NCBI GenBank assembly: GCA_039030075.1
Contig: JBCCEW010000002.1
Span: 310,001 to 374,000 of the forward strand
Reading direction: 5' to 3'
Source: Myxococcota bacterium
GTDB lineage: Bacteria; Myxococcota_A; UBA9160; SMWR01
DNA length: 64,000 nucleotides
Of this stretch, positions 1 through 64,000 are shown one piece after another. The first letter of the stretch is position 1. Every line of letters starts with the position of its first letter. Below the pieces are notes generated by a model. The model had not been told where the DNA came from. It made no database searches and saw only the letters and a program-made list of their open reading frames with translations. Made by a program: the position numbers and the translations under genes.

Positions 1-990
1 AGTGATCACGTCGAGTGCGCGGACGTTGCCGAGCCGGTCGACGTCGATCGAGCGCATGCCCGCATCTTCGGCCGCCGACCCGGGCAGCACGTCGCGCACG
101 ACCACACCGATCACCCCCCATTGCGCAGCGATGTGGTCCGGCATGACGCGGACGCCGAGCCCGGCCCACTTCACGCGCCCGTGTTCGATCAGCTCCGGCA
201 CCAGTCGAGCCACGGTCGCCGCGGGCACGGCAAAGCCGATCCCCGCACTGCTGCCGCTGGTGCTGTAGATCGCGGTGGTCACACCGATCACACGGCCGCC
301 CGAATCGAGGAGCGGTCCCCCCGAGTTCCCCGGGTTGATCGACGCGTCGGTCTGGATGACGTCCTCGATGCGGGTGCCGGCGATCGACTCGATCTCGCGT
401 CCGAGGGCACTGATCACGCCCGTCGTGAGGGTGGAGTCGAGTCCGAACGGGTTGCCGATCGCGAGCACTTTCTGACCGACGACGAGCTGCTGCGAGTCGC
501 CCACCAGGACGGGCCGCAGCGCGGCGTCGGGCTCGATCCGCAGCACCGCGAGGTCCTTCCGTGGAGCGATGCCCACCAGATCCGCTTCGTAGGTGGTGCC
601 GTCGGCCATCGTCACGGTGAAGCGATTGCCCCCGTGCACGACGTGATAGTTGGTGACGATGTGCCCCTGGTCGTCCCAGACGAACCCGGACCCCGCGCCC
701 TGGGGCAGCTCGTCGGCGCTGAAGCGGAACGCGCCACGCGGCGTGGTGGCGTTGGAGACGAACACCACCGAGGGCGCGACGCGACGGAAGACCTCGATCG
801 TGTTGCGCTCGGAGTCCAGGAGCTCGGCGGGGAGGGGCGGCAGGGGCTTCGGCGTTTCGCCCTCGGCAGGTCCGCAGCCCGTGGCGACGAGCGCCCAATA
901 CAGGAGTGCCCACACGACGAAGCGTCGAGTGGAGAACCCCTCGAAGGGTTCCGAGATGGCACGGACTCGTTCCAAACGCAGTTCTCCCAT
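1..990 (-). CDS. HtrA/DegP-type (S1C) serine protease lipoprotein, 3' part outside window
   Basis: This is a periplasmic trypsin-like protease that probably degrades or chaperones misfolded envelope proteins. The ATG at 990 gives MGELRLERV, then a hydrophobic stretch ending in VATGC, which fits a lipoprotein signal with a lipidated Cys near residue 40. The catalytic triad is visible: His in TNYHVVHGG, Asp in RKDLAVLR and Ser in INPGNSGGPLL. After the protease domain the sequence GRVKWAGLGVRV...GVVVRDVLPGSAAEDAGM is the start of a PDZ domain. The gene runs off the left edge, so the number of PDZ domains is unknown. It is divergent from transketolase. Family assignment is firm; the start codon is less certain. 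Confidence 0.9.
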   Translation of the reverse strand, partial: MGELRLERVRAISEPFEGFSTRRFVVWALLYWALVATGCGPAEGETPKPLPPLPAELLDSERNTIEVFRRVAPSVVFVSNATTPRGAFRFSADELPQGAGSGFVWDDQGHIVTNYHVVHGGNRFTVTMADGTTYEADLVGIAPRKDLAVLRIEPDAALRPVLVGDSQQLVVGQKVLAIGNPFGLDSTLTTGVISALGREIESIAGTRIEDVIQTDASINPGNSGGPLLDSGGRVIGVTTAIYSTSGSSAGIGFAVPAATVARLVPELIEHGRVKWAGLGVRVMPDHIAAQWGVIGVVVRDVLPGSAAEDAGMRSIDVDRLGNVRALDVIT

Positions 991-1220
991 TCGGGGACCC
1001 GGCGGTGCGAAGCCGGATGCTAGCGGAGGCCCCTGCCGCCGCGGGCCCACACGCCGAGCCGATTCTCGCCTCGACCGCGAGAGGATTCGAACGCAGTTGC
1101 GGATCGGCTGCCGGTGTCTTCGCGAAGCGCTTCCCGTTCTCGGCCAACGGTTGTAACCTTCGGCCACCCCCCTTGGCGGCGCTCCGCCCGCCCCCCACCA
1201 GTCTCCTCCGGAGCCTCCGA

Positions 1221-3248
1221 ATGACCCCCCTCGATCCCACGCTGCGGGAGCGAATCGAGAACACGATTCGCTTCCTTGCCGTCGACGCCGTTCAGCGCGC
1301 GAACTCCGGACACCCGGGCGCGCCGATGGGACTCGCTCGACCGGCGTTTCAGCTCTGGGACGCGCATCTGCGCTTCGACCCCGACGACGCCGAGTGGCCG
1401 CTGCGCGACCGCTTCATCCTGTCGAACGGCCACGCGTCGATGCTCCTCTACGCCTTGCTCCACCTCTACGAGGTGGGTCTGACCCACGACGACCTGGCTG
1501 CGTTCCGCACGCTGGGTTCGAAGACCGCGGGCCACCCCGAGTACGGCGAGGCCGCCGGCGTCGAGGTGACCACCGGCCCCCTCGGTCAGGGCTTCGCCCA
1601 CGGCGTCGGCATGGCACTCGCCGCGCGCGCCACCCGCGCGCGCTTCGCCGCCGGCAATGACGGGCCGGGGCAGCACTTCGTCTACGGGATCGTCGGCGAT
1701 GGCGACTTGATGGAGGGCATCTCCGCCGAGGCCGGTTCCCTGGCCGGGCACTGGAAGCTCGGCAACCTGATCTACCTCTACGACGACAACCAGATCACCA
1801 TCGACGGCGGGACCGATCTCTCGTTCTCCGAGAACGTCCGCGGCCGCTTCGAAGCCCAGGGCTGGCACGTCCAGGAGCTCGACGGTGAAGACGTCGACGG
1901 ACTCGACGCGGCGCTCGCGGCCGCCCGAGAGGAGACCGATCGGCCCTCCATGATCTCGTTGCGCACCGTGATCGGTCGCGGCAGCGTGTTCGCCGGTCAG
2001 TCGAAAGCCCACGGCAGTCCGCTCGGTCCCGACAACGTGCTGCAGGCGAAGGAGTCGGCGGGCTGGCCGACCGATCAGGAGCTCTACGTTCCCGATGACG
2101 TCCGCGCCTATTTCCAGGAGCGCGCGGCGGCGAAGCGCGCTGCGCGTGCCGAGCGCGAGGCCGGGCTGTCCCGCTGGCGCGAGGCCCAGCCCGACGCGGC
2201 GAAGGCCTGGGAAGCGGCGCGCGCTGGAGCGATCCCGGCCGATCTCGACGCGAAGCTGGCCGAAGGGCGGGACGACGTCGCCGACGCGACGCGCAACCAC
2301 GGCAAGGACGCACTGACGCGGCTGTCGGAAGCCGCTCCCTATCTCATCGGAGGCTCCGCGGACCTCGCCGGGTCGAACGCGCCGCCCATCCTGAAGGGGC
2401 AGGGCACGATCGGCGTCACCGACGACGGGAGCGATTTCTACGCCGGCACGAACATCCACTTCGGCGTGCGCGAGCATGCGATGGGTGCGGTGTCCAACGG
2501 CATCGCCCTCGACGGCACGCTGCGGCCCTACTGCGGCACCTTCCTGATCTTCAGCGACTACCTGCGTCCGTCGCTGCGGCTGGCTGCGCTGATGGGGCTG
2601 CCGACGATGTTCGTGTTCACCCACGACAGCATCTACCTGGGCGAAGACGGTCCGACCCACCAGCCGATCGAGCAATTGGACGCGCTGCGCGCGATGCCGA
2701 ACCTGCCCGTGTTCCGCCCGGCCGACGGCATCGAGACGGCGGCGGCCTACGCCTGGATCGCTCGCCACCGGAAGGGTCCGGGCCTGCTCGCCCTGACGCG
2801 CCAGAAGCTGCCGCCTCTCCCGCGGCCGGCGGGCTTCCAGCTGGAGGACGTCGAGCGCGGGGCCTACGTCGTGCGCGCAGTGGCCGACCCGAAAGTCGTG
2901 CTGGTCGCGACCGGGTCCGAAGTGTCCCTGGCCTGCGACGCCGCGGAGAAGCTCCACGCCGACAACATCCCGGCCCGGGTCGTGTCGCTGCCGTGCCTCG
3001 AGCTCTTCGAGCAGCAGCCCGCCGAGTGGCGGCAGACGCTGATCCCGCGCGACGGCACCCCGGTGGTGGCGGTCGAAGCGGGACGCGGCCAGAGCCTCCA
3101 GGGGCTCGTGGGTACCAACGGACTCGTGTACGGGATCGATCGCTTCGGGGCCTCGGCGCCCTACGCCGATCTGGCTCAGTTCTTCGGCTTCACGCCGGAC
3201 CAACTCTGCGCGCGTGTCACCGAGCACGTGCGGAGCTTCGAGGAGTAG
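1221..3248 (+). CDS. tkt: Transketolase
   Basis: Thiamine-diphosphate enzyme of the non-oxidative pentose phosphate pathway that moves two-carbon units between sugar phosphates; cytoplasmic, 675 aa, which is full length for the family. The N-terminal NSGHPGAPMGLA, the TPP/Mg motif GDGDLMEGISAEAGSLAGHWKLGN and the pyrimidine-domain signature around DSIYLGEDGPTHQPIEQL are all visible. The ATG at 1221 was chosen because MTPLDPTLRERIENTIRFLAVDAV matches the normal N-terminus; an in-frame opening further upstream has no family similarity. GGAG lies about 8 bases upstream. A small membrane protein follows after 44 bases. No regulatory signal is evident. Confidence 0.97.
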   Translation: MTPLDPTLRERIENTIRFLAVDAVQRANSGHPGAPMGLARPAFQLWDAHLRFDPDDAEWPLRDRFILSNGHASMLLYALLHLYEVGLTHDDLAAFRTLGSKTAGHPEYGEAAGVEVTTGPLGQGFAHGVGMALAARATRARFAAGNDGPGQHFVYGIVGDGDLMEGISAEAGSLAGHWKLGNLIYLYDDNQITIDGGTDLSFSENVRGRFEAQGWHVQELDGEDVDGLDAALAAAREETDRPSMISLRTVIGRGSVFAGQSKAHGSPLGPDNVLQAKESAGWPTDQELYVPDDVRAYFQERAAAKRAARAEREAGLSRWREAQPDAAKAWEAARAGAIPADLDAKLAEGRDDVADATRNHGKDALTRLSEAAPYLIGGSADLAGSNAPPILKGQGTIGVTDDGSDFYAGTNIHFGVREHAMGAVSNGIALDGTLRPYCGTFLIFSDYLRPSLRLAALMGLPTMFVFTHDSIYLGEDGPTHQPIEQLDALRAMPNLPVFRPADGIETAAAYAWIARHRKGPGLLALTRQKLPPLPRPAGFQLEDVERGAYVVRAVADPKVVLVATGSEVSLACDAAEKLHADNIPARVVSLPCLELFEQQPAEWRQTLIPRDGTPVVAVEAGRGQSLQGLVGTNGLVYGIDRFGASAPYADLAQFFGFTPDQLCARVTEHVRSFEE

Positions 3249-3292
3249 TCGGGCCGCCCGAGCGCGCCCGGACGCCAGGAGACCGAACGACG

Positions 3293-3610
3293 TTGCTGAC
3301 TTCGCCGATTGCGATGGTGGGATATGGGGGGCTCGCCCTGCTGCTGCTGGGCTGGCTGATCGCTTCGTTCGCGGCACCGAGCCCGCGCCGGGTGATCGTG
3401 GAATGGCTGGGCACGTGCGGCATGTACGTCGCACTGCTCTCGCTGTTCGTGAGCCTGACCCTGCGCGCTCAGCAAGAAGGCAGCACCGCCGCGCTCGTCG
3501 CCTTCGGCGTGCTGGTCGCGCTCTTCGCGAGCGGTCTGGCCGTCGCCCTGGTGCAGACCGCGATCTCGATGCGCGCGCCGCGCGCCGAGGCGAGCAGCGC
3601 CACCAACTGA
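3293..3610 (+). CDS. Small integral membrane protein of unknown function
   Basis: I do not recognise this 105-aa protein. It has an N-terminal hydrophobic helix (GYGGLALLLLGWLIASFAA), a second (MYVALLSLFVSLTL) and a third (AALVAFGVLVALFASGLAVALVQTAI), ending in a short polar tail; it is almost entirely membrane-embedded. The TTG at 3293 was chosen because AGGAG lies 11 bases upstream, whereas the ATG at 3314 has no ribosome-binding site. It follows tkt by 44 bases on the same strand and may be co-transcribed. It converges with the CobW-type gene; the two stop codons sit in the short palindrome ACTGATTCAGT. Confidence 0.65.
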   Translation: MLTSPIAMVGYGGLALLLLGWLIASFAAPSPRRVIVEWLGTCGMYVALLSLFVSLTLRAQQEGSTAALVAFGVLVALFASGLAVALVQTAISMRAPRAEASSATN

Positions 3611-3611
3611 T

Positions 3612-5018
<1,407 letters not shown>

Positions 5019-5023
5019 CGCGC

Positions 5024-6082
5024 CTAGCCCCGTCGCTTCCGGACGGCTTCGGCGAGCTCGGTGAAGAGCGGCTCGGTGCGCTCCCAGCTCATGCACTTGT
5101 CGGTGATGCTCTGGCCGTAGACGAGCGGGCCGTCGGCCTTCTCGTGGTTCTGGTTGCCGTCGACGAGGAAGCTCTCGAGCATGACACCCACGATCGACTG
5201 GCCGCCGTCGGCGAGCTGACCCGCGACGTCGCTGACCACGGCGGGCTGCTTCGTGTGGTCCTTGCCGCTGTTCGCGTGGCTGCAATCGACCATCACCTTG
5301 CCGGGCAGGCCGGCGCCTTCGAGGGCGGCGACCACCTGAGCGACGTCGTCCGCCGCGAAATTCGTACCCGTGCTGCCGCCGCGCAGGATGATGTGACCCT
5401 CCGGGTTGCCCTTCGTCGCGACGATGGCGGCGCTGCCCTGCTTCGTGACCGACAGGAAGTGGTGCGGGTTCTGGGCCGAGCGGATCGCGTCGATCGCCAC
5501 CTGCACGCCGCCGCCGGTGCCGTTCTTGAATCCGACGGGCATCGACAGGCCGGACGAGAGCTCGCGGTGCACCTGGCTCTCGGAGGTGCGGGCGCCGATC
5601 GCTCCCCAGGAGATCAGGTCTGCGATGAACTGCGGCGTGATCGGGTCGAGGAACTCGGTGCCGGTGGGCAGCCCGAGACCGAGGACGTCGAGCAGGAAGC
5701 GCCGGGCGCGACGCAGGCCCTCGTTGATGGCGAAGCTGCCGTCGAGGGTCGGGTCGTTGATCAGGCCCTTCCAGCCGATCGTGGTGCGCGGCTTCTCGAA
5801 ATAGACCCGCATCACCAACAAGAGCTCGTCCTTGAACGCGCTCTGGACGGTCGCCAGCTTCTGGGCGTACTCGAGGGCGGCCTCCGGGTCGTGGACCGAG
5901 CAGGGACCCACGACGACCATCAGGCGATCACTCTCGCCGGAGAGCACGTGGCCGATTTCGGCGCGGCTGCGCCAGACGAGGGCGGAGATCTCCTCGCTCG
6001 CGGGGAGCTCCTCCATCAGGATCGCGGGGGGCAGCAGGGGGCGCAGCTCTTGGATGCGCAGGTCGTCGGTTTGATGAGACAT
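5024..6082 (-). CDS. aroG: 3-deoxy-7-phosphoheptulonate (DAHP) synthase, class I
   Basis: First enzyme of the shikimate pathway, condensing phosphoenolpyruvate with erythrose 4-phosphate. The 352-aa product matches the AroF/G/H type in length. It contains VVVGPCSVHDPEAALEYA, MRVYFEKPRTTIGWKGLINDP, GLPTGTEFLDPITPQFIADLISWGAIGARTSESQ, KNGTGG and VDCSHANSGKDH, which carry the metal- and PEP-binding residues. The ATG at 6082 begins MSHQTDDLRIQELRPLLPP, a normal N-terminus. The CobW-type gene begins 5 bases after its stop. A strong hairpin lies in the leader. Which aromatic amino acid feeds back on this isoenzyme cannot be read from the sequence, so the letter in the symbol is conventional. Transketolase, 1.8 kb away, makes its substrate erythrose 4-phosphate. 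Confidence 0.96.
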   Translation of the reverse strand: MSHQTDDLRIQELRPLLPPAILMEELPASEEISALVWRSRAEIGHVLSGESDRLMVVVGPCSVHDPEAALEYAQKLATVQSAFKDELLLVMRVYFEKPRTTIGWKGLINDPTLDGSFAINEGLRRARRFLLDVLGLGLPTGTEFLDPITPQFIADLISWGAIGARTSESQVHRELSSGLSMPVGFKNGTGGGVQVAIDAIRSAQNPHHFLSVTKQGSAAIVATKGNPEGHIILRGGSTGTNFAADDVAQVVAALEGAGLPGKVMVDCSHANSGKDHTKQPAVVSDVAGQLADGGQSIVGVMLESFLVDGNQNHEKADGPLVYGQSITDKCMSWERTEPLFTELAEAVRKRRG

Positions 6083-6122
6083 GTCGGGGGCTTTCCAGGC
6101 GCGAGGCCTTTCATGGGACGAA

Positions 6123-6147
6123 GGCCCGCCCGCGTCGCGGGTGGGCC
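6123..6147 (-). promoter_or_regulatory. Strong hairpin in the aroG leader
   Basis: Arms at 6123-6133 and 6137-6147 pair over 11 bp (one G-U) with a 3-base loop, about 40 bases before the aroG ATG. It could be an attenuator or only a stable leader structure. I see no leader peptide rich in aromatic codons and no U-run after it. Confidence 0.35.
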
Positions 6148-6288
6148 CGGCCGCCCAATTTACCTCAAACGCCGGTTGACGGCTGGGCTCGGCCGCCCTG
6201 ATCCGGGGCCGCGGGGCGAGCGGCTCAAGCGAAACTGGGCGCCCGCCGAAGGCCGAGGCACCATCCCGGCCCGGGGTGTGGGGGGAAA

Positions 6289-6531
6289 GTGGTGACCGAT
6301 CGGGTTCCTTCGAGTGGTTCTTGCCGACGCTGCCAGCGCGCGCTGGGGCTCGCCTCGGTGAAGCGCGATGGCGCCTGGTACTGCTGTGTCGAGAGCGCCG
6401 AGGGGCGCACCTGCCTCGCCGACGATCGGGTCTCCGAGGCGCTCGAGGCGCGTCTCGCGCCGGTGCCCCGGCGCCACTTCGCGCCCCGCTTTCCGAAGGA
6501 GCTGCGACGCGAGAGCCGGAAGTTGCGCTAG
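6289..6531 (+). CDS. Small cysteine-rich protein, possible zinc binder
   Basis: Unrecognised 80-aa protein. Cysteines are arranged as CRRC, about 17 residues, CC, then another Cys, and the C-terminal half is Arg/Lys-rich. This resembles a small zinc-ribbon-like fold with a basic tail, perhaps nucleic-acid binding, but that is inference. The start is GTG at 6289 or the adjacent GTG at 6292, preceded by a purine-rich GGGGGGAAA stretch. It is convergent with dnaE2 and its TAG stop shares the palindrome CTAG with the dnaE2 stop, which mildly supports it being a real gene. Confidence 0.55.
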   Translation: MVTDRVPSSGSCRRCQRALGLASVKRDGAWYCCVESAEGRTCLADDRVSEALEARLAPVPRRHFAPRFPKELRRESRKLR

Positions 6532-9500
6532 CGATAGTCGTGGGAGGCGGGCAGGCCTTCGCGCGGAATCAGCGGGCGCAATTCGCGGACCTGCACGTGG
6601 ATCACCCCCTCGACGTTCTGGATCGGTCCCGCGATCTCGACCACGGCAGCGGAATGGAGAGCGCTGCGGAAGCGCTCGAAGTAGCGGGGTGTGAGCACGG
6701 CGTTCGAGGTGCCCGTCTCGTCCTCGAGGGTGAGGAAGCAGAAGCCCTTCGCCGTGCCCGGGCGCTGGCGCACGATGGCGTGGCCCGCGGTCCGCACGAA
6801 GCGACCGTCGGGGATCTCGCGTAGAGCGTCGGCCCGCACGACCCCGCGCCGGTCGAGCTCGGGACGCAAATGGGCGAGCAGGTGATCGCCGGTCGTGATG
6901 CCGCTGCGGGCGTAGTCGGCCAGGGTCTCTTCGAGGGGGCTCATGTCGGGCAGGGGAGAGTCACTCGGGGCGGGATCGATGCGCGCCAGCAGCGGCTCGC
7001 GCGCCAACCCCGAGACCTGCCAGAGGGCCGAGCGACGGGTCGGGGAGCGGGGGTCGATGCTCGCCAGGGCACCGAGCTCCGCCAGCGTCGCGAGTTCGGC
7101 GCGGCTGGGCTCCACCCGCGCCGAGAAGTCGGCGAGGCTCGCGAAGGGACGCGCGGCCCGGGTGGTCTCCAGCCGCTCGGCCGTGGCCTCCTGCAAGCCC
7201 GAGACGCTGCGCAAGCCGAGTCGCACCCGTTCGGCGGTCTCGGGGCCCGGGTCGACGCGGGCCAGCCAGCGGGAATGGGCCACGTCGAGCGGCAACACCG
7301 TCACGCCGTGCCGTTGGGCGTCCTTCACCAGGGTGGCCGCCGAGTAGAAGCCCATCGGCTGCGCGTTGAGCAACCCGGCCAGGAACGCCGCCGGGTGGTG
7401 ACACTTGAGGTAGGACGACGCGTAGGCGATCAGCGCGAAGGAAGCCGCATGGGACTCGGGGAATCCGTAGAGCGCGAACGACGTGATGCCGCGGATGATC
7501 TCTTCCCGTGCGGCTTCGTCGAAGCCGCGCTCGGTCATGCCCGCGATCAGCCGGGCCTCGATGCGTTCCATCTTCTCGACCGAGCGCTTGAAGCCCATCG
7601 CGCGCCGTAGCTCTTCCGCTTCTCCGCCGCTGAAGCCCGCCGCGACCATGGCGATCCGCAAGAGCTGTTCCTGGAAGAGCGGGACGCCCAGGGTGCGTTC
7701 GAGGATCGGCTCGAGCGACGGATGGGCGTAGACCACCGGCTCACGGCCCGCGCGTCGGTTGAGATAGGGGTGGACCATCTTGCCGGTGATCGGGCCAGGG
7801 CGAATGATCGCCACCTCCACCACGAGGTCGTAGAAGCGCTCCGGCTTCATGCGCGGCAGCGTGGCCATCTGGGCGCGGCTCTCGATCTGGAAGGTGCCGA
7901 CGGTGTCGGCGCGCTGGATCATGGCGTAGGTGGCGGGATCGTCCGGAGGCAGCTTCGCGAGGTCGACGTGAATGCCTTGATGGCATTCGAGCTGGACCAG
8001 ACTGTCCTCCAGGGCCTGGAGCATGCCGAGGCCGAGCAGGTCGATCTTGATGATGCCGAGGTCGGCGCAGTCCTCCTTGTCCCACTGGACGACGCGGCGG
8101 TCGACCATGCGCGCGGGTTCGATCGGCACGACGGCATCGAGGCGCCCCGCGGCGATCACGATACCCCCCGAGTGCTGTCCCAGATGGCGCGGCAGGCCGC
8201 GCACCTGACCCACGAGCTCGAGGAGCAGCGCGATGCGCGGGGACTCCGGGTCGACACCCGCTGCGCGCAGGGCCCCCTCGGCGGTCTGGGGGTCGTCCGG
8301 GTGCTCGACGCTCGAGAGCAGCTTCGAGAGACGGTCGATCGCATCGTCCCCCAGCCCCAGCACCTTGCCCATCTCGCGCACCGCCATGCGTGTGCGGTAG
8401 GTGATCACCACTGCCGTCATCGCCGCGCCGTGGCTGCCGTACTTGTCGAAGACGTACTGGATGACCTTCTCGCGCTGGTCGCCCGAGGGCAGGTCGATGT
8501 CGATGTCGGGCCATTCGCCGCGCTCCTCCGACAGGAAACGCTCGAAGAGCAGGCCCATCGCGACCGGGTCGACGGCGGTGATGCCCAGCGCGTAACACAC
8601 GGCGCTGTTGGCCGCCGAGCCGCGTCCCTGGGCGAGCATCGGCGCTTCTCGCGCGAAGCGCGCGATGTCGTGCACGATCAGGAAGTAGCCCGCGAGGTCG
8701 AGTCGCTCGATGATCGCCAGCTCGTGTTCGATCTGGCGCCGGGCGCGCTCGGGGAGCGGGTGGCCATAGCGTTCGCGGGCCCCGTACTCGGTGAGGATCC
8801 GCAGGAACGAACTCTGGGTTTCGCCGGGCGGGATCGGGAACTCGGGAAACCGATAGCCGAGGTTGGCGAGGCCGAACTCACAGCGCTCGGCGATGTCGCG
8901 GGAGGCGCGGACCCACTCGGGGCGATCGGCGAAGCGCTCCACCATCGCCTCGCGGGTGTGGAGATGCTGCTCGGCATTGGGCGCGAGCTTGCGACCGGCC
9001 TGGTCGAGGCGCGTCTTCCAACGCAGACAGGTGAGGGCGTCGGTCAGCCAGCGGCCCGCCGGCGTGGCGTGGCGAACGTCGCCGGTGGCGACGATCGGGA
9101 CACCGAGCGTGGCGGCGAGGTCGGTGGCTCGGCGGTTCGTGCGCTCTTGTTCGCGACAACCGTGTCGGGAGACGTCGACCCAGGTGCGCCCGGGGAAGAG
9201 GGCTCGCACGCGATCGAGCGGAGCCCCTGCGAGCTCCGCGTCGCCGCGCACGAGCACGCACAGGTCCGCAGCGAACTCCTCGCACTCGTCCCAGCTCGCG
9301 AGCGCGAAACCCTTCTCACCGCGGGCGTGCGCCGCGGTGATCAGTTGGGAGAGGTTCCGGTAGCCGCGCGGCGACTCGACGAGGAAGCGCAGCGCCGTGG
9401 AGGGGAGGGTGGTCAGGTCGCGGGGATGCGCGGCCTCGGAGGGTGGCAGGGACGCCACGCGCAGCTCCGCGCCGACGATCGCGCGCACCCCGGCTTCGCA

Positions 9501-9683
9501 GGCGGCCTGGTGGAAGCGTGGGATGCCGTAGAGCCCGTCCCGATCGCCGAGCGCGAGGGCTTCGTGCCCCTGGTCGGCCGCCGCGAGGGCAAGGTCTTCG
9601 GGGTTGGAGGCCGCCTCCAGGAACGAGAAGGCGCTGCGGCAGCGGAGTTCGACGTAATCGCACGCCTGGGGATGGGGGGACAC
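6528..9683 (-). CDS. dnaE2: Error-prone DNA polymerase DnaE2
   Basis: C-family polymerase that carries out translesion synthesis together with ImuA and ImuB in damage-induced mutagenesis. The 1051-aa product has an N-terminal PHP-like domain (YVELRCRSAFSFLEAASNPEDLALAA), the palm acidic motif WPDIDIDLPSGDQREKVIQYV near residue 392, FALYGFPESHAASFALIAYASSYLK and a C-terminal OB-fold segment. The length and the ELRCRSAFSFLEAAS opening distinguish it from replicative DnaE1, which is longer. The GTG at 9683 has no Shine-Dalgarno sequence and lies 9 bases from the end of a promoter element shared with imuA. Its partners imuA-imuB are about 5 kb away rather than adjacent. Confidence 0.95.
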   Translation of the reverse strand: MSPHPQACDYVELRCRSAFSFLEAASNPEDLALAAADQGHEALALGDRDGLYGIPRFHQAACEAGVRAIVGAELRVASLPPSEAAHPRDLTTLPSTALRFLVESPRGYRNLSQLITAAHARGEKGFALASWDECEEFAADLCVLVRGDAELAGAPLDRVRALFPGRTWVDVSRHGCREQERTNRRATDLAATLGVPIVATGDVRHATPAGRWLTDALTCLRWKTRLDQAGRKLAPNAEQHLHTREAMVERFADRPEWVRASRDIAERCEFGLANLGYRFPEFPIPPGETQSSFLRILTEYGARERYGHPLPERARRQIEHELAIIERLDLAGYFLIVHDIARFAREAPMLAQGRGSAANSAVCYALGITAVDPVAMGLLFERFLSEERGEWPDIDIDLPSGDQREKVIQYVFDKYGSHGAAMTAVVITYRTRMAVREMGKVLGLGDDAIDRLSKLLSSVEHPDDPQTAEGALRAAGVDPESPRIALLLELVGQVRGLPRHLGQHSGGIVIAAGRLDAVVPIEPARMVDRRVVQWDKEDCADLGIIKIDLLGLGMLQALEDSLVQLECHQGIHVDLAKLPPDDPATYAMIQRADTVGTFQIESRAQMATLPRMKPERFYDLVVEVAIIRPGPITGKMVHPYLNRRAGREPVVYAHPSLEPILERTLGVPLFQEQLLRIAMVAAGFSGGEAEELRRAMGFKRSVEKMERIEARLIAGMTERGFDEAAREEIIRGITSFALYGFPESHAASFALIAYASSYLKCHHPAAFLAGLLNAQPMGFYSAATLVKDAQRHGVTVLPLDVAHSRWLARVDPGPETAERVRLGLRSVSGLQEATAERLETTRAARPFASLADFSARVEPSRAELATLAELGALASIDPRSPTRRSALWQVSGLAREPLLARIDPAPSDSPLPDMSPLEETLADYARSGITTGDHLLAHLRPELDRRGVVRADALREIPDGRFVRTAGHAIVRQRPGTAKGFCFLTLEDETGTSNAVLTPRYFERFRSALHSAAVVEIAGPIQNVEGVIHVQVRELRPLIPREGLPASHDYR

Positions 9684-9692
9684 GGGACGTCG

Positions 9693-9721
9693 ATTTTCGT
9701 CTTGTTTTCGCTTTTCGTCAA
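9693..9721 (-). promoter_or_regulatory. Predicted SOS-type promoter/operator of dnaE2
   Basis: On the minus strand: TTGACG, 17 bases, GAAAAT, ending 9 bases before the GTG. The spacer and -10 carry the direct repeat CGAAAA-N5-CGAAAA within GCGAAAACAAGACGAAAAT. A near-identical copy precedes imuA (27 of 29 bases match). LexA or another damage regulator as the binder is inference. Confidence 0.7.
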
Positions 9722-9857
9722 TTCGGAAGCGCGGAATTCGGCGGTCGCTGGCGAAGATCCGGCCCAGTCTGGCGTCGAATCCCCGATCCGCGATGAGGAC
9801 GGGCTGCGGATCGTCCCGGCCTGGAGGGGCCCGGGACCTTCGAAGGAGACGCCATCG

Positions 9858-10514
9858 ATGCGTACGACCTCCGCTTCACTCGCCCTCGTGTGTGTCCTCA
9901 TCGCCAGCGGTCCGACCGCGGCCGAGGGCTTCTTCGACCTCTACGCCGGCGGTGCGTTCACCCAGGACGACCGCGAGACCCTGCAGCTCCCCGGGTTCCT
10001 CCCGCGCGCCCGGCTCGAGTTCCGAGACTCCCCGGTCTTCGGAGCGCGCATGGGCGTCTGGGGCGAAGGGCGGCTGCCCTTCCTCGGGGCGGCCATCGAC
10101 GTCTCCGGGTTTCGGCCCGATGGCCAGGATCGCTTCGGGCCCGCCGAGCTCTACGTCGTGCCCGCGTCATTCCTGTTGATGGGACGCGTGCCGCTCTTGC
10201 GCAGCGACGCCTTTCCGATGGGACAAATCCAACCCTACGCCGCCGTCGGCCCGTCGCTGGTCGTGTCCCACCTCGAGATCCCGTACCCGGGGTCGAACTT
10301 CAAGGACCTCGACGCCGATCTCGGACTCGACGTGCGCGGTGGACTCTCGTTCCTGCTCGATCATCGCATCGGCGTGTTCGCCGAGTACCGACTGACCCAC
10401 TTCGAACCCGACTACAGCGATCGCGTGCTCGGCGTGCGCGCGAAGGTGTCGCCGGAGCTCACGACCCACTTCATTCAGACGGGCCTGCGCTTCCAGTTCT
10501 ATCCGTACCACTAG
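9858..10514 (+). CDS. Secreted outer-membrane beta-barrel-like protein
   Basis: 218-aa protein with a cleavable signal peptide (MRTTSASLALVCVLIASGPTAA, cut before EGFFDLYAGG). The mature part is a series of alternating amphipathic strands (FFDLYAGGAFTQDD, ARMGVWGEGRLPFLGAAIDVSGF, IQPYAAVGPSLVVSH, GLDVRGGLSFLLDHRIGVFAEYRLTHF) and ends in an aromatic strand, GLRFQFYPYH, typical of outer-membrane barrels recognised by the BAM machinery. It resembles small 8-strand OmpA/OmpW-like porins; no specific function can be assigned. AAGGAG lies about 10 bases before the ATG. It is convergent with the peptidase gene. Confidence 0.8.
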   Translation: MRTTSASLALVCVLIASGPTAAEGFFDLYAGGAFTQDDRETLQLPGFLPRARLEFRDSPVFGARMGVWGEGRLPFLGAAIDVSGFRPDGQDRFGPAELYVVPASFLLMGRVPLLRSDAFPMGQIQPYAAVGPSLVVSHLEIPYPGSNFKDLDADLGLDVRGGLSFLLDHRIGVFAEYRLTHFEPDYSDRVLGVRAKVSPELTTHFIQTGLRFQFYPYH

Positions 10515-10526
10515 CCCTTTGGGCTA
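10512..10526. terminator. Palindrome spanning both convergent stop codons
   Basis: TAGCCCTTTGGGCTA: perfect 6-bp arms with a TTT loop. The left arm is the plus-strand stop and the right arm the minus-strand stop. It may act as a weak bidirectional terminator; there is no U-run. Confidence 0.35.
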
Positions 10527-12341
10527 GCGCTGGGCGGCCAGTGCCTCGGCCTCCTCGAGGAGTTCTTCGAGGAGGGTGAGGCCGCCGTTCCAGAACGACG
10601 GGTCGGCGATGTCGAGGTTCATCTGCGCGAGCAGCGCTTCCGGCGTGTCCGATCCGCCGGCAGCGAGCAGGGCTTCGTAGCGCGGCACGAAGCCGGCGCC
10701 TTCCTCGTCGTAGCGCCGGAGGAGCGCCAGGACCAGCAGCTCGCCGAAAGCGTACGCGTAGCAATAGAACGGCGAGTGCACGAAGTGGGGGATGTAGAGC
10801 CACCACCACGCGTAGTCGTCCGAGAGCTCGACCGAATCTCCGAACATCGGACGGTTGGCTTCCATCCACAGCGCGTTGATGCGCTCGAGGGCGAGCTCAC
10901 CTTCTTCGCGGCGCGCCGCGTGGAGTGCCTGCTCGAAGCGCGTCATCGCGACCTGGCGGAACACGGTGGCGAAGGCGTCCTCGAGCTTGCCGCACAGCAG
11001 CGCCAGCCGGACGTCGGGGTCGTTCTCTTCGCGCATCAGGCGGCGGAACACGAGCATCTCGCCGAAGACGCTGGCGGTCTCCGCGGTGGTCAGCGGCGTG
11101 TCCTGCTCGAAGAGTCCCTGGCGTGCGGCCAGGCTCTGGTGGACGCCGTGTCCGAGTTCGTGGGCCAGCGTCATCACGTCGCGCAGGTTGCCCGTGTAGT
11201 TGAGCAGCACGTAGGGGTGGACCGAAGGCACCGTCGACGCCGAGAAGGCGCCGCCGCGTTTTCCGGGCCGCAGCTCGGCGTCGATCCAGGACTCGGTGAA
11301 GAAGCGCTCGGCGGTATCGGCCATCGCCGGTGAGAAATCGCGGTAGGCGTCGAGCACCAGCGCTCGCGCATCCTCGAAGCTTCGCTCGGAGGACGCTTCG
11401 GCGAGTGGCGCGTAGCGGTCGTAGTCCGCCAGCGTGTCGAGCCCCAGCAGCTTCGCCTTGAGTTGGTAGTAGCGGGCCACCAGGTCGTAGCGGCCGACGC
11501 AGGCGTCGAGCAGGGCGTGCACGCTCTCGGGCGCGGCTTCGTTCGACAGGTTCCGTGCGGACATGGCGTCCGGATAGCCGCGTCGCCGGTCGTCCTGGGC
11601 CTTGTCCTGGACGAGGGTGTTGAAGATGAAACCGAGGACGCGCGCGTTGTCGCGCAGACCGCTCGTGAGCCCCGCGGCGGCGGCGCGTCGCGTCGCCCGC
11701 TTCGGGTCGTAGAGCAGCGAGAGGGTCTCCTCTTCCGAGAGCTGTCGGGTCTCGCCGTCTATCTCCACCTCGAACTGGAGATCGGCGAGGATCTCGTCGA
11801 AGAGCCGCGAGAATGCCTGGCTCCCGGTGTTCGAGGCCTCTCCGAGGACCCGCTCTTCGGGTTCGCTCAGCACGTAGTCGCTGTAGCGCCGCAGCGATGC
11901 GAGGTGGTGGCGACGGGCGGCCAGCGCCGGGTCGGCAAGGCGCTCGGCCACGAGATCGGCGTCGGCGGCCAACCACTCGAGCTGGAAGAAGAGCAGCTCG
12001 TTCTGGATCTCGGTGCCGCGCTCCTGCACGTGCTGGAGCAGTGCGCCGTGGGCGGGGGTCGTCGTGTCTCCGGCGAACGCGAGCCCGGCGAAGGCGCCGG
12101 CACGGGCGACGGGCTCTTGCAGCTGCTCGAGGGCGTCGAGCGCCTCCACGAGTTCGGCGGCCGAGAGCTGCGCGACGCGTCCGCGGTAGCGTTCGGCGAA
12201 GCCGCGGGCGGCCCCGAGCGCGGTTTCGAGATCGGCTTCGATGCGCGGATCGTCGACCGCGGCGTAGAGATCGGCGAGGTCCCAGCGGACGCCGGCCGCC
12301 GGTCCTCCCGCATTCTGGGCTGCGTCCGCTACCGAGCTCAT
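10524..12341 (-). CDS. M3-family oligoendopeptidase (PepF-like)
   Basis: Zinc metallopeptidase that cleaves oligopeptides, probably in the cytoplasm. The 605-aa protein has the M3 active site TLAHELGHGVHQ (HExxH), followed by the downstream Glu in TTAETASVFGEML, and the substrate-side Tyr/His-rich segment YIPHFVHSPFYCYAYAFGELL. The N-terminal helical region (VRWDLADLYAAVDDPRIEADLETA) is typical of PepF rather than thimet oligopeptidase. The ATG at 12341 is preceded by a perfect AGGAGGTGAC ribosome-binding site, so the longer upstream reading frame is not used. It stands alone between convergent and divergent neighbours. Confidence 0.93.
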   Translation of the reverse strand: MSSVADAAQNAGGPAAGVRWDLADLYAAVDDPRIEADLETALGAARGFAERYRGRVAQLSAAELVEALDALEQLQEPVARAGAFAGLAFAGDTTTPAHGALLQHVQERGTEIQNELLFFQLEWLAADADLVAERLADPALAARRHHLASLRRYSDYVLSEPEERVLGEASNTGSQAFSRLFDEILADLQFEVEIDGETRQLSEEETLSLLYDPKRATRRAAAAGLTSGLRDNARVLGFIFNTLVQDKAQDDRRRGYPDAMSARNLSNEAAPESVHALLDACVGRYDLVARYYQLKAKLLGLDTLADYDRYAPLAEASSERSFEDARALVLDAYRDFSPAMADTAERFFTESWIDAELRPGKRGGAFSASTVPSVHPYVLLNYTGNLRDVMTLAHELGHGVHQSLAARQGLFEQDTPLTTAETASVFGEMLVFRRLMREENDPDVRLALLCGKLEDAFATVFRQVAMTRFEQALHAARREEGELALERINALWMEANRPMFGDSVELSDDYAWWWLYIPHFVHSPFYCYAYAFGELLVLALLRRYDEEGAGFVPRYEALLAAGGSDTPEALLAQMNLDIADPSFWNGGLTLLEELLEEAEALAAQR

Positions 12342-12449
12342 GTCACCTCCTGGGTCGGCCCACCGGGCCCGCGGCGCCGGAGCATAGCGGCGTGCGCCCG
12401 TTCGAGCGTGGGCGAACCCGGCGCGACGCGGGTGTGCCATTCTGCGGAC

Positions 12450-13688
12450 ATGGACCGCGAACGCGTCGTGCTCCACGCCGATATGGATGCCTTCTACGCA
12501 TCCGTCGAGCAGCGCGACCACCCGGAGTTGCGCGGTCGTCCGGTCGCCGTCGGAGGGGACGGCAACCGGGGCGTCGTCTCCGCGGCGAGCTACGAAGCGC
12601 GTCGCTACGGCGTTCATTCGGCGATGCCGAGTGTGGAGGCGAAGCGGCGCTGTCCGGACCTCGTGTTCGTGCGCGGCTCGATGGGACGCTACGCCGCCGA
12701 GTCGAAGCGGATCTTCGAGATCTTCCGGCGCTTCACGCCCGTCGTGCAGGGGCTCTCCCTGGACGAGGCATTCCTCGACCTCACCGGCACCGAGCGCCTG
12801 TGGGGGCCGGCGCGCGCGGTCGGAGAGGCGCTGCGTCAGGCGGTGCGCGAGGAGACCGACCTACCCGTATCGGTGGGGATCGCGCCGGTGAAGATGGTCG
12901 CGAAGATCGCCAGCGATCTCGCGAAGCCCGACGGTTTGCTGGAAGTGGAGCGAGGGGGCGTCGCCGCCTTCCTCGAGCCCCTGCCCGTCCGTCGCATCTG
13001 GGGCGTGGGGCCGGTCGCCGAGCAACGCCTGGTGACGGCGGGCTTTCGCACGATTGGCGATCTCGTGCGCGCGGACCCGACAAGGCTCGAAGCCCAGCTA
13101 GGGGACTGGGGGCTGGCCCTCTCGCGCCTCGGTCGCGGTCGCGATCTCTCCGAGGTCGAGCCCTACCGCGACGCCGTGTCCTACAGCGAGGAGAACACCT
13201 TCGGTGACGACGTCTCGGACCGGTCGGTGCTCGAGGCCGCGCTGATCACCCACGCCGAGTCGGTGGCGCGCCGTCTGCGCCGAGACCGGCTGCGCGCGCG
13301 CACCGTCGTGCTCAAGCTGAAGCTCGCGCGGCGCGTCTCCGCCGGGCCGCGCGGTTACCCGTTGCTCACCCGCCGTGCCACGCTGGCCGAACCCAGCGAC
13401 GATGGGGCCTGCCTGTCCGAGACGGCGACGCGCCTCTTGTCGCGCGCCGCACTCGAGGAGCCCGTGCGTCTGTTGGGCGTGGGCGCAACGAATCTGGTGA
13501 GCGCGGACACGGGACAGCTCGCGCTCTTCGCGTCGCCGCGCAAAGAGCAGCGCGACCGGTTGAACCGCGCGCTCGACGCGATCCAGGATCGCTTCGGCAG
13601 TGGCGCGGTGGTGCGGGGAGACGCCCGACACGCCTCACGCGCGGGACTCTCGCACCAGCAGAAGCGGGGAGCGGACCCGAGCGACTAG
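12450..13688 (+). CDS. dinB: DNA polymerase IV (Y-family)
   Basis: Low-fidelity lesion-bypass polymerase. The 412-aa product begins MDRERVVLHADMDAFYASVE, with Asp11 binding catalytic metal, and has LSLDEAFLDL with the other two carboxylates near residues 104-105. PVSVGIAPVKMVAKIASDLAKPDG, the helix-hairpin-helix segment RIWGVGPVAEQRL and the little-finger domain follow. GQLALF (about residues 355-359) is a likely beta-clamp-binding motif. Unlike dnaE2 and imuA, its upstream region lacks the shared GCGAAAAC...CGAAAAT element, so it may be regulated separately. Its stop overlaps that of the convergent methyltransferase gene in the palindrome CTAG. Confidence 0.96.
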   Translation: MDRERVVLHADMDAFYASVEQRDHPELRGRPVAVGGDGNRGVVSAASYEARRYGVHSAMPSVEAKRRCPDLVFVRGSMGRYAAESKRIFEIFRRFTPVVQGLSLDEAFLDLTGTERLWGPARAVGEALRQAVREETDLPVSVGIAPVKMVAKIASDLAKPDGLLEVERGGVAAFLEPLPVRRIWGVGPVAEQRLVTAGFRTIGDLVRADPTRLEAQLGDWGLALSRLGRGRDLSEVEPYRDAVSYSEENTFGDDVSDRSVLEAALITHAESVARRLRRDRLRARTVVLKLKLARRVSAGPRGYPLLTRRATLAEPSDDGACLSETATRLLSRAALEEPVRLLGVGATNLVSADTGQLALFASPRKEQRDRLNRALDAIQDRFGSGAVVRGDARHASRAGLSHQQKRGADPSD

Positions 13689-14275
13689 GCCGCCTGCTTT
13701 TCCCAGCGGTAGACGCGCATCGGCGGGACGTTGCGTAGCTCCCGCTTGATTGCAGCCCGGCCGAACACCTCGCGGCCCAGGGCGTGGACCCGGTCGCGCA
13801 CCTGGTAGGCGACGAAGGCGCCATCGGGAGCGAGCGCGTCGTGCACGGAGCGCAGGATGTCGCGGCCCAGGGGACGCGTCATGGTCGAGAAGGGAATGCC
13901 GGAGACGACGACGTCCGGGGCGGGAAGCTCGAGCTTCTCGAGGATGCCGCGGATGTCGGTGGCGCTGCCTTCGTGCGCGATCAAGCGCTTGTCGGGCCAG
14001 CGAGAGAGCACTTCCACGAAGCCCGGGTTGATCTCGATGGCGAGCAGGCGCGCTTCGGGTCCCATGGCGCGCAGCAGGGCGCGGGTGGTTCCGCCGGTGC
14101 CGGGACCGAGCTCGACGAGCAGCTTCGCGCTGTCGGCACGCACGGCTTCCGTGATCTTCCGCTCCAGGAACCGCGAACTCGGAATGATGGAGCCCACTTC
14201 CATGGGGCGTTGGAGGAAGCCTCGAAAGAAGGCGAGGCGGTCATCGGGCTGGGGGCGGAGCGGGCTATCCGGCAA
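13685..14275 (-). CDS. SAM-dependent methyltransferase, phospholipid N-methyltransferase-like
   Basis: Class I methyltransferase of about 196 aa. LLVELGPGTGGTTRALL is SAM motif I, LLAIEINPGF the acidic motif II and VVSGIPFSTM the post-motif. The approach sequence FFRGFLQRPMEVGSIIPSSRFLERKI is characteristic of the PmtA-like/rRNA-dimethylase-like group that methylates phosphatidylethanolamine, so a membrane lipid target is likely but unproven. TTG at 14275 was chosen because GGAGG lies about 8 bases upstream; a TTG at 14338 would add 21 residues without a ribosome-binding site. It lies downstream of imuB on the same strand and could be transcribed with it. Confidence 0.75.
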   Translation of the reverse strand: MPDSPLRPQPDDRLAFFRGFLQRPMEVGSIIPSSRFLERKITEAVRADSAKLLVELGPGTGGTTRALLRAMGPEARLLAIEINPGFVEVLSRWPDKRLIAHEGSATDIRGILEKLELPAPDVVVSGIPFSTMTRPLGRDILRSVHDALAPDGAFVAYQVRDRVHALGREVFGRAAIKRELRNVPPMRVYRWEKQAA

Positions 14276-14367
14276 AGGGGGGTCCTCCGAAATGGGGCCA
14301 TCGTCACGTAGGACGCGAGGCGACGAGTGTATAGCCAAAGCTGGGACGGCCAGTCAGCCGAGCCGCT

Positions 14368-15912
14368 TCAGTCGTAGACGGCGTCGATCTGCCACGCGCG
14401 TTCCCGGTGGTCGAAGCGCAGGCGCACGACCCAGCCGTCTTCGGTCTCGACGTCGTAGCTGTCGAAGGCGAAACGTCCTTCGGGGGACCACCAGCCGCCC
14501 GTGGTACGCCAGGGGCCCGCGCATCGCACGACACGCCCGTTGGCGATGCTGCTGCGGATGCGGACGGGGGTGTCGGCCTGTAGCTGCACCTGCACCCGGA
14601 GGGGTGGGCGGAAAGCCCGTAGGGCCAGACCCCCAGTGAACGCGCCAGCGCTCTTCTCGTCGCTTTGCGCCTTAGGGGGTGCGAATTCCTCGAGCGCGTA
14701 GCGATCGGGGTGGTGGGTGTCCGAGGCAACGGGGCGTCCGACCCGGGCTTCTCCACACAGGCTCTGCAGGGCCGCGAGGGTTTCGCCCAGCACGGCGGGA
14801 GCGGGACCCGCAGGCCGAAACAGATCGAGCTGATCCCGGCACAGGGGAAGCCCGCGCGCTTCGAGGGAGACGGACGCGACGGGTGCCGTGGGAGGGCGTG
14901 ATTCGAGGCTCTGATGCACGAGCCGCATCAGGACCCGCAGATCCTGGGTGGGGGCCGCGACACCGATCTGGCGGACGTCGCGACCCTGATCCTCGAACAC
15001 GAGCTCGAGTTGCCAATCGCCGCAGCCGAGATGGCGCGCATCCAGGCGTTCGATCAAACGGGACAGCAATCCCTGCAGGACGAAGAGCAGGGGTTCGAGT
15101 CGTCCGGCGGGGTATTCGAGATCGAGCGCTTCGCGCAGTGCGGTCTCGTGCGCTTCGGGCAGGGGAGGGTCGGTGGCCTTCCCCTGGGCCTCGGCGATCA
15201 GGCGCAAGACAGGCGCGCCGATTCGCGTGGCGAGTCCGCGTCGAGGCAGTCGTAGCAGGTCGCGGATCCGACGTACTCCGAACTGTGTCAACGTTTCGGC
15301 GACGGCGTCTTCGGGGTCGAGCAGGTCGATGGGGAGCGGCGCCAGGAAACTCGTTTCCTGCGCTTCGACCAGACACAGCACGCGCTCGGCCGGCTCCTCG
15401 GAGGACGAAGAGGCGGTCGGCAGCGAGAGCTGACGCGCGGCGAGCAGCGCGACGGTGCGCGACGAAGCCACGGTCACGTCGGCGGCCAGGCCGAGCCTGC
15501 GCGCGGCCGCGGCGAGGGCCGTCGCGAAACCGCGTTCGCTGCGGAACAGGGATCCGGTCCCCGAGGCATCGACGAAGACGACGGCCTCTTCCGAGAAGAA
15601 TCCACTGCCGCGCGGGACGAGTTCGGCGCGGGGAGCGCAGGCGAACGCGGCGTCGAGCAAGGCTTCGCGTGTGGCCTGGTCGAGAGCCGGAGAGGCCACG
15701 CGCAGCTCGAGCGAAGCGCACACGCTCCGGGCGTGGGCCACGCTCATGCCACGTCGCACGCCTTCCTGCGCAGCGGCGCGAGATACCGAGATGAGCTCGG
15801 CGCGCGGTTGGGTTCCCGTCGCCACGGCGAAGCGTGGCTCGATGCGCTCGGGGTGGGCCCGTTGCTCGGCGGCCAGCGGAAGGTCGGCGACGCGCAAGCA
15901 AGCGATGCGCAT
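14368..15912 (-). CDS. imuB: ImuB, catalytically inactive Y-family polymerase homologue
   Basis: 514-aa Y-family-like protein that in known systems acts as the hub joining ImuA and DnaE2 to the sliding clamp. The N-terminus MRIACLRVADLPLAAEQ aligns with the DinB palm but lacks the DMD acidic pair, and FFSEEAVVFVDASG replaces the SxDE motif, so polymerase activity is probably lost, as in other ImuB proteins. QLDLF at about residues 359-363 matches the beta-clamp-binding consensus. The C-terminal part (LRAFRPPLRVQVQLQADTPVRI...RFDHRERAWQIDAVYD) is the ImuB-specific tail. The ATG at 15912 starts 2 bases after the imuA stop, so translation is coupled. Confidence 0.92.
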   Translation of the reverse strand: MRIACLRVADLPLAAEQRAHPERIEPRFAVATGTQPRAELISVSRAAAQEGVRRGMSVAHARSVCASLELRVASPALDQATREALLDAAFACAPRAELVPRGSGFFSEEAVVFVDASGTGSLFRSERGFATALAAAARRLGLAADVTVASSRTVALLAARQLSLPTASSSSEEPAERVLCLVEAQETSFLAPLPIDLLDPEDAVAETLTQFGVRRIRDLLRLPRRGLATRIGAPVLRLIAEAQGKATDPPLPEAHETALREALDLEYPAGRLEPLLFVLQGLLSRLIERLDARHLGCGDWQLELVFEDQGRDVRQIGVAAPTQDLRVLMRLVHQSLESRPPTAPVASVSLEARGLPLCRDQLDLFRPAGPAPAVLGETLAALQSLCGEARVGRPVASDTHHPDRYALEEFAPPKAQSDEKSAGAFTGGLALRAFRPPLRVQVQLQADTPVRIRSSIANGRVVRCAGPWRTTGGWWSPEGRFAFDSYDVETEDGWVVRLRFDHRERAWQIDAVYD

Positions 15913-15914
15913 GT

Positions 15915-16670
15915 TCAGGTGCCGCGGGTCGAGGAGACCGAGAGCAGGACACGGGCGGGACGCGCGGGTGGCCCTCGACGCTGGCGAGACGCCACGGCTT
16001 CGATCTCGAGCCCCTCGAAGAGTGGGCGCGCACCACCGAAGCGGGTGCTCGTGGGCTGCAGGGTAAGGGCGAAGTCGGCGAAGCGTCCTGCGATGCGTTG
16101 CTGCGAGAGCACCAGGAGTGCCGAGCCGCTCGCCGAAGCGGCGCGGGTGAGGCGCTGCCAGGTGGCGGTGGGTTGCTGTTGCCAGAGGTGGGCGGACTCT
16201 CGTTGGGTGTGGGTGGCATCGAGCACCACGAGCGCGAAGCCGCGCGCGCGGAGCAGGCGCTCGCAGCAGCGCAGGGCTTCGCGAGGGCCCGGAGGACGCG
16301 CCCACAGCACGCGCTCGAGTTGCACCCCCAGAGCGTCGGCGGAGGCGGGGTGAAAGGCGTCGCCGGGATCGACGAGCCCGACGAGTTCGCCCGCCCGGGT
16401 CGCGCGGGCCAAGAGCGCCCAGGCCAGCGACGTGCGTCCCGACGACGGGGGACCACTGAGTTCCGCCAGGGAGCCCGGCGCGAGGCCATTGCCGAGCAGG
16501 GCGTCGAAGGCGGGAATTCCCGTGGTGAGAGCGTCGCTCTCGGGCTGGGCCGGAGAGATGTGGCGCGATCCTCGCTCGAGAGCGGGACCGAGATCTCGCA
16601 GCAGACGGGCCAGGCCCGGACGTGCCGGGGCGAGCCCCGCGCGGTGTTGCGCCGGAGCCGAGGGGGACAT
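15915..16670 (-). CDS. imuA: ImuA, RecA-like mutasome accessory protein
   Basis: 251-aa RecA/SulA-related protein of the ImuA-ImuB-DnaE2 translesion system. TGIPAFDALLGNGLAPGSLAELSGPPSSGRTSLAWALLARA contains a P-loop-like GPPSSGRTS near residues 70-80; the later FALVVLDATHT and ALLVLSQQRIAG correspond to Walker B and the following strand. The C-terminal basic tail ends RVLLSVSSTRGT. The ATG at 16670 (MSPSAPAQHRAGL) has no ribosome-binding site and lies 11 bases from a promoter element shared with dnaE2. It heads an operon with imuB and possibly the methyltransferase. Confidence 0.9.
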   Translation of the reverse strand: MSPSAPAQHRAGLAPARPGLARLLRDLGPALERGSRHISPAQPESDALTTGIPAFDALLGNGLAPGSLAELSGPPSSGRTSLAWALLARATRAGELVGLVDPGDAFHPASADALGVQLERVLWARPPGPREALRCCERLLRARGFALVVLDATHTQRESAHLWQQQPTATWQRLTRAASASGSALLVLSQQRIAGRFADFALTLQPTSTRFGGARPLFEGLEIEAVASRQRRGPPARPARVLLSVSSTRGT

Positions 16671-16681
16671 CGGGGATGCTT

Positions 16682-16710
16682 ATTTTCGTCTTGTTTTCGC
16701 CTTTCGGCAA
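16682..16710 (-). promoter_or_regulatory. Predicted SOS-type promoter/operator of imuA-imuB
   Basis: On the minus strand: TTGCCG, 17 bases, GAAAAT, ending 11 bases before the imuA ATG. It contains the same core GCGAAAACAAGACGAAAAT as the dnaE2 promoter; the two 29-base elements differ at only two positions. Confidence 0.7.
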
Positions 16711-16768
16711 GCAGAAATCCGTCGCCGCACGTCGATTTCGCGGGCGCGAAGCGCGGTCTGGCTCTGCG

Positions 16769-17392
16769 CTAGGAGCGGGCCTTGATGCGAACCCGGCGCC
16801 CCTCGACGGTGAGCCGCCCCTCGGCGAACAACTGCACGGCCTCGGGGACCAGCGCGCGCTCGACGGCCTGGACCTTCGCCGCCAGCGAATCCGCCGTGTC
16901 CTCCTCGCCCACTTCGACCGCCCGCTGCAGGATGATCGGCCCCCGGTCGTAGGCGTCGTCGGCGAAATGCACGGTGGCGCCGGACACCTTCACGCCGGCT
17001 TCGATCACCGCCTCGTGGACGTGATGGCCGTAGAAGCCCTTGCCCGAGAAGGCCGGGATCAGGGCCGGGTGGACGTTGATGACCCGGCCCGCGAACCGCT
17101 CGCGCAGCTCGAAGGGCGATAGGAAGCCCAGCAGCAGGACCAGGTCGACCTCGTACTCGGCCAGCACCGCGTGCAGGGCGTCGTTGAAGCGCGCCACGTC
17201 CGTGTGGTCTCGGCGGGGGACCGCCCGAGCCGGCACGCCGCGACGCTCGGCCCGCGCCAACCCCCCGGCGCTGGCCTTCGACGCGATCACCACCTCGACG
17301 CGCGCCGGCAGACCGGCGTCGACGTGCTCGAAGAGATTCTCGAGGCTGGTTCCCTCCCCCGAGAGGAGCACGGCCACACGCAGCGATTCCAT
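16769..17392 (-). CDS. purN: Phosphoribosylglycinamide formyltransferase
   Basis: Third step of purine synthesis: formyl transfer from 10-formyltetrahydrofolate to GAR. 207 aa, normal for PurN. RVAVLLSGEGTSLENL binds the phosphate of GAR. INVHPALIPAFSGKGFYGHHVHEAVIEAGVKVSGATVHFADDAYDRGPIILQ contains the catalytic Asn, His and Asp. The usual folate-pocket MRIL is replaced by LLLGFLSPF, a tolerated variant. ATG at 17392. It stands alone, with no purine genes beside it; purM, its common partner, is not in the window. Confidence 0.94.
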   Translation of the reverse strand: MESLRVAVLLSGEGTSLENLFEHVDAGLPARVEVVIASKASAGGLARAERRGVPARAVPRRDHTDVARFNDALHAVLAEYEVDLVLLLGFLSPFELRERFAGRVINVHPALIPAFSGKGFYGHHVHEAVIEAGVKVSGATVHFADDAYDRGPIILQRAVEVGEEDTADSLAAKVQAVERALVPEAVQLFAEGRLTVEGRRVRIKARS

Positions 17393-17615
17393 GGCGCGAT
17401 GGTACCGCCTCGACAGCGGTCCTGGGCGCCGCTACCCCTCCCGCTGCCGCGTACGCGGCGACCGGCCGTACGCCGGTCGCGCCGCGCGCCGGGTGTCCGA
17501 CGGCCGATCTCACCGACACGACTGCCGGTCCGGCCGCGCCGAATCACGCTCCGTCTGCCGCCACCGCCGTGCCCGTCGTCGCAGGCGGCCCGACCACTCC
17601 ACAGAAGGGACTCTC

Positions 17616-18551
17616 GTGTCGATTCTCGTCTCCGGCTCTCTGGCTCTCGATCACATCATGGTGTTTCCCGACCGTTTCGCGAGCCACATCCTGCCCGATC
17701 AGGTGCATGCGCTGAACGTGTCGTTCAACATCACCAGCCTCGAGACCCACTACGGCGGCGTCGCCGGGAACATCGCGTTTCATCTCCGGCAGTTGGGCTC
17801 GGACCCGCTGGTACTGGCGACGGTGGGCTCCGACTTCGGTCCCTACGCGGCCTGGCTCGATCAACACGGCGTGCGCCGCGACGCGGTCGCGGTGCTGGAC
17901 GACGTGCGCACTGCCCAGGGCTTCGTGACGACGGACCGCGAGGATTGCCAGATCTGGGCGTTCTACGAAGGGGCGATGGCGCGGGCGCACGAGGCGCGCG
18001 TCGAAGACGTCAAGGAACCCGTCGAGCTCGCCATCGTGTCGGCGAACGGCAAGCAGGCGATGCTCGAACACGCCCGCGCGTTAAAGGCGCAGGGCGTTCC
18101 GACCTACATCGACCCGAGTCACGGCCTGCCGATCCTCTCGGCCGAAGAGCTGCTCGAGCTGATCGATGGCGCTGCCGGCTACTTCGTGAACGACTACGAA
18201 TGGAAGCTCACCCTCGAGCAGACCGGCCGCTCCGAGGCGGAGATCCAGGCGCGGTGCGAGAGCGTCATCATCACGAAGGGGTCCGAGGGGTCCGAGATCC
18301 GCACCGGGGACGAGACGCTACAGTTCGAGCCGGTGAAGGCGCGGAAGGTGGTCGACCCGACCGGCTGCGGCGACGCCTACCGCGCCGGTTTCCTGCACGC
18401 GCTGGCCGCGGGCAAGTCACTCGACGTCGCCGGTCGTCTCGGCGGCCTGCTCGGTTCGTGGCAGGTCGAGGAAGAAGGCGCCCAGGCGCTGCAGTACGAC
18501 GCGGCCGTTGCGGCCGAGCGCTACCGCGAAGCCTTCGGGCGCGACCTCTAG
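17616..18551 (+). CDS. PfkB-family carbohydrate/nucleoside kinase
   Basis: 311-aa ribokinase-fold kinase. The N-terminus ILVSGSLALDHIMVFPDRFASHILPDQVHALNVSF and the glycine motif GGVAGNIAFHLRQLG form the substrate lid. VVDPTGCGDAYRAGF carries the anion hole and the catalytic Asp. The overall pattern is closest to the bacterial PfkB proteins annotated as adenosine kinases, so adenosine salvage is the best guess, with sugar phosphorylation as the alternative. The GTG at 17616 follows AGAAGGGA. A flavoprotein gene starts 12 bases downstream and is likely co-transcribed. Confidence 0.88.
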   Translation: MSILVSGSLALDHIMVFPDRFASHILPDQVHALNVSFNITSLETHYGGVAGNIAFHLRQLGSDPLVLATVGSDFGPYAAWLDQHGVRRDAVAVLDDVRTAQGFVTTDREDCQIWAFYEGAMARAHEARVEDVKEPVELAIVSANGKQAMLEHARALKAQGVPTYIDPSHGLPILSAEELLELIDGAAGYFVNDYEWKLTLEQTGRSEAEIQARCESVIITKGSEGSEIRTGDETLQFEPVKARKVVDPTGCGDAYRAGFLHALAAGKSLDVAGRLGGLLGSWQVEEEGAQALQYDAAVAAERYREAFGRDL

Positions 18552-18563
18552 TCCGAGGGCCGG

Positions 18564-19682
18564 GTGCAACGCGACTGCGACGCGGTCGTGATCGGCGGAG
18601 GCGTGGTCGGTGCCGCGGTCGCTGCCGGTCTCGCACGTCGCGGTCTCGCGGTAATGGGTTTCGAGCGCCGCGAGGCCTTCGCACTCGAGACCTCGTCCCG
18701 CAACAGCGAAGTCATCCACGCGGGCATCTACTACCCGCCCGGATCGTGGAAGGCCCGGCTCTGTGTGTCGGGGCGCGAAGCGTTGTACGCGTTCTGCGCC
18801 GAGCGTCGTGTGCCGCATCGAAAGCTCGGCAAGTGGATCGTCGCGACCCACGCCGACGAGCATGCCGTGCTGGAGGACCTGCGCGCGCGCGGGACCGAGA
18901 ACGGCGTCCCCGGTCTGCGCTTCCTTGGGGAGGCGGAGCGTCGTGCCGAGCCGTCCCTCGCATGTATCGCAGCGCTGGAATCTCCGGAGACCGGAATCGT
19001 CGACAGCCACGCCCTGTGTGCGGCGCTCGTGGCGGAGAGCGAGTCCCTGGGGACGGTGTGGCTGCTCGAACGGGAGGTGCGCGGCATCGAACGCGTCTCG
19101 GCGGGGTACCGCCTCGAGGTGCATTCGGAGGCCCACGGTACCGAGCGCGTCTCGGCAGCCTGCGTCGTCAACGCCGCGGGACTCTTCAGCGATCGCGTGG
19201 CGGCGCTGGCTGGAATCGATCTCGATGCCGCGGGCTATCGCCTGTATTGGTGTAAGGGGGACTACTTCGCGCTCGCGCGACGCGATGCGCTCGTCGTGTC
19301 GCGGCTGCTGTATCCCGTCCCCACCGGCGCCGGGCTCGGTGTCCACGTCACCCTCGACCTGGCCGGCGGCGTTCGCTTCGGTCCCGACGCCCACTATGTG
19401 GACACGCTCGACTACGGCGTCGACGCGTCTCGAGCGGGCGCCTTCGGTGGAGCGCTGCGGCGCTACCTCCCGGCGTTGGAGGATGCGTGGCTCGTGCCCG
19501 CTTTCGCGGGCCTCCGACCCAAGCTGTCCGGCCCGGGCGAGGGCGTTCGCGATTTCGTTCTCGCGGAAGAGTCGGCGCGCGGTTTGCCCGGGTTCGTCAA
19601 TCTGATCGGCATCGAGTCACCGGGCCTCACGGCATCCCTGGCGATCGCCGACGCGGTCACGGAGATGGTCAGGAGCGTCTGA
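18564..19682 (+). CDS. FAD-dependent oxidoreductase, L-2-hydroxyglutarate oxidase-like
   Basis: 372-aa DAO-fold flavoprotein. CDAVVIGGGVVGAAVAAGLARRG is the FAD dinucleotide-binding motif. RNSEVIHAGIYYPPGSWKARLCVSGREALYAFC is the hallmark of the LhgO/L2HGDH subfamily, which oxidises L-2-hydroxyglutarate to 2-oxoglutarate and passes electrons to the membrane. VVNAAGLFSDRVA and GLRPKLSGPGEGVRDFVLAEE...IGIESPGLTASLAIA complete the FAD fold. The GTG at 18564 starts 12 bases after the PfkB gene. Substrate is inferred from the subfamily only. Confidence 0.88.
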   Translation: MQRDCDAVVIGGGVVGAAVAAGLARRGLAVMGFERREAFALETSSRNSEVIHAGIYYPPGSWKARLCVSGREALYAFCAERRVPHRKLGKWIVATHADEHAVLEDLRARGTENGVPGLRFLGEAERRAEPSLACIAALESPETGIVDSHALCAALVAESESLGTVWLLEREVRGIERVSAGYRLEVHSEAHGTERVSAACVVNAAGLFSDRVAALAGIDLDAAGYRLYWCKGDYFALARRDALVVSRLLYPVPTGAGLGVHVTLDLAGGVRFGPDAHYVDTLDYGVDASRAGAFGGALRRYLPALEDAWLVPAFAGLRPKLSGPGEGVRDFVLAEESARGLPGFVNLIGIESPGLTASLAIADAVTEMVRSV

Positions 19683-19803
19683 CTCTCGTTGCCGGTGGGT
19701 TGCGTGACGCGTCGCATTGGGCGCGTGCCTTGCGAGACGCTTGCTCTCGAGCTGCGCCGCGTCGTAACGTGGAAGGGCGACGGGGCCACTGACTAGGCGG
19801 AAC

Positions 19804-20565
19804 ATGCGGATCGCTCCCCCCCAACCTCTGGCGCGAAATGCGCCGGCGAGGCGCCATGGGCGTCGGGCAGCCGCGTGCGTGATCGGTGCCCTGACGGCAC
19901 TCGGGATGTGGCTTGCGCCTGCCGGGGTCCGCGCGCTGCCGGTGGACCTCGAGGACCCGCGCCCGCGCGCGATCGAAGTGCGCTTCGAGAACTCGGCGGC
20001 CGACGCTCCGGGCCGGCTGCAGGCCAGCTGGGGGCCGCCGGTGAAGGCGTGGCTGTCGCCGGGCGCAGAGCCGGGGCAGGTCGAGATCCGCATCTCCGGT
20101 GCCGCGATGGAGGGTGTGCTCGCTGCGGAGGATCCGGTCCCCGGCAGCTTCGGCGAGTTTCGCTGGGTGATCGACGTCGTCAGCGGTGAAGTCGTGTCCG
20201 CGTTGCTCGAGGGAATCCTCGAACGCAGCACGGGGCTCGGCGCCTGGTCGCCGCGTGTCGAGGCGTCGATCGAGATCGATCTCGCGACCGGACGCGCCGC
20301 TGGCTACATGCCGATGGAAGAGCGCTGGGGGCACGCCCTGTATCCCCACTGCGACGGCAGTGAGCCGAATTGCACCCGGGTGGCCCCGCGCCCCTACGAT
20401 CGGGCGAGTGGCTACGTGAACGCCGTGGGTTGGGTACGCGCCCGCAGCCTCGGCTGGATGGAGTTCACGAGCTACTGCCCGCTCGGCGAGGTGCGCTTCG
20501 ACGAGGTCGCCGACCCGCCGCCGGCGGTGTCCAGCGGGCCCGCCCCCGGCACGCCCGCCCCCTGA
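19804..20565 (+). CDS. Secreted protein of unknown function
   Basis: I do not recognise this 253-aa protein. A basic N-terminus followed by ACVIGALTALGMWLAPAGVRA is a signal peptide with likely cleavage before LPVDLED. The mature region has alternating beta-strand-like segments (QVEIRISGAAMEGVL, GEFRWVIDVVSGEVVSALLEG, ASIEIDLATGRAAGYMPMEERW), two cysteines in CDGSEPNC that may form a disulfide, and a Pro/Ala-rich C-terminus. It looks like a periplasmic beta-sandwich protein. It lies 121 bases after the flavoprotein gene; the gap shows nothing notable. Confidence 0.65.
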   Translation: MRIAPPQPLARNAPARRHGRRAAACVIGALTALGMWLAPAGVRALPVDLEDPRPRAIEVRFENSAADAPGRLQASWGPPVKAWLSPGAEPGQVEIRISGAAMEGVLAAEDPVPGSFGEFRWVIDVVSGEVVSALLEGILERSTGLGAWSPRVEASIEIDLATGRAAGYMPMEERWGHALYPHCDGSEPNCTRVAPRPYDRASGYVNAVGWVRARSLGWMEFTSYCPLGEVRFDEVADPPPAVSSGPAPGTPAP

Positions 20566-20595
20566 CCCGCGGCCCTGACCCGCGGGTTGGAGCGC

Positions 20596-21414
20596 TCAGG
20601 CCCCCCACCAGAACGCGGCGGTGGCGATGTTGTCGCCGGCGGCGTTCGTGCGGTGGGCGTCCATCGCACGTTCGAGCAGACACCGCGCGCCCTCCAGGCT
20701 GCGCAGCGCGTTCGGCGCGTGTTCGGCCGCGACGGCGCACTCCGCCGCGGCGCCCACCGGGTCGTGGACGCCGATCCCGGTCTCCGAGAGTCCGTCGGTC
20801 GCGAGCAGCAGCGCGCCGCCCGACACGTCCCGTTCCACGACCGCACGGATGCCCTTCGAGAGCGCATCGCGATCGAGGGTGGCGTCGCCGAGAAAGCGCA
20901 GGTCCGAGCGTGCCGGGAGGGGGCAGAGCTCGCGCGCCCGGTCGTCCTCGATCCGGAACAGGTGACTGTCCCCGACCGCGAGTCCGAGCAGCCAGCCTTC
21001 CTCGGGACGCGCGACGCAGAGTGACAAGGTCGTGCGCCCGATTGGCTGCGGGTCCGACGAGCGCAGCAGGTGCTGTTGCAGGTCGTCGACCACCTCGGGC
21101 GCCTCGTCCCACCAGCGCTCGGCCAGGGCGATGGCATTCGGTGCGGTCCAACGCTTCGCGTGCTCGGCCAGGAGGCGCTCCAGAACGCACGCGGCCCCCC
21201 CAGCGCCCCAGTGTCCATCGGCCACGGCGAGCATCACGGCGTGCTCGGTGCTCGCGAACGCGCAGGCGTCTTCGTTCGGGTCGCGGTGGTCGTAGGTCTT
21301 CGGCGCGCCACCCCGGGAGAGGGCGATCGCGACCGGTCCCTCGGACACCGATGCCACCGCATCGAGCAGCTCGTGCTCGCGTCCCAGCAAGAGTCCCGTG
21401 CGCATGCCTTCCAC
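20596..21414 (-). CDS. PP2C-family protein phosphatase
   Basis: 272-aa metal-dependent Ser/Thr phosphatase. PNEDACAF and VMLAVADGHWGAGGAA supply the first metal-binding Asp residues, LGLAVGDSHLFRI the middle strand, GGALLLATDGLSE the next metal site and AAGDNIATAAFWW the final Asp. It is a bare catalytic domain with no sensor or transmembrane region. No Ser/Thr kinase partner is in the window. Start is GTG at 21414 or ATG at 21405; neither has a decisive ribosome-binding site. Divergent from the cytochrome gene. Confidence 0.88.
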   Translation of the reverse strand: MEGMRTGLLLGREHELLDAVASVSEGPVAIALSRGGAPKTYDHRDPNEDACAFASTEHAVMLAVADGHWGAGGAACVLERLLAEHAKRWTAPNAIALAERWWDEAPEVVDDLQQHLLRSSDPQPIGRTTLSLCVARPEEGWLLGLAVGDSHLFRIEDDRARELCPLPARSDLRFLGDATLDRDALSKGIRAVVERDVSGGALLLATDGLSETGIGVHDPVGAAAECAVAAEHAPNALRSLEGARCLLERAMDAHRTNAAGDNIATAAFWWGA

Positions 21415-21481
21415 TCACCCCAGTCGACCGCCGCAGTATATTCGACGCACGGCGGCGCGCGCTGTGTCACCTTGTGCCGGC

Positions 21482-22003
21482 ATGCACTCCGTGAACCGCT
21501 CGCGTCTTCGGGCCGTCGTTCTGGCGGTCTCGTTTTGTGCCTGTGCTTCCGTTCCCGACGCATTGCCCGATGAGGTCGCGTCTCACCTGGGCGCGTCCTG
21601 GTACCCACACCGCGCAGCCCAGCTCGGGATCGATGTCGACACCGCTCGGGCGCGCGACGCCGAGCTCTCGGAGAGCGTGCCGCCCCATGACCTGTGGGAT
21701 GCTGCGTTGCGCGACGAGGCCCGCGCAGTCTGGCGCGACCAGTGCGCCCGCTGTCACGGTGCGCGCGGTCGCCTCGAAGGGGTCGCTCCGCTTCCCCCGG
21801 ATCAGAAGCCTCCGCGGGACTGGAGCGGGTTCGGCGCGAAGTTCGGGCTGTTCCTGGCCGGTGACGACCTCCGCGCCACCTACTTTCGTCGCATCCAACG
21901 CGGTGGCGACCGCGAGGGCAATCCGACGATGATGCCGGCCTGGGCCGACTCGCTGTCGCGCGAGCAGACCTGGGCCCTGGTGTTCTTGCTCGAAGAGTTC
22001 TGA
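21482..22003 (+). CDS. Class I cytochrome c domain lipoprotein
   Basis: 173-aa exported haem protein. The N-terminus MHSVNRSRLRAVVLAVSFCACASV is a signal peptide with a lipobox-like end, so it may be membrane-anchored. WRDQCARCHGARGRLEGVAPL holds the single CxxCH haem site and NPTMMPAWADSLSREQTWALVFLLEEF the axial Met region and C-terminal helix. It would carry electrons in the periplasm; the partner is unknown. It is convergent with the desaturase gene. A second, unrelated c-type cytochrome lies about 2 kb away. Confidence 0.85.
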   Translation: MHSVNRSRLRAVVLAVSFCACASVPDALPDEVASHLGASWYPHRAAQLGIDVDTARARDAELSESVPPHDLWDAALRDEARAVWRDQCARCHGARGRLEGVAPLPPDQKPPRDWSGFGAKFGLFLAGDDLRATYFRRIQRGGDREGNPTMMPAWADSLSREQTWALVFLLEEF

Positions 22004-22006
22004 CGG

Positions 22007-22888
<882 letters not shown>

Positions 22889-23074
22889 GGGTCCTCCTTG
22901 ACGAGCGACCGAACCCTAGGGGCCGGTTCGGCGGGCTGCAGCGTGGGGGCTGTGAAACTTGCGTAAAACCCGACGTCTGGAGGCGTTTCCCGCGGGATCG
23001 CGCTGCCTTGCACGGAGCCCGTCGGGATCCGAGACTCCGCCTTTTCGCACCCGGGCCGGGTGCCGAGGAGCCCC

Positions 23075-23914
23075 GTGATTCCCGATCGTCCGCCCCAGAA
23101 GCCGACTGCACCGGAACGCCTGACCGCCGCAGAGCGCCGCGCTTGGCGCGAAGACGGCTTCTTCGTGCGCGAGCGCCTGTTCGGACCCGAAGAGCTGGAC
23201 GAACTGCGTGGGGCCGCCGAGCGGTGCGTGAAGCTGGCCGAACAGGCCATGCAGCGTTCCGAGGACGTGTACGCGATCGACGGCAACGTCTACCACGAAG
23301 CCGGCGGCTCGACGGTGCAGCTCGAACACACGCCGGGCTCCAAGACGATCCGCGTGATCGAACCCTTCCATCACCTCGACGACACGATGAACCGGCTGAT
23401 CGATGATCCGCGTCTCGTCGAACCGATGCGCGACCTGATCGGGGACGAGCGCGTCTGCCTCTACACCGACAAGCTGAACCTGAAGCGTCCGCGCGAGGGG
23501 TCGGGTTTCGGCTGGCACCAGGACTCGCCGTACTGGGCGCACTTTGCTCCCGAGCTGGATCGGCTGCCGAACGTGCTCGTCGCCCTCGATGACGCCGACG
23601 AGGAGAACGGCTGCTTTCGGGTGATTCGGGGCAGCCATCGGCGAGGGCTGCTGCCCGGACGGGAAGGAGAGGGGCGCCTTGGCCCGCTCTTCACCGACCC
23701 CACCGCCTTTGATCTCGAGGACCAGGTGCCCGCGGCGATGCCCGCCGGCAGCGCGATCTTCTTCAGTCCGCACACCGTGCACGGGTCCGAGTCCAACCGT
23801 TCCGATGCGCTCCGCCGCGCACTCGTGATCACCTACCAGCCGGGGAGTCCCGACGGCCGGCGAATGTTCAAGGTGGACCGCACCCGGTTTGCCGGCGAGC
23901 GCGAGCCGAGCTGA
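23075..23914 (+). CDS. Phytanoyl-CoA dioxygenase (PhyH) family protein
   Basis: Fe(II)/2-oxoglutarate dioxygenase of about 279 aa. The iron triad is visible: His148 and Asp150 in GWHQDSPYW and the distal His in HTVHGSESNRS near residue 236, with Arg in ALRRAL likely binding 2-oxoglutarate. Members hydroxylate acyl-CoAs or small molecules; the substrate here is unknown. GTG at 23075 is preferred because GAGGAG lies just upstream; GTG at 23060 would add five residues. Divergent from the desaturase gene. Confidence 0.9.
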   Translation: MIPDRPPQKPTAPERLTAAERRAWREDGFFVRERLFGPEELDELRGAAERCVKLAEQAMQRSEDVYAIDGNVYHEAGGSTVQLEHTPGSKTIRVIEPFHHLDDTMNRLIDDPRLVEPMRDLIGDERVCLYTDKLNLKRPREGSGFGWHQDSPYWAHFAPELDRLPNVLVALDDADEENGCFRVIRGSHRRGLLPGREGEGRLGPLFTDPTAFDLEDQVPAAMPAGSAIFFSPHTVHGSESNRSDALRRALVITYQPGSPDGRRMFKVDRTRFAGEREPS

Positions 23915-23936
23915 AGCGCGCCTCGGCGCGTTGCGA

Positions 23937-24338
23937 CTACGGAGCCTGGTACGGCGGGTCGGCGACGGAGCGCATGAACGCGATCACGTCGATGATCTGG
24001 GCGTCGCTCAGGCTGCCGCCCCAGGCCGCCATCTGCGCCGACTTACCGGCGGCCTGGCCACCCTCCTTCACCACCGTGAACAGGTGATCGTCGGACAGGG
24101 CGTTCATGTACTCCCCGTCGCAGTGCTTCGCCGGCTTCGGGTCGAGGCTGGCCGAAAGGGGGCCGTCGCCGCAGCCGGTTTCCCCGTGGCAGGTGGCGCA
24201 ATAGATCCGGTAGTGGGCCGCGCCCGCTCTTGCGTCGCCTCCTCCGAAGGACTCGGGCGCTGGTGCTTCCTCGGAGTCTGCGCAGGCCGCGGCGACGGTC
24301 GCGACCAGAACGCAGGAGGCTGCCCTCAGGAGGCGCAT
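23937..24338 (-). CDS. Small class I cytochrome c lipoprotein
   Basis: 133-aa exported monohaem cytochrome. [23 protein letters not shown] is a lipoprotein signal (lipobox AAAC). [23 protein letters not shown] carries the CxxCH haem site, and [23 protein letters not shown] the distal Met and C-terminal helix. Its start overlaps the 3' end of thrH by 13 bases, so translation is probably coupled despite the unrelated function. Electron partner unknown. Confidence 0.87.
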
Positions 24339-24940
24339 CGCTCCTGTCCGCGCAGGAACTCGGCGCGGAGTTCGTCGTAGGTCCGAGTCACCGGGAACTG
24401 GGGAAACTCGGCGATCACGTTGTCCGGGGGCCGGAACAGGATTCCTGCGTCGGCGGCCTGGAGCATCGACGTGTCGTTGTACGAATCGCCCGAGGCGATC
24501 ACTTTGAAGTTGAGGCCGTGAAACGCCTCGACCGCGCACCGCTTCTGGTCTTGCTGCCGAAGCCGGTAGTCGGTGATCCGTCCGGTTCCGTCGACCACCA
24601 GGCGGTGGCAGAAGAGGGTGGGGTAGCCGAGCTGGGCCATCAGCGGTGCCGCGAACTCGTAGAAGGTGTCCGAGAGGATGACGACCTGGAAGCGCTCGCG
24701 AAGCCAGTCGACGAAGGCCGGTGCACCTTCGAGGGGAGACAGCTCACCGATCACGCGTTGGATGTCGGGCAGGCCCAGACCGTGCTCCTCGCAGATCTGG
24801 AGCCGCTTGCGCATCAGCACGTCGTAGTCGGGCTCGTCGCGCGTGGTGATGCGCAGGGCGTCGATGCCGGCGCGCTCGGCGACGTTGATCCAGATCTCGG
24901 GGATCAAGACCCCTTCCAGATCGAGGCAGGCGATGATCAA
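24326..24940 (-). CDS. thrH: ThrH-type phosphoserine phosphatase / homoserine phosphotransferase
   Basis: HAD-superfamily enzyme, 204 aa, the size of characterised Thr[25 protein letters not shown] carries the catalytic Asp (DLEG instead of DxDGT, typical of ThrH). [29 protein letters not shown] is motif II and [24 protein letters not shown] motif IV. In Pseudomonas this enzyme dephosphorylates phosphoserine and can transfer phosphate to homoserine. The TTG at 24940 was chosen because it gives the standard N-terminus; upstream in-frame sequence has no similarity. Its 3' end overlaps the cytochrome gene. Confidence 0.92.
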
Positions 24941-25090
24941 GGTGGATTCCCCCGCGACCGATGCGAACCGGGCATGGTCTAGCAGATTCGCCCGGTTGTC
25001 GGGCGGCTGCGAAGGCCTTTGGATACGATCCGTCGGGGGGAAAGAGGTGTCGCGAGCGAGCAATCTCGTCGCACCGGGTGGGTCGCGTAC

Positions 25091-25873
25091 GTGACGCCGC
25101 TCGAGGCGCTCTGGCTGGGCATCATCCAAGGGCTCACCGAGTTCTTCCCGGTCTCGAGCTCGGGCCATCTCGTGATCGGTCAGGCCCTGTTGGGTCTCGA
25201 GGAGACCGGGGTCGTCTTCGAGGTGGCCGTGCACGTCGCCACCCTGGTGTCCGTGCTCGTCTTCTATCGGCGTCGCGTTGCCGGTCTCGTCGTCGATGCG
25301 CTGCGCGGCCGTCGCGAGGCGCTCGAGTACGGCGGAAAGTTGGCGGTCGCGACGTTGCCGGCGGTGATCCTGGTGCTCCTCGCCGGTGATTTCCTCGAGG
25401 CGCTCTTCGACCGCCCTGCCGTAGCGGGCATCGCGCTGCTCGTGACGGGCGGGATCCTGTGGACCACGCGCTGGACCTTGCCCCGCGCCGAGCACCCCGA
25501 ACCCGGTTGGCTGTCGGCCTGGTGGATCGGCTGCGCCCAGGCCTTTGCGATCGTTCCCGGAATCTCGCGGAGCGGGTCGACCGTGGCGATGTCCCTCGGT
25601 CTGGGAATTCGCCCCGCGGCGGCCGCCGAGTTCTCGTTCTTGATGAGCGTGCCCGCCATCCTGGGCGCCGCCGTCACGAAGTTCGATGAGCTCACCCAGG
25701 TGGCCGCCGAGGCGGTATGGCCACTGGTGGTCGGGAGTGCGGCAGCCGGCGTCGCCGGCGTCGCCGCGATCTGGCTGTTCGTCGCGATGCTGCGCCGCCA
25801 GTCCTTCCACGTGTTCTCGTACTACACGTGGGTGGCGGGAGCGGCGTTCCTCGCTTGGCTGCACTGGGCCTGA
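25091..25873 (+). CDS. uppP: Undecaprenyl-diphosphatase UppP/BacA
   Basis: Integral membrane enzyme that recycles the C55 lipid carrier for peptidoglycan and O-antigen synthesis; also linked to bacitracin resistance. 260 aa. [32 protein letters not shown] is the first signature with the catalytic Glu, and [26 protein letters not shown] the second with Ser/Arg. About eight hydrophobic helices. GTG at 25091 gives the normal N-terminus; a TTG at 25019 would add 24 polar residues. Functionally tied to the mur genes 30 kb away. Confidence 0.96.
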
Positions 25874-25902
25874 CGCGCGAGCGTAGTGCCCTGCGGCGGC
25901 CG

Positions 25903-25938
25903 AACGAAAACGGCGCCTCCACCGAGGTGGAGACGCCG
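25903..25938 (-). terminator. Rho-independent terminator for the sigma-factor gene
   Basis: Hairpin 25912-25937 (GGCG/CGCC plus CTCCAC/GTGGAG with one mismatch and a tetraloop), followed on the minus strand by TTTTCGTTC. It lies about 40 bases past the sigma gene stop and may also stop uppP transcription. Confidence 0.75.
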
Positions 25939-25978
25939 CTATCGAGAGACTCTGGCCTTCGGCTCCGGCCAGCGAGCG

Positions 25979-27361
25979 CTAGGGCTCGAGGATCGGGTGC
26001 AGATTCTGCGCGGGTAGGGTCTCGCGCAGCTTCTTCAGGGCGCGTGCCTCGAGCTGACGCACGCGCTCGCGCGACAGACCGAGCGACTGACCGATCTGCT
26101 CGAGGGTGTGCTCTTCCTCGCCGCCCAGGCCGTAGCGCAGGCGCAGGATCAGCTGCTCCCGCGACGTCAGCGCACCGATCAGGTAGCCGACGCCCGAACG
26201 CATGCGCTCGCCGTCGAGACCGTTGTCCGGTGCAGACGACGTGGGATCCGCGACGAAGTCTTCGAGCCGCTTCTCGGTGCCGGCCACCGACGACTCGAGC
26301 GAGATCGCCTCGCGGCTGAGCACGTCGAGTGCCTCCAGAGAGCTCGCGTCCGTTCCGAGTTCCGGCGCCAGCTCGGCCGGCGTGGGCTCGCGACCCAGCT
26401 TGCCCGTGAGCTCGGCGCGCACGCGCTGGCTGCGCTGCAGCCGGTCGTGCACGTGAGAGGGCAGACGGATCGTCCGCGAGTGGTTCTGGATCGCGCGCAC
26501 GAGTGCCTGGCGGATCCACCAGACCGCGTAGGTCGAGAACTTGAAACCACGGCGGTGGTCGAACTTCTCGACGGCGCGGATCAGGCCCAGGTTGCCTTCC
26601 TGGATCAGGTCCGGGAAGGACAGGCCCAGGTTCCGGTAGTCCTTGGCGATCGCCACGACGAGCTTCAGGTTGTGCTCGATGAAGCGGTTCTTCTCGTCGC
26701 TCATCCGATCGTGCGCGTCTTCGACGGCGCCGACCTTCTTGAGCAGATCATCCCGCGACATCTCGGCGTCGGCCTCGAGCTCCTTGAAGCGCTTCGTGCC
26801 GCGTCGGGCCCGGCGCAGATCGCGCGCGAGCTCGAGGCATTTCTGGCGCATCTCGGCGAGCACGGCCAGCGACAGCTGGGCCGACTTCATGTCACGCGAG
26901 ATCCGTGCGTCGATCTTGATGAGCTCTTTCTGGGGGCCGCTCTTGCGCGCCTTGTCGCGATTGGCGAGCAGGGTGCGCAGGCGCTTCACCGCGCGCTCGA
27001 CGCGCGCAGCGATCTCCCCCGTCTCCTCGTCGCCGACGGATTCGGAGAGCTTCGCGCCCGTATGCGAGAGCGCGCGCAGTTCGTCCCAGCGCCCGACGAC
27101 GTGTCGCGCGCAAAGCGGGATCGCGTACAGCGCTTCCCGCAGCTGCTGAGTGGCCGCTTCCAGTTCCTTGGCGAGCAGCACCTCTTCCTCACGCCGAAGC
27201 GTGCGGGTGCCGCCGATCTCCTGGAAGTACGACTCCAACGGGCGTCGTTCCCGGCCCGGATCCAGATCCTCGGCCGGTGCGGCCCGGGTAGCCCCGGTCG
27301 CAGCCTGGGTGCCTTCTTCGGCCTTCTTCTTTTTCTTGCGGTCTTCCGCCTTCACTGTCAC
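25979..27361 (-). CDS. Sigma-70 family RNA polymerase sigma factor (RpoD/RpoS-like, probably group 2)
   Basis: 460-aa sigma factor. Region 1.2 is [28 protein letters not shown] helical, charged non-conserved block of about 130 residues follows. Region 2 is [82 protein letters not shown], and region 4.2 is [32 protein letters not shown]. The [14 protein letters not shown] segment replaces the DQARTIRIPVHM of primary sigmas, so an alternative (stationary/stress) factor is more likely than RpoD. A KKKKK run follows the start. GTG at 27361 has GAGG 8 bases upstream; other starts would add 45 residues of unlike sequence. Confidence 0.9.
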
Positions 27362-27602
27362 TGCGAAGTCCTCGACCCGCCGGTGCCGTTCCGCACCGTA
27401 GTGTCGGATACCGCCCGGAGTGATCTCGTTGTGAGTTGTTTCATTCCGGCGGCCCCCCGTCTGCGATGATCTCTGTGAGACGCAAGAGATCTGCACATAG
27501 GGCGGAACCGTTGGCCGGTTGGCGCGCAGCCAGGAAAGGGTGGACGGATGTCCGGCCGGACGGCGTGTGATGAGATGTCGGGGGGGCGCTGAACAGCCCG
27601 GT

Positions 27603-27631
27603 ATATTGTCTCACCGGTCCATCAAAGTCCA
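27603..27631 (-). promoter_or_regulatory. Candidate promoter of the sigma-factor gene
   Basis: On the minus strand TGGACT, 17 bases, CAATAT. Hexamers are weak matches to -35/-10 but spacing is ideal and the site lies in the AT-rich part of the gap. It implies a leader of roughly 235 bases. Confidence 0.3.
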
Positions 27632-27805
27632 GCAGTTTCTGGGGTTTGGGCACGTGTCTGCCTCCGGCACGGGCGATCGGGGAATCCTCCTGAGAGTAAT
27701 CAGTGTCCTTATCGTGGTGAAAAGGCAACATTTTTGTATCGGATCGCACACCCGCCAACACAAGCACCGATTTGCTCCCGGCGAGCCACGGGCTAGCCTT
27801 GCGGA

Positions 27806-27825
27806 ACTGACCAGTCAGTACTGAC
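27806..27825. promoter_or_regulatory. Palindromic operator upstream of tetR
   Basis: Two overlapping perfect palindromes: ACTGAC-CA-GTCAGT (27806-27819) and GTCAGTACTGAC (27814-27825), 18 bases before the tetR start. This spacing and form fit autorepression by the TetR protein of the efflux operon. Confidence 0.6.
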
Positions 27826-27843
27826 GCGCCCCGCGGGAACCCT

Positions 27844-28536
27844 GTGTCCAGTCCCCATCCCTCCATGACAGCCGTCGTCGCTTCCCCGACGGACGATCCG
27901 AAGCGACGCCGCATCCTCGACGCGGCGCTGAGCGTGGGTGCCCGGAGCGGAATCTCGGCCGCCCGGATGGAAGAGGTGGCCAGCGAGGCCGGCGTCTCGA
28001 AGGGAACGCTCTACCGGTTCTTCCAGAGCAAGGAAGATCTCTTCCTGGCCACCCTCATCGATTCCTACGAAACCGGGGTGCGCCATGTCGACGCCCGGCT
28101 GCCCGACGAGTCCGAGCCCGAGACGCGTCTGCGGGCAGTGCTGGAAGGGCTGGTCGGGGTGCTCGAGCGGGTCGGGCCGCGCGCGACCCTCCACTATCAG
28201 GCGTGGGGCATGGTGGCTGCGAATCCGGAGCTGAACGAGCGACTGCACGGCTTCCTGCGAGCGTTCCACGCAGACCGCTTCGACGAATTCGCATCGCTCG
28301 TCGTCGACGGCCAGGCGGCCGGCCGGTTTCGCTCGGACGTCGACGCGGCGACCACCGCCCACGCGATCGGATCGCTGTTGTCCGGGTTCATCTACCGCTC
28401 TGCCTTCGACCCCGACGCTGCGACGCCCGACGCACTGCGGCGCTGTTTCGATGACCTGGTCGGCGGCTTGATCGCCGGTTCCGCTCCTGATCCCGATTCC
28501 ACTCCAGCGCGCCCGCCGGAGGTTCCTCCCACATGA
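27844..28536 (+). CDS. TetR/AcrR-family repressor of the adjacent RND efflux operon
   Basis: 230-aa regulator. RRRILDAALSVGARSGISAARMEEVASEAGVSKGTLYRFFQSKEDLFLATL is the TetR N-terminal helix-turn-helix; the C-terminal all-helical domain (RLRAVLEGLVGVLERVGPRATLHYQAWGM...) binds ligand. It is the first gene of tetR-MFP-RND, overlapping the next by ATGA, so it probably represses the pump in the absence of inducer, using the palindrome at 27806-27825. Start is GTG at 27844 or ATG at 27865; neither has a clear ribosome-binding site. Confidence 0.92.
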   Translation: MSSPHPSMTAVVASPTDDPKRRRILDAALSVGARSGISAARMEEVASEAGVSKGTLYRFFQSKEDLFLATLIDSYETGVRHVDARLPDESEPETRLRAVLEGLVGVLERVGPRATLHYQAWGMVAANPELNERLHGFLRAFHADRFDEFASLVVDGQAAGRFRSDVDAATTAHAIGSLLSGFIYRSAFDPDAATPDALRRCFDDLVGGLIAGSAPDPDSTPARPPEVPPT

Positions 28537-29744
28537 CCCCTTCGCCGAGCGAGACGCCCGGTTCCCGCGCCGCGGATCCGCGCCTCGTCAGACGTTTGTG
28601 GGGCATCTTCGCCGTGCTGGTCGTGGCGGGGATCCTCTTGCGGGCCACCGCGCCCGATCCGCAGGCGGTGGGCGCTGCCGGACCCGCCCTGGCCGCGATC
28701 GCCGTCGACACGCTGCGTGTGTCCCCCCGCGCGGTCGTTTCCGAAGCCGAGTTCTCGGGTGTCGTCGAGGCGGCGCGACACCTCCGGTTGGTCTCCGAGA
28801 CCCAGGGTCGGGTCGTCGAGCTCGGGGCCGAAGACCTCGACGCCGTCGACGGCGACCAGCTGCTGATCCAGGTCGATCCCTTGTTGGCCCAGGTGGCCGT
28901 GGACCGGGCGCAGGCCGCGATTTCGCGGACCCGAAGCGAGCTCGGGCTCGCGCGCACCAGTCTCGAGCGTCAGCGCAACCTGGCCGAGCGCTCGGTCGCG
29001 AGCGAATCCGCGTTGGACGACGCGTCGAACCGCTCGCGCGTCGCACAAGCCGCGATCCGTGAGGCGCGGGCGAACCTGGCCGAGGCCCAGGATGCGCTCG
29101 GGAAGAAGGCGATTCGCGCGCCCTTCGCGGGCGTGCTCCGCGACTTCGAGCCCGAGCGGGGCGAAGTCCTCCAGGTGGGCCAGGTGCTCGGCGAGCTCCT
29201 CGATCTGTCGGCCGCCCGAGTCACGATCGGTCTGAGCGATCGTCAGATCGTCGACGTACAACCGGGCCAGACCGTGCAGGTGACCGTGGAAGCGCTTCCG
29301 AACGCGACCTTCGAAGGGAAGGTGCTGCGGGTGGCAGCGGCCGCGGACGCGACCAGTCGGCGTTTCCCCGTCGAGGTCGAGATCCCGAACCCGGATCGAC
29401 GCATCCTGCCGGGCATGGTCGCCCGGGTCCGCATCGGGTTGGGTGGCAAGACCGAGCGCATGCTGGTGCCGCGCGAGGCGGTGGCCGAGGAATACGGTCT
29501 GCGTTTCGTGTTCGTGCTGACGCCGGATCCGGAGAGTGGTGAGCTGCGCGCCGAGCGCAGGCGGGTCGAAGTGCGCGAGGTGCCCTTCGATCTGCGCTGG
29601 TTGGAAGTCGAGTCGGGGTTGGCTTCCGGGGAACGCGTGGCGACGACCCGCGTCCGTCTGCTGCGCGACGGCAGCGTCGTCAGCGACGCGGCGGCGACCG
29701 TCGCGGCCCCCGAGTCCACGTCCGCGACCACGGATGCGTCGTGA
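28533..29744 (+). CDS. RND efflux membrane fusion (periplasmic adaptor) protein
   Basis: 403-aa AcrA/HlyD-type adaptor linking the inner-membrane pump to an outer-membrane channel. LVRRLWGIFAVLVVAGILLRAT is an N-terminal signal-anchor. ARHLRLVSETQGRVVELGAEDLDAVDGDQLLIQVD and IRAPFAGVLRDFEPERGEVLQVGQVLGELLDL are the two lipoyl half-motifs, separated by a coiled-coil hairpin (AVDRAQAAISRTRSELGLARTSLERQRNLAERSV). Beta-barrel and membrane-proximal domains follow. It overlaps tetR (ATGA) and the permease gene (GTGA). No outer-membrane factor gene is in this operon. Confidence 0.94.
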   Translation: MTPSPSETPGSRAADPRLVRRLWGIFAVLVVAGILLRATAPDPQAVGAAGPALAAIAVDTLRVSPRAVVSEAEFSGVVEAARHLRLVSETQGRVVELGAEDLDAVDGDQLLIQVDPLLAQVAVDRAQAAISRTRSELGLARTSLERQRNLAERSVASESALDDASNRSRVAQAAIREARANLAEAQDALGKKAIRAPFAGVLRDFEPERGEVLQVGQVLGELLDLSAARVTIGLSDRQIVDVQPGQTVQVTVEALPNATFEGKVLRVAAAADATSRRFPVEVEIPNPDRRILPGMVARVRIGLGGKTERMLVPREAVAEEYGLRFVFVLTPDPESGELRAERRRVEVREVPFDLRWLEVESGLASGERVATTRVRLLRDGSVVSDAAATVAAPESTSATTDAS

Positions 29745-32700
29745 GTCTGCCGCGCTTCTCGGTCAAGCAGGTCGTCTTCGTCAATCTGCTGTTCGTGATC
29801 GTGGCCGTCGCCGGGTACCAGGCCGCCACGCGCATCCCCGTCGATCTCTTTCCCGACATCTCCTTCAACACCGCCATCGTCGGCACGGTGTGGCGGGGGG
29901 CTTCGGCCGATGAGGTCGAGCGCCTCGTCACCACGAAGCTCGAGGACGAGATCCAGGATGTCGACGGCATCAAGGAGCTGCGCAGCTTCTCGCAGGCGGG
30001 GCTCTCGACGATCGAGATCGAGTGGAAGGAGACGCTCGAGGAAACCGAGTACGAATCGTCCCTGAACGAACTCCGGGCGGCGGTCGATCGCGTGCCCGAT
30101 CTCCCCGAGGATGCGGAAGAGACGATCATCACCGAGCTCTCGGTTTCCGAGGTGCAGAACGTCTGCATGATCGCGGTGACGGACGTGGGCGGTGTCGGTG
30201 AGTTCACGCTACGAGAGGTCGCGCGCGACATCGAGCGCCGCGTGGAACGCATCCCCGGCGTGCGCAAGGCGACGCTCCGCGGCGAGCGGGAGCGCGAGCT
30301 GCGCGTCTACGTCGATCGCGAACGCGCGATGCAGTCGGATCTCACGCTGGCCGAGATCTCGGCCCAGATCGGTCGCAACAACCAGAACGTGCCGGGTGGC
30401 GCGATGGACACGGGCGAGCGCGAGATCACCGTGCGCGGGCTCGGGAACTTCGCCACGCCGGAGGAGCTCGCTGCGACGGTCGTGAAGAAGGACGCTGCGG
30501 GGAACCACGTCCGGCTCTCGGACGTCGCGCGCATCGAGGACGGATTCGAGCGACGGGTGATCTACGGACGCCACAATGGCAATCCGACCATCATCGTCGG
30601 CATCTCGAAGAACCCGGAAGACGACATCACGACACTGGTGGACCGGGTGCGCGCGTTCATGGAGGAGTACGAGTCGCTCCTGCCCCCAGGCATCGAGGCG
30701 CCGGTGACCTGGGACTCCTCGCGGATCGTCCGCGATCGCATGGGCACGATGATCGACAACGTGATGCTGGGCGTCGTGCTCGTCGTCTTCGTTCTCTGGC
30801 TCACCGTCGGCTTCCGCAATTCGCTGATCGTGACGATCGGGATTCCCTTCTCCTTCCTCTCGGCGTTCCTGCTCTTCCCGTTCTTCGGGATCACGATCAA
30901 TCTGATCTCGCTGGTCGGCTTCGTGATGGTGACGGGCATGCTCGTCGATCACGCGATCATCATCGTCGAGAACATCTACCGGCACATCGAGAACGGAAAG
31001 CCCATCGATGACGCGATCATCGAGGGCGCCGAAGAGGTGATGTGGCCGGTGGTCGCGACCGTCGTGACGACGCTGGCTGCCTTCCTGCCCGCGCTGATGA
31101 TCCAGGGAACGAGCGGTGAGTTCGGCTCGATCCTGCCGAAGACCGTGATCCTGGTGCTGGTGGGGTCGCTCTTCGAGGCGCTGATCGTGCTGCCCGCGCA
31201 CTACGTCGACTGGGGCAGTCGCGATCCCGGCACGGAGAAGGATCGCTCGGGCGAGGGGTGGGGCGCGCGCATCCGGCGCGGGAGTCACGCGCTGCGTGAA
31301 GCCGTGGAAGGGTGGATGGATCGGCTGCGCGACGTCTACGTCCGGCGCCAGCAGTCCCTGCTGCGCCACCGCTACGTCTTCCTCGCCACCTGCTGCGCTG
31401 CCTTCTACGCATCCTGCGGTCTCCAGGCGCGTGTTCCCGTCGATCTCTTTCCTTCGGACTTCGATCAGCTCTTCATCACGGTGCGTACGCCGACGGACTA
31501 CGGCGTGGAGCAGACCAACGAGGTCATTCGAGAGATCGAAGCCGAGGTGTCGGGCTTGACCCGAGAGGTCGACGAGTTCACCTCCTATGTCGGCTTCGGG
31601 ATGAACGCGGATGAGAACATCATCAATGGCGTGAACTACGGAATGCTCTTCGTCAGCCTGGTCGACGAGCCCGAGATCCGCGAGGACCCGAAGGCCGCCC
31701 TGGGTCGCGTCCGCGACCACCTCGACACCTACGTCGCGGCGAACCCGGGACGCATCGACAACCTGCTCGTCATCGAGCCGCGCAACGGGCCTCCGATTGG
31801 CAAGCCCGTCGCCGTGCGCATTCAGTCCGACGACTACGAGGTGGCGAAGCGCATCTCTAGCGAGATCCAGGCCGAGCTGGCGTCGATCGAGGGGGTCTTC
31901 AACATCGAAGACAACGTGCCCGAGGGGCCGCTCGAGCTGCGCGTGGCGCTCGACGAGCATCGCGCGTCGCTTCAGGGTTTGAGCTTCGACACGGTGGCGA
32001 CCGCGCTCCGCGCGGCGAACGACGGTCTGGTGCCCTCGACCTTCAAAGATCCGAAGGCCGACGAGGACATCGACATCCGCGTGATGCTGCAGGGCGCCCA
32101 GCGCAGCTCGATGGACGACCTGCTCGACGTCGAGATGCGCGCCCCGGGCGGGCAGCGCGTGGAGCTCGGCGACGTCGCCCAGGTGGAGGTCGCGCGCGGC
32201 TACGAGCGGCTCTACCACTACGACGCGCGCCGCGCCGTGGTGGTCTATGCCGACGTGGACGGTGAGAACGCGACATCGACCGCGGTGAACGCGCGTCTCG
32301 AAGCGCGCTTCGCCGACGTGCCGAGTCGGTTCCCTGGCGTGAACCTGGTGTTCGGCGGCGAGTTCGAGGCGACGAAGCAGACCGTCGAGGACATGCAGCG
32401 CGCGGTCGGCGTCGCGGTGCTCGCGATCTACGCAATCCTCGCCACGCTCTTCCGCTCCTACCTCCAGCCAATGGTCGTGATGAGCGTGATCGGCTTCGCC
32501 TTCATCGGGGTGACGATCGGGCTGTTCGTGACCGGTGGCGCTCTGTCGATCTGGGTGATGTACGCCGGAGTCGGCTTGGCCGGGATCGTGGTGAACGATT
32601 CGCTGGTGCTGATGGACTTCGTGAATCGCCAGCGAGAGCAGGGCGTCGATGTGGACGAAGCGGTGCGCATTGCCTCCCAGCGACGCTTCCGTCCGATCCT

Positions 32701-32959
32701 GTTGACGACCGTGACCACGATCGCTGGGCTCTTGCCGATGTCGCTCGGGCTTTCGGGGAAGTCGCTCGTGTTCGGCCCGTTCGCGACGGCGATCGTGTTC
32801 GGACTCTCGATCGCCAGCCTGCTGACCCTCTTCGTGGTGCCTGCGCTCTACCTCACCCTCGAGGACGTGCGCTCGGCGTTCGAAGGATGGCGGGCGCGAC
32901 GGGCCCCGCTGGCTGCGCCGGGCGCGGTGGCCGGCGGCCGGGGAGCGGACACGCCCTAG
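29741..32959 (+). CDS. RND-family efflux transporter permease (AcrB-like)
   Basis: 1072-aa proton-driven export pump with twelve transmembrane helices and two large periplasmic loops. The N-terminus VKQVVFVNLLFVIVAVAGYQAATRIPVDLFPDISFNTAIVGTVWRGASADEVE is typical. In helix 4, MVTGMLVDHAIIIVENIYRHIE keeps the first proton-relay Asp, but the second (Asp408 in AcrB) is His. In helix 10, GIVVNDSLVLMDFVN replaces the AcrB Lys region, as in many non-AcrB HAE pumps. It starts with GTG overlapping the adaptor gene by 4 bases. Substrates cannot be predicted; the TetR repressor suggests a toxic or lipid-like inducer. Confidence 0.95.
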   Translation: MSLPRFSVKQVVFVNLLFVIVAVAGYQAATRIPVDLFPDISFNTAIVGTVWRGASADEVERLVTTKLEDEIQDVDGIKELRSFSQAGLSTIEIEWKETLEETEYESSLNELRAAVDRVPDLPEDAEETIITELSVSEVQNVCMIAVTDVGGVGEFTLREVARDIERRVERIPGVRKATLRGERERELRVYVDRERAMQSDLTLAEISAQIGRNNQNVPGGAMDTGEREITVRGLGNFATPEELAATVVKKDAAGNHVRLSDVARIEDGFERRVIYGRHNGNPTIIVGISKNPEDDITTLVDRVRAFMEEYESLLPPGIEAPVTWDSSRIVRDRMGTMIDNVMLGVVLVVFVLWLTVGFRNSLIVTIGIPFSFLSAFLLFPFFGITINLISLVGFVMVTGMLVDHAIIIVENIYRHIENGKPIDDAIIEGAEEVMWPVVATVVTTLAAFLPALMIQGTSGEFGSILPKTVILVLVGSLFEALIVLPAHYVDWGSRDPGTEKDRSGEGWGARIRRGSHALREAVEGWMDRLRDVYVRRQQSLLRHRYVFLATCCAAFYASCGLQARVPVDLFPSDFDQLFITVRTPTDYGVEQTNEVIREIEAEVSGLTREVDEFTSYVGFGMNADENIINGVNYGMLFVSLVDEPEIREDPKAALGRVRDHLDTYVAANPGRIDNLLVIEPRNGPPIGKPVAVRIQSDDYEVAKRISSEIQAELASIEGVFNIEDNVPEGPLELRVALDEHRASLQGLSFDTVATALRAANDGLVPSTFKDPKADEDIDIRVMLQGAQRSSMDDLLDVEMRAPGGQRVELGDVAQVEVARGYERLYHYDARRAVVVYADVDGENATSTAVNARLEARFADVPSRFPGVNLVFGGEFEATKQTVEDMQRAVGVAVLAIYAILATLFRSYLQPMVVMSVIGFAFIGVTIGLFVTGGALSIWVMYAGVGLAGIVVNDSLVLMDFVNRQREQGVDVDEAVRIASQRRFRPILLTTVTTIAGLLPMSLGLSGKSLVFGPFATAIVFGLSIASLLTLFVVPALYLTLEDVRSAFEGWRARRAPLAAPGAVAGGRGADTP

Positions 32960-33004
32960 TGGTGATGGGTCGGTGCCTGCTCCGGGCGCACCGCCACCGA
33001 CGAA

Positions 33005-34774
33005 TCAGAAGGGCCAGACCCGAGGGATCATGAACAATGCCGTCGCCGCGCAGAGCGCGTCGAGCGGCAGGCCGACCTTCACGAAATCGGTGAAGCGGTA
33101 GCCACCCGGGCCGTACACGATGAGGTGGGTCTGGTAGGTGACCGGCGAGGCGAAGGCGCAGCAGCCACCGACGATCACTGCCATCACGAAGGGGCGCGTG
33201 TCGACGCCGAGCAGCTCGGCCGTGGCGGCGGCGATCGGGAAGGTGAGGGCGACGGCCGCGTTGTGGTGCAGGAGCTCTGCCAACAGCAGGGTCGCGAAGT
33301 AGATCACTACCAGCGCGTAGAAAGGTCCGATGTCGCCAGCGACGCTCGCGATCGCTCCCGCGATCAGGGCGGCCGCGCCGCTCTTCTCCATGGCGAGCGC
33401 AATGCCCAGGCCCGCGCCGATCACGACGAGGATCGACCAGTCCACGCTGGCGCGCGCGATGCGGCCGGGCAGGCAGCGTGTCGCGATCAGCGCGCCTGCC
33501 GCCAGGAAGGCCGCGATCGAGATCGGGTAGATGCCGGTTCCCGCCACGACCACCATCGCCACCAGGATCGCCAGGGCCACGCCGGCGCGTTCGTGACGGG
33601 GCGCTTCGCTGTCGGGGAGTTCGCTCACGAGATAGAAGTCGCGGCTGTTGCGGTGTGCGCGAAAGAAGCCAGGCGCCGTCTGCAGGAGGAGCGTGTCGCC
33701 GGCCTGGAGCACGATCTCGCCGATCTTGCCCGGCATCCGCTCGGCGTTGCGGTGGACCGCGATCACGGCGGCGTCGTAGACGGTCCGAAAGTTGGCGTCG
33801 CGAATGCTCTGGTTGATGAGCGGCGAGGATGCCGACACCACGGCTTCGGTCAGCCGCTGGTCGGGCGCGGCGAGGGAGGGTTGGTCCTCATGAGAGATGG
33901 GGACGAGTCCGCGGATGCGTTGCAGCTCGACCAGGGTAGAGACCACGCCTGCGAACACCAGCTCGTCGCCGGCTTCGATCACCTCGTCCGGTCCGACCGG
34001 CGTGAGCGTGCGCCCGTCGCGGACGATCTCGACCAGGAACAGCCCGGGCAGGTGGCGCAGGCCGGCGCCCTCGACGGTGCTGCCAATCAACGGGCAGTCG
34101 CGCGCCACGCCCATCGAGCCGGTGTACTCGCGGCGTCGCTCGCCGAGGCGCTCGGTGGCGCCGCGTCCCTCGGGCAGCAGGCGGGGTGCCACGAACAAGA
34201 GGTAGAGCAGCCCGACGGCAGCGATCGGAAGCGTGGCCGGCGCCAGCTCGAAGAAGCCGATCGGACGCATCCCGGCCGCGTTCGCGAGGCCGGCGACGGT
34301 CAGCGTGGTGCTGGTGCCGATCACGGTGAGGATGCTGCCGAGGATCGACGCGTAGCTCAGCGGGATCAGCAGGCGGCTCGGCGAGAGGTCGACTCGGCGC
34401 GTCCAGTCCAGGATCACCGGCGTCATCATGGCCACGATCGGCGCGCTGTTCAGGAAGGCCGAGAGCGCCGCAACGGGCGGCCCGGTCCGCAGCAAGCCGC
34501 TGGCTTCGTCCCGGGCCCGAGCGAAGAGGCGTCCCACCGTGGCATCGAGCGCCCCGGTCTCGCGCAGGGCCGCCGAGACGACGAAAAGGACGCCGACGGT
34601 CGCCAGCGCGGGGTTCGCAAACCCGGCGAAGGTCTCGGCCGGAGTGAGCACGCCGGCCGCGGCCAGGGTGAACAGGCCCGCCATCAAGATCAGATCGGGC
34701 TTGGCGATCTCGCGGACCATGGCCACGAGCGTCAGGCCGACGACAACGAGCGTGAGCCAGCCCTGCCACTCCAT
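33005..34774 (-). CDS. SLC13/DASS-type permease with two TrkA-C (RCK_C) domains
   Basis: 589-aa secondary transporter. Two hydrophobic halves (WLTLVVVGLTLVAMVREIAKPDLILMAGLFTLAAAGV... and GVALAILVAMVVVAGTGIYPISIAAFLAAGALIATRC...) flank a soluble insert of about 200 residues holding two TrkA-C domains (LPGLFLVEIVRDGRTLTPVGPDEVIEAGDELVFAG and DAAVIAVHRNAERMPGKIGEIVLQAGDTLLLQTA). FLNSAPIVAMMTPV and LLHHNAAVALTFPIA are the paired re-entrant motifs. Known relatives import sulfate, dicarboxylates or citrate with Na+; the substrate here is unknown. ATG at 34774; divergent, 43 bases from the NAGS-like gene. Confidence 0.9.
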   Translation of the reverse strand: MEWQGWLTLVVVGLTLVAMVREIAKPDLILMAGLFTLAAAGVLTPAETFAGFANPALATVGVLFVVSAALRETGALDATVGRLFARARDEASGLLRTGPPVAALSAFLNSAPIVAMMTPVILDWTRRVDLSPSRLLIPLSYASILGSILTVIGTSTTLTVAGLANAAGMRPIGFFELAPATLPIAAVGLLYLLFVAPRLLPEGRGATERLGERRREYTGSMGVARDCPLIGSTVEGAGLRHLPGLFLVEIVRDGRTLTPVGPDEVIEAGDELVFAGVVSTLVELQRIRGLVPISHEDQPSLAAPDQRLTEAVVSASSPLINQSIRDANFRTVYDAAVIAVHRNAERMPGKIGEIVLQAGDTLLLQTAPGFFRAHRNSRDFYLVSELPDSEAPRHERAGVALAILVAMVVVAGTGIYPISIAAFLAAGALIATRCLPGRIARASVDWSILVVIGAGLGIALAMEKSGAAALIAGAIASVAGDIGPFYALVVIYFATLLLAELLHHNAAVALTFPIAAATAELLGVDTRPFVMAVIVGGCCAFASPVTYQTHLIVYGPGGYRFTDFVKVGLPLDALCAATALFMIPRVWPF

Positions 34775-34817
34775 GCGCGGAGCACGATACACCAACATCC
34801 GCCACACTGACCGCACG

Positions 34818-35915
34818 ATGTCCGGCAACGCGCGCGCCTGGGAAGACGTTCCCTTCACCGAGAAGGCCTTCTATCTGGCCGAGTTTCGCGAGCGCACGGT
34901 GGCGCTGGCCTGTGATGTGGGTGCGCTGGCCGGCCGGGATGGAGTTCCGGGCGACGCGGCGGTGGTGCGCAGCGTGATCGAGGAGCTCGAAGGCAACCGC
35001 ACGCGCGTGGTGCTCTTGCTGGCCGATCTGGGCGAAGCGGCTGCGCTGGGCGCGCGCGTCGTGAAGCCGGATGCGGCCGGGCCGGTGGGCGCTGTCTGGC
35101 GGTCGCTGCGGCGCACCCCCTGTGTCGCGATCGGCATTCCGGGGGGCGACGCGTTCGCCGCGGGGGCTCGCCACCTCGCTGTGAATCTGGGCGTGACCAA
35201 GCTCGTGGTACTGGACCCGGCCGGCGGCATCTCCCGCCCGGACGGCAGCCGCGTTTCCTTCGCAGACCTGGCCGAGCTCTCGGGAGGCTTGCGCGATGCC
35301 AGGGAGGGCGCGGCCCGCGTCTCTCTGCTCGTCGAAATCGAGGCGGCGCTGCGCGAGGGGCTCCCCGCGGTGAACCTGTGTACGGCCGCGGGGCTCGCGG
35401 ACGAGCTGTTCAGCTATGCCGGTTCGGGCACCCTGTTCACCCCCGAGCGCTACATCGACGTGCGGCGCCTGGGGCTCGACGATCTGAGCGCCGCGAACGA
35501 CCTGATCGGTCGGGGAGTCGCCGAGGGTTACCTCGCCGAGCGCAGCGACGCCGCGCTCGACCAGATCTTTGCGAACGGCTTCGGCGCCTTCGTCGAGGGG
35601 CGGCACCTCGCCGGGATCGGCGCGTTGGTCCCGCACGTGGCCAGCCAGACGAGCGAGATCGCCTCGCTCTACACGCTCACGCGTTTCCTGGGGGAGGGCG
35701 TCGGCGGGCATCTGGTCCGCGGCCTCCTCGACGCGGCACGCCGACGCGGGGACCGTGCGGTGTTCGCCTGCACCACGACCGAGCGGGTGGTCGGATTCTT
35801 CGAGCGCGAGGGGTTTGCGCGGGTGGGTTCCGATGCGCTGCCCGACGAGAAGTGGGCCGACTACGACCCCGAGCGCCGCGAACGCGTCACCTGCCTGCGC
35901 TTCGAGCTCGCGTAG
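34818..35915 (+). CDS. N-acetylglutamate synthase-like protein (degenerate amino-acid-kinase domain plus GNAT)
   Basis: 365-aa protein with an N-terminal region arranged like the amino-acid-kinase fold (FRERTVALACDVGALAG...LAVNLGVTKLVVLDPAGGI...GLPAVNLCTAAGLADELFSYAGSGTLF) and a C-terminal GNAT domain from about residue 230 (IGALVPHVASQTSEIASLYTLTRFLGEGVGGHLVRGLLDAARRRG...VVGFFEREGFARVG). The ending PDEKWADYDPERRERVTCLRFEL is typical of bacterial amino-acid N-acetyltransferases (ArgA type). It probably makes N-acetylglutamate for arginine synthesis. The kinase part lacks obvious NAGK active-site motifs and may only bind effector. No other arg genes are nearby. Confidence 0.82.
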   Translation: MSGNARAWEDVPFTEKAFYLAEFRERTVALACDVGALAGRDGVPGDAAVVRSVIEELEGNRTRVVLLLADLGEAAALGARVVKPDAAGPVGAVWRSLRRTPCVAIGIPGGDAFAAGARHLAVNLGVTKLVVLDPAGGISRPDGSRVSFADLAELSGGLRDAREGAARVSLLVEIEAALREGLPAVNLCTAAGLADELFSYAGSGTLFTPERYIDVRRLGLDDLSAANDLIGRGVAEGYLAERSDAALDQIFANGFGAFVEGRHLAGIGALVPHVASQTSEIASLYTLTRFLGEGVGGHLVRGLLDAARRRGDRAVFACTTTERVVGFFEREGFARVGSDALPDEKWADYDPERRERVTCLRFELA

Positions 35916-35931
35916 CACCCCGAATACTGGA

Positions 35932-35961
35932 GAGGGGAGACGGCTCTCACCGTCTCCCCTC
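35932..35961. terminator. Perfect 12-bp hairpin between the NAGS-like gene and rnpB
   Basis: GAGGGGAGACGG pairs exactly with CCGTCTCCCCTC around a 6-base loop. It lies 17 bases after the NAGS-like stop and about 60 bases past the RNase P RNA 3' end, so it may serve both. It lacks a U-run on either side. Confidence 0.55.
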
Positions 35962-36019
35962 GTATGGAGCGCCAGGGGCGTGGCCGAAGCTTCGTCCCCC
36001 GGGTTCGGGCGCGAGGCCC

Positions 36020-36440
36020 GAAGTGGCGTGTAAGCCGGGTTCTGTTCCGATCCGAGTAGGACCGGCGAGGATCATTCATCTAGGCGACGCATTGCTGCGC
36101 CGCTCGAGCGCTCTAACCCGCGTACTGGCACCCGAAGGAGCTTCGGGCGGGCCGCCCTCGACAGTACGCCTATTCGAGCTTGCTCCAGGAGGGGCTTGCC
36201 CCGCCGCCGGTCACCCGGCAGTCGCGCGTGGGCTCTTACCCCACGATTTCAACCTTACCTGTGCCTCCTCGCGCGCGGCCTCTCACAACCTCGCGCGGAT
36301 CGACGGCCATCGGCGGTGTGGTTTCTGTTGCGCTTTCCCTCGGGTCACCCCGGGTCGCCGTTAACGACCTCCCTGCCCTGTGGAGCCCGGACTTTCCTCC
36401 CGTGAACGCGAGGTTCACCAGCGATCCCCCGGCCACCTCC
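36020..36440 (-). ncRNA. rnpB: RNase P RNA (class A)
   Basis: Catalytic RNA that matures tRNA 5' ends. On the minus strand the universal 5' motif GAGGAAAGTCCGGGCTCC (forward complement near 36382-36400) and the 3' motif ACAGAACCCGGCTTAC (near 36030-36045) are both present, along with the conserved GGGTAAGAGCCCACG segment in between. The ends were set by an 8-bp P1 helix: GAGGTGGC at the 5' end (36432-36439) pairs with GCCACTTC at the 3' end (36020-36027), with one G-U. Length of about 420 bases fits bacterial type A. A -10-like TACGAT lies just upstream. Confidence 0.95.
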
Positions 36441-36447
36441 AGAGGCC

Positions 36448-36453
36448 ATCGTA
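36448..36453 (-). promoter_or_regulatory. Candidate -10 box of rnpB
   Basis: TACGAT on the minus strand, placed 7-8 bases before the rnpB 5' end deduced from the P1 helix. No convincing -35 is seen. Confidence 0.4.
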
Positions 36454-36589
36454 CCCATCCGCCCAACGCTGCGCCCGCGCTAGCTTGGCGCTTCCGGGGC
36501 CGTGGCCGGGCTCGAACACGGGGTTCCCACCCACGCTGGGAACCGTTTCCGTCGATCTGCGGCGGCTCCAACCAGCAGGGAGCAACGAG

Positions 36590-37408
36590 ATGAGCGTATT
36601 CCGCGACGATGTGTTGGCCGGTCGGGTCGCACTGGTGACCGGTGGCGGTACGGGGATCGGTTTCGGGATTGCCCGCACGCTCGGGCAGCACGGCGCGCGC
36701 GTCTGCATCTGCAGCCGAAAGGTCGAGGTCCTCGAGCGCGCGGTGGCCGAGCTGGCGGGGGAGGGCATCGAGGCGTTCTATTCGGTCTGCGACATCCGCG
36801 ATCCCGAGGCGGTGCGGGCGACCATCGACGCGGTGATCGAGCGCTGGTCACGACTCGACATCCTGATCAACAACGCGGCCGGGAACTTCCCTGCGCCCAT
36901 CAGCCGGATCTCTCCGAAAGGCTTCAAGACCGTCGTCGACATCGACCTGCTCGGCACCTACCACTGCTCCCGGCTCGCCTTCGATGCCTGGCTGCGCGAC
37001 CACGGGGGCAACATCGTCAACATCTCGGCTCCCTTCGAGGGGAAGGGAGCGGCGCTGCAGGTGCACGTCGCGGCCACGAAGGCCGGGGTCGATTCGGTGA
37101 CGCGCACCTGCGCCGTCGAGTGGGGGCGCTATGGGGTCCGGGTGAACGGCGTGATGCCGGGACCCATCGCGGACACCGAGGGCATGGCCCGCTTCGGGGC
37201 CGCGGCCGGAGCCGACGCCGCTTCGAGCGTTCCCCTGGGCCGGGAAGGGACCCGAGACGACATGGCGAACGCGGTGCTCTTCCTGGTCAGCGATGCCGCG
37301 TCCTACGTGAGTGGGCAGGTCTTCGCGGTCGATGGCGCGTCGACGGTCGACCAACTGGGGATGGCTTCGAAGCTCGCCGACATGGAAGCGGCCTGGCCCG
37401 ATCGCTGA
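36590..37408 (+). CDS. Short-chain dehydrogenase, 2,4-dienoyl-CoA reductase (DECR2-like) type
   Basis: 272-aa SDR. VALVTGGGTGIGFGIARTLGQHGARVCICSR is the NADP(H)-binding motif with an Arg for the phosphate. The usual NNAG becomes NNAAGNF, and the active site is SAPFEGKGAALQVHVAATKAGVDSVTR: the classical YxxxK Tyr is replaced by His while the Lys is kept. NNAAGNF plus QVHxxxxKA is the pattern of peroxisomal-type 2,4-dienoyl-CoA reductases, which remove double bonds during unsaturated fatty-acid oxidation. AGGGA lies upstream of the ATG at 36590. It sits just before acyl-CoA dehydrogenase genes, which supports a beta-oxidation role. Confidence 0.88.
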   Translation: MSVFRDDVLAGRVALVTGGGTGIGFGIARTLGQHGARVCICSRKVEVLERAVAELAGEGIEAFYSVCDIRDPEAVRATIDAVIERWSRLDILINNAAGNFPAPISRISPKGFKTVVDIDLLGTYHCSRLAFDAWLRDHGGNIVNISAPFEGKGAALQVHVAATKAGVDSVTRTCAVEWGRYGVRVNGVMPGPIADTEGMARFGAAAGADAASSVPLGREGTRDDMANAVLFLVSDAASYVSGQVFAVDGASTVDQLGMASKLADMEAAWPDR

Positions 37409-37527
37409 GGGGCGCCGCTGGCCGCCCCGCCCCTTCCCAGAGCTGTCAGGGCGCCTGAGGTGTGTCGGCGCCCGTGCCCGCAATCCTCCGGGATTCCCCG
37501 CGGGTAGCGTCTGGATAGGCCGGAAAG

Positions 37528-37562
37528 TATCTATTGAATACTGAGTCGGTATCCGATAGATA
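37528..37562. promoter_or_regulatory. AT-rich inverted repeat upstream of the HxlR-type gene
   Basis: TATCTAT (37528-37534) and ATAGATA (37556-37562) form a perfect 7-bp inverted repeat with a 21-base gap; GTAT/ATAC sub-repeats lie inside. The stretch is conspicuously AT-rich for this genome. Likely promoter/operator region for the regulator and the acyl-CoA dehydrogenase operon. Confidence 0.5.
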
Positions 37563-37608
37563 TCCCATGCGAAGCCTGTTTCACCGCGATCCATCCCGGG
37601 GATCCCCG

Positions 37609-38445
37609 ATGCCCGCACGACGACGAAAGACCGACGCTTCCGAGCCTCGCGACGCCTCCGGCCTCGGAGGGGCGGTGCCGAAGCCGGCCAGCATCTTCGA
37701 CCCGGTGGGTCGGGGTCTGGACGTGATCGGCGACCGCTGGACGTTGGTGCTCGTGCGTCACCTCCTCGATGCTAACCGCGGCTTTCAGGAGCTGCGCAAG
37801 CGCACCGGCATCGCGCCACGCGTGCTCTCGGCTCGCCTGCGCCAACTGACCGCCGACGGCTTCGTCGAAACCGTCGCCGACGGCTCGCGCTCGCTCTATG
37901 CCCTGACGCCCCAGGGCCGTTCGCTCGCGCCGATCATCACCGCGATCGCGCGCTGGTGGATCCGGCATGGGCTGCGCGACCTCGACGTCGACGCCTCGCG
38001 TTTCAACGCGACATCTCCCCAGTCGGTGCTGGAAAGCCTGCCCTTCATGGTGCGCGAAGATCGCGCGGCCGATGTCGACCTCACCTTCGAGATCCGGCTC
38101 ACGGGCGATGGCGGCGGCGCGTGGAGCGTGCGGGTGCACAAGGGCGCCTGCGAAGTGCGCGCCGGATTCGCCGCCCGTGCCGACGTCCGATACACGGCCG
38201 ACGCACGGGTGTGGTGCGGCGTCGCGCTCGGCTTGATCGACGCCAGCGATGTCTACCGCCGTGGCCTCTTCGCCAAGGAAGGCGGTCAGCAGGCGATGGA
38301 CGACTACTTCCACCAGGTGGCGCCCGAGGGACGCGCGCTCCCGCTCGAGCGTGCGCTGCCCGGTTTCTCCGAATCCGACTCTCTACCCCAACCCGGACCT
38401 CAAGAGACGGCGTCTCACGAGGATCCCACAAGGAGCAATCCGTGA
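37609..38445 (+). CDS. HxlR-family winged-helix regulator fused to an SCP2-like domain
   Basis: 278 aa from the ATG at 37609; ATG at 37567 or TTG at 37534 would extend it into the repeat. Residues about 30-115 (PVGRGLDVIGDRWTLVLVRHLLDANRGFQELRKRTGIAPRVLSARLRQLTADGFVETV) are an HxlR winged helix. Residues about 140-245 (VDLTFEIRLTGDGGGAWSVRVHKGACEVRAGFAARADVRYTADARVWCGVALGLIDASDVYRRGLFAKEGG) resemble an SCP2 sterol/acyl-CoA-binding fold. Its stop overlaps the start of the next acyl-CoA dehydrogenase (GTGA), so it likely senses a lipid or acyl-CoA and controls that operon. The SCP2 call is by eye. Confidence 0.8.
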   Translation: MPARRRKTDASEPRDASGLGGAVPKPASIFDPVGRGLDVIGDRWTLVLVRHLLDANRGFQELRKRTGIAPRVLSARLRQLTADGFVETVADGSRSLYALTPQGRSLAPIITAIARWWIRHGLRDLDVDASRFNATSPQSVLESLPFMVREDRAADVDLTFEIRLTGDGGGAWSVRVHKGACEVRAGFAARADVRYTADARVWCGVALGLIDASDVYRRGLFAKEGGQQAMDDYFHQVAPEGRALPLERALPGFSESDSLPQPGPQETASHEDPTRSNP

Positions 38446-39536
38446 TTTCCTTCCAATTGACCGAAGAGCAGCAGGTCGTACGCGACTCGCTGCACGAGTT
38501 TGCAGAGCAGGTGCTGCGGCCTCTCGCGCGGGAGTGCGACGAGGCGTCCGAGATTCCGAACGACTTCCTCGACCAGACCTGGGAACTCGGTCTGGTCTCG
38601 ACCGCGATCCCCGAGGCCTTCGGCGGCGCGGGCGAACCGCACTCACCGATCACCCAGGCGCTGATCGCCGAGGAGCTCGCCTGGGGCGACGCCACCCTCG
38701 CCACGGCGGCACTCGCGCCGTTGGCCTTCGTGAATGCGCTGCTCACCCAGGGCACCGAGGCCCAGCAGGCCGAGCTGCTTCCGCTCTTCTGCGGTGAGCG
38801 CTTCCACGCCGCGTCGCTCGCCTGGATCGAGCCCGGCCCGGCCTTCGAGCCCCTGCTGCCGCGCACGCTCGCAGAGCCGAAGGGAGACGGGTTCGTCCTC
38901 TCGGGTGCGAAGAGCTTCGTGCCCTTCGGTGATCGCGCGAGCCACTTCCTGGTCGTGTGTCGCAACAACGGCGGACACGACGCCTTCATCGTGCCGCGCG
39001 ACGCCGGCGGCCTGCAGATCTCGGAAACCGAGAAGAACGTCGGGCTGCGCGCGCTGCCCACCCACACGCTCGAGCTCGAGCGCGTCGAGGTGCCCGCATC
39101 CGCGCGCCTCGGAGGCGAGCAAGGCTTCGACCTCAAGCGTCTGCTGAACCACTCGCGGGTCGCGCTGGCCGCGCAGCTCGCGGGGATCGCGCGAGCCGTC
39201 GTCGAGTACGCCGTTCCCTACGCCAAGGAGCGCGAGGCCTTCGACCAGGCGATCGCCCAGAAGCAGGGCATCGCCTTCAAGCTGGCCGACATGCACATCG
39301 AGACCGAGGCGATGCGCTGGCTCACCTGGAAGGCGGCCAGCCAGCTCGAGCAGGGTCTCGATGCGTTGGCCGGTGCGCACCACGCCCGGGCCTACGCTTC
39401 GGAGAAGGCGATGTGGGTCTCGGACGAGGGCATCCAGGTGCTCGGCGGTCACGGCTTCATTCGCGAGCACCCCGTCGAGATGTGGTACCGCAACGCCCGC
39501 ACCCTGGGCGTGCTCGAGGGCACCGTCTCCGTCTGA
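38442..39536 (+). CDS. Acyl-CoA dehydrogenase-like protein with divergent motifs
   Basis: 364-aa ACAD-fold flavoprotein. The N-terminal helical domain (LTEEQQVVRDSLHEFAEQVLRPLARECDEASEIP...FGGAGEP) and the C-terminal one (KLADMHIETEAMRWLTWKAASQLE...GIQVLGGHGFIREHPVEMWYRNARTLGVLEGTVSV) are recognisable. The beta-domain motif TEPxxGSD is replaced by IEPGPAFEP, and the protein stops right after LEGT, lacking the usual EIQRxxIAREL tail. This suggests altered FAD binding and a partnership with the next gene. GTG at 38442 has AGGAG upstream and overlaps the regulator stop. Confidence 0.88.
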   Translation: MISFQLTEEQQVVRDSLHEFAEQVLRPLARECDEASEIPNDFLDQTWELGLVSTAIPEAFGGAGEPHSPITQALIAEELAWGDATLATAALAPLAFVNALLTQGTEAQQAELLPLFCGERFHAASLAWIEPGPAFEPLLPRTLAEPKGDGFVLSGAKSFVPFGDRASHFLVVCRNNGGHDAFIVPRDAGGLQISETEKNVGLRALPTHTLELERVEVPASARLGGEQGFDLKRLLNHSRVALAAQLAGIARAVVEYAVPYAKEREAFDQAIAQKQGIAFKLADMHIETEAMRWLTWKAASQLEQGLDALAGAHHARAYASEKAMWVSDEGIQVLGGHGFIREHPVEMWYRNARTLGVLEGTVSV

Positions 39537-39604
39537 CGCCGAAGCGTCTTCCCCTTGCGCATCGCGACGCCGTCGCGCCGGTGCGTCACCCCTAGAGGAT
39601 TCCC

Positions 39605-40777
39605 ATGATCGATTTCACCCTGACCGAAAATGACCAGAAGCTGCTGGGCCAGGTGCGCGAAGAAGCGCTCGTCGCGCGCAAGTACGCCCGGCACTACGAC
39701 GAGAACGAGCACGAGTTCCCGCCGGACCGGCTCCCGGAAGCCGACGACTTCCCGAACGTGTACAGCCATTTCAAGGACCGCACGGCGGATGACACGAGCA
39801 TGCCCGTGATCAGCATGCTGGTGTCCGCCGGACAGACCTGGGGCGATTACTCGGTACGTCTCCAGCGCGGGAAGGGCGGCCTCGGCAACGCCGCGCTGCG
39901 CGCCTCGGGAACTCCCGAGCAGCAGGAGAAGTGGGGCGGTCTGACGCTCTCGATGGCGATCACCGAGCCCGGTTGCGGGTCGGACCCGTCGAAGGTGCAG
40001 ACGACCGCGGTGCTCGATGGCGACGAGTGGGTGCTCAACGGCGAGAAGATCTTCGTCACCACGGGCTGCCGCTGCGAAGGCGTCGTGCTGTGGGCCACCC
40101 TCGACAAGAGCGCGGGCCGCGCTGGCATCAAGTCGTTCCTGGTCGAGAAGGACACCCCCGGCTTCACCGTCGCCCACAAGGAGAAGAAGCTCGGGATCCG
40201 CGCGGACGACACCGCGGCCTTCGTGTTCAAGGACTGCCGGATTCCGCGCGAGAACCTGCTCGGCGGCGACGAGTCGATCCCGAAGGAGAGCTCGGGTGGC
40301 TTCAAGGGCGTGCTCAAGACCTTCAACATGACGCGTCCCGCGGTAGCTGCGATCGGGCTGGGGATGGCCCGCGCCGCCCTCGACTTCACCCGCGATCAGC
40401 TGCGCGAAGCGGGCATCGAGATCGAGTACGGCACCCGTCTGCAGGGTCAGTCGGCGATCGTCGCGAAGTACCTCGAGCTCGAGGCGCTCACCGAAGCCGC
40501 CGAGCTGACGATCCTCCGCGCGGCCTGGCTGTCGGGCGAAAGCCAGCCCAACAACCTGGAGGCCTCGGTCTGCAAGGCGAAGACGGGCACCGTCGTACGT
40601 CAGGTGACCCAGGGATGCATCGACATCCTCGGGCCGCTGGGTGTCTCGCGGGAGCACCTGCTCGAGAAATGGTTCCGCGACGTCCGCATCACCGACATCT
40701 ACGAGGGCACCGGCGAGATCCAGCGCATGATCACGGCGCGCGAGCTGCTCGGTTATACCCGCGCCGAGCTGAGCTAA
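39605..40777 (+). CDS. Acyl-CoA dehydrogenase
   Basis: 390-aa flavoenzyme catalysing alpha,beta-dehydrogenation of an acyl-CoA thioester. LSMAITEPGCGSDPSKVQTTAVLDGDEWVLNGEKIFVTTG holds the FAD-contact motif, and RITDIYEGTGEIQRMITARELLGYTR the catalytic Glu (in YEGT) and FAD-binding tail, both canonical. It follows the divergent ACAD by 68 bases in the same orientation. Electrons would pass to ETF, which is not encoded in the window. Chain length or steroid specificity cannot be read from sequence. A hairpin begins at its stop codon. Confidence 0.94.
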   Translation: MIDFTLTENDQKLLGQVREEALVARKYARHYDENEHEFPPDRLPEADDFPNVYSHFKDRTADDTSMPVISMLVSAGQTWGDYSVRLQRGKGGLGNAALRASGTPEQQEKWGGLTLSMAITEPGCGSDPSKVQTTAVLDGDEWVLNGEKIFVTTGCRCEGVVLWATLDKSAGRAGIKSFLVEKDTPGFTVAHKEKKLGIRADDTAAFVFKDCRIPRENLLGGDESIPKESSGGFKGVLKTFNMTRPAVAAIGLGMARAALDFTRDQLREAGIEIEYGTRLQGQSAIVAKYLELEALTEAAELTILRAAWLSGESQPNNLEASVCKAKTGTVVRQVTQGCIDILGPLGVSREHLLEKWFRDVRITDIYEGTGEIQRMITARELLGYTRAELS

Positions 40778-40800
40778 GGCCGATGTGTGACATCGGCCTT
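40776..40800 (+). terminator. Hairpin at the end of the acyl-CoA dehydrogenase operon
   Basis: AAGGCCGATGT pairs perfectly with ACATCGGCCTT around a 3-base loop; the left arm overlaps the TAA stop. No U-run follows beyond the stem's own TT, so termination efficiency is uncertain. Confidence 0.55.
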
Positions 40801-40864
40801 GGACCGCGGACGCGCGAAGCGCGTCTAGCGAGCTAGGCGCACGCCGCACGCGAGTCCCTGCTGG

Positions 40865-40892
40865 GCGCGGGGCGCCCCCGGGCGTCCCGCGC
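40865..40892 (-). terminator. GC-rich hairpin downstream of the Crp-type gene
   Basis: Arms 40865-40877 and 40880-40892 match at 12 of 13 positions, with a very short loop. It lies 22 bases past the regulator stop, between convergent genes; no U-run. Confidence 0.4.
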
Positions 40893-40913
40893 CTCTCTCG
40901 TTGGGGTTCGCGT

Positions 40914-41606
40914 TCAGGCCGCTTCGATCAGCCCGCGCAGTGCGTCGCGATCGAGGATCTCGATGCGCCCGTAGGCGATGCGGATCCAGCCGTCGGTCTC
41001 CCAGCGGCGCAGGTGGCGCCCGGTCGCTTCGCGGGTGGCGCCGACCATCGCCGCGAGCTTCTCCTGGGGCAGGTGGAGCTCGATGGCGACGGCCCCGTCC
41101 GGACGCTCGCGGCCGTGATCGCCGGCGATCTCGAGCAGGCGCTTCGCGAGTCTCCGCGGGAGCTCCAGGAGCACCGCGTCTTCGAGCAGTTCGAAGAGCA
41201 TCCGCACCCGTCGGCTCAGCAGCTCGGCGAAGTGGGGCCAGAACTCAGGGTGCTCGTCGAGGAGCGCCCGAAATGCGCGCTTCGGCACGAACCAGAGCTC
41301 GGTCTCGCCGACCGCCAGGTTGTCGTGGGTACGCGGGAGGTCGTCCATCATCGAGAGCTCGCCGAACCACTCGCCGGTGGAGAGCACGGTCAGCACGTGT
41401 TCGCGACCGTCGGGGCTGGGCCCGATCACCTGGATGCTGCCCCGCTTCACCCCGTAGAGGCCGTCGGCGTCGTCGCCGCGGCGGAAAACGGCCTCCTGGT
41501 CGGCGAGGCGCCGGAGCTGGGCCTGCGACTCCAGGGCGTCGGTCACCGCTTTGGGCAGGTTCCGCAGGAAATCGCGGTGGACCAGGAGGCGGGATTCACT
41601 CGACAT
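40914..41606 (-). CDS. Crp/Fnr-family transcriptional regulator
   Basis: 230-aa regulator. The cNMP-binding beta-roll is visible as EAVFRRGDDADGLYGVKRGSIQVIGPSPDGREHVLTVLSTGEWFGELSMMDDLPRTHDNLAVGETELWFVPKRAF; the C-terminal winged helix is LPQEKLAAMVGATREATGRHLRRWETDGWIRIAYGRIEILD. The phosphate-binding GELSMMDDLPRTHD resembles cAMP-type cassettes and there are no Fnr cysteines, so a nucleotide effector is more likely than an iron-sulfur cluster. ATG at 41606. It is divergent from the aldolase gene, with 186 bases between, and may control it. Confidence 0.9.
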   Translation of the reverse strand: MSSESRLLVHRDFLRNLPKAVTDALESQAQLRRLADQEAVFRRGDDADGLYGVKRGSIQVIGPSPDGREHVLTVLSTGEWFGELSMMDDLPRTHDNLAVGETELWFVPKRAFRALLDEHPEFWPHFAELLSRRVRMLFELLEDAVLLELPRRLAKRLLEIAGDHGRERPDGAVAIELHLPQEKLAAMVGATREATGRHLRRWETDGWIRIAYGRIEILDRDALRGLIEAA

Positions 41607-41792
41607 CGGGGCTCCGGCGGCGCTGCGGCCTCTCCGCGCGCGGGGTGGCCCGTGAGGAATTTGGCGCCCGGGGCCGATTTCTGCCGCTTTTTTCGCGGAT
41701 TGGGACCCGGGTCGCAGTCCCGGGCCCGGGGCCGGCGTAGCCTGGGTGCCGCATCGACAGAGACGGGCCCGACGCCCCAAGGAGGCTTTGCG

Positions 41793-42569
41793 ATGACCAC
41801 GAACCCCGCGACCCCGCTGCACTCGATCCGACCGGCCGCCGACGCGCCCCAGACCGAGGCGGAGCTCCGCGTCGAGCTGGCTGCCGCGTACCGTCTTGTG
41901 GCGCTCCACGGCTGGGACGACCTGATCTTCACCCACCTCTCGGCGCGCGTCCCGGGGACGGACCACTTCCTGATCAACCCCTACGGCCTGCTCTTCGAGG
42001 AGATCACCGCCTCGAGCCTCGTGAAGGTCGATCTCGAGGGGAACAAGCTGGACGACAGCCCCTACCCGGTGAATCCGGCCGGCTTCACGATCCACAGCGC
42101 CGTGCACAGCGCCTGCCCCGACGCCCACTGCGTCATCCATCTCCACACGGTCCAGGGCCAGGCCGTCTCGGCCCAGGCCGAGGGTCTCCTGCCCCTCACC
42201 CAGACCGCGCTCCAGGTGATCGACGACGTCGCCTACCACGACTTCGAGGGCATCGCCGAGGATCTGGGCGAGCGCGAGCGCATCGTGGCCGACCTCTGCG
42301 ACAAGCACCTGCTGATCCTGCGCAACCACGGGACGCTCACCTTCGGCGAGACCGTCGCCGACGCCTGGCTGCGCATGTACATGCTCGAGCGCGCCTGCGA
42401 AGCCCAGATCGCCGCACTCACCGGCGGCCGCGTGATGGAGCCGTGCCGCGAGTCGCGCGAGAAGACGGCCCAGATCGCCCAGGCCGGTCTCACCACCGTC
42501 GGTCGCAAGCTCGCCTGGCCGGCGCTGCAGCGAAAGCTCGACCGGATCGACCCGAGCTACCGCGACTAG
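41793..42569 (+). CDS. Class II aldolase/adducin-family protein
   Basis: 258-aa protein with the zinc-dependent class II aldolase fold. AAAYRLVALHGWDDLIFTHLSARVPGTDHFLINPYGLLFEEITASSLVKVD is the N-terminal phosphate-binding region. CVIHLHTVQG supplies two metal His, and LLILRNHGTLTFGETVADAW a third. Adducin-like members of this length often lack a proven aldol substrate. AAGGAGG precedes the ATG at 41793. It is followed 51 bases later by a quinone oxidoreductase gene on the same strand. Confidence 0.9.
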   Translation: MTTNPATPLHSIRPAADAPQTEAELRVELAAAYRLVALHGWDDLIFTHLSARVPGTDHFLINPYGLLFEEITASSLVKVDLEGNKLDDSPYPVNPAGFTIHSAVHSACPDAHCVIHLHTVQGQAVSAQAEGLLPLTQTALQVIDDVAYHDFEGIAEDLGERERIVADLCDKHLLILRNHGTLTFGETVADAWLRMYMLERACEAQIAALTGGRVMEPCRESREKTAQIAQAGLTTVGRKLAWPALQRKLDRIDPSYRD

Positions 42570-42620
42570 CGGACGCGGCAGGGGCGACCCGAACCGGCGT
42601 CCCCGCTACGTTCCGCCGCC

Positions 42621-43598
42621 ATGAAAGCGATCGTCCTCTCTGAGTTCGGCGACGAGTCGGTGCTGCAGCTGGGAGACGTGCCGGATCCCACGCCGGGGCC
42701 CGGCGAGGTCCGTCTCCGGGTGCATGCCACCGCCGTCAACCGGGCCGACCTGATGCAGCGCCGCGGTATGTACCCGCCGCCGCCAGGCGCCCCCGAGATC
42801 CTCGGGCTGGAATGCGCCGGCGAGGTCGCCGAGCTCGGAGCCGGCGTCGATGGCTGGAAGGTGGGGGATCGCGCGATGGCCCTGCTGGCCGGGGGTGGCT
42901 ACGCCGAGCAGACCGTGGTCCACGCCGGTTCGCTGCTGCCGATTCCCGAGCGCCTCTCCTTCGAAGAGGCGGCGGCTGTCCCGGAGGTCTTCCTGACCGT
43001 CTTCCTCAACGTCTTCCAGCTCGGTGGGCTGAACGAAGGCGGCACGGTGCTCGTGCATGGCGGCGGCAGCGGCATCGGCACCGCCTGCATCCAGCTCGCG
43101 AAGCACGCCGGTGCCCAGGTGATCGTCACGGCGGGCAGTCCCGAGAAATGCCAGCGTTGTCTCGACCTCGGCGCCGACCGCGCCGTCGATTACCGCGAGG
43201 GCGATTTCGTCGCCGTCGCGAAGGAGCTGACGGGAGGGGAGGGCGTCGACGTCGTGCTCGACTCGATCGGGGCCCCCTACCTGGAGAAGAACCTCAGCAG
43301 TCTCCGGGTCGGCGGCCGGCTCGTGCTGATCGGCCTGATGGGCGGCGCGAAGGCCGAGATCTCGCTCGGTGCCCTGCTGATGCGACGACTCCAGGTGATC
43401 GGCTCGACCCTGCGCGCGCGGCCCGTCGACGAGAAGGCCGAGCTCGCCCGTGCCTTCTGGGATCGCTTCGGAGCGGGCTTCGAGAGCGGTGCGCTGTCTC
43501 CGGTCGTCGACCGGGTGTTGCCCCTGGCCGAGGCGGCCGACGCCCATCGGCTGCTCCAGGCGAGCCACCACTTCGGGAAGGTCGTCCTGCGCGTCTGA
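42621..43598 (+). CDS. NAD(P)H:quinone oxidoreductase, zinc-independent MDR (PIG3/QOR-like)
   Basis: 325-aa medium-chain dehydrogenase/reductase. MKAIVLSEFGDESVLQLGDVPDPTPGPGEVRLRVHATAVNRADLMQRRGMYPPPPGAPEILGLECAGEV is characteristic of the PIG3/TP53I3-like branch; zinc-binding cysteines of alcohol dehydrogenases are absent. VLVHGGGSGIGTACIQLAKHAGAQVIVTAGSPEKCQRCLDLGAD is the NADPH-binding Rossmann motif. It probably reduces quinones or enones one electron at a time. No ribosome-binding site is evident before the ATG. Confidence 0.92.
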   Translation: MKAIVLSEFGDESVLQLGDVPDPTPGPGEVRLRVHATAVNRADLMQRRGMYPPPPGAPEILGLECAGEVAELGAGVDGWKVGDRAMALLAGGGYAEQTVVHAGSLLPIPERLSFEEAAAVPEVFLTVFLNVFQLGGLNEGGTVLVHGGGSGIGTACIQLAKHAGAQVIVTAGSPEKCQRCLDLGADRAVDYREGDFVAVAKELTGGEGVDVVLDSIGAPYLEKNLSSLRVGGRLVLIGLMGGAKAEISLGALLMRRLQVIGSTLRARPVDEKAELARAFWDRFGAGFESGALSPVVDRVLPLAEAADAHRLLQASHHFGKVVLRV

Positions 43599-43712
43599 AA
43601 TCCCGAGAGGGCACCGGAGAGGGGGTGCGGCCCTCCGGCGGCCCGCTAGTCTCCCGCCCCCATTCACCGGCTCGCGCCGGATTCGCGAAAAACCGAGGAG
43701 AATCGCCGCATC

Positions 43713-44153
43713 ATGGCCATCGAACGCACGCTCTCGATCATCAAGCCCGACGCCACCGCCAAGCCGGGCGCCACCGGTGAGATCCTGAGCCGTTTCGAGA
43801 AGGCAGGCCTCGAGATCATCGCGATGAAGAAGATCCACCTGACCGAGACGCTGGCGAAGGGCTTCTACGCGGTGCACAAGGAGCGCCCCTTCTACGGGGA
43901 GCTGGTCCAGTTCATGACCTCGGGGCCGGTCGTCATCTCGGTGCTGCAGGGCGAGAACGCGATTCAGGCCCACCGCGACCTGCTCGGGCCCACGAACTCC
44001 AACGAGGCGCCGGCGGGCACGATCCGGGGCGATTTCGGGACCGACATCGAGCGCAATGCCGGGCACGGCTCGGACGCGCCCGAGACCGCGAAGATCGAGA
44101 TCAGCTACTTCTTCGCTGCCGCCGAGGTGCTGGCCCCCGTCGAGGCGCTCTGA
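43713..44153 (+). CDS. ndk: Nucleoside diphosphate kinase
   Basis: Phosphate transfer from ATP to NDPs through a phosphohistidine; 146 aa, standard length. [39 protein letters not shown] starts the fold. [32 protein letters not shown] contains the catalytic His in NAGHGSD. The ATG at 43713 has GAGGAG about 12 bases upstream. It is separated by 114 bases from the quinone oxidoreductase gene and probably has its own promoter. Confidence 0.97.
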
Positions 44154-44335
44154 ACGCTTGGGTCCGGCGCCCGAAGTTGGTGATTTCAGTCACCTCGGGC
44201 CGCTGTGACGATTGCTATCGCTCAAGCATTGGACTGGGTGTTCGAAACGAAGAACAACGGCCACCGCCCGCGCCGCACCCGGTGCGGCCCTTCGCGAAGG
44301 CCCGACGCGCGAAAGCAGACCGAGGGAGAACACAC

Positions 44336-44422
44336 GTGGCTCGCGCCCTGCGCAATCACACCGTCTGGCTGACCCTGACCTACGTGGGCCTCATCTTGTT
44401 GATGGCCCGCACCTACGCCTGA
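44336..44422 (+). CDS. Putative 28-residue single-helix membrane peptide
   Basis: A GTG start preceded by GAGGGAGAA gives 28 residues ([28 protein letters not shown]): a short basic N-terminus, one transmembrane-length hydrophobic helix and a small tail. The same frame stays open upstream to 44177, but the upstream part is low-complexity and unlike a protein. It could be a genuine small membrane protein or a chance ORF; I do not recognise it. Confidence 0.4.
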
Positions 44423-44558
44423 TCCCACCTCGGTTCTCGGCCCGAAGCGCCGTTCCCGGGCCGCCAGGACGCGGCCCGCATCAGCGACCGGCAACGAAGC
44501 TCCTCCCATCGGCAACGCCGCGGGCTGCCGTGGCTGCCGACCGCGCTAGCGTGCGGCC

Positions 44559-45452
44559 ATGCCGCGCATCACCGCCAACGGGATCGAACTCGACTACGCC
44601 CAGCACGGTGACCCCGACACGGGGCGTCCTCTGGTGCTGATGCGGGGTCTCGGCACCCAGCGGATCCAGTGGCCCGACGTGTTCCTGGACGCCCTCGTCG
44701 CCGGCGGTCATTTCGTGGTCACCTTCGACAACCGCGACGTCGGGCGGAGCCAGTGGTTCGACGAGGCGGGCGCGCCGTCGATCCCCGATCTCCTGAAGGC
44801 CGTCGCGGAAGGGCGCCAGCCCGAGGTCGCCTACGACCTGCACGACATGGCGGACGACGTGGTGGGCCTGATGGACGCCCTCGGCATCGCCAACGCCCAC
44901 GTCGCAGGGATCTCGATGGGTGGAATGATCACGACCGTGGTCGGCTACCGGCACCCCGACCGCGTCCGGAGTCTCGTTCCCATCATGGCGAGCACCGGGG
45001 CACCCGATCTCCCGCCGGCCACCCCGGAGGCCATGGCCGTGCTGACCACGCCCGCGCCCACGGAGCGCGAGGCCTACGTTGCCCACCAGGTTCGCAGCGC
45101 CAAGGTGATCGGCAGCCCGGGGTTCCCGACCCCCGAAGCGGAGCTCGCCGAGATGGCCGGTCGGGTCTTCGATCGCGCGTTCCATCCCGAGGGCAGCCTG
45201 CGTCAGTTCGTCGCCGTCGGCGCCACGGGCGATCGCAGCGCGCAGGTCGCGACGATCACGGCGCCGACGCTCGTGATCCACGGGACCGCCGATCCGCTGG
45301 TCCCGGTCGCGTGCGGCCGCGACATCGCGGACAAGGTGCCGGGGGCCCGCTGGCTCGAGATCGAGGGTATGGGGCACGACGTTCCTGTCGCGCTCTGCGG
45401 GCGCATCGCCGATGCGATCTCCGAGCACACCCGCGAAGCCGAGCGCGCCTAG
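44559..45452 (+). CDS. Alpha/beta-hydrolase
   Basis: 297-aa alpha/beta-fold hydrolase. The oxyanion-hole region is LVLMRGLGTQRIQWPDVF, the nucleophile elbow GISMGGMITTVV (Ser), the acid Asp in LVIHGTADPLVP and the His in EGMGHDVPVAL. The sequence FDNRDVGRSQWFDEAG is typical of lactone/ester hydrolases of the esterase V group (3-oxoadipate enol-lactonase-like relatives). Substrate unknown. ATG at 44559. Convergent with the crotonase gene, 25 bases between stops. Confidence 0.9.
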   Translation: MPRITANGIELDYAQHGDPDTGRPLVLMRGLGTQRIQWPDVFLDALVAGGHFVVTFDNRDVGRSQWFDEAGAPSIPDLLKAVAEGRQPEVAYDLHDMADDVVGLMDALGIANAHVAGISMGGMITTVVGYRHPDRVRSLVPIMASTGAPDLPPATPEAMAVLTTPAPTEREAYVAHQVRSAKVIGSPGFPTPEAELAEMAGRVFDRAFHPEGSLRQFVAVGATGDRSAQVATITAPTLVIHGTADPLVPVACGRDIADKVPGARWLEIEGMGHDVPVALCGRIADAISEHTREAERA

Positions 45453-45477
45453 CGCCCGGGCGGGCGTTCTCGGAAGC

Positions 45478-46287
45478 TCAGCGCCCTGCGAACTTCGGGT
45501 CGCGGCGCTCGCGCGCGGCGGCCAGGCCCTCGTGCACGTCCTGTGACTCGAAGGTCACGGCCTGCTCGTGGGCCTCGAAGCTCAGCTGGTCCTCGAGGGT
45601 GGCGTCGGCGGTGCGATCCAGCGCGCGCTTCACCGCCCGGACGGCGAGCGGCGCGCAGGCGGCGATCTCTTCCGCCAGCGCCCGAGCGGCCGGGACGACC
45701 TCCGCCGCGGGGAGCACCCGGTTCGCCAGGCCCATCGCGGCGGCCTCTCGGCCGTCGATCACGCGGCTCGTATAGAGCAGCTCGGCCGCCTGCGGCCCGC
45801 CGACCAGGCGAGGCAGGGTCCAGGTGGCCGCCATGCCCGGGTGGAGGCCGAGCTTCGTGAAGTTGAGTCCGAGCTTCGCTTCCTCGGCCACCAGGCGCAG
45901 GTCGCAGCCCAGCGCGACACAGAGACCGGCGCCCACGGCATGGCCGTTGATGGCAGCGATGCTGGGGCAGGGGAGTTCCCGCACCGACAGGAAGAGCTTG
46001 TAGAAACTCCGCATTGTGTCGCGGATGCCGCGGCGCGCGACGCCGGGCTCGGCGGCCCCCTCGGCGGCTCGCTCCTCGATCATCCCGAGGTCGCCCCCGG
46101 CCGAGAACGCGCGCCCCGCACCGGTCAGGATCACCGCACGCAGATCGGACTGATCGCGCAGCGCGGCGATGCGCCGGGCGAAGACCTCGCCCATGGCCTG
46201 GGTCATGGCGTTGCGGCGGTCGGGGTCGTCGAAGGTGAGGGTGGCGATGCCGCCCTCCTGGTGGAGCTGGACGAGTGCGTCGGTCAT
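45478..46287 (-). CDS. Crotonase-fold protein (enoyl-CoA hydratase/isomerase family), hydratase glutamates not conserved
   Basis: 269-aa crotonase-superfamily protein. ATLTFDDPDRRNAMTQAM, GRAFSAGGDLGMIEERA (oxyanion hole) and INGHAVGAGLCVALGCDLRLVAEEAKLGLNFTKLGLHPGMAATWTLPRLVG are the usual motifs. Aligned by eye with rat enoyl-CoA hydratase, Glu144 (GGGCEL) falls on Cys and Glu164 (QPEI) on Phe, so simple hydration of enoyl-CoA is doubtful. Isomerase, decarboxylase or thioesterase activity is possible. The ATG at 46287 is used. It is convergent with the hydrolase; the ftsZ terminator lies just upstream of it. Confidence 0.85.
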   Translation of the reverse strand: MTDALVQLHQEGGIATLTFDDPDRRNAMTQAMGEVFARRIAALRDQSDLRAVILTGAGRAFSAGGDLGMIEERAAEGAAEPGVARRGIRDTMRSFYKLFLSVRELPCPSIAAINGHAVGAGLCVALGCDLRLVAEEAKLGLNFTKLGLHPGMAATWTLPRLVGGPQAAELLYTSRVIDGREAAAMGLANRVLPAAEVVPAARALAEEIAACAPLAVRAVKRALDRTADATLEDQLSFEAHEQAVTFESQDVHEGLAAARERRDPKFAGR

Positions 46288-46336
46288 GGCGCCGGATCCT
46301 AGCCTCGATCCCGGGCGCGCCACGCTCGCTGCCACG

Positions 46337-46366
46337 AAAAAGGGCGCCCCGCGAAGCGGGACGCCC
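46337..46366 (-). terminator. Rho-independent terminator of ftsZ/dcw cluster
   Basis: Hairpin 46342-46366 (GGGCG/CGCCC plus CCCGC/GCGGG, one mismatch, GAA loop) followed on the minus strand by TTTTTC. It lies 33 bases past the ftsZ stop and closes the division cluster. Confidence 0.85.
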
Positions 46367-46398
46367 TGGGATTCCGGAGCCGCCGTGGGCGGCCGGGA

Positions 46399-47835
46399 TC
46401 AGTCGGCCGAGCGGCGCAGGAAGGCGGGTTTGTCCCGGTCTTCCTCGTCCTCCTCGCTCGAGTTGCGCCGCAGGAAGGTGGGCACGTCGAGCTCGTCCTC
46501 GAAGGGCGACATCCAGTCCTCGCCCTCGGGCTGCCCCGCGGGCGGCTCGGGCGCGGTGGTCGGTGCCGCGATCTCGTCCGCGGTCGCGGCCGGGAGCATC
46601 GTAGTCTGCGCCGGGGCGCTCGGAGCGGGCTCGGGGGCCGGCTCGCTGGCCCGCGCCGGGGCCCGCGCCGGAGCCGGAGCCGGAGCGGGCTCGGGGCTCG
46701 CATCGAAGCGCAGCGGCGTCACGTTGCTGTGCTCTTCGACCCGGATCTCGGTGGTGGTCTCGCGGGGGTCGCGGCCCACCCGCTCGCCGTCGAGGCCGGT
46801 GGCGATCACGGTGACGCGCATCTCGCCCTCGGGCACCTCGTCGTCGATCACGGCGCCGAAGATGATGTTCGCGTCCTCGTGGGCCGCTTCCTGGATCAGC
46901 GTCGAGGCCTCGTTCACTTCGAAGAGCGAGAGATCCGAGCTGCCCGTGATGTTGATCAGCACGCCCCGCGCACCGTCGATCGAGAGATCCTCGAGCAGCG
47001 GGCTCGAGATGGCCATGCGCGCGGCTTCTTCGGCCCGGTCCTCGCCGTTGGCGACGCCCGTGCCCATGAGCGCGACGCCCATCTCGTTCATGATCGTGCG
47101 CACGTCGGCGAAGTCGAGGTTGATCAGACCGTGGATCGTGATCAGGTCCGAGATGCCGCGCACCGCGTTGTGCAGCACGTCGTCGGCGAGCTTGAACGCG
47201 TCGCGCATCGCCGTGTTCTTGCCGGCCAGGGCGAGCAGCCGCTGGTTCGGAATCGTGATGACCGTGTCGACGACGCGGTGCAGTTCATCGAGCCCGCGCT
47301 CGGCGTGCTTCTGGCGAACCCGACCCTCGAACAGGAACGGTTTCGTCACCACACCGACGGTGAGCGCGCCCATTTCGCGCGCGACTTCGGCCACGATCGG
47401 GGCGGCGCCCGTGCCGGTGCCACCGCCGAGGCCGGCGGTCACGAACACCATGTCCGTGCCTTCGAAGGCCTCGCGCAGTCGCTCGCGGACTTCCAACGCC
47501 GACTGACGTCCCTTGTCCGGGTCGGCGCCGCAGCCGAGGCCGCGCGTCACTTCGCTGCCGAGCTGCACCTTGATCGGCGCCAGGTTGTGCTGCAGCGCCT
47601 GCGAGTCCGTATTGGCCGCGATGAAGTCGACGCCCCGCAGGCCCGAGGTCACCATGTTGTTCAGCGCGTTACCGCCACCGCCGCCGACACCGACGACCTT
47701 GATCACCGCCTTGTTCGTGGCGGTGTCCTCGAACTCGAGGAGGCTCTTTTCCTCCTGGACTTCGGGAGCCGGCGTTTCGATCAGCTCGGTCTGCTGCTTG
47801 GACGAATTGCGATCGGATGAACGCTTGGTCGCCAT
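46399..47835 (-). CDS. ftsZ: Cell division GTPase FtsZ with two C-terminal FLRR peptides
   Basis: Tubulin homologue that forms the division ring. 478 aa from ATG 47835 (GGGGGGTGAGATC upstream; an in-frame start at 47856 adds 7 residues). A polar N-terminal extension of about 40 residues precedes [45 protein letters not shown] is the tubulin GTP motif, and [22 protein letters not shown] the synergy-loop region. A Pro/Ala-rich linker of about 90 residues follows. The tail contains two conserved-peptide-like motifs, VPTFLRR and [10 protein letters not shown], separated by an acidic stretch. Last gene of the dcw cluster, with its own candidate promoter and a terminator. Confidence 0.97.
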
Positions 47836-47889
47836 GATCTCACCCCCCAGTGTCACGATGGCGTTGCGACGAATCTGTGTTGTGACGCG

Positions 47890-47919
47890 ATCTTATCGAA
47901 AAACCGCGTTTCTTGTGAG
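47890..47919 (-). promoter_or_regulatory. Candidate ftsZ promoter
   Basis: CTCACA, 18 bases, TAAGAT on the minus strand, in a locally AT-rich stretch about 55 bases before the ftsZ start and just after a hairpin. Confidence 0.4.
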
Positions 47920-47948
47920 GGCTATTCGGTCGCTTTTTCGACGGTGAA

Positions 47949-47980
47949 GGCGGCGGGCTCCCTCGGTGGGAGCCGCCGCC
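47949..47980 (-). terminator. Hairpin between ftsA and ftsZ
   Basis: GGCTCCC/GGGAGCC (loop TCGGT) extended by GGCGGC/GCCGCC across one bulged base, about 35 bases after the ftsA stop. It is a strong stem without a clear U-run; possible partial terminator or RNA-processing site. Confidence 0.45.
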
Positions 47981-48013
47981 GCCGTCATCGTCTGGGCTTG
48001 CCCGGTCGGGGCG

Positions 48014-49243
48014 CTACTCGAACTGGAAGAACCAGTCGCGCATGCGCTGCTTCACCCGCCCGAAGATCGACTCGTCGCGGATCCGGAAGCGGGTGATCTC
48101 GCGATCCTGGGAAGCGCCGAACAGCACGAGACCGACGCCAGTGGCGTACATGGGCCCCCGCACGACGTCCTGGAGCCCTCCGACCCGGCTGGGAATGCCG
48201 TGGCGCACGGGCGTCTCGAAGATCTCCTCGGCGAGGTCCGGCACCCCCTCGAGGGCCGAGCAGCCACCCGTGAGGACCACGCCCGACGGAATCCGCTCCT
48301 CGAGGCCCTCCTTGATGAGGTTCTGGCGGGCGAGGGAGAGGATCTCGTCGATCCGGGGCTCGATGATCTCGCACAGCAACTTCCGCGAGACCTCGCGCGG
48401 GCGTCGGCCGCCGACACTCGGGACGCTGATCACGTCGTCGCTGCCGAGGAAGCGCGCCGCCGCCACGCCGAACTTCTTCTTCACGCGCTCGGCTTCGTCG
48501 AAGGGCGTGCGGAGCCCGACGGCGATGTCGTTGGAGACGTGGGCGCCGCCCAGGCCGAGCACCGAGGTGTGCTTGATCGAGCCCTCGGCGTAGACGGCCA
48601 CGTCGGTGGTGCCGCCGCCGATGTCGATCAGGCAGACGCCCAGATCGCGCTCGTCCTCGGCCAGGCACGCCTCGGCCGATGCCAGCGGCTCGAGGACGAT
48701 GTCCATCACGTTGAGGCCGGCCTTGTTGGCGCACTTCACGATGTTCTGGGCGCTGGTGACCGCGGCCGTGACGATGTGGATCTTCGCTTCGAGGCGCACG
48801 CCGCTCATGCCCAGCGGCTCCCGGATGCCGTCCTGGTCGTCGATGATGAACTCCTGGGGGATCACGTGGATCACCTCGCGGTCCATCGGGATCGAGACGG
48901 CCTTGGCGGCGTCGATCACCCGCTTCACGTCGCCCGGCGAGACCTCGCGGTCCTTCACCGCGACGACGCCGTGGGAGTTGAAGGCCCGGATGTGGCTGCC
49001 TGCGATCCCCGCGTAGACGGCGCTGATCTCACAGTCGGCCATCAGCTCGGCTTCCTCGACGGCGTGTTTGATCGACGCGACCGTCGCGTCGATGTCGACC
49101 ACCACACCCTTGCGCAGGCCGCGCGACGGGTGCGTCCCGATCCCCACGATGTCGATCCCGTCCTCCGTCGGCGCCGCGACGATCACACAGATCTTCGTGG
49201 TGCCGATGTCGAGACCGACGATCAGCTCTTCCTTCTTGCCCAT
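48014..49243 (-). CDS. ftsA: Cell division protein FtsA
   Basis: Actin-like ATPase that tethers FtsZ to the membrane and recruits late divisome proteins. 409 aa. ELIVGLDIGTTKICVIVA is phosphate motif 1, VCLIDIGGGTTDVAVYAEG phosphate motif 2 and VVLTGGCSALEGVPDLAEEIF the adenosine motif. The SHS2 (1c) subdomain is VVVDIDATVASIKHAVEEAELMADCEISAVYAGIAGSHI. The C-terminal VKQRMRDWFFQF is the amphipathic membrane-targeting helix. GAGGGGGGAGAC precedes the ATG at 49243. 90 bases after ftsQ and 178 before ftsZ. Confidence 0.97.
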   Translation of the reverse strand: MGKKEELIVGLDIGTTKICVIVAAPTEDGIDIVGIGTHPSRGLRKGVVVDIDATVASIKHAVEEAELMADCEISAVYAGIAGSHIRAFNSHGVVAVKDREVSPGDVKRVIDAAKAVSIPMDREVIHVIPQEFIIDDQDGIREPLGMSGVRLEAKIHIVTAAVTSAQNIVKCANKAGLNVMDIVLEPLASAEACLAEDERDLGVCLIDIGGGTTDVAVYAEGSIKHTSVLGLGGAHVSNDIAVGLRTPFDEAERVKKKFGVAAARFLGSDDVISVPSVGGRRPREVSRKLLCEIIEPRIDEILSLARQNLIKEGLEERIPSGVVLTGGCSALEGVPDLAEEIFETPVRHGIPSRVGGLQDVVRGPMYATGVGLVLFGASQDREITRFRIRDESIFGRVKQRMRDWFFQFE

Positions 49244-49333
49244 GGCGTCTCCCCCCTCGATGAGACTCGGGTGCGTGCTTGCCGACACCCGTGGTTGTGG
49301 ACGACGCGTCGCATCCACGACGCGGCGCCGCTT

Positions 49334-50191
49334 CTACGCGGAGCCCCCCGACTCCGCCTTGGGTTGCAGGACCGCTTGGCCCGCAAACCGCAAATCCACC
49401 TGTGCCGCCTCGGCGACCTCGGCTGCCCGGTGCGCCAACAGCTCCGCCAGCGACGCGATGCGTGCTTCGAGGTCGTCGCGACCAAGCACGAAGCGCGCGT
49501 CGTAGCCCGGCAGGCGCAACACGAGACCCTCCGGATCGTTCGCCTCGCCGAGCTCGATCTCGGTCGGCATCGCTACCCCCTGCTCGGGCAGGGAGCGCGC
49601 GACGCGGATCGCCTCGGCCAGGTCCGGGTCGGTCTGTCCGGGCGCCGGCGCGCTGGCGGCGCGCAGCCGCGGTAGCGACTCGGCCTCGTCGGCTTCCAGC
49701 ACCGCGAAGGGACGTCCCTCGGCGTCGACGCCGAGCGGGCCACCTCCGCCCTCGATCACCACCAGGGCCTGTCGCTCGCGCACCTCGAGCACCACCGTGC
49801 CGCCGGGCAGGCGCTTCGCACGCGCTTCGGCGACCCAGGCGTGTTCGCCCAGCGCGGCCACCACCCGCTCGGGCTCGGCGCCGTCGTAGTCGAGGCCCAG
49901 CGTGAGCCCGGCAGCGTCGGCGAGCTCGCGGCCGGCGAGGCGTTCGGCGCCCAGCACCTCCACCTGGGTGACGCGCCAGCCCGGATCCCCGAGCTCGGCC
50001 AGGATGGCGTCGCCCTGAACGGCGCCGAGGCTGCCGGCGGCCAGCAGGGCCAGGGCGCCAAACAGGGGCCGGCGTCCCGGCCCGCTCTGCTGCTGCTCGC
50101 GATCACGCATGCGATTCAAGTGGGCATGCGCCCGCGAACGACGTCGCAACGATTCCTGCTCGATCCGGTTCCCCGGCGCTCGGCTCTTCAT
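49334..50191 (-). CDS. ftsQ: Cell division protein FtsQ
   Basis: Bitopic divisome scaffold, 285 aa. A basic cytoplasmic tail (RRRSRAHAHLNRMRDREQQQSGPGRRP) leads into one membrane helix (LFGALALLAAGSLGAVQ), then a POTRA domain (WRVTQVEVLGAERLAGRELADAAGLTLGLDYDG...) and the FtsQ beta domain (ARAKRLPGGTVVLEVRERQALVVIEGGGGPLGVDAEGRPFAVL). Weakly conserved by sequence; position between murB and ftsA and the POTRA pattern make the call. Its ATG overlaps the murB stop (ATGA). Confidence 0.9.
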   Translation of the reverse strand: MKSRAPGNRIEQESLRRRSRAHAHLNRMRDREQQQSGPGRRPLFGALALLAAGSLGAVQGDAILAELGDPGWRVTQVEVLGAERLAGRELADAAGLTLGLDYDGAEPERVVAALGEHAWVAEARAKRLPGGTVVLEVRERQALVVIEGGGGPLGVDAEGRPFAVLEADEAESLPRLRAASAPAPGQTDPDLAEAIRVARSLPEQGVAMPTEIELGEANDPEGLVLRLPGYDARFVLGRDDLEARIASLAELLAHRAAEVAEAAQVDLRFAGQAVLQPKAESGGSA

Positions 50192-51105
50192 CGGTTCCCC
50201 CCTACGATCCGCACTTCTCGTTCCAGGCGATGCCCGCTCTGGGCTTCCACGCGCGCGCGGGCCAGCTCGATCAACGCGAGCACGTCCTCGGCGGTGGCCC
50301 CGCCCGTATTGGCGATGAAATTCGCGTGGACCGGCGAGATCTGGGCGCCGCCCACCTGATGCCCCTTGAGTCCCGCCGCTTCGATCAACCGGCCGGCGTG
50401 GTCGCCGCGCGGGTTCTTGAACACCGAGCCGCACGAAGGCACGGACAGAGGCTGGGTTGCGCCGCGCCGTTCGAGCAGGGCGTCTACCTCGGCGCGGACC
50501 GTCGCCGGGTCCGAGGCGTCGACCCGGATCAGGGCCGAGAGGATCACGCTCCCTGGAGCCAGCCCGCGCAGCGAGCGGTAGCGGAAGCGCAAACGCTCGG
50601 CCGGGAGGTGACGCCGCCGGCCACCGGCCGGGCTCACGACTTCCACCTCGACGGTGCGCGCCCCGATCTCGTGCTGCGGGATGCCGGCGTTCATGGCGAT
50701 CCAACCGCCGATCGTGCCGGGAATGCCGGCGCCGAAGGCCAGGCCTCCGAAACCGCGCTCGACGCAGAATCGAGTCAGCTGGCTGTGGGACACGCCCGCC
50801 TCGACGCGCAGGCAGCCACCCGGGCGCTCTTCGAGCCGACGGAAGCGGGACAGCTGGATCACCACGCCGGCCAGTGGCTGGTCGGGTGCGAGGCAGTTGA
50901 AGCCACCCCCGATCACGTGGTGCGGCACGCGCGCGCGCCCGAGGCGTCGCAAGAGCCCCGCGAGTTCGTTGCGATCGCGCGGGGCCGCGACGGCTTCGGC
51001 CGGACCGCCGACCCGCAGCGACGTCAACCGCGCCAGGGGAACGTCGAAGCGGATCGCATCGCCCAGGGCGTCGGTGAGCTCGTCGCGCAGCGCTCGCGTG
51101 ATCAT
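50188..51105 (-). CDS. murB: UDP-N-acetylenolpyruvoylglucosamine reductase
   Basis: FAD/NADPH enzyme making UDP-MurNAc. 305 aa, type II-like. TSLRVGGPAEAVAAPRDRNELAGLLRRL, HHVIGGGFNCLAPD and GGLAFGAGIPGTIGGWIAMNAG form the FAD site; CGSVFKNPRGDHAGRLIEAAGLKGHQVGGAQISPVHANFIANTGGATAEDVLALI the substrate domain with the proton-donating Ser in GSVFKNP. The GxGSN phosphate loop reads GGGFN here, a small departure. ATG overlaps the murC stop, and its own stop overlaps ftsQ. Confidence 0.95.
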   Translation of the reverse strand: MITRALRDELTDALGDAIRFDVPLARLTSLRVGGPAEAVAAPRDRNELAGLLRRLGRARVPHHVIGGGFNCLAPDQPLAGVVIQLSRFRRLEERPGGCLRVEAGVSHSQLTRFCVERGFGGLAFGAGIPGTIGGWIAMNAGIPQHEIGARTVEVEVVSPAGGRRRHLPAERLRFRYRSLRGLAPGSVILSALIRVDASDPATVRAEVDALLERRGATQPLSVPSCGSVFKNPRGDHAGRLIEAAGLKGHQVGGAQISPVHANFIANTGGATAEDVLALIELARARVEAQSGHRLEREVRIVGGNR

Positions 51106-52487
51106 CAGTCGCGTTGCCCCAAGCCTTCGAGGATGCGCGCGCCCAGACCCGCGATGCTGCCCGCGCCGAGCGTGAGCACCAGGTCACCCGGCTCGGCCTC
51201 GGCGAGGATCCGGGCCAGGGCGGCGTCGAGGTCGCCTTCGTAGAAGACGTGCCGATGGCCGTGGTCGCGAATCGCGTCCGCGAGCAGGGTGGCTTCGACA
51301 CCGGGCAGCTTCGCCTCGCTCGCCGCGTAGATCTCGGTGAGCACCAGCACGTCCGCCCGGTGGAAGCAGCGCGCGAAGTCGTCCCAGAGATCGCGGGTAC
51401 GGGTGAAACGATGGGGCTGGAAGGCGACGACGACGCGGCCCGGGTGCACCTCACGCGCCGCCGACAGCGTCGCTTCGATCTCGGCCGGGTGGTGTCCGTA
51501 ATCGTCGACGACCCGGACGCCGTGGGCTTCCCCCTTCCACTCGAAGCGGCGCTCGATGCCCAGGAAGGTCTCGAGGGCCTCCGCCGCGGTGACGAAGGGC
51601 ACCTCGAGCTCGTGGGCCACGGCCAGCGCCGCCAGGGCGTTCTGCACGTTGTGACGACCGGGCAGGCGAGTCCGCGCGCGCCCCAGCTCTTCGCCGCGGT
51701 GGCGCACGGCGAAGGAGAAGCCCGGCGCGGCGGCTTCGAAGGAGTGCGCCACCCAGTCGGCCTGGTTGCTGGTCCCGTAGGTGATCACCCGCCGCGTCAT
51801 GCGTGGCAGGATCGACTGCACGCCCGGGTGGTCGAGACAGAGCACCGACGCCCCCCAGAAGGGCATGCGATTGCAGAAGGTCACGAAGGCCTCCTGCAGG
51901 GTCTCGTAGTCGCCGTAGTGGTCGAGGTGCTCGGGATCGATGTTGGTGACCACGCCCATCACCGGAGCCAGGCGCAGGAACGAGCCGTCGCTCTCGTCGG
52001 CTTCGGCAACGAGCAACTCGCCGGCGCCGTGGCGCGTGGTCGAGGGCGGATGCTCGGCCTGCAGCACGCGTCCCCCCACGATCGCCGTCGGGTCGAGGCC
52101 GGCCTCGTCCAGGACATGGGCGATCAGCGACGTGGTGGTCGTCTTGCCGTGGCTGCCGGCGACCGCGACGCCGTCCTTCAGGCGCATCACCTCGGCGAGC
52201 ATCTCGGCGCGGGGGATCACCGGGATCTTCGCGGCGTCGGCCTCGCGGATCTCCGGGTTGTCGGCGCGTACCGCCGAGGAGAACACCACGACGTCGGCGT
52301 CGCGCACGTGCTCGGCGGCGTGTCCGACGTGAACGTCGATGCCGAGGCTGCGCAGACGCTCGGTGTTGGCGCTCTCGCGGAGGTCCGAACCCGACACCTG
52401 GTAGCCCTGATTCGCCAACAGCTCGGCGAGGCCGCACATGCCGATGCCGCCGGCGCCCACGAAATGGACCCGCTGGATGCGTCTCAT
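51105..52487 (-). CDS. murC: UDP-N-acetylmuramate-L-alanine ligase
   Basis: Adds L-Ala to UDP-MurNAc. 460 aa. RVHFVGAGGIGMCGLAELLANQGYQVSGSD is the UDP-binding N-domain. VAVAGSHGKTTTTSLIAHVLDEAGLDPTAIVGG is the ATP P-loop; EADESDGSFLRL and NIDPEHLDHYGDYE bind metal and substrate; VDDYGHHPAEIEATL is the C-domain signature. ATG at 52487 overlaps the murG stop, and its stop overlaps the murB start by the ATGA arrangement. Confidence 0.97.
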   Translation of the reverse strand: MRRIQRVHFVGAGGIGMCGLAELLANQGYQVSGSDLRESANTERLRSLGIDVHVGHAAEHVRDADVVVFSSAVRADNPEIREADAAKIPVIPRAEMLAEVMRLKDGVAVAGSHGKTTTTSLIAHVLDEAGLDPTAIVGGRVLQAEHPPSTTRHGAGELLVAEADESDGSFLRLAPVMGVVTNIDPEHLDHYGDYETLQEAFVTFCNRMPFWGASVLCLDHPGVQSILPRMTRRVITYGTSNQADWVAHSFEAAAPGFSFAVRHRGEELGRARTRLPGRHNVQNALAALAVAHELEVPFVTAAEALETFLGIERRFEWKGEAHGVRVVDDYGHHPAEIEATLSAAREVHPGRVVVAFQPHRFTRTRDLWDDFARCFHRADVLVLTEIYAASEAKLPGVEATLLADAIRDHGHRHVFYEGDLDAALARILAEAEPGDLVLTLGAGSIAGLGARILEGLGQRD

Positions 52488-53605
52488 GCGTTCGCCTCGA
52501 GCCAGTGGGCACAGTGGGTGACGACCTCGGCCGCCGCGTCGGGACGCGCCAGATCGCCGGCGGCGCGGCTCATCGGCACCAGCGATTCCGGGTCGTTCGC
52601 GAACTCCGAAAGGGTGTTCAGCAGGGCCTCGCTCTCGAGCGGCCGCGCCTCGAGGAGTCGGGCGGCGCCGTGGGCACTGGCGGCTTCGGCGTTGGCCTTC
52701 TGGTGATCGTCCGCCGCGTACGGGTAGGGCACCAGCACCGCGGGCAGGCCGGCCATCGCCAGCTCGGCGACCGTCAGCGCGCCGCTGCGGCAGATCGCCA
52801 GATCGCTCTGCGCATAGCGCAGGGGCATGTCGGGCTCGAAGGCGACGACCTGGGCGTCGAGCCGCGTATCTGCGTAGGCCTGGGCGACGCGGTCGCGGTC
52901 GGCTTCGCCGGTCTGGTGGAAGATCTCGAAGTGGGAGGCGTCGAGCGCGGAGGCGATCTCGACCAACGCATCGTTGATCTGGCGGGCGCCCTGACTGCCG
53001 CCGAAGACCAGCAAGCGCAGCGGCTTCCCCGGTGCGCGCCGTTCGGGGGCTGCGCGAAACGCCTGCACCAGCTCGCGTCGCAGCGGGGCTCCCGCCACCA
53101 CCGTGTCGCCGCGGGTCTCGAAGTGGCCGTGGGCGGCCTCGAACTGGGTGAACACCGCTCGCGCGAAGCGCGCGGCCAACCGGTTTGCCCGGCCGGGGAT
53201 CGCGTTCGGCTCGACGAGGGCGATCGGCAACCGCCGCAACACGGCGGCGAGCACGCCAGGCACGGACGCGTAGCCGCCCACCGAGACGAGTAGCTGGGCG
53301 CGCCGCTGACCGAGGGCGCGCCACGCCGCGAACACGCCGCGCGCGGTATCGAAGAGCGCGCGCAGCTTCGCGAGGCTGCCGCGTCCCATGATCTGACCGC
53401 TCGGCAAGGTGACGAGGTCGAACCCCGCCTCGGGAACGAGACGGCGCTCGAGTCCGATCTCGCCGCCGAGCAGGAACACGCCGTCGCCACGTGCGGCGAC
53501 CGCCTCGGCGAGCGCGAGCGCCGGCGTCACGTGTCCGCCGGTGCCGCCGCCGGCGATCGCCCAGACAGCGCGCCCGCGCTTGGTGTCCGAAATGGCCGCG
53601 CTCAT
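52484..53605 (-). CDS. murG: UDP-GlcNAc:lipid I N-acetylglucosaminyltransferase
   Basis: Peripheral membrane GT-B enzyme that converts lipid I to lipid II. 373 aa. AIAGGGTGGHVTPALALAEAVAARG is the first G-loop, LLVSVGGYASVPGVLAAVLRRLPIALVEPNAIPGRANRLAARFA the second, LLVFGGSQGARQINDAL the third and ICRSGALTVAELAMAGLPAVLVPYPYAADDHQKANAE the UDP-GlcNAc binding segment with the family Glu. ATG at 53605 overlaps the ftsW stop. Confidence 0.97.
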   Translation of the reverse strand: MSAAISDTKRGRAVWAIAGGGTGGHVTPALALAEAVAARGDGVFLLGGEIGLERRLVPEAGFDLVTLPSGQIMGRGSLAKLRALFDTARGVFAAWRALGQRRAQLLVSVGGYASVPGVLAAVLRRLPIALVEPNAIPGRANRLAARFARAVFTQFEAAHGHFETRGDTVVAGAPLRRELVQAFRAAPERRAPGKPLRLLVFGGSQGARQINDALVEIASALDASHFEIFHQTGEADRDRVAQAYADTRLDAQVVAFEPDMPLRYAQSDLAICRSGALTVAELAMAGLPAVLVPYPYAADDHQKANAEAASAHGAARLLEARPLESEALLNTLSEFANDPESLVPMSRAAGDLARPDAAAEVVTHCAHWLEANA

Positions 53606-54744
53606 GCGTGCCGGCTCCGCCACCGTGGGCTCCCGGTCTGCGCTTCTCGGTCGGCGTCGCTCCCGATGCGCAGCAGGATGCCGATCGCCGCCGCCGTACA
53701 CAGCAGCGAGTTGCTGCCGTGGGAGAGCAGGGGCAGCGTGAGGCCGGTCGTCGGCAGCAGGCCCATCACCACGGCGCCGTTGCAGAGTGCGGGCAGCACG
53801 ATCAGGCCGGTCGCCCCGGTGGCCAGCAGGCGCGCGAAGGGCGTCGTGGCATGACGCGCGATGCGCAGCCCGGCCCAGCAAAGCGCGGCGAACGCACCGA
53901 GCACGACGAGCACCCCGACGAGCCCGAGCTCCTCGGCGACCACCGAAAGGATGAAGTCGGTATGGGCTTCGGGCAGGTAGAAGAGCTTCTGGCGGCCGTC
54001 CCCGAGGCCGACGCCGAGGCTGCCACCACGCCCGAAGGCGACGAAAGACTGTACGAGCTGGAAGCCCTCGCTGTGCGCGGTCTGCCACGGGTCGAGGAAG
54101 CCGCGCACACGGGCCAGGGCGTAAGGGCGCGCCGCCACGTAAGCCCCGGCGCCGAGCAGGCCGAGCCCGGCGGGCAGGGCCAAGCGACGGAAGGGCAGCC
54201 CCGCGCCGAAGAGCAGCAGACCGACGACGGCGCACAGGATCACCGCGCTGCCAAAGTCGGGTTGCAGGAGCAAGAGCAGCACGGGGGGCGCGACGAGCAG
54301 CCCCACCCGCAACAGCAGTCCGTGGGTGTCGATCACGCGCGGAGTCGCCCGCGACAGCACCAGGGCGACGGCCAACACGGTGGCGAGTCGCGCGGGTTCG
54401 GCGGCCTGGAGTGCGACGGGAAGGCCCGGGATGGCGAGCCAGCGTCGCGCACCGTTCGCTTCGATTCCCATCACCAGCGTGGCCGCCAAGGCGATGCCGC
54501 CCGCGAGCCATGCCCACAGGGCGAAGCGTTCCCAGAACACGACCGGCAGGCGGCTCACCACGAACGCGACGCACAGCGCCCCGAGGACGCCCGCGGCGTG
54601 TCGCAACGCGAGCGGCGGGAAGGGCTCGCCCATCGCGAGCGCCGCGGTCGTGCTGTAGTTCATCACCACGCCGATCGCCGTCAGCGCGAGTGCACTCGTG
54701 ACCAACGCTCCGTCCCAACGCGAAGCGGCGGTGGCATCGTTCAC
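53602..54744 (-). CDS. ftsW: FtsW, SEDS-family septal peptidoglycan polymerase
   Basis: 380-aa integral membrane protein with about nine to ten hydrophobic helices. It polymerises lipid II with FtsI as partner. GLLLRVGLLVAPPVLLLLLQPDFGSAVILCAV, QLVQSFVAFGRGGSLGVGLGDGRQKLFYLPEAHTDFILSVVAEELG (including the conserved Asp) and MGLLPTTGLTLPLLSHGSNSLL are SEDS signatures; the last reads LSHGSN where many have ISYGGS. The GTG at 54744 overlaps the murD stop (GTGA). Confidence 0.95.
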   Translation of the reverse strand: MNDATAASRWDGALVTSALALTAIGVVMNYSTTAALAMGEPFPPLALRHAAGVLGALCVAFVVSRLPVVFWERFALWAWLAGGIALAATLVMGIEANGARRWLAIPGLPVALQAAEPARLATVLAVALVLSRATPRVIDTHGLLLRVGLLVAPPVLLLLLQPDFGSAVILCAVVGLLLFGAGLPFRRLALPAGLGLLGAGAYVAARPYALARVRGFLDPWQTAHSEGFQLVQSFVAFGRGGSLGVGLGDGRQKLFYLPEAHTDFILSVVAEELGLVGVLVVLGAFAALCWAGLRIARHATTPFARLLATGATGLIVLPALCNGAVVMGLLPTTGLTLPLLSHGSNSLLCTAAAIGILLRIGSDADREAQTGSPRWRSRHA

Positions 54745-56087
54745 CGGTCGTCCTCGACGGGGGGGAGGTCGCCGACGGCGGCCTGAAAGCGTCGGCCGCG
54801 GTCCTCAAAGTTCGCGAATTGGTCGTGACTTGAACACCCCGGAGCGAGCAAAACCCAGTCTCCGGGACGGGCGATCTGGGCGGCGCGCCGGACGGCGTCC
54901 TCGAGGCTCGGCTCGGCGTGGACGGGCAGGGCGTCCCCGAGGGCAGCGGCCAGGGCGGGCGCGGCCTCGCCAATCAACAGGGCGGCTCGCGCGGCCTGCG
55001 CGCCCGCCGCCAGCTCGGCGAGGTCGAGGCCCTTCGCGCGGCCGCCTCCGATCCAGATGACGGGCCCTCCGCAGCCCTCGAGCGCCCGCAGCGCGGCGCC
55101 GGGATTGGTCGCCTTGGAGTCGTCGACCCAGGTGACCCCTCCCCGGTGGGAGACGATCTGGTGGCGGTGGGGTAGGCCCTCGAAGCCCGCGAGGCCTCCG
55201 AGCGCCGGAGGCAGGTCGGCGCCGAGGGCGTGCACCGCGCCGATGGCGGCCAGGGCGTTCTCCCGGTTGTGACGGCCGGGCTGGCGCCAGTCGAAGGGGA
55301 GCCGGCGGGGCGCCGCGGCGCGTTCCTGGAGCAGCAGTTCGCCCGCGTCCAGCCCGAGGGTGGCGGCGAAGGCCTCCTCCGGCTGAGGGGCCCGGTCGGC
55401 GGCGAAGGCCAGGACCCGCCCGCGTGCCGCGGACACGAAGGCCGCGACGTGGGCGTCCTCCGCGTTCAGGACGGCCCAGTCCTCGTCGCGCTGGTTCGCC
55501 AGGATCCGCAGCTTCGCGTTGCGATAGGCCGCGAAGTCGCCGTGCCGGTCGAGGTGGTCGGGCGTGAGGTTGAGCACGACCGCCACCCGGGGGCGGAACG
55601 CCTGGGTCGTCTCGAGCTGGAAGGACGAGACCTCGAGGACGGCCACATCGAGGGCCTCGCCGACGAGGGACAGGGCGGGAATCCCGACGTTGCCGCCGAC
55701 GCCGACGCGCAGACCGGCAGCGCGCAGCAGCGCCGCGACCAGCAGGGTGGTCGTGGATTTTCCGTTGGTCCCCGTGACCGCCACGATCGGGACGGGCAGG
55801 GCGTCGGCCGCCCACTCGATGTCGCCGCGCACGTCGCGGGCCCGCCCGGCATAGCGCTCGGGCGGTACGCCGGGGCTCGGCACCACGCAGTCGAACTCGG
55901 CCGGGTCGGGGAACGCCGCACCGAGCCGGACCTCCACCTCGGGCGGCAGTTCGGCGGCCAGCCGAGCGTCCTCGCGCTCGTCGGCTGCCACCACCCGGGC
56001 GCCCCGCTCGGCGAAGAACAGCGCCGCGCTGCGACCGGTCGCACCCAGGCCGAGGACGAGGATCCGCGCTCCCGCGAGCGAGGGCAT
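54741..56087 (-). CDS. murD: UDP-N-acetylmuramoyl-L-alanine-D-glutamate ligase
   Basis: Adds D-Glu to the peptide stem. 448 aa. ILVLGLGATGRSAALFFAERGARVVAADERED is the N-domain, VAVTGTNGKSTTTLLVAALLRAAGLRVGVGGNVG the P-loop, VLEVSSFQLE and NLTPDHLDRHGDFAAYRNAK the metal/substrate motifs, and TWVDDSKATNPGAALRAL the C-domain signature. The ATG at 56087 shares one base with the mraY stop (TGATG). Confidence 0.97.
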   Translation of the reverse strand: MPSLAGARILVLGLGATGRSAALFFAERGARVVAADEREDARLAAELPPEVEVRLGAAFPDPAEFDCVVPSPGVPPERYAGRARDVRGDIEWAADALPVPIVAVTGTNGKSTTTLLVAALLRAAGLRVGVGGNVGIPALSLVGEALDVAVLEVSSFQLETTQAFRPRVAVVLNLTPDHLDRHGDFAAYRNAKLRILANQRDEDWAVLNAEDAHVAAFVSAARGRVLAFAADRAPQPEEAFAATLGLDAGELLLQERAAAPRRLPFDWRQPGRHNRENALAAIGAVHALGADLPPALGGLAGFEGLPHRHQIVSHRGGVTWVDDSKATNPGAALRALEGCGGPVIWIGGGRAKGLDLAELAAGAQAARAALLIGEAAPALAAALGDALPVHAEPSLEDAVRRAAQIARPGDWVLLAPGCSSHDQFANFEDRGRRFQAAVGDLPPVEDDR

Positions 56088-57160
56088 CAACGCAGCTTCA
56101 GGGACGACAGCGCCACCAGGCCGAGAATGGCCGACACGATCCAGAAGCGGACGACGATCTTCTGCTCGGCCCAGCCGAGCTTCTCGAAGTGGTGGTGAAT
56201 GGGTGTCATGAGGAACACCCTCTTCCCCGTCAGGCGGAACGAGGTGACCTGGATGATCACCGACACCGTCTCCATCACGAACACGCCGCCCACCACGGCG
56301 AGCAGGATCTCCTGGCGGATCAGGAGGGCGATCGTGCCCAGCGCGCCGCCCAGGGCCAGTGATCCGACGTCGCCCATGAACAGCTGGGCCGGCGGGGCGT
56401 TGAACCACAGGAAGCCGAGTCCGCCGCCGATCAAGGCGCCGCAGAAGATCGCGAGGTGTCCCGATCCGGGGACGTGCTTGATCGCCAGGTAGTCGGCGAT
56501 CACCGCGTGGCCGGCCGCATAGGCAAGGATCAAGAAGGTCCCGGCGGAGATCATCACCGGGCCGATCGCCAGCCCGTCGAGTCCGTCGGTGAGATTCACC
56601 GCATTGCTGGTGGCCACGATGATGAAGGTGGCGAGCGGGATGTAGAGCCAGCCGATGTGGGGCGTGAAGTTCTTGAAGAACGGCACCGAGAGCCGGGCGT
56701 CGAAGTTCGGGTCGGTGTAGATGGCGAGGGCCACGATCGAGGCCAGCAGCGTCTGCCAGAAGAGCTTCGCGCGCGCGGACACGCCGGCGCTGCTGCCCTC
56801 ACGCACCTTTGCGTAGTCGTCGATGAAGCCGAGGATCCCGTAGCCCAGGGTCAAGCCGACCAGGATCCAGACGGGTCGGCTGTCGAGATTCGACCAGAGC
56901 AGCACCGACACGAGCAGCGACAACAGGATCAGGAGGCCGCCCATCGTGGGCGTGCCCGCCTTCGACTGGTGGTCGGGGCCGATCTCCCGGATCGGCTGGC
57001 CGACGCGCAGCTTCGACAGGCGTCGGATCAGCGGCGGGCCGAAGGTGAAGGCCAGGAAGAGCGCCGTGAGCGTGGCCGCGCCGGTGCGGAACGTGATGTA
57101 GCGAAAGACGTTGAAGGCGCCGATCTCGCCCGCCAGCGGATAGAGCAGGTGGTAGAACAT
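56087..57160 (-). CDS. mraY: Phospho-N-acetylmuramoyl-pentapeptide transferase
   Basis: Integral membrane enzyme making lipid I from UDP-MurNAc-pentapeptide and undecaprenyl phosphate. 357 aa with about ten helices. DHQSKAGTPTMGGLLIL, GFIDDYAKV (metal Asp pair), NAVNLTDGLDGLAIGP and LMTPIHHHFEKLGWAEQKIVVRFWI are the family signatures. ATG at 57160 shares one base with the murF stop. The UppP product at 25 kb recycles its lipid carrier. Confidence 0.98.
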   Translation of the reverse strand: MFYHLLYPLAGEIGAFNVFRYITFRTGAATLTALFLAFTFGPPLIRRLSKLRVGQPIREIGPDHQSKAGTPTMGGLLILLSLLVSVLLWSNLDSRPVWILVGLTLGYGILGFIDDYAKVREGSSAGVSARAKLFWQTLLASIVALAIYTDPNFDARLSVPFFKNFTPHIGWLYIPLATFIIVATSNAVNLTDGLDGLAIGPVMISAGTFLILAYAAGHAVIADYLAIKHVPGSGHLAIFCGALIGGGLGFLWFNAPPAQLFMGDVGSLALGGALGTIALLIRQEILLAVVGGVFVMETVSVIIQVTSFRLTGKRVFLMTPIHHHFEKLGWAEQKIVVRFWIVSAILGLVALSSLKLR

Positions 57161-58566
57161 CAGTCCTCGCGCGCCTCGCCGAAGCCTTCGCGCAGATGTG
57201 CGACGACGCGCTCCATGCGCATCGCTCGCGATCCCTTCACCAAAACACGGTCCCCCGCTTCGAGGCCGGCCAGGGCCCGTTCGGCGACGTCTTCCCACTG
57301 CTCGGACGCGAAGGTCGCGGTCGCCGGAATCCCGGCGCGCTCGGCCGCAGCCGCCACGCGCTGGGCATTCGCGCCCACGGCGAACAAGCGATCGACGCCG
57401 AGCTTGCCGGCGAGCTCGCCGGCACCCTCGTGGGCGGCCACTTCGTGCTCGCCGAGCTCGCCCATGTCACCGAGGATCGCGATGCACTGGCCTTCGCCCG
57501 CGTCGCGGGTCAGCGTGCGCAGCGCCTCTTCCATCGACTGGGGGTTGGCGTTGTAGGTGTCGTTGATCAGGAGGCCTCCGCCGCGCAACAGGATGGGCTC
57601 GAGACGACCGGTCACCGGTCGATAGGCGGCCAGTCCGCGCGGCAGCTCCTGGAGCGCACAGCCCGCGGCGAGTGCCCCCGCCGCAGCCGCGAGCGCGTTG
57701 ATCACCGTGGTTTCTCCGAGCCCGGCCACCTGCACCGCCACGCTCCCCTCCGCCGTCGTCAGGCGGAAGTGGTAGCGACCCGAGGGATCACTGCGCTCGT
57801 CTTCCGCGCGCACATCGGCTTTCGGGGAGCGCCCGAAGCGAAGGACGCGCGCCGCGGTGCGCTCCGCCTGGGCGGAGACGCGCGGATCGTCCACGTTCAG
57901 GACCGCTGTGCCCGCGGTCGCCAGCGACGCCACCAGGTCGCCCTTCTCCAGAGCGATCTCTTCCTGACTGCCCAAGTGCTCGATGTGGGCCGTCCCGACG
58001 TTGGTGATCACGCCGACGTCGGCCCGTGCGATCTGCGCGAGCTGCGCGATCTCCCCCCGGTGGTTCATGCCGAGCTCCACGACGACGTGACGGTGCTCGG
58101 CTTCGCGCCGCAGCAGGGTCAGGGGCAGCCCGAAGTGGTTGTTCAAGTTGCCCTCGGTCTTCAGGCAGGGGCCCGTCGCGCCGAGGATCGCCGCGCACAT
58201 CTCCTTCGTCGTGGTCTTGCCGTTGCTGCCCGTGATCGCGACCAGCGGACCGCGGTGCCGTTCTCGATGCCCCTTGGCGAGCGCCCCCAACGCGGCAGTC
58301 GTGTCGGCGACGGCGATCTCCGCGCCCGGCGCCGTGCCTTCGGGGTGGGCCTCGTCGACGAGACAGCCCTGCACCCCGGCCCGCGCGACGTCGGCGAGGA
58401 AGTCGTGGCCGTCGAAACGGTCACCGCGGATCGCGACGAAGAGGGCCGCGTGTCCGACGTTGCGGCTATCGATCGTGACGCTCTCGAAGCGGGTGCCGGG
58501 CTCGCCGCGACGCAGGCGGCCTCCGGTCCAGCGCACCGCATCCTCGACGCGAAACACTTCGCTCAT
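57160..58566 (-). CDS. murF: UDP-N-acetylmuramoyl-tripeptide-D-alanyl-D-alanine ligase
   Basis: Adds D-Ala-D-Ala to complete the pentapeptide. 468 aa. FESVTIDSRNVGHAALFVAIRGDRFDGHDFLADVARAG is the N-domain, VAITGSNGKTTTKEMCAAILG the P-loop, TEGNLNNHFGLPLTLL and VELGMNHRGEIAQLAQIA the MurF-specific motifs, and LLINDTYNANPQSMEEAL the C-domain motif. No ddl gene is in the cluster, so D-Ala-D-Ala must come from elsewhere. ATG overlaps the murE stop. Confidence 0.97.
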   Translation of the reverse strand: MSEVFRVEDAVRWTGGRLRRGEPGTRFESVTIDSRNVGHAALFVAIRGDRFDGHDFLADVARAGVQGCLVDEAHPEGTAPGAEIAVADTTAALGALAKGHRERHRGPLVAITGSNGKTTTKEMCAAILGATGPCLKTEGNLNNHFGLPLTLLRREAEHRHVVVELGMNHRGEIAQLAQIARADVGVITNVGTAHIEHLGSQEEIALEKGDLVASLATAGTAVLNVDDPRVSAQAERTAARVLRFGRSPKADVRAEDERSDPSGRYHFRLTTAEGSVAVQVAGLGETTVINALAAAAGALAAGCALQELPRGLAAYRPVTGRLEPILLRGGGLLINDTYNANPQSMEEALRTLTRDAGEGQCIAILGDMGELGEHEVAAHEGAGELAGKLGVDRLFAVGANAQRVAAAAERAGIPATATFASEQWEDVAERALAGLEAGDRVLVKGSRAMRMERVVAHLREGFGEARED

Positions 58567-60110
58567 TCGGCCTCCGGCGCGGTGGGCTCGGCGAGCGCGC
58601 GCAGCGCCTCGTCGCGGTCGCTGAAGGGTAGTCGTTCGCGACCGATGATCTGGTAGTCCTCGTGACCCTTGCCCGCGATGGCGACCATGTCGTCCGGTCC
58701 AGCGATGGCGAGGGCCGCCCGGATCGCTTCGCGGCGATCGGCGATGCGCAAGTAGCCGCGCGTGTCGTCGAAGGCCGCGGCATCCACGCGGGGAAAGCCG
58801 ACCAGACCCGCCTCGACGTCATCGAGGATGCGCTCGGGGTCTTCGGTGCGCGGGTTGTCGCTCGTGGCGACCACCCGGTCCGCGTGCCGCGCCACCGCTT
58901 CGGCCATCAGCGGACGCTTCGCGCGGTCCCGGTCACCACCGCAGCCGAACACGGTGATCAGGCGTCCGCGGCAAAGCGGGCGCAACGTGGCGAGCAACTT
59001 GTCGACCGCGTCGGGCGTATGGGCGTAGTCGACGATCACCTGGGGGCCGGCGCTCGCGCCGACGCGCTCGATGCGACCGGGCACCTGGGGACACGCCGCG
59101 ACACCCTCGGCGATCGTGGCGAAGGGCAACTCCAGACCGACCCCGATCCCGACGGCGACGAGCAGGTTCTCGAGGTTGAAGTCGCCGAGCAGGGGGAGCT
59201 GGAGCTCGCCGCTGGCAGCCGGCGTCGCGACGGTCGCACGCGTACCCTCGAGGTCCACGTGGGCTTCGAGGAGACGGATCTCGGCGTCGCCGTCGCCTTC
59301 GCGCGAGACGCGCAGCACCCGCGCACCGCGCTCCCGGGCGGCCGCGACGAACGCCGCTCCGCTCGGGTCGTCGATGTTGACGATTGCGACGCCGTCCGGG
59401 CGCAGGTGCTCCCGCATCAGCAGGAGCTTCGCCTCCCGGTAGCGATCCATGTCGCCATGGTGGTCGAGGTGGTCCTGGGTGAGGTTCGTGAACGCCGCCA
59501 CAGCGAAGCCGCAGCCATCGACGCGGCCGCAGTCGAGGCCGTGGGACGACACTTCCATCACCGCGGTCTCGACGTGCTGGGTGCACATGTTCCGCAGCAG
59601 TCGCTGGAGGTCGAGGCTCTCGGGCGTGGTGTTGACAGCCCGCTGCCGTTCGCTGCCGAACCGCACCTCGACCGTGCCGATCAGGCCGGCGCGACGTCCC
59701 GCCGCAGCGAGCAGGGATTCGACGAGGTAGGTCGTCGACGTCTTGCCGTTCGTGCCCGTGACGCCGATGAGCGAGAGTTCCTCGCTCGGGCGACCGAAGA
59801 AGTGGGCGGCGATGGGCGCCAGCGCGCGGCGGGAGTCCGGTACCTCGACGATGGCCGCGTCCTTCACCTCGAAGCCCGCGGGCAACGACTCCACGATCAG
59901 CGCGCTCGCCCCGAGACGCTGGGCGGCGGCGAGGTAGTCGTGACCGTCGACCTCGGCCCCGCGCAGGGCGAAGAACGCATCGCCCGGGCTGACGTCGCGC
60001 GAGTCGTAGGTGAGTCCGCGGATGATCGGGTCCGCGCCGGCGGCGCCGGGGCGCTGGCTCCGAGGCGCATTCGGGGCGGGCAGGGCACCGAGCAGCTCGC
60101 CGAGTCTCAT
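58563..60110 (-). CDS. murE: UDP-MurNAc-L-Ala-D-Glu:meso-diaminopimelate ligase
   Basis: Adds the third stem residue. 515 aa. RGLTYDSRDVSPGDAFFALRGAEVDGHDYLAAAQRLGA is the N-domain, IGVTGTNGKTSTTYLVESLLAAAGRRAGLIGTV the P-loop and EVSSHGLDCGRVDGCGFAVAAFTNLTQDHLDHHGDMDRYREAK the substrate motif. TSDNPRTEDPERILDD contains DNPR, the signature of meso-diaminopimelate (rather than lysine) specificity. ATG overlaps the ftsI stop (ATGA). Confidence 0.97.
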   Translation of the reverse strand: MRLGELLGALPAPNAPRSQRPGAAGADPIIRGLTYDSRDVSPGDAFFALRGAEVDGHDYLAAAQRLGASALIVESLPAGFEVKDAAIVEVPDSRRALAPIAAHFFGRPSEELSLIGVTGTNGKTSTTYLVESLLAAAGRRAGLIGTVEVRFGSERQRAVNTTPESLDLQRLLRNMCTQHVETAVMEVSSHGLDCGRVDGCGFAVAAFTNLTQDHLDHHGDMDRYREAKLLLMREHLRPDGVAIVNIDDPSGAAFVAAARERGARVLRVSREGDGDAEIRLLEAHVDLEGTRATVATPAASGELQLPLLGDFNLENLLVAVGIGVGLELPFATIAEGVAACPQVPGRIERVGASAGPQVIVDYAHTPDAVDKLLATLRPLCRGRLITVFGCGGDRDRAKRPLMAEAVARHADRVVATSDNPRTEDPERILDDVEAGLVGFPRVDAAAFDDTRGYLRIADRREAIRAALAIAGPDDMVAIAGKGHEDYQIIGRERLPFSDRDEALRALAEPTAPEAE

Positions 60111-62326
60111 CCGCTCTCTTCCCTCGGTTCGCTCGTCGCGTTGCCGCGGTCGGCCGCAGAGGCCGGGCGGAACTCGATCCGCACCACATCGCTGCCGGCG
60201 ACGACCACGCTTCCTGGCGGCGGATCCTGATGGACGGCGACACCGTCACCCTGCAGCTTGACGGATAGGCCGTTCGCAGCCGTGACCTGCATCACCTCGG
60301 TGCGCGAGAGACCGACGAAGTCGGGCAACAGCACCCGGTCGCGGAACGCTTCCACCGGCACCGCCGGAACGGCGGCCACGGTGACGGGCGCCGGCGGTTC
60401 GGGCTCGGTCGGGGCCGGCGCGGCCGCGGGTCGCGGCGGGTCCACCGTCGGGGGCGGCGCGGAGACTGCCGCGGTCAGCGCTTCGGGCGCGCGTTCCGCC
60501 GAAGCGGGGACGTGCTCGGTCGCGCTCGCTGCCCGGGCGAGCGCGGCGGCGTCGGCTTCGGGCGTGTCGGCTGCGTCGTCGACCGCCGGAGGCGCGTTGG
60601 CCTCCACGGTCTTCGACGCGACGACGACGGGCGGTGCGTCCGACACGTGGATTCCGTGCTGGGCCAATTGGCTCGGCGCCACGGCGGCGAAGAGCGGCGC
60701 CGCGGCGACGCCGCCGCTGTGGAGCGGCCGCTTCGGCTCGTCGAGCTGGGTGACGATCACGACGCGCGGCGCATCGACGGGCGCGATCCCGACGAACCAG
60801 GCGCGGAACGCGTCCTGGGAGTAGCGCAGCGCGACGGCGTCCCACTTCTGTGCCGTGCCGGTCTTCCCCGCGGTGCGGATGCCGGGGAGGGCGGCACGCC
60901 TTCCCGTACCGTCGGAGCCCGTGACGGTTTCCAGCATTCCCAGGACCCGCGCCGCCACTTCGGGACGCAGCACCTGGCGCACGACTTCGGGACGCGTCGG
61001 CTGCCAGGACCCACCGGCGACGCGGCGCGCCGTGACCAGGCGCGGGCGCAGCAGACGCCCCCCATTCGCGAGGACCGAGGTGGCGACGGCCAGCTGCAGC
61101 GGTGTCACCGAGACGCCCTGGCCGAACGCGATCGTCGCATGATCCACGGGCTTCCAGTCCCGCCAAGGCCGCAGCACACCCGCCGACTCGTCCGGGAACA
61201 GGCTGCCGGTCTTCTGGCCGAAGCCGAAGTCGCGCAGCATCTCGAAGTGGGGCTTGCGGCCGAGGGCCTGGGCGATCTTCACGGCGCCGACGTTGCTCGA
61301 GACGCGCAGTACGCTGGCCGGATCGAGCGGGCCGAAGTCGCGGGCGTCGCGGATGATCTTCCCCGGCAGGGCCAGTTCGCCGGACTCGGTGTCGATCGCT
61401 TCGTCCGGGTCGATCGCGTCGCGCTCCAGGGCCGCCGCGACGAGGAAGGCCTTCATCGCCGAGCCCGGTTCGACCGCGTCGAGCAGGGCAGCGGAGCGGG
61501 TCGCGCGGAACTTCGTGTGTCGGAAGTCGTTCGGGTCGAAGGTGGGCCACTCGGCGAGGCTCAGGATCTCCCCGGTGTGCGGGTCCATCGCCAGGACGAG
61601 TCCGCCCCGCGCGCCCGTGGTTTCACAGGCTTCGCGCAGGGCGCGCTGGGCTTCCGCCTGGAGCGTCGCGTCGATCGAGAGCGCGATGTCCCCTCCTGCC
61701 GTGCCCCAGGTGGCCCCGCCACTCTGCACGAGCAGCTGTCCGCTGCCGTCGCGCTCGACCGGCAGGCGCCGGGTCGTGCCGCGCAGCCAGTCGTCTTCCT
61801 GCTGTTCGATCCCGCGCACGCCGTCGCCGTCGATGTTCGCGAAGCCCACCAGGCGCGAGGCCAGGCCCTTGTGCGGGTAGATGCGGCGCGGTTCGGTGAT
61901 CAGGCCGACGCCGTCGAGGTCGGCCGCCTCGATCGCTCTGGCCTTCGCATCCGTGGTCCAGCGCGCGACGAAACGAAACCCGCCGCGGTTCTCGATGTGG
62001 GCCAGGACATCGGCGCGGTCGGTCCCGAATTCGCGCGAGAGCAGCCGCGCGACCCCGACGGCGTCGGTCACGTCGCGGCCGACCACGTACACCGAAGGGG
62101 CGTCGATGGTGAGAGCGAGTCCGGCGCCGTGGCGATCGACGATGCGCCCGCGCTCGGGCGCCAGGGTCAGGGTGCGCAGGGTCTGGGCCTCGCCGCGCTC
62201 GGCGCCGCGCTGGTCGAAGACCGAGAGGTGGGCCGCGCGTACGCCGAGCACGGCGAACGCCAACACCAGGAGCGCGCGGGCGACCGCGAGGCGGCGGCCG
62301 CTGCGGCTCGCCAGGTCCGAGCTCAC
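60107..62326 (-). CDS. ftsI: Class B penicillin-binding protein FtsI with C-terminal PASTA domain
   Basis: Septal transpeptidase, 739 aa, longer than E. coli FtsI (588). One N-terminal membrane helix (VARALLVLAFAVLGVRAAHL), a dimerisation/pedestal domain (TLRTLTLAPERGRIVDRHGAGLALTI), then the transpeptidase domain: SxxK in EPGSAMKAFL near residue 290, SxN in RVSSNVGAVK and KTG in AGKTGTAQKW near 486. A Pro/Ala-rich linker of about 100 residues leads to one PASTA domain (VLLPDFVGLSRTEVMQVTAANGLSVKLQGDGVAVHQDPPPGSVVVAGSDVVRIEF). The GTG at 62326 overlaps the ftsL stop. Confidence 0.96.
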   Translation of the reverse strand: MSSDLASRSGRRLAVARALLVLAFAVLGVRAAHLSVFDQRGAERGEAQTLRTLTLAPERGRIVDRHGAGLALTIDAPSVYVVGRDVTDAVGVARLLSREFGTDRADVLAHIENRGGFRFVARWTTDAKARAIEAADLDGVGLITEPRRIYPHKGLASRLVGFANIDGDGVRGIEQQEDDWLRGTTRRLPVERDGSGQLLVQSGGATWGTAGGDIALSIDATLQAEAQRALREACETTGARGGLVLAMDPHTGEILSLAEWPTFDPNDFRHTKFRATRSAALLDAVEPGSAMKAFLVAAALERDAIDPDEAIDTESGELALPGKIIRDARDFGPLDPASVLRVSSNVGAVKIAQALGRKPHFEMLRDFGFGQKTGSLFPDESAGVLRPWRDWKPVDHATIAFGQGVSVTPLQLAVATSVLANGGRLLRPRLVTARRVAGGSWQPTRPEVVRQVLRPEVAARVLGMLETVTGSDGTGRRAALPGIRTAGKTGTAQKWDAVALRYSQDAFRAWFVGIAPVDAPRVVIVTQLDEPKRPLHSGGVAAAPLFAAVAPSQLAQHGIHVSDAPPVVVASKTVEANAPPAVDDAADTPEADAAALARAASATEHVPASAERAPEALTAAVSAPPPTVDPPRPAAAPAPTEPEPPAPVTVAAVPAVPVEAFRDRVLLPDFVGLSRTEVMQVTAANGLSVKLQGDGVAVHQDPPPGSVVVAGSDVVRIEFRPASAADRGNATSEPREESG

Positions 62327-62673
62327 GGATCTTCCCGGCGGGCGAGTTCCGGTCGCAGTTCGATCACCCGACCGCGTTCGAACCCACGCTCGCGCGCGAG
62401 TTCGGCGAGCCGGGTCGGATCGCGCAGGGCCTCGATCTCTGCGTGGTGCTGGCTGCGCCGCAGCAGCAGCTCCTGCTCTTCGCGCACGAGCTCACCGAGC
62501 GCATAGCGCGTGCGCAGCAGATCGATCCGCAGCGTCACCAGAGCCAGAGCGCAGACGAGTGCTGCGCAAAGCCACCAGCCCCAGGGTCGATCCCGCAGCT
62601 CGCTCCGCGCGATCCGCACGCGTTGGAAGTCGCGGCCGACGAGCTGGCGCGGTTCACTGCGGTAGCGGTTCAT
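62323..62673 (-). CDS. ftsL: Cell division protein FtsL
   Basis: Small bitopic divisome protein, 116 aa. Basic cytoplasmic tail, one membrane helix (WGWWLCAALVCALALVTLRIDLL), then a periplasmic leucine-zipper-like coiled coil (RYALGELVREEQELLLRRSQHHAEIEALRDPTRLAELARERGF). FtsL is poorly conserved; size, topology and position between rsmH and ftsI support the call. ATG overlaps the rsmH stop (ATGA), and its stop overlaps the ftsI GTG. Confidence 0.92.
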   Translation of the reverse strand: MNRYRSEPRQLVGRDFQRVRIARSELRDRPWGWWLCAALVCALALVTLRIDLLRTRYALGELVREEQELLLRRSQHHAEIEALRDPTRLAELARERGFERGRVIELRPELARREDP

Positions 62674-63629
62674 GCGGCCTCCGCGAGGCGTTCGGCCGCG
62701 CGCAGCTTCGCGGAGCGGGCGCGCGGGTTGGCGGCGATCTCGTCGTCGCCCGGCTGGAGAGGCCGCCGAGTCAGGATGCGCAGACGCGGGCGCCCGCCAC
62801 ACATGCAGAGCGGGACCTCGGGCGGGCACACACAGCCGCGCGCCGCATCCCGAAAGCCGTGCTTCACGACCCGGTCTTCGGCCGAGTGGTAGGCCAGCAC
62901 GACGAGGCGTCCGCCCGGGCGGAGCGCGTCGATCGCGGCCTCGAGGCCGTCCGTGAGCGCGCCGAGTTCGTCGTTGGTGGCGATCCGCAGCGCCTGGAAC
63001 ACGAGCGTGGCCGGATGGTGCCGGCGACCGCCGCCGATGCGCGCTTCCTCGACGACCCGGATCAGATCGCCCGCGGTCCGCAGCGGCGCCTCGCGCCGCG
63101 CGGTGACCAGCGCCCGCGCGAGCCGTCGCGCGCCGCGCAGGTCGGCGTAGCGGCGAAACCAGTCGGCGAGCTGCTCCTCGGAAGCGCGCGCCAGCAGGTC
63201 GGCAGCAGAAGGTCCCTCGCTCGGATCCATCCGCATGTCGAGCGGGGTCTCCGCGGCGGTGTCGGCCGCGAACCGAAAGCCGCGCGACGCGGTGTCGAGC
63301 TGGTACGAGGACACCCCGAGGTCGAGGAGCACGGCGTCCACTTGATCGACGCCCCGTGCCCGAAGGACCGCGGTCAGGTCCCGGAACGACGCATGCACGA
63401 GCTCGACGCGATCGGCGAAGGGGCGCAGGCGCTCGGTCGCGGCGGCCAGTGCGTCCGGGTCGCGGTCCAGGCCGATCAGCCGACCATCGGGGCCGGTCTT
63501 CTCGAGGATCGCGGCGGCGTGGCCGCCACCGCCCACCGTCCCATCCACGACGTTGGCGCCAGCAGCGAGACCGAGCCATTCCAGGCTCTCTCGCTGCAGC
63601 ACGGATCGGTGCGCGAAGTCAGTGGCCAC
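62670..63629 (-). CDS. rsmH: 16S rRNA (cytosine1402-N4)-methyltransferase
   Basis: MraW/RsmH, 319 aa. HRSVLQRESLEWL, VVDGTVGGGGHAAAILEKTGPDGRLIGLDRDPDALAAA (SAM motif), VDAVLLDLGVSSYQLDTASRGFRFAADTAAETPLDMRMDPSEGPSAADLL and FQALRIATNDELGAL are signatures. A CVCPPEVPLCMCGG cysteine cluster lies near the C-terminus, followed by RILTRRPLQPGDDEIAANPRARSAKLRAAERL. Starts with GTG at 63629. First gene of the dcw cluster here; mraZ, which normally precedes it, is absent. Confidence 0.97.
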   Translation of the reverse strand: MATDFAHRSVLQRESLEWLGLAAGANVVDGTVGGGGHAAAILEKTGPDGRLIGLDRDPDALAAATERLRPFADRVELVHASFRDLTAVLRARGVDQVDAVLLDLGVSSYQLDTASRGFRFAADTAAETPLDMRMDPSEGPSAADLLARASEEQLADWFRRYADLRGARRLARALVTARREAPLRTAGDLIRVVEEARIGGGRRHHPATLVFQALRIATNDELGALTDGLEAAIDALRPGGRLVVLAYHSAEDRVVKHGFRDAARGCVCPPEVPLCMCGGRPRLRILTRRPLQPGDDEIAANPRARSAKLRAAERLAEAA

Positions 63630-63751
63630 TGGAGCGGGGCTCCCACCTGTGCCCCCGAGCGGATCGCTGGATCAGGATCGCGCCCGTCGCGGCGCGCCCG
63701 GCGGAGGAGGGATCCGTTGGATCCCGTTGCTGCGGAGCGACGCTGGGGTGC

Positions 63752-63827
63752 CTCGGAGCACCGTCTCTCCAGAACCGAGCGTCCCCCCCATTGACTACTC
63801 GGCCCTGTCTGAGAGAGGTGCTCCGAG
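63752..63827 (-). promoter_or_regulatory. Long stem-loop in the dcw operon leader
   Basis: Arms 63752-63769 and 63811-63827 pair over 17 bp with one bulged base (CTCGGAGCACC/GGTGCTCCGAG plus TCTCTC/GAGAGA), enclosing about 41 bases. It lies 120-200 bases upstream of rsmH, where mraZ is usually found. Confidence 0.55.
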
Positions 63828-63847
63828 AACACCCCTAGCAATCGTTC

Positions 63848-63866
63848 GGAAGGATGGGATCCTTCC
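63848..63866 (-). terminator. Hairpin after the partial gene at the right edge
   Basis: GGAAGGAT-GGG-ATCCTTCC, a perfect 8-bp stem, 21 bases after the stop at 63888. It lacks a U-run but is the likely 3' boundary of that gene. Confidence 0.4.
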
Positions 63867-63887
63867 TACCCCCCGCTTGTGAACTCC

Positions 63888-64000
63888 TCAGCTACCCAGC
63901 TTTCCCGCCACGGACTTCGCCATGTCCACGAAGCGGGCCTGGGTTTGAATCAGACTGGCGTCGAACCGAGCGCTGTCCCACAGCTCGATCTTGGGTCCGA
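63888..64000 (-). CDS. 3' end of an unidentified gene
   Basis: The minus strand reads GPKIELWDSARFDASLIQTQARFVDMAKSVAGKLGS and stops with TGA at 63888-63890; no stop interrupts the frame to the window edge. This is the C-terminal 36 or so residues of a protein, mostly helical. Too short to identify. It points the same way as the dcw cluster but is separated from rsmH by 258 bases containing two hairpins. Confidence 0.6.
   Translation of the reverse strand, partial: GPKIELWDSARFDASLIQTQARFVDMAKSVAGKLGS

Follow-up and report, generated by a model that had tools for sequence, protein, structure and literature searches.

A CGAA direct repeat at lexA, imuA and dnaE2 as the probable SOS operator of an uncultured class of Myxococcota

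A shared element before dnaE2 and imuA

Why should two genes whose products, DnaE2 and ImuA, belong to one mutasome start from almost the same 29 bases? The question is raised by a 64-kb stretch of Myxococcota DNA (the window, in what follows), where the initial annotation had noted near-identical elements next to the two start codons. The features involved are these.

6528-9683, minus strand: dnaE2, error-prone DNA polymerase, 1051 aa, GTG start at 9683
9684-9692, minus strand: interval between the -10 and the GTG of dnaE2, 9 nt, without Shine-Dalgarno sequence
9693-9721, minus strand: putative promoter/operator of dnaE2, -35 TTGACG (9721-9716), 17-bp spacer, -10 GAAAAT (9698-9693)
9695-9710, minus strand: direct repeat CGAAA-N6-CGAAA at dnaE2, half-sites 9710-9706 and 9699-9695
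14368-15912, minus strand: imuB, 514 aa, Y-family polymerase homologue with weak Pol IV profile matches
15915-16670, minus strand: imuA, 251 aa, RecA-fold accessory factor, ATG at 16670
16671-16681, minus strand: interval between the -10 and the ATG of imuA, 11 nt, without Shine-Dalgarno sequence
16682-16710, minus strand: putative promoter/operator of imuA, -35 TTGCCG (16710-16705), 17-bp spacer, -10 GAAAAT (16687-16682)
16684-16699, minus strand: direct repeat CGAAA-N6-CGAAA at imuA, half-sites 16699-16695 and 16688-16684

Re-reading of the sequence bears out this description. The dnaE2 copy (minus strand 9721-9693) is TTGACGAAAAGCGAAAACAAGACGAAAAT and the imuA copy (minus strand 16710-16682) is TTGCCGAAAGGCGAAAACAAGACGAAAAT; they match at 27 of 29 bases and have in common the 19-base core GCGAAAACAAGACGAAAAT, one of very few 19-mers repeated in the window, a simple-sequence tract aside. 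Both contain, exactly as claimed, a direct repeat of CGAAAA with an 11-base period, both read TTG(A/C)CG, 17-bp spacer, GAAAAT, and their distances of 9 and 11 bases from the GTG and the ATG are confirmed. At both genes there is, 7 bp further 5', a third CGAAA (9717-9713; 16706-16702), overlapping the -35. The identity of DnaE2 comes from profile NF004225 (above cut-off, E=0) and that of ImuA from NF033429 (E=4e-15, below the curated cut-off); imuB starts directly after imuA and is presumably on the same transcript. The DinB gene of the window, on the plus strand with its start near 12450, has no such repeat.

Such identity between elements 7 kb apart might betray a recent duplication or gene conversion that copied the promoter between dnaE2 and imuA in this very genome. 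Yet the identity ends at the edges of the element, and relatives from 11 families have the element at each of the two genes independently, with variation of its own. Copying of this kind appears vanishingly improbable.

Conservation of the repeat

We sampled 60 relatives belonging to these 11 families, fetching upstream regions by homology, not by motif, trying gaps of 0-15 between half-sites, and scoring the repeat as present at no more than one mismatch. It lies upstream of dnaE2 in 28 of 30 cases, of imuA in 28 of 30 and of lexA in 38 of 41; at this threshold it is missing from two, two and three upstream regions, respectively. Enrichment is seen only at a 6-bp gap (28, 28 and 38 regions, vs 0-13 at other gaps), the lesser peaks at gaps of 2 and 13 corresponding to the third CGAAA near the -35, and only 13 of 2020 shuffled windows score. 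The consensus is GCGAA(A)-N5-[AG]-CGAA(A), with CGAA nearly invariant in both half-sites. Across 61 genomes of the order, exact CGAAAANNNNRCGAAAAT gives 35 matches against one for the control, many of them a few nucleotides 5' of imuA, dnaE2 or lexA. The comparison of orthologues that the initial annotation had proposed thus finds the repeat kept, not absent.

The search of the organism's own genome, also proposed there, speaks against a random scatter. The core, allowing two mismatches, has nine matches, vs none for a reversed control pattern, while CGAAA-N6-CGAAA has ten exact matches vs one. Among the exact matches are lexA, imuA, dnaE2 and a radical-SAM gene, whose start carries the repeat in reversed orientation; two relatives also have the repeat at this gene, the product of which matches models of the PA0069/Rv2578c family below their cut-offs. 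Four further matches (C1:232622, C3:150666, C7:96722 and C15:36615), in or beside unrelated genes, were set down to chance. Two others are candidate sites: C42:18443, preceding a regulator-like gene, and C1:254913, a triple repeat. In one relative, the repeat is carried by a gene recognised by eye as REP-associated-transposase-like, with four copies of the site there.

The lexA gene deserves separate mention. In the organism's own genome the repeat stands directly upstream of lexA (MALTRRQKEVYDF...), in opposite orientation (TTGACTTTCGCTTCGGTTTCGCC), and it is likewise reversed in the relatives, as TTGACTTTCG-N6-TTTCG, where it fills the spacer 3' of TTGACT. A second, forward copy often follows, so that the two copies face each other. 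This reversed repeat, often accompanied by the forward one, is what would be expected of lexA autoregulation. The short promoter-to-start layout of imuA and dnaE2 recurs at lexA here and in the closest relatives; elsewhere a leader is present. The protein itself (201 aa, encoded at C8:1182-1784) is well supported (TIGR00498, 190 bits vs a cut-off of 111, with both the wHTH and the autoprotease domain), and LexA was found in 55 of 61 relatives.

Since the repeat recurs at lexA, imuA and dnaE2 throughout the lineage, the element is almost certainly its SOS operator, that is, a LexA operator of the direct-repeat type. The expectation that ImuA and DnaE2 share a damage operator is upheld by the presence of the same repeat at lexA itself and by its retention at the three genes across the order. 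The initial annotation had left the choice between a new LexA-type and a LexA-independent motif; the former is favoured and the latter is not needed. It had anticipated neither the reversed lexA copy and the copies at the recA operon and the radical-SAM gene, nor that these LexAs would group with those of Gemmatimonadota and Patescibacteria. Some points weigh against the LexA reading, the few upstream regions without a match among them. Some exact genome matches are inside coding sequence or beside non-repair genes; a two-fold symmetric LexA dimer would need an asymmetric arrangement on a direct repeat; and, at the recA operon considered below, the copy has a degenerate far half-site and usually sits just 5' of the -35, a position from which it is harder to see how it would repress.

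Operator, promoter and start codon

How does the repeat relate to transcription? Most of 58 imuA and dnaE2 sites have a TTGAC-like -35, with a spacer of 17 bp in 38 and of 18 bp in 10, and the repeat ends in the -10, a hexamer that reads GAAAAT or differs from it only slightly. The repeat keeps a fixed orientation at these two genes. The sigma-70-like promoter originally proposed, with the repeat laid over spacer and -10, is therefore borne out. The start codon follows the -10 by 5-11 nt in 52 of the 58 (mode 6), and a Shine-Dalgarno-like sequence is missing, again, in 52 of 58. Transcription usually starts some 6 nt past the -10. With the start codon placed where transcription normally begins, and few sites having a Shine-Dalgarno-like sequence, we strongly infer that the imuA and dnaE2 mRNAs would be leaderless or nearly so, as had been suggested at the outset.

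Since the copies at imuA and dnaE2 coincide with the promoter elements (-35, spacer and -10), it could be argued that what is conserved is a core promoter alone (TTGAC/GAAAAT with an A-rich spacer), acting without any regulator. But the repeat is reversed at lexA and at the radical-SAM gene, the recA-operon copy is usually outside the -35/-10 and yet keeps at least one CG half-site, and CGAA is nearly invariant at both half-sites, spacer positions included. To our knowledge, sigma-70 does not read those spacer positions. A bare promoter is thus a very unlikely account of the motif.

The recA operon

Directly before recA, the repeat was found in none of 30 upstream regions. This gene is, however, the last of a pgpA-cinA-thpR-recA cluster. 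In a held-out test, a matrix trained on the lexA, imuA and dnaE2 sites was used to scan about 107 kb upstream of recA (19 full upstream regions and one short one). Above 17 bits it gave 16 matches; each of them falls where the recA operon begins, their orientation is uniform, and no others were found: a weaker copy of the repeat heads the cluster in 16 of 19 genomes. In most cases this copy immediately precedes a TTGAC...TACTCT-like promoter, and has one good half-site, the far one being degenerate. In one family a strong copy is located within the early codons of pgpA, and exact CGAAAATAACACGAAAAT occurs there in eight genomes of a single family. We dropped the idea that CGAAAATAACACGAAAAT is a coincidence of pgpA coding: its place is kept, flanking synonymous positions vary, and other families share a copy at the operon head, which makes it a possible recA-operon operator. 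These findings make it plausible that the recA operon has a weak operator.

Which protein reads the repeat

Within the phylum Myxococcota the motif is confined to one class, a UBA9160-like lineage, where two genomes of another order also have the repeat at lexA. Nine genomes of other classes (L256-L264) have instead a GTTCAG-type upstream sequence and a different recognition helix, STNG vs SVATVH in the motif-bearing class, so that the motif changes with the type of LexA; the GTTCAG core of the Myxococcus-type box was not found in the motif-bearing class. The LexA of Gram-positive bacteria has a similar TVHxH recognition helix. In the LexA tree the class forms one clade (100/98), which joins Gemmatimonadota, L082 and the patescibacterial L087 (90/83); the remaining LexAs of Myxococcota stand elsewhere. 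The lexA genes of Gemmatimonadota, L082 and L087 carry TTCG-type repeats with an 11-bp period, TTTCGGTTTACTTTCGG in the case of L087; no such repeat was found at lexA of Planctomycetota. In Gemmatimonadota, CCGAA-N6-CCGAAG has 27 matches vs 10 for the control, and the repeat precedes lexA, dnaE2, an ImuA-like gene and the radical-SAM gene. This independent recurrence of the targets is the best evidence that LexA reads the repeat.

Damage regulators other than LexA do exist, whether WYL proteins (PafBC/DriD) or XRE proteins (DdrO/DdiA), and DdiA affects dnaE2 in Myxococcus xanthus (PMC12288472). One of them might bind the repeat and co-regulate imuA, dnaE2 and lexA. This is improbable, given that the repeat is on lexA in nearly all members, that it overlaps the -35/-10 as a repressor site would, that it varies between classes together with the LexA recognition helix, that LexA itself is so widely present in the relatives, and that the Gemmatimonadota repeat again marks lexA and the usual targets.

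With LexA as the probable binder, the sequence suggests the following scenario. LexA would bind CGAAA-N6-CGAAA, a repeat of 11-bp period with both half-sites on one face of the helix. With its site lying across spacer and -10 of TTGAC-N17-GAAAAT, the bound protein would block RNA polymerase at imuA and dnaE2. At the lexA promoter, its binding to the reversed, often doubled, repeat would result in negative autoregulation; the radical-SAM gene, and a weaker site heading pgpA-cinA-thpR-recA, would be further targets. After DNA damage, RecA filaments would trigger self-cleavage of LexA, and ImuA-ImuB and DnaE2 would then be produced together, from mRNAs that may begin at, or a few nucleotides from, the start codon.

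Relation to known LexA boxes

Direct-repeat LexA boxes are already known in Alphaproteobacteria, Balneolaeota and, by citation, Patescibacteria (PMC3323433, PMC7739468, PMC8565304). The alphaproteobacterial box GTTC-N7-GTTC, which regulates lexA, recA and imuA-imuB-dnaE2 (PMC3323433, PMC9578287), is like ours a direct repeat with an 11-bp period and reads GAAC-N7-GAAC on the other strand; its half-site is GAAC, vs CGAA(A) here, and the comparison is between the boxes. In Bacillus and Staphylococcus, the Gram-positive box CGAAC-N4-GTTCG (PMC9578287) has a half-site, CGAAC, one base away from CGAAA, but forms a palindrome where ours is a direct repeat. The Balneolaeota motif TTACACATATTTTWTACATA is a direct repeat too, with a radical-SAM protein in the regulon (PMC7739468), although its sequence is unrelated. 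Within the same phylum, the Myxococcus xanthus box CTRHAMRYBYGTTCAGS, with dnaE2 among the LexA-repressed genes (PMC9705874), differs in sequence and is an imperfect palindrome, and the LexAs of the other classes fall in a different clade. For Patescibacteria, PMC7739468 (refs 51-53) cites the motif of Sanchez-Osuna 2017 among the direct repeats. This motif and the present one may be identical: the lexA of L087 has the repeat given above, and its LexA groups with the present clade. In the papers compared here, which cover the alphaproteobacterial, Gram-positive, Balneolaeota and Myxococcus xanthus boxes, we found no earlier report of CGAA-N7-CGAA. The operator is thus probably new as a variant, and it is joined with unusual clarity to the promoter and a probable leaderless start.

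Biological meaning

More broadly, we lean, with some reserve, towards a single LexA clade, spanning this uncultured class of Myxococcota, Gemmatimonadota and Patescibacteria, that recognises CGAA repeated directly with an 11-bp period and governs, in several phyla, a compact regulon centred on mutagenesis (lexA, imuA-imuB, dnaE2, the radical-SAM gene and, weakly, recA). The Myxococcota class would have its repressor site fused to the -10 and the start codon, the mutasome being made from leaderless mRNAs.

For the uncultured class, this provides an SOS box with which to predict the damage regulon, and probably a new operator to set beside the LexA motifs, 17 as of a 2021 count (PMC8565304). The many natural variants may help to ask how a LexA dimer, being symmetric, recognises a direct repeat; with a half-site one base from that of Gram-positive bacteria, the box may be a step between palindromic and direct-repeat forms. 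Finally, the conserved coupling of this operator to a probable leaderless start raises the possibility that, after damage, mutagenic polymerases are made by leaderless translation.

Copies of the repeat beyond the principal targets, and other features of the source genome

In one family of the relatives, f4, the repeat is found within pgpA itself, at the codons for IFVLFS (loci L025-L032, L217, L219, L222, L226 and L232), where its nucleotides are identical or nearly identical and its flanks variable; it may serve as an intragenic operator for the recA operon, pgpA-cinA-thpR-recA. The source genome, G000, asks for comment on the following features:

Window 4319-4360: tandem repeat of the hexamer GTGGTC, in a CobW-like GTPase gene
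Window 12450-13688: dinB-like Pol IV gene that lies between dnaE2 and imuAB
G000:C1:254913-254942 (L004/L116): three consecutive half-sites with an 11-bp period, TCAAAA-N5-CGAAAA-N5-CGAAAA
G000:C23, about 75485-77050 (L123): radical-SAM target gene

No copy of the operator was found at the dinB-like gene. The hexamer repeat codes for a His-Asp-rich stretch of the GTPase, and the triple half-site has a PEP-CTERM-like gene on one side and a sulfatase-like gene on the other. The radical-SAM target gene matched NF038136 with a score below the cut-off, and an intein appears to be inserted at its CxxxCxxC cluster (sequence there CLAPDTPVLGADFVWRPIGELRVGDELLGFDE...).

Putative targets in other genomes

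In the relative G006, CGAAAACATAGCGAAAAT, a site present in four copies in that genome, lies immediately 5' of the start of REP-associated tyrosine transposase-like genes (L018, L037), a position which looks as if this transposase family were under SOS control. Finally, CCGAAAGTTATCCGAAG was found with similar flanks in two Gemmatimonadota genomes (L280, L281), and the gene nearby is a possible further SOS target.
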